IMG/VR virus record: IMGVR_UViG_3300046817_000473
Span: 1 to 23,809 of that record
Reading direction: 5' to 3' (one strand)
From: a virus
Length of the DNA: 23,809 nt
Shown: in pieces, positions 1 to 23,809 of the stretch
Position numbering within the stretch: position 1 is the stretch's first letter
Layout of the letters: each line of letters opens with the position of its first letter
Position numbers and translations under genes: made by a program
Notes under the pieces: generated by a model
What the model was told of the DNA's origin: nothing
What the model saw: the letters and a program-made list of their open reading frames with translations, nothing else
Database searches by the model: none

Positions 1-622
1 CCCACTCGTACCCGGCCGACATACCCATGACGCCATCGGTGTATTGCGAGCGGATTTCGGTGGACGCCTGGAACAGGCCCTTGAGGCTGTCCACCATATC
101 GACGTTGTCCTGCGTATTTATGCGCAACAGCCACTGCTTCGACTGTGGCGTCAGGTTGTCGAGCAGCAGCTTGCGGGACTGCAGCACGGTCTTGAAGGTC
201 TGTGCTGCGCCTGCGGTGCCGACCTGGTTCCACACCGTGGGCCACATTTGGTTGACGAAGTCGGACTCGAGCTTCGCTGCGAGCACCGCGATTGCCGGCT
301 CGATGTAGCGGGCCGAGAAGTCATCAATGCTCAGTGTGAGTTCGCTGCTGCTGAAGCTGAAGTCGGTGTGGTACTGGTTGGTGATCGGCAGGGAGACGTA
401 GTTCTCCACGGTGTTCTGGAGGCTGAGCGCTGGCGTCGTGCTGACCGTGTATTGCACCGGCAGACGGATGCGGAGTGTGGTGCCGATCTTGGCGCCGGAG
501 TTGGCGAACGAATCATCGTACTGCCTGTTCACGGCGCCGATGATGTTGCAGCGCTGATGGAGGATGGCCAGCGCCTTCGCGGTGATCATCGAAATCGTCA
601 ATAAGGTATTGGTCGCGGGCAT
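1..622 (-). CDS. P22-type major coat protein, N-terminal part (cut by window edge)
   Basis: The minus strand is open from an ATG at 622 to the window edge, giving about 207 residues without a stop. The start (MPATNTLLTISMITAKAL) and the following region of short beta-type segments with YVSLPITNQYHTDFSFS resemble the P22 gp5 coat family, whose members are around 400 residues, so roughly half is missing. A GAAAGGG ribosome site lies 6-7 bases before the ATG. Position supports the call: it follows the scaffold-like and portal genes in the order seen in P22. Its product would form the icosahedral procapsid shell around the scaffold. It is separated from the preceding gene by about 200 bases that contain a strong hairpin, so it may be expressed at a different level from its neighbours. 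The family call rests on remembered similarity and gene order. Confidence 0.72.
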   Translation of the reverse strand, partial: MPATNTLLTISMITAKALAILHQRCNIIGAVNRQYDDSFANSGAKIGTTLRIRLPVQYTVSTTPALSLQNTVENYVSLPITNQYHTDFSFSSSELTLSIDDFSARYIEPAIAVLAAKLESDFVNQMWPTVWNQVGTAGAAQTFKTVLQSRKLLLDNLTPQSKQWLLRINTQDNVDMVDSLKGLFQASTEIRSQYTDGVMGMSAGYEW

Positions 623-650
623 GGTGTGCCCTTTCATCGCAAGTGCGGGG

Positions 651-686
651 AAAAGGGCTCCTCACCGCGACGCGGTTCTTGGAGCC
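651..686 (-). terminator. Compound hairpin with T tract upstream of the coat gene
   Basis: On the minus strand, GGCTCC and GGAGCC (681-686 and 656-661 in plus coordinates) pair around a nested ACCGC/GCGGT stem (664-676), followed by CTTTT. This is terminator-like, but it lies 15-20 bases before the coat ribosome site, so it may be a partial terminator, an attenuator or a processing site. The rest of the 623-819 gap shows no convincing gene. Confidence 0.45.
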
Positions 687-819
687 TCGATTGCCCGTTG
701 CGACGAAAGTCGGAAGCCACAGCCGCAGACGGATCGGCACGACGCAGCGTGTTTAGGGCCTTACGCGACGGCCTCGGGGAGATGCAGCGGGTGTTGACCA
801 GACCGCGACTGGTTGGGCG

Positions 820-954
820 CTACTTCTTGCGCTGCGCCTCGCGCTTCTTGCTGTATGCGATCGCGACTGCCTGCTTCACAGGCTTGCCCGCTTTCACCTC
901 AGCCTTGACGTTCGATGTGAACGCCTTCGGTGATGTGCTGGTCTTGAGCGGCAT
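820..954 (-). CDS. Small basic phage protein (44 residues)
   Basis: The product starts MPLKTSTSPKAFTSNVKAEV and ends in a lysine- and arginine-rich tail (YSKKREAQRKK). Short proteins of this pattern, with a GKPxKQAVAIA core, recur in many tailed-phage head operons; their function is unknown to me. The ATG at 954 overlaps the stop of the upstream spike gene by one base (TGATG), which supports this start over longer upstream readings in the same frame that run through the spike gene. The very high lysine content suggests nucleic-acid or capsid-interior contact, but that is inference. Confidence 0.7.
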   Translation of the reverse strand: MPLKTSTSPKAFTSNVKAEVKAGKPVKQAVAIAYSKKREAQRKK

Positions 955-2627
955 CAGGTAGTCACCGACTGCAGCTCGGCGTTGCTCAACACACGAGGCC
1001 AATAACGCACACGACGGATGTAGCCGGTCATGTTCTCGACGGCCGCACCAGCCGCTACCATGAACCCGATACCATTCGGGTATACCGGGGCATATCCGTT
1101 TGTCATACCACCAGCGGAAGCGACGGCGCCGCCATTCAGACATATCTGCCCGGTGGCTGCTGTCCACGTTGACGCAACCTTCGTCACAGCACCGGCTGTT
1201 ATCGTGTTAACCGTAGAGAGCACGATGGCAATATCGTACTGAAACGCATGGTTAGTGGCATCCTTGCCCACAAGCGTCGCTGTGCTGATCGGCGGCGAAT
1301 AAACGACGCGCTGGAAGTTGCCTGCAGTGAAGGCGTTGCAGACAAACTCTGCCATCCATGACCCAGCAGCGGAGGTGCTGGTGGCAAATCCCATCTGCGC
1401 AGGCTGGATGCTGCACTGATCCGCACTCCGCGTCACAGCCGCAGCAGTCGTCGGGATGTAGCTCGTCGGGAACGCGGCGCTGGCCTCGCCTTGCGCTCCC
1501 CAGAAATATATGCCGCTGACGTTGTCGCCCTGATAGGCAGTACCACCCGCTACCGTCGCCATGTTATAGCCAAGCCCGCCGGTGTTGGTCGTGGTGAACG
1601 TGAACCAGCAGCGATACCAGCCGTTACCGACGTTCTGTATGCCGTGGGTAAATCCTGCCGCCGCTCCCGTGGAAACGTCAGCGCCCGCCGCAACGTCCCA
1701 TTGCGGATTCAGCCCCGCACCACCCAGGCCCATGCCGGTTGCATAGATTATCGAGCGACCGGCCGGCTTCGCATAAACACTGAACGCATACGCAGTGGCC
1801 GCCACGATCGCCATCGGGCAGGCCATGTTATGCACCGCGTTGGCCGCGTTCTCTCTCACTAAGGTCGCAGAGTTGGTGCCATCAGGCGCAACCCCCGCCG
1901 CACCAACCAACGTCGCCGCCGCAGGCGCCCACGACAGGTTGATCGCACCCGAGTTGATGATGCCGTTCGTCCGCTGCTCCTCGATCAACAATCCCAGCGC
2001 CGCATGCGTCACCGGATCGTAGTCGAAACGCGGCGCGTTGGTGGCCGCCGTACGCATGGTGCCCGTTGCATCGAAATACGTCGCTGTGCTCGCGCGAGTG
2101 AACGTGAGCAGCGGATTGAGTGTGCCAGACATAAAAGATAGATCCAGCGTCGCCCCGGCCGGAACCGCTGCGCCGGCCTGCCATGAACTCCCGCCCCATT
2201 CAAATATCGCCACGCCGTCGAGCACGCCATAGGGGGTCGGCACGCTCGGTCGCGCCTGCGCCGCAGGCTGCCATGCGGCCCCGTCCCAAGAGAACGCCGC
2301 GACACCCCGAAGTGCCCCACTCGGTGTCGCAGGTGTGGCCGTGCCGCTCGCCGGCGTCCAGGCGGACCCCGACCAGGTGTAGACCGCGACGCCGTCGAGC
2401 ACGCCGGTGGGTGTTGCGACGCCAGGCTGAGACCGCCCGGCTGGCGTCCACGCACTCCCGCTCCATGAGAACGGCGCGACGCCCTGGAGCACACCCGTGG
2501 GGGTCGCCACGCCGGGGCCTGCGCGGCCGGCGGGCTGCCAGGCGCTGCCATCCCAGGAGAACGCCGCAACGCCCTGTAGCACGCCCGTGGGCGTCGCAAC
2601 GTCGGGGGTTGGGTCGGATGCGGCCAT
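954..2627 (-). CDS. Repeat-bearing phage spike or fibre-like protein (557 residues)
   Basis: Residues 11 to about 158 hold five tandem repeats of 30 residues (consensus ATPTGVLQGVAAFSWDGSAW), each with a paired tryptophan pattern that suggests short beta hairpins. Then follows a segment beginning TLDLSFMSGTLNPLLTFTRA and continuing through PRFDYDP and LLIEEQRTN. That motif is common in phage spike, fibre and decoration proteins, where it precedes a lectin-like beta sandwich. The C-terminal half reads as a concanavalin-like jelly roll (GNGWYRCWFTF, YIRRVRYWPRVLSNAEL). The likely role is a surface or receptor-binding protein, perhaps attached to the head, because it lies between scaffold and coat. 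The ATG at 2627 overlaps the scaffold stop by one base. No signal peptide is seen. The exact virion location is not settled by sequence. Confidence 0.72.
   Translation of the reverse strand: MAASDPTPDVATPTGVLQGVAAFSWDGSAWQPAGRAGPGVATPTGVLQGVAPFSWSGSAWTPAGRSQPGVATPTGVLDGVAVYTWSGSAWTPASGTATPATPSGALRGVAAFSWDGAAWQPAAQARPSVPTPYGVLDGVAIFEWGGSSWQAGAAVPAGATLDLSFMSGTLNPLLTFTRASTATYFDATGTMRTAATNAPRFDYDPVTHAALGLLIEEQRTNGIINSGAINLSWAPAAATLVGAAGVAPDGTNSATLVRENAANAVHNMACPMAIVAATAYAFSVYAKPAGRSIIYATGMGLGGAGLNPQWDVAAGADVSTGAAAGFTHGIQNVGNGWYRCWFTFTTTNTGGLGYNMATVAGGTAYQGDNVSGIYFWGAQGEASAAFPTSYIPTTAAAVTRSADQCSIQPAQMGFATSTSAAGSWMAEFVCNAFTAGNFQRVVYSPPISTATLVGKDATNHAFQYDIAIVLSTVNTITAGAVTKVASTWTAATGQICLNGGAVASAGGMTNGYAPVYPNGIGFMVAAGAAVENMTGYIRRVRYWPRVLSNAELQSVTT
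2153..2597 (-). repeat. Five coding repeats of about 90 bases in the spike gene
   Basis: The repeats encode residues 11-158 of the spike. The first three units are exactly 30 residues and nearly identical (ATPTGVLQGVA, SGSAW or DGSAW, then TPAG or QPAG). Units four and five are more diverged. The near identity of the first two suggests recent duplication, and copy number may vary between relatives. Confidence 0.8.
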
Positions 2628-3382
2628 CAGCGCCGCGAGCCTCCGCGCGCCCGCTCGAGGTCTCGCTTCAGGTACACGTCCACGAGCTGCTCGGGTGGTG
2701 CGGTGTATTCGTTGAACTGCGGGTTGGCGCGTCCGGTCACCGGGCGGATCGGCGCCGGTGCGCGTGTCACCTGTGGCGGTGGCGTGGTGTGCCCGTTACC
2801 ACGAGCCGGCGGCGCGTCCTCGATGGTGGCGGCGTACTTACCCAAGGCTACCGCCCGCGCCCGCTCGCTGCGGAGGTTGGCGATGCGCTCGACTTCAGCG
2901 GGATCGGCGGCGAGGGCTGCTGCCACCTTCACGCCCTCGGGCATCTCGACGAGGAGCTGCGCGAAGTTTGCGTCGGCACCCATCTTCACCAAGTCGTCGC
3001 AGCGCTGCTTCCAGTCAGGGAACGCGGCCTGTCCCTGGTTGTGGAATGTCTCGGTGCGGATCTGGGTTTCCACCTCAGCCCTGATCACCGCCCGCTCGCG
3101 GTGATAGCGCTGCTCCGGCGTTTCATCGGCAGGGGGCTGCTGCTGAGCCTGGCGACGGTAGAACTCTAGTTCCTGCTCACGCTGTTGCTCGCGGCGCTCG
3201 GCGGCTGACAGGCGTGCGGTGAGTTCGGCGAAGCGTCGGTCGCCGCGGGACTGGCGCTCCTCCTCGGCCTCCTTTGCCGGCGCCGGCTCGTCGGTCTCGG
3301 GCGGTGTGGACTCTGGTGCGGGGGTTGGTGTGGGTTCCGGCTCGGGGGCCGGCTTGCCATCGGGTTCGGTGGTTTCGCTCAT
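2627..3382 (-). CDS. Scaffolding-like protein (251 residues)
   Basis: The product is highly charged. Residues 1-50 are rich in proline and glutamate, residues about 50-110 form a likely coiled coil with many Arg, Glu and Gln (AERREQQREQELEFYRRQ), and the C-terminal end is basic (YLKRDLERARGGSRR). A disordered acidic start, helical middle and basic C-terminal end match the general design of scaffolding proteins of the P22 gp8 type, whose basic C-terminal helix binds coat. Position between portal and coat fits. No enzymatic motif is visible. I chose the ATG at 3382, four bases after the previous stop, because longer readings run through the preceding gene. It could instead be an internal minor head protein. 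Confidence 0.65.
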   Translation of the reverse strand: MSETTEPDGKPAPEPEPTPTPAPESTPPETDEPAPAKEAEEERQSRGDRRFAELTARLSAAERREQQREQELEFYRRQAQQQPPADETPEQRYHRERAVIRAEVETQIRTETFHNQGQAAFPDWKQRCDDLVKMGADANFAQLLVEMPEGVKVAAALAADPAEVERIANLRSERARAVALGKYAATIEDAPPARGNGHTTPPPQVTRAPAPIRPVTGRANPQFNEYTAPPEQLVDVYLKRDLERARGGSRR

Positions 3383-3386
3383 GGCG

Positions 3387-3566
3387 TTACTCGTCGTGTG
3401 GTGGGGCTGAGGGTGGATGATCGTGGGTGATGGTGGCTGGCTCGTCGGGCATAAGCATGCCCATGGTGCCGCGGCCGACTGCAACGATGGCCTCAAGTTC
3501 CGCGACGCGTGCGCGCAGGCGCTCGATCTCGGCGGCCATCTCGGCGAGGCGGTCGGTGGAGGTCAT
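3387..3566 (-). CDS. Small coiled-coil protein (59 residues)
   Basis: The product starts MTSTDRLAEMAAEIERLRAR and continues VAELEAIV, a short leucine-heptad coiled coil. A proline- and histidine-rich tail follows (TITHDHPPSAPPHDE). The ATG overlaps the stop of the upstream gene in an ATGA arrangement, and the gene ends four bases before the scaffold-like start, so translation is probably coupled. It is too short for most ORF callers but the overlaps on both sides support it. I do not recognise the family. A role with the scaffold is possible only by position. Confidence 0.6.
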   Translation of the reverse strand: MTSTDRLAEMAAEIERLRARVAELEAIVAVGRGTMGMLMPDEPATITHDHPPSAPPHDE

Positions 3567-4654
3567 TGCTGCGGCTGTCCCTGCGTTCCCGCTGCTGCGC
3601 CACTTAGGCCGATGCCCAGCCCGGCGAGGCCGTACTTGCGCAGGATGTCGATGGTGTTGGCGTCGAACACGACGTAGTTGTGGGTTCCCTCGCCAGCGCC
3701 GCGGCTGCCCTGGTCGAGATAGCGAATGCCGGGGATGCCGGCCTGCTGCATTATTTCCGCAGGCGCCCGATCCGAGACACCCCCCTGTGCCAACCTAAGG
3801 TATTCATGCAAGTCCTCGCCGGTCGGCCCGTCCGGGAACCTTCGCGCGTTCACCTGGAAATACTTGCGCGCGGCGTCCATCTGCCCGGTGTTTTCCAGAG
3901 CCTGCTGCACCTGCGGCGACTGCTCGCTGAGCGGCTTATCCCAGTGCAGGAACTGCTCCGGGTCGGCGCCAATGTTCACTTCGTACATGCGGCCGGGCAT
4001 CTGCCACAGCGTGCCGCTATAAGTATCGGGGGATTTATGTAGTTGATCGACAACATCCGGCCATAAGTGACCGCTGTAAGGGTTCTGTGCGAACGATTGC
4101 GCTGTATGCAGGGCAAGGGCCGGATCGCCTCCGCTATTCGCCGTTAGTAAAAGCGCCCGTTGGTGCGGTGTGAGGTCTTCTATGTCCGCGTCTTGGGTAA
4201 CGCGGCCCTGTGGTGTGTCGATGAACCTGCTATCCCCCTGCAATGCGAGCTTGTCCCGGTAACTCCGCGCGGTGCCCTCGCCCTCTGCGAAATACAGCCC
4301 ATGGCCGTAAGCCTGCGCACCCTCGCCGGTGCCGATCTTGGAGGTATCGAACCGCTCGAAATCGTATGGGCTACCATGAAATGCGCGGATGCCCGGCGCC
4401 GTGGTGCCCATGAGCAGCGCGTTGCCGGTCTGCTGCGCGGCGCTCACGAGGCCCTTGCCGGTCGGCAGCCCCGTGCGGTCATCCCACAGCCCCATCTTGG
4501 CGCTCTTGGCCCGCTGTGCTGCGAGCCACTGCCCCAGCGCGTCCACACCGCTGCTGACCGTGCCGGCCACCGATTGCGCCGCATCAGCCCATGACGGCGC
4601 CTGCGCCAGCGGGTTGTCGGCGTTCGGGTCGGCGATCTGCAGCGCGTTCGGCAC
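3563..4654 (-). CDS. ADP-ribosyltransferase-like polyvalent protein (ART-PolyVal type, 363 residues)
   Basis: After an N-terminal helical region (1-85), residues 90-135 contain IRAFHGSPYDFERFD and YGHGLYFAEGEGTARSY. This matches the ART domain found in phage and plasmid polyvalent proteins, where the HGS and YFAE elements mark the NAD-binding fold. The C-terminal end (GIPGIRYLDQGSRG, then NYVVFDANTIDILRKYG) is the usual closing part of that domain. The start is GTG at 4654, directly after the upstream TAA. Family members are thought to be packaged and injected to modify host proteins. Location between portal and scaffold fits a virion or ejected protein. The last residues are glycine- and alanine-rich and may be membrane-active. 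Target and activity are unknown. Confidence 0.75.
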   Translation of the reverse strand: MPNALQIADPNADNPLAQAPSWADAAQSVAGTVSSGVDALGQWLAAQRAKSAKMGLWDDRTGLPTGKGLVSAAQQTGNALLMGTTAPGIRAFHGSPYDFERFDTSKIGTGEGAQAYGHGLYFAEGEGTARSYRDKLALQGDSRFIDTPQGRVTQDADIEDLTPHQRALLLTANSGGDPALALHTAQSFAQNPYSGHLWPDVVDQLHKSPDTYSGTLWQMPGRMYEVNIGADPEQFLHWDKPLSEQSPQVQQALENTGQMDAARKYFQVNARRFPDGPTGEDLHEYLRLAQGGVSDRAPAEIMQQAGIPGIRYLDQGSRGAGEGTHNYVVFDANTIDILRKYGLAGLGIGLSGAAAGTQGQPQQ

Positions 4655-4855
4655 TTATTGGCCCCGCATCTCAATCAACCACTCTCGAGCGCGGTCATTG
4701 TCGGGGAATATTCTCGCAAGCCGCCCCGCCTCGTCGTGCCGCCCCATGCTGACCAGCAACCGGTGTATTTTGATGAGGCTCGTCGTGAATGGGTTGGCGG
4801 GGTTCGCTGCGAGCGCCTCGGCTATCAACGCGTCCAAGCTGACGTCGCCCATCAT
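4655..4855 (-). CDS. Small hypothetical protein between portal and ART gene (66 residues)
   Basis: The product is helical with an alanine-rich first half (LDALIAEALAANPANPF) and a second half resembling a single TPR-like helix pair (GRHDEAGRLARIF). Its ATG overlaps the portal stop (ATGATG context at 4850-4855), and its TAA directly abuts the next GTG start. This indicates coupled translation in the head operon. The family is not recognised. It could be a small head-completion or chaperone-like protein, but nothing in the sequence shows that. Confidence 0.65.
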   Translation of the reverse strand: MMGDVSLDALIAEALAANPANPFTTSLIKIHRLLVSMGRHDEAGRLARIFPDNDRAREWLIEMRGQ

Positions 4856-7101
4856 GGCCCTGCTGACGCCCCTGTGGAGGCCGCTGGCGGCGCCGAGCCG
4901 TTGCCACCGTTGGGCTGCATGGGTGGCGCCACGGTGGCCTGTAGCTCGCTCTCCTGCGCCGCGTGCTGCTGTAGCATCGGGTGCAGCTCGGTCGCCAGCA
5001 TGTCAGAGACCATTTGCCGCACCACGAGTTGCAACGCCATCGGGTCGATACTGCCGACCGCCGACAACCTCCGGGTCTCCGCGTCGTAATCATCAATGGC
5101 GGTGCCGTGGGCCTTGATGGCCAGATCCTGGCTCTTGTCCTTCAGCAACTCCTGCTGATGCACGACCTGCGCCTTCAATGTCGCGATCTCCGCGTCGGCC
5201 TTCTGAAGTAACTGCTGGGCCTGCTGCTGCATCTGCTGGGCTTGCTGCGAGATGGCCTGCACCTGTGGATCGGGACCGGCGCGGTATTGCGGCGGCAGGC
5301 CGCGCTTCAGCCGGTCGGCTAGTTCGTCTGCACCGGGGAAATCAGAGTTCGCAGCCCAGAAGTCGCCCACGACCTGAAACGCCGCCGGGTTCTGCGCCAT
5401 GATCTGGCTGAACGCATTCGCGGCCTCCTGGCGCTGCGTGCCATAGGCCGGCCCGACATCGGCCTCGACATCGTATGCCCCGACGTTCGGGTTGAATATC
5501 ACCGATGGATCGGGCTTCTGTGGATCCTCCTGCATCTTCTGCGCATCGCCGGGGGAGAGCGCCTGCGGCTGGCCATCTGGCCCAGGCCCGACGAACTGAT
5601 GTGCTTCCGGACTTTCCGGCGCGACCATGACGCGGTTCTCGTCGCCGTCCTCGGCCAAGGTCATGACGACCCTGCGCGTGTCGTAAATCTTAGGAATGAG
5701 GTCGATGAGAATGCGGCCGATCTGGCGGATGCCCTTCGCTTGGTTATCGATATAATGATACGTCGCCGTATCACCCTGCCTCTGCCGCTGCTGAATGGCG
5801 ATGCCGCTGCGTTCGTTGCTCGGCATGCCCAGCTCGGCCTGATACTGACCGGTGACCGACATCAGATCCTGGCGCGCGATCGTCATCCCAGTGATGTAAG
5901 CCTGGGCCATTTGCGGCGGATCGATACGCGTTGGCGGCGGGATTGGCTGGTTTTGCTCGTCCAGAGCGTTGTAAACCAAGACGCTCCAGTTTTGCGTGTT
6001 CGCGGTTTTCCACTGGTTCTCACGACCCTGAATGGCATCGATACGAGCGATGTATGGCGTCTTGGTCTGCAACGCGACCTGCTCGACCGCAGCGGATGCC
6101 CAGTAGTTGTATATACGCTGTGCATCGATCTGCGACCGCGTGTGTCCCTTGCGATCCATCTCGCCGTTGATCACCGTCTCCTCGCCAAGAAACGGCACGA
6201 TCGGAATGTATTTCCCCGGCCACTCCCTGCGATCGATGACTTTGTCGCCGGCCAGCTTAAACCACTCTATCTCGGGCTCGGCGACCTCGCGCGTCTTCTC
6301 GATCATAGACCGGATCTGGTCCTGTATTTCCTCCGGGGCCGCCTCGATATCCTCGTCGCGCACCACGGTGCCATCGCGTAGCTGGTGCAGCTTGGCGTTG
6401 TTCACATTGCGCCGCCAATACTCCGCGATGCGCACATGATCTCGGTCATTCCAGCCGTCCGTATGGTCGAGCGTGGCGGGGGCCGGATTGTCCTCCTTAC
6501 CGTATTCCTCCTCGTATCTGTCCCGCGGGCAATCATCGAAGATGAACGCGAAATTAGCGTCCGACTTGTCGTACAACTTACAGTCTGGGTCCATATACAC
6601 CGCACGAGGGTCGGGAACCCGGCGTATCCAGAGGTCGAGGTCGAACGAGTTCTCATCCACGTAGTCGGTCTCGACGCGGACATAGCCTATGCCGCTCTCA
6701 ACCTGATGATATGTCGCGGTGCTATAAGCATCGACAGCCTTAGAGCGGTACTCAATCCCGCGGATGATACCGCTGAACACCTGCGCTGCCTCGTATGTGG
6801 CCCTACCACCAGTCGGCGTCACCTTGATTTGGGTTTTGTTTTGTCTCGCGTCGTTGATGACCTGGAGGTTGTGTTGCCTCACTTGGTTGTACGTGAGGCT
6901 AGGTCTATCGCCGCGGTCAATCGCGGTGCCGCCGTTGGTGAACCACTGCCAGCCATTCAATGCATCGCCGTTGGCGAACCGAGTGTCGAAAAGCGCACGT
7001 CCCCGCCATGCGGTTTCCCACGTTTTACAGAACTCAAAGCGTTCTTTGGCTTCGCGTAGGATTTCGGCATCGCCGGCGCGGACGCGTGTGCGTGCCATCA
7101 C
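4852..7101 (-). CDS. P22-type portal protein (749 residues)
   Basis: Length and pattern match P22 gp1-like portals (about 725 residues), which form the twelve-fold DNA channel of the head and dock the terminase. Recognisable stretches include RPSLTYNQVRQ and DARQNKTQIKV near the N-terminus, YHQVESGIGYVRVE, and RRVPDPRAVYMDP. The C-terminal region from about residue 610 is rich in glutamine with heptad character (QQAQQMQQQAQQLLQKADAE), as expected for the helical barrel of P22-type portals. The ATG overlaps the stop of the upstream helix-turn-helix gene (ATGA). Two adjacent methionines begin the protein. It precedes scaffold and coat, as in P22, although two inserted genes separate it from the scaffold-like gene. 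Confidence 0.9.
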   Translation of the reverse strand: MMARTRVRAGDAEILREAKERFEFCKTWETAWRGRALFDTRFANGDALNGWQWFTNGGTAIDRGDRPSLTYNQVRQHNLQVINDARQNKTQIKVTPTGGRATYEAAQVFSGIIRGIEYRSKAVDAYSTATYHQVESGIGYVRVETDYVDENSFDLDLWIRRVPDPRAVYMDPDCKLYDKSDANFAFIFDDCPRDRYEEEYGKEDNPAPATLDHTDGWNDRDHVRIAEYWRRNVNNAKLHQLRDGTVVRDEDIEAAPEEIQDQIRSMIEKTREVAEPEIEWFKLAGDKVIDRREWPGKYIPIVPFLGEETVINGEMDRKGHTRSQIDAQRIYNYWASAAVEQVALQTKTPYIARIDAIQGRENQWKTANTQNWSVLVYNALDEQNQPIPPPTRIDPPQMAQAYITGMTIARQDLMSVTGQYQAELGMPSNERSGIAIQQRQRQGDTATYHYIDNQAKGIRQIGRILIDLIPKIYDTRRVVMTLAEDGDENRVMVAPESPEAHQFVGPGPDGQPQALSPGDAQKMQEDPQKPDPSVIFNPNVGAYDVEADVGPAYGTQRQEAANAFSQIMAQNPAAFQVVGDFWAANSDFPGADELADRLKRGLPPQYRAGPDPQVQAISQQAQQMQQQAQQLLQKADAEIATLKAQVVHQQELLKDKSQDLAIKAHGTAIDDYDAETRRLSAVGSIDPMALQLVVRQMVSDMLATELHPMLQQHAAQESELQATVAPPMQPNGGNGSAPPAASTGASAGP

Positions 7102-7346
7102 TCATGCCTCAGCGACGGCAGTGGCGGCAGCGACACCAACCCCACACGGCGTGGTGGCTCTGGTCGCGGCTCCTGTGGCTGCTGCGCCGGCCTCTCGATG
7201 CCGACACGGCGGATGGCCCGCTGCACGCTGTGGAACGAGCGCCCGAGCATCTCGGCGCACTGCCTGACGCTCACGCCGTTCTCGCGCAGCCGCCGCAGCG
7301 TGTCGCGCTCCTCGTCCGACCAGGGGATGTGGGGGATGTCGTTCAT
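7098..7346 (-). CDS. GcrA-like helix-turn-helix protein (82 residues)
   Basis: Residues 8-50 (IPWSDEERDTLRRLRENGVS, then RQCAEMLGRSFHSVQRAIRRVGI) match the N-terminal DNA-binding domain of GcrA-type and SANT/Myb-like proteins. The first helix carries the usual W-x-D/E-E-E pattern. The second half is proline-rich and probably unstructured. GcrA in alphaproteobacteria activates promoters at methylated adenine sites, so a phage copy could read the phage methyltransferase signal; that is inference. I chose the ATG at 7346. An in-frame ATG at 7376 has no better ribosome site, while 7346 has a purine-rich GGGAGGGGA about 15 bases upstream. Alternatively it could act in packaging as a small terminase-like DNA binder. 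Confidence 0.6.
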   Translation of the reverse strand: MNDIPHIPWSDEERDTLRRLRENGVSVRQCAEMLGRSFHSVQRAIRRVGIERPAQQPQEPRPEPPRRVGLVSLPPLPSLRHE

Positions 7347-7447
7347 TGTCGTGTCGGCAGTCCCCTCCCGCACCATTCGCCGGGATAACGGGAGGGGCCG
7401 CCGTCTGGGCTCACCTGTGGGGGGTCTTGCCCGTCAGCGGAAAGGCA

Positions 7448-7482
7448 GCGGCGGGCATAAAGCGCCAAGCCCGACCCGCCGC
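7448..7482 (-). terminator. Possible terminator hairpin after the PEP-CTERM gene
   Basis: GCGGCGGG at 7448-7455 pairs with CCCGCCGC at 7475-7482 across a 19-base loop, just downstream of the stop at 7489. On the minus strand only a short CCTTTCC follows, so it is a weak intrinsic terminator at best. It would allow partial separation of the cargo genes from the portal genes. Confidence 0.35.
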
Positions 7483-7488
7483 CGCAAG

Positions 7489-8199
7489 TTAAGCCGGCAA
7501 CTGGGAGGAAACATTCCTGCGCCGGCTGACGATCCAGCCTAACCCGACCAGACCGACCCCCATCAGCGCCAACGACGCCGGCTCACCGGCCGGCACCACG
7601 TCGGCACTGGCGCTGAAGTTGATCTGCGCGCCCGCGTTCAGCGTGATGTCGAGTTCCTGCGTCAGCGAGAACAGCCCGCCCAGCGCGGCAATCGCCAGGC
7701 TGTCACTGTTGGCACCGGAACCCGGCAGCGTGATGTTCGCGGCGATCGTCGGCGTCGTGAACGCACCGCAAGTGCTCTGAACATTGGCACCGTTCACGCA
7801 GGCCGTGCTGTCGAACACGTTCTGTGCCCCGCCCACCAGCACTGTGCCGCTGATGTTGTTCAGCAACGTGACGCTGCCGGTCGGCGCGCTGTAGTCGGTG
7901 TCGCCGACGCGCAGCACGATGCTCTGGGTCGCGCTGCTGGTGTTGATCAGATCCACTGTCGCCTGAAGGACGCTGGCGGATGTCGGCGTGCCGGGGCTGT
8001 TGGATGTGGCGCCGAGGATGGTGAACTGCATGCCGGCGCTATCGGTGAACACGACACCTGGCGTGCAGCTCGGCCCGCCGCTGCAGATCGTGGTGAACGC
8101 GCCGCCGTTGACGCTCTCATCGAGGATCAGCGTGGCATTGGCGGCATAAGGGACGCTGAAGCCGAGCAGCGCAGTAGCAGCGAACAGGGCGTGTCTCAT
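7489..8199 (-). CDS. Secreted protein with PEP-CTERM sorting signal (236 residues)
   Basis: The product begins with a signal peptide (MRHALFAATALLGFSV, probable cleavage after YAANA). A beta-rich, threonine- and serine-rich domain containing two likely disulphide pairs follows (TICSGGPSC and ACVNGANVQSTC). At residue 202 it ends in VPAGEPASLALMG, a hydrophobic helix and an arginine cluster (SRRRN). That tripartite tail is the PEP-CTERM signal, which exosortase-type transpeptidases recognise in exopolysaccharide-producing Gram-negative bacteria. The ATG at 8199 has a GGAAAG site nine bases upstream and overlaps the lipoprotein stop (ATGA). Longer in-frame readings start inside the lipoprotein gene. 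Such proteins are normally chromosomal; here it sits between terminase and portal. It is probably an accessory gene that alters the host surface. Confidence 0.85.
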   Translation of the reverse strand: MRHALFAATALLGFSVPYAANATLILDESVNGGAFTTICSGGPSCTPGVVFTDSAGMQFTILGATSNSPGTPTSASVLQATVDLINTSSATQSIVLRVGDTDYSAPTGSVTLLNNISGTVLVGGAQNVFDSTACVNGANVQSTCGAFTTPTIAANITLPGSGANSDSLAIAALGGLFSLTQELDITLNAGAQINFSASADVVPAGEPASLALMGVGLVGLGWIVSRRRNVSSQLPA

Positions 8200-8393
8200 G
8201 GTGCGGTTCTTTCCGTGGTGATGTCGGTCGGCAGGGTCTCGGTGCCTTGGAAGCCGGGCGGCGGGCATGTGATCGTCAGCGTCGTGGGGCCCAGGATCGC
8301 GATGTAGGCCGCGCAGCTCCTGAAGCTGCGACCACAGCCCGTCAGCACTACCAGCAGCGCCAGCACAGCACAGGCTGGCGCCAGCAGGATCAC
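8196..8393 (-). CDS. Small putative lipoprotein (65 residues)
   Basis: Residues 1-20 form a hydrophobic segment ending in VVLTGC, a lipobox with Cys20, so the mature part of about 45 residues would be lipid-anchored. The mature part is cysteine-containing and proline-rich (ITCPPPGFQGTETLP). The GTG start overlaps the upstream stop (GTGA) and the gene overlaps the PEP-CTERM start (ATGA), so the two are translationally linked. A short proline-rich lipoprotein resembles outer-membrane spanins such as Rz1, but no Rz-like partner overlaps it. A surface role together with the PEP-CTERM protein is an alternative. Confidence 0.65.
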   Translation of the reverse strand: MILLAPACAVLALLVVLTGCGRSFRSCAAYIAILGPTTLTITCPPPGFQGTETLPTDITTERTAP

Positions 8394-8971
8394 CGAGCGT
8401 GTTGCCGGCGCCGATGCGGCGTCGGGGTCGGCTCGGTGTCAGGCAGCGGGTAGCCGACCGTCAGGCTCGGATCGACCGCCACATACTTCCATCCGTGGTT
8501 CGGCGTGTAGCAAAGCATCCAATACGTGTCGTAGATCGGATTGCTGATCTGCGGCGGCGGCTGCGGCAGCGTATTATCGATCCCAGGCTGCGCACCGGGC
8601 AGTCCCTGATCGGGCCGCGGCTGTGACCCTGGCAGCGTGTTATCGATGCCCGGCTGGTCGCCTGGCAGCCCCTGATCAGGCCTGCCCTGGAACGGCGGCA
8701 AGCCCGCGTCAGGATACGGCGGGTTCGGGCTCGGCCAGATCGTGCCAGGCGGCACACTGGTCCCCGGCGGGATCGGCACGATCGGGTTGGCAATGGTCGG
8801 CGGCGGGAACACGCCAGGCGGCGGGCGCGGCAACGAGTTGTCGATCCCTGGCTGGCTGCCCGGCAGGGCATTATCGATCCCTGGCTGGTCGCCGGGCAGC
8901 GTGTTGTCGGGATAGTTGCTGCTCATCAGGACGCCGGTCAGGGCGCCTCCCGTAATGCGAAACGTGGCCAT
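8390..8971 (-). CDS. Proline/glycine-rich 11-residue-repeat phage protein (193 residues)
   Basis: The N-terminal 20 residues (MATFRITGGALTGVLMSSNY) are followed by two blocks of 11-residue repeats with the pattern D-N/Q-x-L-P-G-x-Q-P-G-I at residues 22-54 and 99-142. A proline-rich linker lies between them, and a folded C-terminal part follows (YDTYWMLCYTPNHGWKYVAV). The tail is basic (PHRRRQHAR). Proteins with repeated PDxxLP motifs occur near late genes of several proteobacterial phages, usually annotated as hypothetical. The ATG at 8971 has a strong AGGAGA site. The repeats suggest an extended, collagen- or PPII-like rod, possibly a virion or surface fibre; the function is not known. Confidence 0.72.
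   Translation of the reverse strand: MATFRITGGALTGVLMSSNYPDNTLPGDQPGIDNALPGSQPGIDNSLPRPPPGVFPPPTIANPIVPIPPGTSVPPGTIWPSPNPPYPDAGLPPFQGRPDQGLPGDQPGIDNTLPGSQPRPDQGLPGAQPGIDNTLPQPPPQISNPIYDTYWMLCYTPNHGWKYVAVDPSLTVGYPLPDTEPTPTPHRRRQHAR
8546..8908 (-). repeat. Two blocks of 33-base coding repeats
   Basis: Three units (about 8810-8908) and four units (about 8546-8677) encode DNTLPGDQPGI-like 11-residue repeats. They are in frame and diverged at third positions, so they are protein repeats rather than a CRISPR array or regulatory iterons. Confidence 0.75.
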
Positions 8972-9007
8972 GGTATCTCCTATGGGTTGCAGGCACGCGG
9001 CGTGCGT

Positions 9008-9154
9008 TTACAGGTCGTCGTCGCTCAGAGGCTGTGGCTGTTCCATGAACAGTGCGGCGAGGATCAGGACCAGCCAGCAGGCGGCTATGGCGGCCAGCGC
9101 CTCACCACGGCCGCCGCGGCCAGGCGATCCACAGGAACGTGCCGAAGTGGCCGA
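9008..9154 (-). other. Open frame encoding a transmembrane segment but lacking a usual start
   Basis: The frame after a TGA at 9155-9157 is open for 48 codons and encodes EALAAIAACWLVLILAALF followed by MEQPQPLSDDDL and a TAA. The hydrophobic segment and acidic tail look genuine, yet there is no ATG, GTG or TTG before the late internal ATG. It overlaps the 39-residue membrane ORF in another frame. A +1 shift at that ORF's TGG-TGA end would join them into a two-helix protein of about 70 residues. A non-standard start or a sequence error are alternatives. Confidence 0.35.
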
Positions 9155-9221
9155 TCAGCAGGCCGAGGACGAGGCCGATGGCGAACCACATGACAATATG
9201 TCCGACATTCTGGCCTGACAT
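9102..9221 (-). CDS. Small membrane protein (39 residues)
   Basis: The product is MSGQNVGHIVMWFAIGLVLG continuing LLIGHFGTFLWIAWPRRPW, a single transmembrane helix with a positively charged end. It is in the leftward direction between the 60-residue protein and the 11-residue-repeat protein. The end overlaps a second open frame that also encodes a membrane helix. Holins and small phage membrane proteins often look like this, but lysis partners are not visible nearby, so the holin idea is weak. Confidence 0.5.
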   Translation of the reverse strand: MSGQNVGHIVMWFAIGLVLGLLIGHFGTFLWIAWPRRPW

Positions 9222-9257
9222 TCTGTCGGGACACTTTGACCGACACTTTGTCAGGTA

Positions 9258-9440
9258 TTAGCTCGCCGGCATCTCAAGCGCGTCCAGCCGCAGCGCCAGC
9301 GCTTGAGTGATCGCATGTCGCCGCAGATCGCTCAGAACGTCAGCAGGGATCTCTGCCCCTGTCGCCAACGCGCGGGTCAGCAGCGCCGCGTAGATCGGCG
9401 CCGCTATCAGGCAGATGTGGTCGGCTAGTTCAGCGTGCAT
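9258..9440 (-). CDS. Hypothetical helical protein (60 residues)
   Basis: The product starts MHAELADHICLIAAPIYAAL and is alanine- and leucine-rich without clear membrane segments of full length. A GGGGTGG ribosome-site-like sequence lies about 11 bases upstream of the ATG at 9440, and a perfect TATAAT on the minus strand lies at 9467-9472, about 27 bases before the start. It is therefore likely the first gene of an internal leftward transcript. I do not recognise the family, though phage proteins with a PIYAALL motif of this size are frequent. Confidence 0.6.
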   Translation of the reverse strand: MHAELADHICLIAAPIYAALLTRALATGAEIPADVLSDLRRHAITQALALRLDALEMPAS

Positions 9441-9466
9441 GGGCGAAAGCCACCCCTGACAATTCT

Positions 9467-9492
9467 ATTATACGTGATAAGCCCCGTTATCA
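9467..9492 (-). promoter_or_regulatory. Leftward promoter with overlapping palindrome
   Basis: A perfect TATAAT reads leftward at 9472-9467. Just upstream, TGATAA at 9475-9480 and TTATCA at 9487-9492 form a hyphenated palindrome with a 6-base GCCCCG spacer. It covers the spacer and -35 area, where no consensus -35 is present. This arrangement suggests a regulated promoter for the 9440-7098 genes that depends on an activator or is blocked by a repressor. Confidence 0.45.
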
Positions 9493-9539
9493 GGCCTTAT
9501 GCGCGATACGCTATTGCATTACGCGAGAGAACACGCCTA

Positions 9540-9563
9540 TCCTAGCAACGAGATTAGCTAGGA
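9540..9563 (+). promoter_or_regulatory. Hairpin that includes the HNH gene ribosome site
   Basis: TCCTAGC at 9540-9546 pairs with GCTAGGA at 9557-9563 across ten bases. The AGGA that would serve as ribosome site for the ATG at 9575 is inside the 3' arm, so the hairpin could limit translation. A weak rightward promoter (TTGCAT at 9514, 18-base spacer, TATCCT at 9538) may lie upstream. Confidence 0.4.
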
Positions 9564-9574
9564 ATATCAGGCAC

Positions 9575-10036
9575 ATGCGCTGGACGGATCGAGAGACATA
9601 CAACCGATACTCACGAGAATACAGAGCCAAGCACCCGCTCACAGCAACACAGAAGGCTGAGCAGCGCGCTCGCGACAAAGCCCGTCAGCAGACCCCCGAA
9701 TACAAGGCTTGGGCCGCTGCTAGATATCGCGCTCGCCGTGAGGCTCTTGCGTCCCATCCTAGACCTGATCTGTGTGAAGCCTGCGGACGCCCTCCGAATG
9801 GGATGGGCGCCTTACACCTGGACCATTGCCATGCAACCAAGGCGTTCAGGGGGTGGTTATGCCACTCCTGCAATGTCACGTTGGGCGCAGTCGAAGATGA
9901 TCCGAACATCCTGCGAAAACTAGCCGAGTATCTGGACCGCTTCCCAAGACCTGACGGCGAATACGTGACGCAGGCGAAGCGCACGGAGCAGAAGCACTCA
10001 CCGCTGGAGCCGTTGCCACTGCTGGATGGCCTCTAG
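9575..10036 (+). CDS. HNH endonuclease of the recombination endonuclease VII type (153 residues)
   Basis: Residues 67-100 contain a zinc-binding pair CEAC, the active segment LHLDHCHATKAFRGWLCHSC and Asn100. The Cys67/Cys70/Cys96/Cys99 ligands and the DH-C-H element are the ββα-metal core of T4 endonuclease VII-type proteins. The C-terminal GAVEDDPNILRKLAEYL is the family's closing helix. The N-terminal 60 residues are a basic helical DNA-binding arm. The gene is on the plus strand inside a leftward operon, with its own upstream region, and its 3' end overlaps the convergent 79-residue gene by 39 bases. That suggests a mobile, free-standing endonuclease insertion. A junction resolvase used in packaging is the alternative. 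Confidence 0.88.
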   Translation: MRWTDRETYNRYSREYRAKHPLTATQKAEQRARDKARQQTPEYKAWAAARYRARREALASHPRPDLCEACGRPPNGMGALHLDHCHATKAFRGWLCHSCNVTLGAVEDDPNILRKLAEYLDRFPRPDGEYVTQAKRTEQKHSPLEPLPLLDGL

Positions 10037-10237
10037 CGGTTCCAGGCACGGCGCCTCGTTCCAACTCCGCACCACCGCCAGCCGCGCCATCAGCGCCTCG
10101 TACAGGTCCGCCCGCACATACCGCACCTCATCGTCCACGCCGGGGCCGTCCTGCACCCACAGCCCCGCATATTCCCCCTCACCCGGCGACACCCACAGCT
10201 CTGCCGGCGCCTCAAGGGCCGGGGCGGCCTCGCTCAT
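9998..10237 (-). CDS. Hypothetical phage protein (79 residues)
   Basis: The product is acidic, with MSEAAPALEAPAELWVSPGE, a central YAGLWVQDGP and DDEVRYVRADLYEAL. The YVRADL element is frequent in small phage proteins of unknown role. The ATG at 10237 overlaps the upstream membrane-protein stop (ATGA), which favours it over an ATG at 10270 inside that gene. The 3' end runs 39 bases into the convergent HNH gene, which is consistent with the HNH gene being a later arrival. No enzymatic motif is visible. Confidence 0.65.
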   Translation of the reverse strand: MSEAAPALEAPAELWVSPGEGEYAGLWVQDGPGVDDEVRYVRADLYEALMARLAVVRSWNEAPCLEPLEAIQQWQRLQR

Positions 10238-10476
10238 GGCCGCATCCTCGGCATACCCAGCCCCGCGCATGTTATGAGATCGTAGCAGAACCACAGCACC
10301 GCGATGATGACGATCGCCGCCACGACAATGCGGATAATCTGCATGGCGATGCCGCCAGCCCAGCCGAGCCACCCCAGCACAATCGGCAGCAGCAGCATCA
10401 GGATGGCGACGACCGCGCCGACGACGACCAGCCACACCAGGAGCTGAATCAACCACAGCAGCGAGAAGCAGCCCAT
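10234..10476 (-). CDS. Two-helix membrane protein, possible holin (80 residues)
   Basis: Two long hydrophobic stretches are present: LLWLIQLLVWLVVVGAVVAI extending to IVLGWL at residues 5-38, and IIRIVVAAIVIIAVLWF at about residues 47-63. A short loop and a C-terminal tail (LGMPRMRP) complete it. Size and topology are compatible with a class II holin, but similar small membrane proteins of unknown function are common in alphaproteobacterial phages. A TAGGA site lies 11 bases before the ATG. The 150-base gap upstream (10477-10627) has no convincing gene; it contains a CGGACGTCCG palindrome and a duplicated CGCTAAC. Confidence 0.65.
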   Translation of the reverse strand: MGCFSLLWLIQLLVWLVVVGAVVAILMLLLPIVLGWLGWAGGIAMQIIRIVVAAIVIIAVLWFCYDLITCAGLGMPRMRP

Positions 10477-10627
10477 CAGTCTGTTGTCCTAGTAGTGGGA
10501 AATCATTCTGGCCCCGTTTAATCCTGCCCCAGTCGGACGTCCGTTCGGCAGTCCCGAGGGGCGCCATTTGCTGGGCTTTTCGCTAACGCCGTCGCTAACA
10601 CCGCACGTCTCAGAGGCTATTCGGACA

Positions 10628-10762
10628 TCAGGCCGGCGCCGGGCCAAACCTTATGACGAAGCCGCAGCATGGGATCGGGAGCAGATAGAGGCACCGCTTG
10701 CGCTGATCCCAAAAGGCACCAACCCATAAGTCATACCACGCGAATATCGGGCGGATGCTCAT
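10628..10762 (-). CDS. Small conserved phage protein, FAWYDLWVGAFWD type (44 residues)
   Basis: The product MSIRPIFAWYDLWVGAFWDQ is followed by RKRCLYLLPIPCCGFVIRF. Very small proteins with an FAWYD-x-WVGA-x-WD core and a Y-x-LPxP element occur in many tailed phages and in host genomes; the role is unknown to me. The ATG at 10762 overlaps the Ig-like gene stop (ATGA), so the correct start is well fixed. Longer readings in this frame run inside the Ig-like gene. Confidence 0.75.
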   Translation of the reverse strand: MSIRPIFAWYDLWVGAFWDQRKRCLYLLPIPCCGFVIRFGPAPA

Positions 10763-11241
10763 GCAATGGCGATGGCGTTGCTCATCGGCGCCACGGTCGA
10801 TCCCAGCGCGTTGGTCGCGGTCACCACGCAGGCCAGGCTGTGCCCGCTGTCGTCCGGCTGCACGGCATAGGTGGCGCTGGTGGCGCCATCGATCGCCACG
10901 CCATCGCTGTGCCAAGCGTAGGCGTAGCTGGTGGGCTCGCCCTGCCAGTTGCCCATCGTGCATGAGGCCGTCGCCCCGGTCAGGCTGGCGTATGGCACGT
11001 CGACGTTCACAGGCGGTCCTGCCGCAGCGGTCATAGCGGCGGCGAGTGCAGCGATCTCCGCGCTGTGCGTGCGGTCGTTGTTGAGCCAGTCGGCCACGAG
11101 CAGGAGGAGCAGCTTCTGCGCGTCGGCGGCGGCGTCGCGTGGTGCGGCGGCCCTGGCATTGGCACGGGCCGGTGTGCCGCTGTGGGTGCCGTGGGTATCG
11201 TGGCTGCTGCGCGTGCCGTGGTCGCTCTTGGTCTCGCTCAT
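10759..11241 (-). CDS. Bacterial Ig-like domain protein (160 residues)
   Basis: Residues about 80-160 form one Ig-like domain of the type seen in secreted bacterial proteins and phage virion proteins. The markers are ATASCTMGNWQGEPTSYAYA, WHSDGVAIDGATSATY and LACVVTATNALGSTV. The cysteine pair and the W in each sheet are present. The N-terminal 40 residues are Asp-, His- and Thr-rich and disordered, followed by an alanine- and leucine-rich helix. A strong AGGGAG site precedes the ATG at 11241. A GTG at 11271 overlapping the terminase stop (GTGA) is an alternative start that would add ten residues. Single Ig domains on phage heads commonly mediate weak carbohydrate binding. Confidence 0.78.
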   Translation of the reverse strand: MSETKSDHGTRSSHDTHGTHSGTPARANARAAAPRDAAADAQKLLLLLVADWLNNDRTHSAEIAALAAAMTAAAGPPVNVDVPYASLTGATASCTMGNWQGEPTSYAYAWHSDGVAIDGATSATYAVQPDDSGHSLACVVTATNALGSTVAPMSNAIAIA

Positions 11242-11267
11242 GTCCGTGGCTCCCTGAAGGTGTAGTG

Positions 11268-12599
11268 TCACACGCTCATCCAGCCGGTGTTGTGGCTGCC
11301 CTCGTAGAGGGTGCGGTGCGTCGGGAACTGCTGCTCGATGATGGTGTCCAGCGGCTTCACTTCGCTCTCCCGCACGCCCAACGCCAGATAGCGCGCCGCA
11401 TCGGCGCCGTGGCTCGCGTGGTCATGCACCGGCGCCGAGCGCCAAGTCTGCGCTGCCTCGTTCCACTCACGCCGGTAGTGTCGCAGCGCGTGGATGCCCT
11501 TGGCGCAGCGCTCGGCATCGAACCAGCACCGCGGCAGGATCATACGCACCGCGTTGATACCATCGGCAACGCTGTGCTGACGGACGCCACGGGTCGGCTT
11601 CACGCCAAGGCTATGCAACGTCTCAGTCCGCGACTTTCCGCTGCCCAACTCGCGGACCTCTGCGTCATGTGGCAGAAGGTGCCGCTCGTAGACGTAGGGA
11701 CGCTGTTGGAGGAGGCGCACGTAATGATCCAGCCCGGCACCACTGTCCTCGATGTAGTCTATCATTCGCCACTCGCCGCCACGGGTGATCTGGCAGAACC
11801 AGATCGCCGTCGAGTCGTCTATTCCAAGATCGAACGCGGTCCATACTTTGAGAGCTGGATCGTGCGGCACGGAACCGATCCGGCCATCGCGCTCCGCCTG
11901 ATCGATAAGCTTCCCATAATAGCTTCCGGAGTTTGGCGCACTGAACGAGCAGCACATCTCCTGCGCAAACTCTTCTTCGCTCATTTCCTGACGCAGTCGC
12001 TCGATAGCCTCTACAGGAAGCGCGTGCGTCTTCGTGTAATCAAGCAAATAAGACGAATACCCCGGCGAGATGCGTGCGCGATCATACGCAGCCTGAAGCA
12101 ACCCACGACCTTTCGGCGTGCCGCTGCGTACCAGCGTGCCATCCCGATCCGCCAGCATTGGCTCAATTACCAATGCAACCATCGTCTGCGGCGTATCATC
12201 GAATTCGTCTATGATGCACTCATCCGCATAGCCGCCGCGCCAGCTATCGGGATTATCCGCACCGCCAGCCTGCCATACGCCACCGTTCGGCAGCCGTATC
12301 GCCATCTCTGAGCGGCGAACTTGCGTGCCGGGGATTGCTTCGGCGGCGCGCACCGCCTGATCCCATAAGCCGGTGCGGGTCCACATGACGCCATAGGGAA
12401 GTATATGCACGACACGCGGGAGCGGCTTCTTGCTGGTGATGGCGACTTTGAGGCCGCGCCAGAGCAGTGCTGTGGATTTACCGGCGCGGCGATGAACGAC
12501 GGCAACGATGCGCTTGGCGCGGTCATCGATGAGAGGCTTTTGCCAATCGCGAGGTGCAAATGGCAGCGTCACCGTCTGGCGTTTAGCAGTGGCTGTCAT
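11268..12599 (-). CDS. terL: Large terminase subunit (443 residues)
   Basis: The ATPase domain has Walker A HRRAGKST (residues 36-43), Walker B CIIDE (128-132) and the coupling motif SGT (159-161). The nuclease domain starts with AFDLGIDDSTAIWF (Asp257), then an HD pair near 311-312 and HDHASHGADAARYLA near 392-406, giving the acidic RNase H-like triad. The length is typical. The protein cuts and pumps phage DNA into the procapsid through the portal. The ATG at 12599 overlaps the putative small subunit gene by 17 bases. A free-standing terL next to a small terS and upstream of a P22-type portal matches headful-type packaging, although the packaging strategy is not proven by these motifs. Confidence 0.92.
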   Translation of the reverse strand: MTATAKRQTVTLPFAPRDWQKPLIDDRAKRIVAVVHRRAGKSTALLWRGLKVAITSKKPLPRVVHILPYGVMWTRTGLWDQAVRAAEAIPGTQVRRSEMAIRLPNGGVWQAGGADNPDSWRGGYADECIIDEFDDTPQTMVALVIEPMLADRDGTLVRSGTPKGRGLLQAAYDRARISPGYSSYLLDYTKTHALPVEAIERLRQEMSEEEFAQEMCCSFSAPNSGSYYGKLIDQAERDGRIGSVPHDPALKVWTAFDLGIDDSTAIWFCQITRGGEWRMIDYIEDSGAGLDHYVRLLQQRPYVYERHLLPHDAEVRELGSGKSRTETLHSLGVKPTRGVRQHSVADGINAVRMILPRCWFDAERCAKGIHALRHYRREWNEAAQTWRSAPVHDHASHGADAARYLALGVRESEVKPLDTIIEQQFPTHRTLYEGSHNTGWMSV

Positions 12600-12957
12600 C
12601 AGTGGTTGCGAATGTAACCAACACAGGATCGTCGCTTTCGATCACATCATCACCACGCATCGGCGCCGACAGCGCATCAGCCCAGCGGAAGTCTACGGCG
12701 AGCGGTGGTCCATCTGGATCGCCGCTGAGCGGCTGCGTGGCTTTGCCGTAGCCGCGATCGAGCAACTCCTTGATGGCTGCGATCTGGGCGCCCTCGCTCT
12801 CAGCTTTGTGCATGCCGCCTGGCAGGAGGCCGCCGAGCGTGACGAGGCGCGCAATGGCGGCCGGTCCTTGCACCTGGGCGAGCGCCTTGATGTCGCGCGT
12901 GGCCTTGTTTTGCGAGCCGACAGGGCGTCCTTGGCCGGATGTGCGCGTTTTAGGCAT
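12583..12957 (-). CDS. Putative small terminase subunit (124 residues)
   Basis: The N-terminus is basic (MPKTRTSGQGRPVGSQNKAT), with a GRPxGSxNK element that looks like an AT-hook or minor-groove contact. Helices with AAIARLVTLGG and AQIAAIKELLDRGYGKATQP follow; the latter phrase is typical of proteins lying just before terL in many phages. The C-terminal 40 residues are acidic and variable. The 17-base overlap with terL supports a working pair. The recognition is mainly by position and by the GRPxGS/AIKELLDRGYGK pattern, as small terminases diverge strongly. The ribosome site is weak (only purine-poor sequence before the ATG at 12957). Confidence 0.7.
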   Translation of the reverse strand: MPKTRTSGQGRPVGSQNKATRDIKALAQVQGPAAIARLVTLGGLLPGGMHKAESEGAQIAAIKELLDRGYGKATQPLSGDPDGPPLAVDFRWADALSAPMRGDDVIESDDPVLVTFATTDDSHC

Positions 12958-12976
12958 AGATCGGCGCTATTTGTGC

Positions 12977-13564
12977 CTAATCATCACGTGCGGAGAGACA
13001 GTCGAGGGGTAGCGAGATTTCGCGTAGGTGTCCGAGGAACATGAGGCTGACGAGTGCCATGTCGGCTCCGACTTCGGTGACGACGCCTGGGTGGCCGGCG
13101 AATATGCCCATTCCGACGCGTACCGCGGCTCCTGACGCCCATTGGCTGTTGGGTGGTGGCAGAGAGCGGCGGACGGCCTCGGACGCCTGTAGCGCGCTCA
13201 CAGCGGCTTCTGGGGCGAACTGAACTTCGGAGCCGCATCGGATGAGGTCGCGGACGCCTGGTGTCTCACGGATTGGGCGTCTCGGGTCGCGGCTGTCGTA
13301 GTGGACGAAGAGGTAGCCGCGGAAGAGGGGGACGAGGGTGCGATGGACAAGCGTTGGCAGGACGCGATCGCGCCGAGAGCGAAGAACCAGGGGAAGATAG
13401 GTTCGGTATCCACGGTGTCGAAGGTTTGCGTCGGCGTGAAGCTCGGCTTGTGAGTGAGTAGCGGCGACGATCCAGCCGATGCGCGGGGAATTGCCGTAGC
13501 ACCCGCGGTGGTCTGGCGGGTGTTGTGGCAACGATGCTGCCGCATTGGTGGTGGTGTCAAGCAT
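12977..13564 (-). CDS. NusG-like transcription elongation/antitermination protein (195 residues)
   Basis: Residues 29-130 form an NGN domain: IGWIVAATHSQAELHADANL, then the hydrophobic strand RTYLPLVL and the signature PLFRGYLFVHYD. Residues 146-172 are a KOW domain (GAAVRVGMGIFAGHPGVVTE). These are the two domains of NusG and RfaH, which bind RNA polymerase and suppress pausing or termination. The gene lies directly before terS and terL, where lambda-like phages carry a late antiterminator, so a role in reading through the long leftward late operon is likely (inference). The ATG at 13564 is preceded by a perfect short palindrome. The first 28 residues are disordered. Confidence 0.82.
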   Translation of the reverse strand: MLDTTTNAAASLPQHPPDHRGCYGNSPRIGWIVAATHSQAELHADANLRHRGYRTYLPLVLRSRRDRVLPTLVHRTLVPLFRGYLFVHYDSRDPRRPIRETPGVRDLIRCGSEVQFAPEAAVSALQASEAVRRSLPPPNSQWASGAAVRVGMGIFAGHPGVVTEVGADMALVSLMFLGHLREISLPLDCLSARDD

Positions 13565-13781
13565 GTCGTGGCACGACCCGGAGCGTTGCTCGGTGCGGAT
13601 TGCGTAGATGCTCGCGACGATAGGCGGCTGCGAGCTGCTGGGGGGATAGCCTAGCGGGTGGTCGTGGCGTGAGGTGTGAGCGTTGGTGGGCGGCCTGCTT
13701 GGCGACACCGATGACGCGCAGAGCCTCTCTGGTTTCCTGCACGAGTGCGGCGGCGCGTTCGTGGTCGATGTTGTCGTTCAC
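13557..13781 (-). CDS. Small basic hypothetical protein (74 residues)
   Basis: The product has an acidic helical start (MNDNIDHERAAALVQETREA) and a basic second half rich in Arg and His (RPPARLSPQQLAAAYRREHL). Its ATG overlaps the replication-initiator-like gene stop (ATGA), and it overlaps the NusG-like start by eight bases, so it is well embedded in the operon. The family is not recognised. The basic half suggests nucleic-acid contact. Confidence 0.6.
   Translation of the reverse strand: MNDNIDHERAAALVQETREALRVIGVAKQAAHQRSHLTPRPPARLSPQQLAAAYRREHLRNPHRATLRVVPRHA
13565..13577. repeat. Perfect palindrome GTCGTG-G-CACGAC before the NusG-like start
   Basis: The 13-base hyphenated palindrome directly abuts the ATG at 13564 and replaces the expected ribosome site. 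As DNA it could be an operator. As RNA its loop of one base is too tight for all six pairs, but four could form and hinder initiation. Confidence 0.35.
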
Positions 13782-14677
13782 GCGGCGACCCCCAGGCGTG
13801 CCGCGGCTTCGGCGAGCGAGATGCTGAGGAGGTGGGCGTATTGCTCAACAACCGTGCGTTGTGGGTCAACAGGGCCTCGGCGTGGCGGTGCTCCGAGAGG
13901 TTCGTCTTCGATCAGGACGTCGTCATCGACGAACAATGGGCCGCGGAGGACGGCTGCTGCCTGGATGAGTGCTGAGCGTTTCGCGGGTTTTCCTGGCGGA
14001 TTTTTGCCCGAGCTTTCGAACTTCCGGCCGAGCTTTTCGACGATGGTTTGTGCCGCGATTTGGATCGCCGGGTCGCCGTAGGTGCCAGCCGGAGGGGCTT
14101 CGCATGCCTCCACGGCTCGCGCGGAAGCGGGGGAGGTAGTAAGTAAGTGAGTGTAATTACTTACTTTCTTCTCCTCTGCTTCTGCTTCTGAGTCTGCTTC
14201 TAGCTTCTGAGTAATAGGGGGGCTTGTAGGAAGGCTAGTAGCCTCCCCATTAGGTTTCCTAGTAGGTTCCTTGGTAGGTTCCCTATTAGCCCCCCTATTA
14301 GGGGGGTCGGTGGTTTTTGGTGCCTCCCAGCGCTTGGCGATGTGCTCTCGGCCGGCGTCAGATGCGGCAGTGTCTCTGACCATTCGCCGGCACAATATGG
14401 TCCCGTCGGCAATGCGACTGAACACCCCGGCGGCCTCCAGTTCAGCTGCGTAGCTCTTGGCTTCCTTCTCTGTGCAACCACAGATTGCAGCCATCTGGCG
14501 CGTCGTCGGCTGCCGACCGTTGATGAGCAGATGCCCGACCGGCGCCGCCGCATGCATGATGCACAGCATCTCGACCCAGTAGCCGCGGGCCGCAAGGCTG
14601 CACGAGCGCAGCGCCGCGTCGCCCTGGTGGTCCTGCCACCAGAACTTCGACCAGCGATGCCCGTTGCCGTTGCTCAT
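13778..14677 (-). CDS. Phage replication-initiator-like protein (299 residues)
   Basis: Residues 8-110 (WSKFWWQDHQGDAALRSCSL, then TTRQMAAICGCTEKEAKSYA and AAGVFSRIADGTILCRRMVR) form a winged-helix domain like those of phage initiator proteins. A low-complexity linker follows (about 118-172, rich in Pro, Arg, Thr and then Glu/Ala). A C-terminal domain with a helical pattern (PAIQIAAQTIVEKLGRKF, VEQYAHLLSISLAEAAARLG) completes it. Family members are annotated as replication or helix-turn-helix proteins. The ATG at 14677 has a GGGGAG site ten bases upstream and overlaps the previous stop (ATGA). The linker DNA carries tandem and inverted repeats, reminiscent of lambda O, whose gene contains the origin. 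No helicase or primase motif is visible. Confidence 0.62.
   Translation of the reverse strand: MSNGNGHRWSKFWWQDHQGDAALRSCSLAARGYWVEMLCIMHAAAPVGHLLINGRQPTTRQMAAICGCTEKEAKSYAAELEAAGVFSRIADGTILCRRMVRDTAASDAGREHIAKRWEAPKTTDPPNRGANREPTKEPTRKPNGEATSLPTSPPITQKLEADSEAEAEEKKVSNYTHLLTTSPASARAVEACEAPPAGTYGDPAIQIAAQTIVEKLGRKFESSGKNPPGKPAKRSALIQAAAVLRGPLFVDDDVLIEDEPLGAPPRRGPVDPQRTVVEQYAHLLSISLAEAAARLGVAA
14138..14306. repeat. Cluster of tandem and inverted repeats inside the initiator gene; candidate origin
   Basis: AGTAAGTAA (14138-14146) and TTACTTACT (14157-14165) form a perfect inverted repeat around GTAATTAC. From 14172 to 14213 CTTCTG-type units recur. From 14248 to 14280, TTAGGTTTCC, TAGTAGGTTCC and TTGGTAGGTTCC form 11-12-base direct repeats. 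CCCCCCTA-T-TAGGGGGG follows at about 14290-14306. The local stretch is AT-richer than its surroundings. The position within an initiator gene recalls lambda ori. Confidence 0.45.
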
Positions 14678-15063
14678 GACAACCGCTCCCCGTCCCATGT
14701 CTTAGCGTCGGAGACATGCTGCAATGCAGACAGCTTGGGATCGTCTGATCGGACCACGGGAACAACCCTGACATCCTGATGCATGCAGCGAGCCGCGTGT
14801 GCCAATGCAATGCATTGGCGAACAACCGCACCGACACTGTAAATCCGTGGCTTGATTTCCCACAGCACCACGAAGTTCGGCAGGATCATAGCAATATCAG
14901 CCCAAGCTATAATCTGGCCTCTCGCAATAATAGGAACCTCGAAACCTACGCTATCCTTCAGAAGTAGGTATTTATTCTGTAGATAGTCGAATACCGCAAT
15001 CTGCATCTCGTCGTGGCCAGCATCACGCTTGCGCCCGTCGTCGTGCCATTGCGAGGGGGTCAT
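14674..15063 (-). CDS. PD-(D/E)XK nuclease-like protein (129 residues)
   Basis: The core Asp56-x12-Glu69-Ile-Lys71 (WADIAMILPNFVVLWEIKP) matches the D...ExK signature of PD-(D/E)XK nucleases. Glu19 in the helix DEMQIAVFDYLQ could supply the acidic residue in the first helix, and Gln83 (VRQCIALAHAAR) lies in the following helix as in many members. The size suggests a single-domain nuclease, such as a recombination or resolvase enzyme. The ATG at 15063 overlaps the upstream winged-helix gene stop (ATGA). A longer reading in the same frame starts far upstream through other genes and is rejected. The exact subfamily is not recognised. Confidence 0.6.
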   Translation of the reverse strand: MTPSQWHDDGRKRDAGHDEMQIAVFDYLQNKYLLLKDSVGFEVPIIARGQIIAWADIAMILPNFVVLWEIKPRIYSVGAVVRQCIALAHAARCMHQDVRVVPVVRSDDPKLSALQHVSDAKTWDGERLS

Positions 15064-15293
15064 ATCACGCCCCCCCCGATCCTGGTGTGCATGCCAGCAC
15101 AGACGGTTGTGAATGCTCCGGCGTCCATCAGCACGCCGAGGTGGCGCGTCACCTGGCCGGGCGAGATGCCCAGCGTCGCGGCTATGGTGCGATGCGGCGG
15201 TAGGGGAAGGCCAGCAACCGCGCGGGCCTCCACGATCGCCAGTAGGGCGCGGCGCATAGCCTCGCCGCGGGTGGTATGGGGATGTTCTGACAT
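15060..15293 (-). CDS. Winged-helix DNA-binding protein (77 residues)
   Basis: The product has a helix-turn-helix core: PPHRTIAATLGISPGQVTRH, then LGVLMDAGAFTTV, with the second helix and wing of MarR/GntR-type small regulators. A GGAGG ribosome site lies eight bases before the ATG at 15293, which is preferred over a GTG two codons upstream. It is the first gene after a 165-base non-coding stretch, so it may start its own transcript or follow an attenuator. Its role is probably control of the downstream replication genes or priming accessory; which cannot be told. Confidence 0.68.
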   Translation of the reverse strand: MSEHPHTTRGEAMRRALLAIVEARAVAGLPLPPHRTIAATLGISPGQVTRHLGVLMDAGAFTTVCAGMHTRIGGGVI

Positions 15294-15364
15294 AGGCACG
15301 CCTCCGGTTGACGCGGGAACCGGCGTTGTGCGAAAAGGGCTTGCTCACAGCTCCTTCACACATC

Positions 15365-15420
15365 CCAAGCTGCCGCTTGGTTACAGTTTCAGCGGCCTCC
15401 GTGCTTCCAACACGGGGGCC
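15365..15420. promoter_or_regulatory. Two hairpins in the gap between methyltransferase and winged-helix genes
   Basis: CCAAGC/GCTTGG (15365-15380, four-base loop) and GGCCTCCGTG/CACGGGGGCC (15394-15403 with 15411-15420, one mismatch, seven-base loop) lie in the 15294-15458 gap. Neither is followed by a T tract on the minus strand, so they may be pausing or processing sites rather than simple terminators. Confidence 0.35.
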
Positions 15421-15458
15421 GTTTGCATTGTGGCGGCTGTGAATGATTCCAGCAACGG

Positions 15459-16403
15459 TCATTCCGCCATCTCCACCTCATTGCCCCACACGTCCCAGCC
15501 AAGGCGTGGCGCTCGGGCAAACAGCTCGATGGCTGGCAGGTGCGGATACATCTCCTCGATCATCTCAGCGAAGGCCGGCGGCTTGGCGCTATGCTCACCG
15601 AGCGGCGCCTCGATCACCGAGGCATACTGCTCGCCAGGGGCCGGCGCCGGGATGTCGCCGCGCGTGCCAACCAGCAGCAACTCATGTTTGTTGCGGTTCC
15701 AGTAGCCGGTGCCGATGCGGTCCTTCAACCACACGAAATGGCTCTTGTAACAAAAGCCCCACCTCTCCATGAGGCAGAGAGCCTCCGGCAGCATCGGCAC
15801 CGTGGCCCACAGGAACAGCACGCAATCATCTGCTGCGATGCTTCGCGCATCGAGTACATCGCTGAGCTGTAGCGTCGGATAGTGGTTGTCTGCCGCCCGA
15901 TCCATGCCGGTTTCGCGCGACCACGGCTCGAAGCGCCACGGCGGGTCAGCGTACAGCACGCCATACCGTCGGTTCGGTAATGCACGCTGCCTGGCGCCTA
16001 ACTCGGTTTCTTTGGCAGCCCGCTTGTCTCGCTTGATTAAGGCCCGCAGATCGGCCACCGACAGATCCTGGTTATCGGCTACCTCCAGCAGCGGGACTGC
16101 CTGCTCGTCCCGCAACGGCGCCACAGCGCGATGATGCTCAAAACTCAAAGTGTTATGTCGACATAACACCGGCCACCGTTCAGCCACTGAACCAGCATAG
16201 CGACACGTCCCGTGCGCCGGCCCAGTCCAATCGCCCGCAGTAACAATCTGCGCTCGCTCGCCATAAGCCGCTCCGCGGTTCCACCAGTCGCCGATGTCCC
16301 ACATCAGAGATCGTGCCGACCGCTCACGTTCACCGAGCCGCAAGCCCTCGTTGCGCCACTCGTCACAGGAAACAAACGGGATAATCCGCGCCGCGTCACT
16401 CAT
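15459..16403 (-). CDS. MT-A70 family DNA N6-adenine methyltransferase (314 residues)
   Basis: The catalytic motif DPPW is at residues 153-156 (YADPPWRFEPW), preceded by RRYGVLYA and followed by the TLQLSDV and CVLFLWATVPMLPEAL strands. The later YKSHFVWLKD and HELLLVGTRGD are typical of MT-A70 phage enzymes. Residues 30-125 form an N-terminal helical domain (LMWDIGDWWNRGAAYGER, LSFEHHRAVAPL, LSVADLRALIKR) seen in related phage proteins, probably for DNA binding. It would methylate adenine in DNA, protecting the phage from restriction or marking sites. The ATG at 16403 overlaps the upstream nuclease stop (ATGA). The adjacent nuclease makes a restriction-modification-like pair possible. Confidence 0.88.
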   Translation of the reverse strand: MSDAARIIPFVSCDEWRNEGLRLGERERSARSLMWDIGDWWNRGAAYGERAQIVTAGDWTGPAHGTCRYAGSVAERWPVLCRHNTLSFEHHRAVAPLRDEQAVPLLEVADNQDLSVADLRALIKRDKRAAKETELGARQRALPNRRYGVLYADPPWRFEPWSRETGMDRAADNHYPTLQLSDVLDARSIAADDCVLFLWATVPMLPEALCLMERWGFCYKSHFVWLKDRIGTGYWNRNKHELLLVGTRGDIPAPAPGEQYASVIEAPLGEHSAKPPAFAEMIEEMYPHLPAIELFARAPRLGWDVWGNEVEMAE

Positions 16404-17113
16404 AGCCGAAGCTCCAACTCAGTCTGCCGGATTTCTGGCCTGTGCTCTCCCAATCCCTCCAACATCTCGATCCATCGTGCTCGATAATATGCAGTCGCTA
16501 TCTCAACAGTCTCGCGGACTTGGCAGCCGAAATGGTCATCGAGCTGGGCGCCGTTCAGCGATAGTTCCTTAGGCATCGAGCCGCGCGCACCATAATAGAA
16601 GATGGCCCGGGAGATCGGCTGAGTGACGGCAAGCCCGCGGCCTTCACCGAAGCTGGCAAGCGTTGTCTGTATGGCAACGATATCGCGCGTAAGCGATCTG
16701 ACCTTGCCCGCATCATGCGCGCCATTGCCGCGCTTAATCTCATAGGCACCGATGCGGCACGATGGCCGGTGATACGCCACAAGATCAAGCTGCATGCTAC
16801 GACCACCAACGTCGCCGTATGGCAGTCTCGTCTGCAGGCTGCTCGTCATGCGCTGCGCACCATAGACCTGGTCCGCAGCCTGCGAGACGACATAACGGAC
16901 CTTGGTGAGCACCAGATATTCGCCACTCTCCAGCAGCGCATCAGAGATGGCGTTCTCGATGATCTCGCCGTGGCGCTTAGGCACAGAACTGTAGATGCTG
17001 GCCAATAACGAATGTGATCCGAGCACGGGATCAACCGCGAACTTCGCAGTGGAGAGCTTCAGGATCTTCTTATCCACCAATGCGCGGATGCGGTCGGACG
17101 GGTAGGTGATCAC
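16400..17113 (-). CDS. Putative PD-(D/E)XK nuclease (237 residues)
   Basis: Residues 100-135 contain QLDLVAYHRPSCRIGAYEIK, giving Asp110, Glu125 and Lys127 of a PD-(D/E)XK site. An acidic helix (HGEIIENAISDALLESGEY, with Glu50 and Glu53) may supply a further metal ligand. The N-terminus (MITYPSDRIRALVDKKILKL) and the C-terminal domain (ELSLNGAQLDDHFGCQVRE) are not recognised. The start is GTG at 17113 and overlaps the upstream zinc-protein stop (GTGA). Longer readings in this frame run through that gene. Because the gene immediately precedes an adenine methyltransferase, it could be a cognate restriction enzyme, or a recombination exonuclease for the RecT-like protein. The family call is moderate. 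Confidence 0.55.
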   Translation of the reverse strand: MITYPSDRIRALVDKKILKLSTAKFAVDPVLGSHSLLASIYSSVPKRHGEIIENAISDALLESGEYLVLTKVRYVVSQAADQVYGAQRMTSSLQTRLPYGDVGGRSMQLDLVAYHRPSCRIGAYEIKRGNGAHDAGKVRSLTRDIVAIQTTLASFGEGRGLAVTQPISRAIFYYGARGSMPKELSLNGAQLDDHFGCQVRETVEIATAYYRARWIEMLEGLGEHRPEIRQTELELRL

Positions 17114-17343
17114 AGCGTCGCGCCCGGCCGATACAGCGGCGCCGTCGGCGCCTCGGCCCGCGCGGCGTCCACCTCGCGCTGCAGCGCATCCGACAGCCGG
17201 CCGGTGTAGGCGTACTGCGGACGCTCCGGGATCCGCGCCAGCCGCCGACGATTGGCGTCGCAGATGCGCGAGCAGAACCGGCTCGTGGCCTTCCGCGGCA
17301 GGAACGCCTGCCCACAATGCTCGCAGGGGCGCCCGGCCTTCAT
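17110..17343 (-). CDS. Small zinc-ribbon-like protein (77 residues)
   Basis: A CEHCGQAFLP motif and a SRFCSRICDANRRR motif give CxxC and CxxxC zinc ligands separated by about 16 residues, followed by a basic stretch. The second half (GRLSDALQREVDAARAEAP) is helical and alanine-rich. The ATG at 17343 overlaps the VRR-NUC gene stop (ATGA), fixing the start against an upstream ATG inside that gene. Phage zinc fingers of this CxxC-x-CSxxC type occur as single-strand or nuclease accessory proteins. The gene could work with the flanking nucleases, but the function is unknown. Confidence 0.65.
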   Translation of the reverse strand: MKAGRPCEHCGQAFLPRKATSRFCSRICDANRRRLARIPERPQYAYTGRLSDALQREVDAARAEAPTAPLYRPGATL

Positions 17344-17795
17344 GCCGCCACCCTCACCCGGTGGTTTCGCGGGATGCCCCACTCATCGAGGCACGCCAGC
17401 AGCTCGTCCGCATCCCGCACCACCGCCACCCTGCCACCGGCGGCGAGCACAGCCGCGCAGACGCTCTGCTGCGCCTCCGACAACGCGCCGTCAGCCGCCT
17501 TGATCTCGGGATGGTGGGCGCGGCCGCGGTAGAGGATGAACAGATCCTGCATGCCAGCGATGATGCCGCGGCCGACGCGAACGCCCGGCACCTCGCCGGC
17601 ATAGTTGGCGTGATCGATCGCCCACCAGACGACGCCGAAGCGCGAGACCTTGCCGGGCGGCGCCACCTCGAGCCGCAGCGTGTCGCAGATCTGCTTCTGG
17701 AGGGGATGCTCGCGGACGACCGGCTGGGTCAGCCGGTAAGGCCGCCGCCGCGGCGCGGGCTCGGGCAGCAGCGTGGCGGTGGCGACGGAGCTCAT
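17340..17795 (-). CDS. VRR-NUC domain nuclease (151 residues)
   Basis: Residues 70-145 carry the VRR-NUC core: VRVGRGIIAGMQDLFILY with Asp84, HHPEIKAADGALSEAQQ with Glu97, Lys99 and the helix Gln109/Gln110, and ending GGRVAVVRDADELLACLDEW. This is the minimal form found in phages, where it acts as a Holliday-junction resolvase or structure-specific nuclease. The N-terminal 30 residues are basic and proline-rich. The ATG at 17795 overlaps the upstream gene stop (ATGA), while an earlier ATG at 17810 lies inside that gene. It belongs to the early operon with zinc protein and second nuclease. Confidence 0.85.
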   Translation of the reverse strand: MSSVATATLLPEPAPRRRPYRLTQPVVREHPLQKQICDTLRLEVAPPGKVSRFGVVWWAIDHANYAGEVPGVRVGRGIIAGMQDLFILYRGRAHHPEIKAADGALSEAQQSVCAAVLAAGGRVAVVRDADELLACLDEWGIPRNHRVRVAA

Positions 17796-17992
17796 GCCAC
17801 AGCGATCCATCTGGCTAGTCGATCCCTGCGAACCTGTGATCCATCATCGAGATACGCGCGAAAGTCCGACCGAACGGCCTGTTCGACCTTGGCCCATGGA
17901 ATGCGGAACAGCAGCGCAATCCCGTCAGGGTCCCAGCCGGCCGCGAGAAGCACCATGATTGCCTCATCCGTGGCGGCCTGACGGGCACTCAC
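17792..17992 (-). CDS. Small helix-turn-helix-like protein (66 residues)
   Basis: The product starts with GTG (MSARQAATDEAIMVLLAAGW), with a possible helix-turn-helix in AAGWDPDGIALLFRIPWAKV followed by EQAVRSDFRAYL. The pattern resembles short regulatory proteins, but I do not recognise the family. The GTG overlaps the upstream Cro-like stop (GTGA). As the second early gene it may help control the early-to-late transition. Confidence 0.6.
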   Translation of the reverse strand: MSARQAATDEAIMVLLAAGWDPDGIALLFRIPWAKVEQAVRSDFRAYLDDGSQVRRDRLARWIAVA

Positions 17993-18201
17993 TTGCGGGC
18001 CGCCGGGTAGGGCTTCGGGCTGGTGCGCTGGAGGTATTCGGGGGTCGTCCTGGCCAGCTTGGCCACGTCCAGCCAGTAGCGCGCCGGAATGCCCCGGTCC
18101 GCCTTGTTCCAGGACTTCACCGTCTCCGCGTCCAGGCCCAGATGGTCGGCAAGCGCCACGTGGCCCCCCAGCTTTCTGATGATGGCCCTATGCCGGGTCA
18201 T
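17989..18201 (-). CDS. Cro-like helix-turn-helix regulator (70 residues)
   Basis: The product has the pattern of small phage regulators: MTRHRAIIRKLGGHVALADH, LGLDAETVKSWNKAD, then GIPARYWLDVAKLAR. The GIPARYW segment after the recognition helix is characteristic of a common phage helix-turn-helix family and follows the KLGG-x-VALA start of Cro-type proteins. It is the first gene of the long leftward operon and is divergent from the repressor gene, the same arrangement as cro and cI. No ribosome site is obvious; the short leader suggests a leaderless start. It likely represses the repressor gene and tunes early transcription. Confidence 0.78.
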   Translation of the reverse strand: MTRHRAIIRKLGGHVALADHLGLDAETVKSWNKADRGIPARYWLDVAKLARTTPEYLQRTSPKPYPAARK

Positions 18202-18246
18202 GGTCGGCCATGGTGGGGGATTCCCGGCCCTAGCGTCAAGCCCTAG
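18201..18246 (-). promoter_or_regulatory. Candidate leftward early promoter with direct repeats
   Basis: GCCCTAG occurs at 18227-18233 and 18240-18246. On the minus strand the TTGACG -35 (18239-18234) is therefore framed by two CTAGGGC. A weak CACCAT -10 follows after 18 bases, placing transcription start at or next to the Cro-like ATG at 18201. The CTAGGGC units resemble half-sites of the palindromic operators. The -10 is poor, so the promoter is uncertain. Confidence 0.4.
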
Positions 18247-18287
18247 ACTGCCTGCTAAAATATTTGCCAGAGATGTGGTGACGAAGC

Positions 18288-18302
18288 GGGGCTTAATGCC
18301 CC
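18288..18302. promoter_or_regulatory. Operator-like palindrome O1 (GGGGC-TTAAT-GCCCC)
   Basis: The site has perfect five-base arms with a five-base AT centre and lies 17 bases before the repressor ATG. It shares arms and length with the two sites after the repressor gene, so it is probably bound by the same protein. A TAGATA (18308-18313) downstream could be a weak -10 for the repressor promoter. Confidence 0.6.
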
Positions 18303-18319
18303 ATAACTAGATAACCATA

Positions 18320-18745
18320 ATGGTGAGCGTTTTAGACGGTATGGCAGCACGGCCTCAAAAGACACGAGCGCCCGGAGATAGCCCCGAGCAACGCGAAGCA
18401 CGCGGACGCCGCATCATGTGGGCGCGAGAGGCGCACGGGGTCAGCCGCATCGAATTTTCCCGCAGATTGGGCGTAGATATGACGACGCTACGCAATATAG
18501 AGAACGGCAAATCCGATCCCGGCCTCCGACTGGCTTGGCGCATGTTCCATGCTCTCGGAATCTCGTTGGACTACGTGGTTGGCGGCAGGCTCACTGGGCT
18601 TGATCCGGAGTTGGCTGGAATACTGGCGCGGGACCATCCGGAATTGGCGATCCGTCGGCTAGAACCCCACAAGCTCGACACTCCTGGCACGGGTTCTCCC
18701 CCCAACACATCTGAAGCATCTGAGGGCTTGTATTTACACAACTAG
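18320..18745 (+). CDS. XRE-family phage repressor (141 residues)
   Basis: Residues 28-88 form an XRE helix-turn-helix: RIMWAREAHGVSRIEFSRRL, then GVDMTTLRNIENGKSDPG and LAWRMFHALGISLDYVVGG. No S24 peptidase or LexA-like cleavage domain follows, only a short acidic, low-complexity end of about 50 residues, so SOS autocleavage is not apparent. The ATG at 18320 lacks a ribosome site; a second in-frame ATG at 18341 is an alternative. The stop overlaps operator O2. It is divergent from the Cro-like gene and transcribed towards the rightward early operon, and probably represses both early promoters through the three palindromes. Confidence 0.82.
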   Translation: MVSVLDGMAARPQKTRAPGDSPEQREARGRRIMWAREAHGVSRIEFSRRLGVDMTTLRNIENGKSDPGLRLAWRMFHALGISLDYVVGGRLTGLDPELAGILARDHPELAIRRLEPHKLDTPGTGSPPNTSEASEGLYLHN

Positions 18746-18759
18746 GGGCTAAACGCCCC
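18745..18759. promoter_or_regulatory. Operator-like palindrome O2 (GGGGC-TAAAC-GCCCC)
   Basis: It begins at the last base of the repressor stop codon and lies 32 bases centre to centre from O3, close to three helical turns. The extended left arm reads CTAGGGGC. It sits just upstream of the -35 element of the rightward promoter. Confidence 0.6.
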
Positions 18760-18768
18760 CGATAATTC

Positions 18769-18797
18769 TTGACGGAGGGGTTATTAACCCCTAGTTT
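18769..18797 (+). promoter_or_regulatory. Rightward early promoter with operator O3 in the spacer
   Basis: TTGACG (18769-18774), a 17-base spacer and TAGTTT (18792-18797) make a plausible promoter. The spacer contains GGGGT-TATTA-ACCCC (18777-18791), a perfect palindrome of the operator family. A repressor bound there would block RNA polymerase. The predicted start point falls at or within one base of the ATG at 18804, so the first gene would be leaderless. Confidence 0.62.
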
Positions 18798-18803
18798 GCC
18801 GCC

Positions 18804-19325
18804 ATGGATATGAACCGAGGCGGCGTCTGGCAGGCGGATAAAGAGCGGCACGACGGCTCGTCCTTCCCTGTTCAGAACGGCTGGCACCGGAACGGCACGA
18901 CGCCCGCGTCGGTGTCCCTGCTGAGGGGGCCGAACCGTGGCGAATGGCCGGAGGTAGTCGCCGGCAGCGCGAGCATAGAACGGACACCCTGCCGCCACGC
19001 AAGTGTCAAAAAACCTCTGTCCCCAACTGCAACGTGTGACAGTGCCGCCGCTGCACCCGCGAATACATCGGCACCGCCCGACAGCCTGTTGTCGGCAAAG
19101 AGAATTCTGCGGGACCAGCGCCTCCGGGACCTCCTGGCTGCCGTGGAGGAATACCGCCGCGCCTCCGGCCCCGACCGCACGTACTGGCGCCGCGACGCCC
19201 GCCACCGGCTGGCCGAGTGGCGACGCCTCTACGCCATCCCCGAGCGCGCCGCGTTCCAGGCCGCGGTGGCTAACTCATTGAAATCGCAGATGCACATCCC
19301 TCTGCACAAGGGGGCCTCGCCATGA
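18804..19325 (+). CDS. First gene of rightward early operon, unknown (173 residues)
   Basis: The N-terminal 90 residues are low in structure and rich in Ser, Thr, Pro and Arg. The C-terminal half is a charged helical domain (KRILRDQRLRDLLAAVEEYR, RTYWRRDARHRLAEWRRLYA). The ATG has no ribosome site and sits about seven bases after the -10 element, consistent with a leaderless transcript. The next gene overlaps in ATGA fashion. The family is not recognised. The basic, arginine-rich helices suggest nucleic-acid or host-factor binding. Another ATG lies two codons downstream. A longer reading on the opposite strand over this region was rejected because it also runs against the repressor gene. Confidence 0.55.
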   Translation: MDMNRGGVWQADKERHDGSSFPVQNGWHRNGTTPASVSLLRGPNRGEWPEVVAGSASIERTPCRHASVKKPLSPTATCDSAAAAPANTSAPPDSLLSAKRILRDQRLRDLLAAVEEYRRASGPDRTYWRRDARHRLAEWRRLYAIPERAAFQAAVANSLKSQMHIPLHKGASP

Positions 19326-19519
19326 GGTCCGCGAAACAGTGGCGCGAACTGTTCCATGAGAAACGCGGCACCAGGCCGCTGGCCGATTTCATCCTCGCCG
19401 ATCTGTCTGGCTACCGCGACAACGCGACGATGCGGACGGACGACGTAGACAGCTTGGCAGAGGCGCTGGACGCAATGCTCATCGAGGGCGCAGCGCAGCA
19501 CAAGAGGACCGCCGCATGA
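19322..19519 (+). CDS. Hypothetical early protein (65 residues)
   Basis: The product is MRSAKQWRELFHEKRGTRPL followed by an acidic helical part (VDSLAEALDAMLIEGAAQH). The ATG overlaps the previous stop (ATGA) and the end overlaps the next ATG (ATGA), so it is part of a coupled cluster of small early genes. I do not recognise the family, and no motif is visible. Confidence 0.6.
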   Translation: MRSAKQWRELFHEKRGTRPLADFILADLSGYRDNATMRTDDVDSLAEALDAMLIEGAAQHKRTAA

Positions 19520-19737
19520 ACATCCAGGTCGAGCCCGATACCACGGGCCACGCGCCGCGTGACTGCCGCTACAGCGCCATTGACTCGGATACGTATGACG
19601 GTGCCGCGGACAGCCGCAACCGCTCCACGATCGGCTACGGCGCGACGCCTGCGGCCGCCATCGCCGACCTCATGGCACTGCTAGCGGACGAACTCAGCAT
19701 CGACACCGACTGGCTGCGCGAGAGGAGCGCCGCGTGA
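19516..19737 (+). CDS. Hypothetical early protein (73 residues)
   Basis: The product is MNIQVEPDTTGHAPRDCRYS with a central YDGAADSRNRSTIGYGATPA and the helix AAIADLMALLADELSIDTDW. The fold of two or three strands followed by a helix (GYGATPAAAIADL) resembles HicB-like or antitoxin-type small proteins often encoded by phages. This is a loose resemblance and no partner HicA toxin is present. Both ends overlap neighbours (ATGA and GTGA). Confidence 0.6.
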   Translation: MNIQVEPDTTGHAPRDCRYSAIDSDTYDGAADSRNRSTIGYGATPAAAIADLMALLADELSIDTDWLRERSAA

Positions 19738-19937
19738 GCGAGTGCCCCGAGACATATCTCGGCGACGGCCTCTACGCGAGCTTCGATGGCTGGCAGGTGA
19801 TCCTACGGGCACCGCGCGAGAACGGTGATCACGTCGTTGCCCTAGAGCCGGGAGTGATGACCGCGCTCCACCACTACCTCGAAGCACTGGATCGCAAATA
19901 CCCCGGCCACTTCCCGATGTGGAGCAGGACGCCATGA
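19734..19937 (+). CDS. Small conserved phage protein (67 residues)
   Basis: The product carries ETYLGDGLYASFDGWQVILR, then GDHVVALEPGVMTALHHYLE. The YLGDGLYASFDGWQ phrase recurs in many phage and prophage early regions and is annotated as hypothetical. The GTG start overlaps the previous stop (GTGA), and its end overlaps the next ATG (ATGA). It is predicted cytoplasmic with mixed strands and helix. The function is unknown. Confidence 0.75.
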   Translation: MSECPETYLGDGLYASFDGWQVILRAPRENGDHVVALEPGVMTALHHYLEALDRKYPGHFPMWSRTP

Positions 19938-20164
19938 CCGACATCACCCTGGAGGCTCTGAAGTTGCGCGAGCGCGAGCTGGAACTCGATGCCGTTCTGA
20001 TCCGCGGGCGTGTCCTCGAGATCCGCAACATGATCGAGGAGCTGCAGCGCCGCCGCGGCGGTCGCCCGCGCAAGGGCGCAGCCATCGCCATCGTGCCGCA
20101 GCGCGTGGCGGGCGGAAGCGCTGAGCCCGAGACAGATGCGGACACAGAGGATAGCGCAGCATGA
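19934..20164 (+). CDS. Small coiled-coil protein (76 residues)
   Basis: The product contains a long charged helix (LEALKLRERELELDAVLIRG, then RVLEIRNMIEELQRRR), a basic RRGGRPRKG segment resembling an AT-hook, and an acidic tail. The ATG at 19934 overlaps the previous stop. An in-frame ATG five codons earlier lies inside the preceding gene and is less likely. A DNA-binding accessory role is possible through the GRPRK core, but this is inference. Confidence 0.6.
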   Translation: MTDITLEALKLRERELELDAVLIRGRVLEIRNMIEELQRRRGGRPRKGAAIAIVPQRVAGGSAEPETDADTEDSAA

Positions 20165-20391
20165 CCGAGCAGGAGATGGTGCGCGCCGTGGTGGCCGAAA
20201 TGCGTGCGGCGGATCTGGTGACGACGCTGCGCCACGCGGTCGCAGGGGACGCGCATTGGCGCCGGGAAGCCCAGCAACTGCTGGCCGATATCGACAACGG
20301 CGTGCTGCGGCCATGCAGCATCGAGGCGCTGCACGAGATCGACGCCAGGAAGCGCGCTGCCGAAATTCTGAATGACGTGTGCAATGACTGA
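20161..20391 (+). CDS. Hypothetical helical protein (76 residues)
   Basis: The product MTEQEMVRAVVAEMRAADLV continues with TTLRHAVAGDAHWRREAQQL and IEALHEIDARKRAAEIL. It is wholly helical and charged. Overlaps at both ends (ATGA at the start and eight bases into the next gene) support it as real. I see no motif that assigns a function. Confidence 0.58.
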   Translation: MTEQEMVRAVVAEMRAADLVTTLRHAVAGDAHWRREAQQLLADIDNGVLRPCSIEALHEIDARKRAAEILNDVCND

Positions 20392-20710
20392 TAACCTGCC
20401 GCCCGCCGACGAGCTTTTCGACGTACGCGAGCAACTAAAGGCGCTATCGTCCCGCGAGCGCGATCTGCGGAGCCTCATGCTATCCGATCCGTCAGCGCGT
20501 ACCGGCAACCGCTATGCCGTCGAAATCCGCGACGTGGAGACGACCCGCACCGACATCAAGGAACTTCGCGCGAACCATCCCGCCCTGGTCGATGAGTTCA
20601 CGTTCAAGCTGACTGAACAACGCGTCGAGCTGCGCGGACTGACCGATGACGGTGAGCTGGTCAGCATCCGCAAGCTGCGGAGCGCTGAGAAATCTGGAGA
20701 CCCACAATGA
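20384..20710 (+). CDS. Hypothetical protein upstream of recT-like gene (108 residues)
   Basis: The product has a charged helix (PPADELFDVREQLKALSSRE, RDLRSLML), a beta part (GNRYAVEIRDVETTRTDIKE) and a C-terminal strand pair. The RYAVEI-x-D-V pattern resembles siphovirus Gp157- or exonuclease-accessory-type small proteins found with recT, but the family is not certain. The ATG at 20384 overlaps the previous gene by eight bases, and the end overlaps the recT-like ATG (ATGA). It may assist recombination or DNA processing. Confidence 0.62.
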   Translation: MTDNLPPADELFDVREQLKALSSRERDLRSLMLSDPSARTGNRYAVEIRDVETTRTDIKELRANHPALVDEFTFKLTEQRVELRGLTDDGELVSIRKLRSAEKSGDPQ

Positions 20711-21594
20711 ACGCTCTTGTCCCCGTCGCGATGCCACTGCAGGACATGCAGACGCTCGCCGTCGCCATCGCCAAGAGCGCCTTGTTTGGCATTAAGACGC
20801 CAGACCAGGCTCTCGTCCTCATGGCGATCGCCCAAGCCGAGGGCCGGCATCCGGTCGAGGCGGCGCGTGATTACGACATCATCAACAACCGCCCTGCCAA
20901 AAAGGCCGAGGCGATGCTGCGCGATTTCATCCTGGCCGGCGGCAAAGTCCAGTGGCACAGCCTGACCGACGAGCTGGCCGACGCCACGTTCACGCACCCG
21001 CAGACCGGCGAGGTGCGGATCGACTGGGACATGAAGCGGGCACAGACAGCCTTCGGCAAAAAGGACATGTACAGCAAATTCCCGAGGCAGATGCTGCGCA
21101 GCCGCGTTGTGTCCGAGGGTGTGCGCACGCTCTGGCCATTGGCGACGTCGGGGATGTACGAACCGGGCGAGGCGGCGGACATCCCTCCAGTCGAGCACAA
21201 CGGCCCGACGATCGAGAGCACGGCCACCGACGCCCGCGAGCAGATGAACCGAGACGTGCCGCTGAAGGCCGCCGCTGCCCCGATGCAGCGCGGCGCGAAG
21301 ATTTCCGCACAGGCACCTATGTATGAAGCATCCCTACCTGATGCACCGCGGCAGCGGACGCGCCGTGATTTCCTCGACGGCCTGGCGATTGCCCTGCGCG
21401 ACGCCCAGAGCGCCGAGGAAGTCGATCGCCTGCTATGCGGTGAAGAAACCATGCGGGCGAAGGAGAGCTTCCGCAACGGTCACCTCGATGAGTTGAACAA
21501 GCTGATTGCCGGTGCCTTGTCGAAATGGTATGTAGAGCCATCAGAGGACGACGAAGTGCATATCAAAGGCGAGGAAAATCTTGCAGCGGGCTGA
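20707..21594 (+). CDS. RecT-like single-strand annealing protein (295 residues)
   Basis: Residues 15-155 match the RecT fold seen in many phages: QALVLMAIAQAEGRHPVEAA, YDIINNRPAKKAEAMLRDF, ILAGGKVQWHSLTD, then IDWDMKRAQTAFGKK, DMYSKFPRQMLRSRVVSEGV and PLATSGMY. The second half (about 160-295) is variable and acidic. RecT proteins bind single-stranded DNA and anneal homologous strands during recombination and concatemer formation. The ATG overlaps the previous stop (ATGA). A matching exonuclease is not adjacent, although three nucleases lie on the other arm. The next gene starts inside its 3' end on TTG. Confidence 0.82.
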   Translation: MNALVPVAMPLQDMQTLAVAIAKSALFGIKTPDQALVLMAIAQAEGRHPVEAARDYDIINNRPAKKAEAMLRDFILAGGKVQWHSLTDELADATFTHPQTGEVRIDWDMKRAQTAFGKKDMYSKFPRQMLRSRVVSEGVRTLWPLATSGMYEPGEAADIPPVEHNGPTIESTATDAREQMNRDVPLKAAAAPMQRGAKISAQAPMYEASLPDAPRQRTRRDFLDGLAIALRDAQSAEEVDRLLCGEETMRAKESFRNGHLDELNKLIAGALSKWYVEPSEDDEVHIKGEENLAAG

Positions 21595-22501
21595 TCCCAC
21601 CGAACGCGCCATCCCACCGCCGGATGATAACGGCTACTGGCACTATACATACATCACCTATCATCCAGACACTGGTGAATGGTATGGCGGAAAGCACTCC
21701 ACCAACAACCTAAACGACGGATACTTGGGGTCGGGGAATTGGGTGCTCAATCATGCTGCGCGTGATGAACTCGTCATCGAAATCGCTGAGTTCTTCTACA
21801 GCGAGGAGCACGCCTATGCTGCTGAAGCTGCGCTGGTGGATTTTGCGATCATAGATGCTGACCCACTCTGCCGCAATAAGACGGAAGGCGGGTTCGGAGC
21901 TTCACGCGAAGCCGCCGCACGACGCAATGCCGAACCAGAATACTACCGTAAAAATCATGAAGGGAAGATCCGGCGCTCGGCCAACCCTCAATGGCGCCGG
22001 AAGAATCGCGAACACTTAGCCCGGCTCCACGCCGACCCAGAGTGGCAAGAGAGAGTGCGTCTGGCGAATGTTCTGAAAGGCGCCGATCAGGAGTTTCAGC
22101 AGAAGAACCGTGAGAGAATGGCTCTTCTCGCCACTAATCCGGAATGGTTACGCAAAATCCGTGAAGCAGCAGCTAAGCGTTCTGCCGATCCAGAGTGGCG
22201 ACAAATGATCCGTGCAGCCAACATCCGCCGGAGTGCCAACCCTGAATGGCGGCGCAAGAACCGTGAGACAACAGCCTGGGATGCTGCAAAAATAGCACAA
22301 CTTCGCTCGGATCCGGAATTTCAGCGGAAGTACCGCGAAGGAATAGCTCGCCGCGAGGCCAATCCCGAATATCGGCAGAAGGTGCGCGAGACAAATGCCC
22401 GACTGCGTGCGAATCCTGAATGGCAACGCAAATACCGTGAAGGAATGGCCAGGTACATTGCTAAGAAACAGGAATATGCCGACAAGTTGGCTGCCGGTTG
22501 A
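21581..22501 (+). CDS. GIY-YIG-type endonuclease with eleven 17-residue repeats (306 residues)
   Basis: Residues 20-105 look like a phage GIY-YIG nuclease: YTYITY (22-27), YGGKHSTNNLNDGYLGSG (35-52), the helix with Glu82 (HAYAAEAALVDFAI) and Asn99 followed by TEGGFG. From residue 109 to 302 come eleven tandem repeats, ten of exactly 17 residues, with the pattern R-E-x-x-A-R-R-x-A-x-P-E-W-x-x-K/I-x. One unit carries a seven-residue insertion. The repeats are basic, helical and have an invariant-like NPEW/DPEW corner, so they probably wind along DNA. The TTG start at 21581 has a GAGGAAAATC site and overlaps the recT-like stop by 14 bases. It is likely a homing-type endonuclease. The nuclease match rests on motif recognition, and its cut site is unknown. 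Confidence 0.7.
   Translation: MQRADPTERAIPPPDDNGYWHYTYITYHPDTGEWYGGKHSTNNLNDGYLGSGNWVLNHAARDELVIEIAEFFYSEEHAYAAEAALVDFAIIDADPLCRNKTEGGFGASREAAARRNAEPEYYRKNHEGKIRRSANPQWRRKNREHLARLHADPEWQERVRLANVLKGADQEFQQKNRERMALLATNPEWLRKIREAAAKRSADPEWRQMIRAANIRRSANPEWRRKNRETTAWDAAKIAQLRSDPEFQRKYREGIARREANPEYRQKVRETNARLRANPEWQRKYREGMARYIAKKQEYADKLAAG
21905..22486 (+). repeat. Eleven coding repeats of 51 bases (one of 72)
   Basis: The repeats encode residues 109-302 of the GIY-YIG-type protein with no spare residue at either end. Ten units of 17 residues plus one of 24 give 194 residues. Third-position divergence between units is high, so the array is old and maintained at protein level rather than recently expanded. 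Confidence 0.78.
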
Positions 22502-22575
22502 CCGCGCTGCAGCTCCTGCTGGCGCTGGCTCTGTGCGGCTGGGTGCTGCTCGCGGTGTGGCGGATGCGGTGGTGA
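22498..22575 (+). CDS. Micro-ORF, single membrane helix (25 residues)
   Basis: TTG at 22498 overlaps the previous stop (TTGA) and encodes MTALQLLLALALCGWVLLAV followed by WRMRW and a stop. It is a short transmembrane peptide with a positive end. Translational coupling to the upstream gene is the only ribosome cue. Small membrane peptides are common in phage early operons. It could also be a chance frame, as its length is small. Confidence 0.4.
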   Translation: MTALQLLLALALCGWVLLAVWRMRW

Positions 22576-22592
22576 GCTTCCGGTGACCACTC

Positions 22593-22778
22593 TTGAGTGA
22601 CCATGATGAGCCGCCATGGCCAGATGATGATTTCGAGGACGAGTGTGGCCTGGGCGACGATGGCCAGTGCGCACTGGCGGGCACAGAGCACTGCGACTTT
22701 GAGTGCATCTATCGAGACAGCGATCTGTTCGCCGGCAGCGCGGCGTGGTGCCGCAAGCATCCAAAGGCACCAGCATAA
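22593..22778 (+). CDS. Acidic cysteine-rich small protein (61 residues)
   Basis: The product from TTG at 22593 (MSDHDEPPWPDDDFEDECGL) has five cysteines: EC, QC, HC, EC and WC, in the segment DECGLGDDGQCALAGTEHCD and FECIYRDSDLF. The spacing is compatible with metal binding. The TTG is the only possible start because an in-frame TGA lies ten bases upstream. The acidic, aspartate-rich start is typical of small phage inhibitor or DNA-mimic proteins, but this is inference. The family is unrecognised, though similar cysteine-rich ends occur in phage early regions. Confidence 0.6.
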   Translation: MSDHDEPPWPDDDFEDECGLGDDGQCALAGTEHCDFECIYRDSDLFAGSAAWCRKHPKAPA

Positions 22779-22824
22779 GCAACCCAAAGGACGGCGCCAG
22801 ACCGCTGCCGTTTGACCGTGGCAA

Positions 22825-22850
22825 GGGGCGCCAGTACGAATCGGCGCCCC
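22825..22850. repeat. Perfect hairpin GGGGCGCC / GGCGCCCC
   Basis: Eight-base arms at 22825-22832 and 22843-22850 enclose ten bases in the stretch between the cysteine-rich gene and the next ribosome site (GGAG at 22856-22859). There is no T tract after it, so a simple terminator is unlikely. It may protect, pause or control entry to the next small gene. Confidence 0.4.
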
Positions 22851-22867
22851 AATTCGGAGTATCTGAG

Positions 22868-22924
22868 ATGTTGCATTTTCTTTTGGGCCTCGCCCTCTGC
22901 ATCTTCATCGGCGAGCGGCCATGA
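22868..22924 (+). CDS. Micro-ORF, hydrophobic peptide (18 residues)
   Basis: ATG at 22868 has a clear CGGAG ribosome site nine bases upstream and encodes MLHFLLGLALCIFIGERP. Its stop overlaps the next ATG (ATGA). The strong site plus coupling suggests translation, either as a membrane peptide or as a leader that controls the following gene. A longer frame beginning upstream at 22703 also passes through here but overlaps the cysteine-rich gene and is less convincing. Confidence 0.4.
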   Translation: MLHFLLGLALCIFIGERP

Positions 22925-23169
22925 GCGACCGCCTCGCGCTGGCGAACGCCATCGAGGATGCCGGCATCGAACGCGCCAAGGCCGAGCGCGTCGCGTCGGT
23001 CATCATCGACGCCATCCACGACAACGTCGCGACGAAGGCAGATATAGAAGCCGTGCGCACGACGATTGCCGAGGTGAAGCACGACCTGACGATGCGCGGC
23101 ATTGCCGGCCTGATTGCGGCTAGCGGCATCCTGTTCGCAGCCCTGCATATGTGGCCGCCACACGGATGA
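22921..23169 (+). CDS. Coiled-coil membrane-anchored protein, DUF1640-like (82 residues)
   Basis: The product has a helical N-terminus (MSDRLALANAIEDAGIERAK, AERVASVIIDAIHD), then the NVATKADIEAVRTTIAEVKH coiled coil and a C-terminal membrane helix (GIAGLIAASGILFAALHMW). The ATKADIE...coiled coil...membrane segment order is that of DUF1640/CCDC90-like proteins, often encoded by mobile elements. Its ATG overlaps the previous stop (ATGA). It closes the rightward operon; the convergent helix-turn-helix gene ends 13 bases later. The function of the family in phages is unclear. Confidence 0.72.
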   Translation: MSDRLALANAIEDAGIERAKAERVASVIIDAIHDNVATKADIEAVRTTIAEVKHDLTMRGIAGLIAASGILFAALHMWPPHG

Positions 23170-23182
23170 CCGACGCTGACCG

Positions 23183-23662
23183 TCAGCGCCTCGCGGCCCT
23201 GACGCGCTTCTCCTCCGCGATCTTCGCTGCGAACCGCGCCAAGAAGCCGGGTAGCGGGCCGGATAGCCGATCGGTGGAGTGTGCCGAGCAAGAAGGAAGT
23301 AGCTTAGGAACAAGAGGCGGCTTGCGATGACGGCGCAAATCTGGCCGGGCTTCCGGCTCAGCGAGCGGCATTGCCAGCCGGTAGCGGTTCGTGGTGCGCC
23401 TGCGGACGCCCCCAGCGTCGCGGAACTGCGCATCCCACTCCAGCAGCCCGATGCCCTTCGCACGCCTGTAGGCGTCTCCTACGGTCCGCACGGCCACGTC
23501 CAGCGCCTCGGCGACGGCAGCGTGGCTGAGCCGGTCGTCCCCGTCCTCGATGGCGCCCAGGGTGTAGAGCAGGATGCGGGCGTGCATGTCGGTGATGTTG
23601 CGCAGGGACCGCTCCTTGAGCAGCCGCTGACGCCACAGGAAGGCTTCCTGGTTCGTGAGCAT
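23183..23662 (-). CDS. Winged-helix/replication-type DNA-binding protein (159 residues)
   Basis: Residues 1-95 form a helix-turn-helix protein: LWRQRLLKERSLRNITDMHA, RILLYTLGAIEDGDDRLSHA, AVAEALDVAVRTVGDAYRRA and KGIGLLEWDAQF. This order of helices plus a wing (GVRRRTTNRYRL) matches phage and plasmid replication or regulatory proteins. The C-terminal 60 residues are basic and low in structure. A GGAGGGGAGA ribosome site lies six bases before the ATG at 23662. It is convergent with the rightward operon, so it belongs to a separate leftward unit, perhaps carrying a partitioning or replication role. Confidence 0.68.
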   Translation of the reverse strand: MLTNQEAFLWRQRLLKERSLRNITDMHARILLYTLGAIEDGDDRLSHAAVAEALDVAVRTVGDAYRRAKGIGLLEWDAQFRDAGGVRRRTTNRYRLAMPLAEPEARPDLRRHRKPPLVPKLLPSCSAHSTDRLSGPLPGFLARFAAKIAEEKRVRAARR

Positions 23663-23689
23663 CGGTCTCCCCTCCGCAGAGGGCAGCCG

Positions 23690-23770
23690 TCAGGGCGCAG
23701 AAACCCACCAACCCGAAGGGGCTTGACTCGGAGGCTCGGATTGTGCGGTAAATGGAATTGCGAGTTTCAT
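23690..23770 (-). CDS. Micro-ORF upstream of the winged-helix gene (26 residues)
   Basis: ATG at 23770 directly follows a TAG and encodes MKLAIPFTAQSEPPSQAP ending GWWVSAP. No ribosome site is apparent, so it would rely on coupling to the gene that ends at 23771. Codon use is less GC-rich than neighbours. It may be a leader peptide or a chance frame. Confidence 0.25.
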   Translation of the reverse strand: MKLAIPFTAQSEPPSQAPSGWWVSAP

Positions 23771-23809
23771 CTACCGCTTGGGGGCGCCTTTCCGGCGTCC
23801 CTTTGCTTT
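23771..23809 (-). CDS. C-terminal fragment of an upstream gene (basic tail)
   Basis: The minus strand frame ending in TAG at 23771-23773 reads KAKGRRKGAPKR, a lysine- and arginine-rich tail typical of phage or replication proteins. Only 12 residues are visible. The same bases form a hairpin (GGGGCGCC/GGCGTCCC, 23781-23801) with TTTGCTTT on the plus strand, so a plus-strand terminator is the alternative reading. Confidence 0.3.
   Translation of the reverse strand, partial: KAKGRRKGAPKR

Follow-up and report, generated by a model that had tools for sequence, protein, structure and literature searches.

The window analysed here is a stretch of viral DNA of 23,809 nucleotides (positions 1 to 23,809 of IMG/VR virus record IMGVR_UViG_3300046817_000473). 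It carries a gene for a Seg-like GIY-YIG homing-type endonuclease, the start of which overlaps the end of a recT-like gene by 14 bp, as judged from the coordinates (Table 1). The limits of the nuclease reading frame are exactly those given in a preliminary description of this DNA. We propose that the gene is located in an early operon of the phage.

Table 1. Features of the nuclease locus (window coordinates)
Feature	Position	Strand	Basis
RecT-like annealing protein gene, upstream	20707..21594	+	phrog_561, E = 3.9e-6
Shine-Dalgarno-like GAGG	21571..21574	+	6 nt 5' of the TTG; read from sequence
Seg-like GIY-YIG homing-type endonuclease gene	21581..22501	+	ORF, 306 aa, TTG start; phrog_314 and PADLOC HEase matches
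GIY-YIG catalytic domain, aa 20-105 (Y24, Y35-x-G37, H39, E82, N99)	21638..21895	+	conserved residues, AlphaFold2, Foldseek
Basic helical repeat array, aa 109-302 (ten corner-bearing 17-aa units and a degenerate C-terminal one)	21905..22486	+	spacing, chance test, AlphaFold2
Single long unit, 24 aa (RETTAWDAAKIAQLRSDPEFQRKY), with 7 additional residues (about two helical turns)	22262..22333	+	sequence; AlphaFold2 helix 221-243

Several other genes of the window have recognizable features. On the plus strand, positions 9575-10036 encode an Endonuclease VII-like HNH protein (PF02945, E = 3.9e-18) and adjoin structural genes of the opposite strand; this gene is possibly a second mobile nuclease. 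The minus strand encodes an MT-A70-type adenine methyltransferase (15459-16403; PF05063, E = 5.2e-21), a likely tail-type protein with N-terminal repeats of the form GVATPTGVLQGVAxFSWSGSAWTPAG and a weakly lectin-like C-terminus (954-2627), a protein with proline/glycine-rich repeats (LPGDQPGIDNTLPGSQPG; 8390-8971) and, in what is a phage genome, a protein with a C-terminal PEP-CTERM sorting motif (7489-8268; PF07589, at the cut-off).

The nuclease domain and its helical array

The N-terminal part of the nuclease contains YTYITY at residues 22-27, YGGKHS at residues 35-40, E82 and N99, that is, the two-part GIY/YIG motif together with the conserved Glu and Asn that define the GIY-YIG superfamily. 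In the alignment of 14 homologues, no change is seen at Y24, E82, N99 or G106 and hardly any at Y35, G37 and G50 (Y35 and G37 being present in at least 90%). Profile matches to homing endonuclease families were obtained as well: PHROGs assigned residues 20-228 to phrog_314, a homing endonuclease family (E = 1.8e-18), and PADLOC called the protein HEase (E = 2e-8). The GIY-YIG-type N-terminus proposed in the preliminary description is thus borne out by both motifs and family matches. Matches obtained by tblastn in many phages (one round being run with a permissive E-value limit) include annotated Seg-like or GIY-YIG homing nucleases; a match on Bacillus subtilis plasmid CP120584 was discarded as an unrelated coiled coil (QAELEAQRKAEEEEAKR).

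Pfam and NCBIfam returned nothing credible for the window nuclease, neither GIY-YIG (PF01541) nor NUMOD3 reaching the cut-off, which in the case of PF01541 is a detection threshold and not a biological requirement; a relative, L036, matched PF01541 weakly (E = 0.25). Comparison of the nuclease with the PDB by phmmer yielded chance matches only, and a profile search of the PDB with a wider set of repeat proteins gave the I-TevI catalytic domain as its best match (1ln0, E = 1.4e-4). An AlphaFold2 model based on the 14-sequence alignment (pLDDT 85.8) has a nuclease domain made of strands 20-27, 34-41 and 65-72 plus helices. The best Foldseek match of this model was PD-T4-3 (9u75, E = 0.03), a GIY-YIG restriction endonuclease specific for 5hmC; the I-TevI catalytic domain (1mk0) scored TMt 0.49-0.59 with E-values of 0.46-1.5, which is not significant, and there was no match with E ≤ 0.001. 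Because the Foldseek matches are weak and cover the catalytic part only, the fold assignment rests mainly on the sequence motifs. Judged from its sequence, the protein is a Seg-like GIY-YIG homing-type nuclease of known kind, equipped with an unusually long chain of helices.

The charge of the protein changes from -12 over its first 106 residues to +23 over the remaining 200. A corner motif, [N/D/E][P/Q][E/Q][W/F/Y], occurs ten times, with spacings of 17, 17, 17, 17, 17, 17, 24, 17 and 17 residues. When the phase is set to start at RE, eleven units are obtained, ten of 17 residues and one of 24, the last of which (REGMARYIAKKQEYADK) has no corner. The 17-residue period is not due to chance: the mean BLOSUM62 score at lag 17 is 1.28, compared to a maximum of 0.17 at any lag between 5 and 59 in 2000 shuffles. 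Mean identity between units is 43% at the protein level and 54% at the DNA level, and the array and its duplications are therefore old.

As predicted by AlphaFold2, the array consists of one helix per unit (residues 109-117, 119-134, 136-151, 153-168, 170-184, 187-202, 204-219, 221-243, 245-260, 262-277 and 279-305), with block means of pLDDT of about 75-95 past residue 120; at a pTM of 0.40, the model gives no reliable overall shape of the array. A run without alignment produced almost identical array helices at low confidence (pLDDT 53). A plain coiled coil, which the preliminary description had named as the outcome that would refute its reading, was ruled out, since the proline corner breaks the helices in both runs (including the alignment-free one with its pLDDT of 53) and the predicted helices are interrupted at every corner. 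The same description had announced a basic helical array, in agreement with the charge and the predicted helices, and eleven repeats, ten of them of 17 residues, which is right in the RE phase, the corner count giving ten. Its NPEW/DPEW corner holds for some units only, EPEY, NPQW, DQEF, DPEF and NPEY being found in others and the last unit being cornerless. It had also called for a comparison of copy number in homologues: the number does differ, with ten units in the window protein versus about eight in L083 and L044, two IMG/VR relatives in which the units were counted by eye; L044 was taken for this count in place of L036, which is truncated in the alignment.

The same repeat in other phage proteins

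Viral contigs were scanned with a DNA pattern that requires three [ND]PEx units in succession at 17-residue spacing; 39 stretches matched, most of which encode basic tandem helices. The 17-residue repeat is joined to GIY-YIG-like parts (L047, L059, L063, L053, L056, L075), to HNH parts (L057, L067, L074) and to HTH-like or zinc-ribbon-like parts (L069, L071), and it accompanies an intein-like segment in L058; several of these partners were assigned by eye, while Pfam supports the HNH part of L074 and the GIY-YIG part of a few proteins. In L058 (9658-13254, minus strand), the repeats are of the DPEF type and the intein-like segment lies in a seemingly large phage protein, perhaps a terminase. 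The repeat is found in dozens of phage proteins, and repeated DNA-binding modules have been published for phage homing nucleases (PMC10448857), so that the preliminary description was mistaken in calling such readers rare. The match in L054 was set aside as a chance hit to a leucine-rich sequence that is not this repeat. Repeat relatives also matched GerD, GBP_repeat, STI1-HOP_DP and nitrile hydratase, matches that we attribute to the composition of basic helical repeats. Yet another repeat (GTHHFLGGExxR...) is present in the Seg-like GIY-YIG nucleases of L032, L035, L038, L043 and L045, which have a zinc-finger-like C-terminal end (CxxCGKxGKG...H...C).

Spacings of up to 24 residues other than 17 are mostly of 21 (eleven times) or 13 (four times) in these arrays and so differ from 17 by about one helical turn, as if units changed in length by whole turns; the 24-residue spacing of the window protein corresponds to 17 plus about two turns. 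The units share length and register with NUMOD3 in the few cases recognized with a custom pattern: L075 and L076 have a NUMOD3-like unit exactly 17 residues ahead of the first DP unit, and phage D479 has two NUMOD3-like units 17 residues apart. The Pfam model itself (PF07460) did not match the window protein and is touched by only 2 of 22 repeat proteins (best E = 0.039), which is why we call the repeat NUMOD3-like and not a NUMOD3 member. Sequence comparison thus leaves it best read as a NUMOD3-like helix outside the formal Pfam family.

With units numbered so that [ND]P occupies positions 3-4, within-array variety in 23 arrays is highest at positions 14 and 10, followed by 17 and 13; conserved are the N/D-P-E cap, the aromatic residue and the basic residues. 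In 22 of the 23 arrays, positions 10 and 14 both rank among the four most variable of positions 6-17, a value never reached by random position pairs in 20,000 trials; some of these arrays come from the same phages, and their units arise by duplication and conversion. Minimal changes per array were counted in the ten arrays taken as more recently duplicated (pair counts being non-independent). Positions 10 and 14 show 51 nonsynonymous and 7 synonymous changes, against 141 and 69 elsewhere (Fisher p = 0.0016). Positions 1, 10, 14 and 17 together show 89 and 10, which is above a neutral 75% (p = 2e-4) in a rough test whose neutral expectation was a simple one that ignores codon bias. In both comparisons the positions were picked after the data had been seen. 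That hypervariable positions 10 and 14 (also 17) are shared across 23 arrays and display an excess of amino-acid changes in recently duplicated units is new here.

The residues suggested earlier as determinants of specificity, after RE and after PEW, fared unequally: variable positions do exist and the former (13-14) fit, but position 7, after PEW, is unremarkable in the 23 arrays. From the pattern of variation, a specificity face at the variable positions is plausible. The array units have hypervariable positions, which in a TAL-effector-like code would determine the base that is read.

Distribution of the gene and proposed mode of action

An identical nuclease gene is found in three further viral contigs, which show no difference from the window across the 4-7 kb that were compared. 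A homologue is absent, both directly downstream of recT and elsewhere, from all 11 contigs (31-49 kb) that carry a recT homologue, contigs that may be fragments and whose RecT is 48-86% identical. The closest relative of the nuclease, L083 (55% identity), belongs to a phage that shares homologous HTH, g18804, A and RecT genes with the window; its nuclease gene lies between gene A' (1987-2229) and the next gene, upstream of recT, at a junction different from that of the window. The presence of the nuclease between shared neighbour genes is therefore sporadic (none of the 11 recT contigs, another junction in L083), and on the sequence comparison this pattern fits a mobile gene. In L083, GCATGACC stands at either edge of the nuclease gene, and the same sequence is present in the window at the A|B junction, which is undisturbed there. 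A clean insertion at an ATGA stop-start overlap would fit this. The comparison falls short of a strict empty site, because identity between A' and A is just 34% and the downstream genes differ. Genome scans found no relative of the nuclease, and a scan for a three-unit NPEW pattern gave one match, L085, a DNA tandem repeat at a contig end unlike the window protein. Since these scans were otherwise empty, close relatives seem to be phage-borne.

We consider it likely, with a probability of about three in four, that the protein is a free-standing Seg-like GIY-YIG homing endonuclease whose NUMOD3-like helix array places the nuclease on DNA, and that the gene spreads by homing. The acidic N-terminal domain would cut DNA, and the basic array, made of some ten short helices capped by [N/D]-P-E-[W/F/Y], would form a string of NUMOD3-like modules stretched along the target, thereby positioning the nuclease. 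If a co-infecting relative devoid of the gene were cut and then repaired with the gene-bearing genome as template, the gene would be copied; the neighbouring RecT-like protein may help in this repair. Phage GIY-YIG homing enzymes are built of a nuclease and elongated DNA-binding modules (PMC2988022, PMC3943268, PMC1564403). Against this explanation count the absence of an empty-site pair at nucleotide identity for the window's own insertion, the missing Pfam matches to GIY-YIG and NUMOD3, the weak Foldseek matches, confined to the catalytic part, and the low pTM of the model.

One variant of the homing explanation disputes only how the array acts: the array could be a sequence-nonspecific clamp or ruler, specificity coming from the nuclease domain or from a few units, and the variable positions being an exposed, unconstrained side. 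We give it a chance somewhat below even. The cap, aromatic and basic residues are conserved while the variable positions look loosely constrained, and phage homing enzymes of this kind have been described as less specific and as tolerating sequence changes (PMC2988022, PMC3943268); the excess of nonsynonymous changes at positions 1, 10, 14 and 17 argues the other way, as pure neutrality would give none, with the proviso that this is a rough test of a face picked post hoc. A bolder and rather unlikely proposal is that the units constitute an uncatalogued modular DNA reader across many unrelated phage nucleases, in which residues 10 and 14 (with 17 and 1) would touch bases, would have been diversified by selection after duplication and would, together with unit number, set the target.

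Two further explanations concern what the protein does at all. That it is a domesticated interference nuclease, whose role is to cut the DNA of rival phages, of satellites or of the host more than to spread its own gene, appears distinctly improbable: its best structural match is the restriction endonuclease PD-T4-3, and homing-nuclease domains have been co-opted in phage-satellite conflict (PMC10448857), but sequence families name it a homing endonuclease (phrog_314, HEase), PADLOC gave no defence-system match ranking above HEase, and its distribution is sporadic. We regard a decayed, inactive relic as very improbable. Pfam misses the GIY-YIG domain, it is true, and the sequence shows no obvious equivalent of the Arg in I-TevI motif B; however, the reading frame is intact, three further contigs carry the identical gene, and Y24, E82, N99 and G106 are kept in 14 of 14 homologues and Y35/G37 in most.

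Taken singly, the gene is unremarkable among those of phage homing-type nucleases. The repeat, which matches no Pfam model in the window protein, is of greater interest: it is common to GIY-YIG, HNH, HTH and intein-like phage proteins, its copy number varies, and the same unit positions are hypervariable in many arrays. If the variable positions read bases, the repeat would amount to a compact, naturally occurring modular DNA reader, and duplication and editing of its units would explain how phage nucleases come to change targets; if they do not, such arrays would still clearly exemplify a nonspecific helical clamp. It is the shared hypervariable positions that merit experiment.

Comparison with known systems

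The Seg endonucleases of T4-like phages (SegB, SegF) are, like the window gene product, free-standing GIY-YIG enzymes encoded between phage genes, and annotated Seg-like proteins have the YxGKHST..LxDGYLGSG N-terminus seen in the window protein. In SegB, the Y/G pair of this motif is needed for activity, the Y17A/G19A protein being dead (PMC13096335). The difference lies in the array, since the Seg-like relatives of PM2, D479, phiM19 and LH2 have few NUMOD3-like units or none. I-TevI, a nuclease followed by beads-on-a-string DNA-binding modules (PMC2988022), may share its catalytic fold with the window protein; the structural match, with TMt up to 0.59, is not significant, and the profile match to 1ln0 comes from the wider set of repeat proteins. 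Unlike this intron endonuclease, the window gene is not in an intron and its array is made of tandem repeats of a single type, in which neither a zinc finger nor a C-terminal HTH was recognized.

Closer in architecture are Burkholderia phage Maja QOV06330.1 and phage FLC6 gp69, annotated GIY-YIG nucleases that combine the same [ND]PE[FYW] 17-residue repeats with a GIY-YIG domain. They have fewer units (6 and about 5, respectively), their GIY-YIG domains pass the Pfam cut-off whereas that of the window protein does not, and the Maja protein has a weakly HTH-like C-terminal part. The T5orf172 homing nucleases are GIY-YIG-like phage enzymes with tandem zinc-finger modules that expand and contract (PMC10448857). 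Their modules are zinc fingers, those of the window protein short proline-capped helices. TAL effectors are built of tandem helical repeats of about 34 residues, in which a conserved frame holds a few hypervariable positions. The window array, with 17-residue units of one helix each, resembles them in layout.
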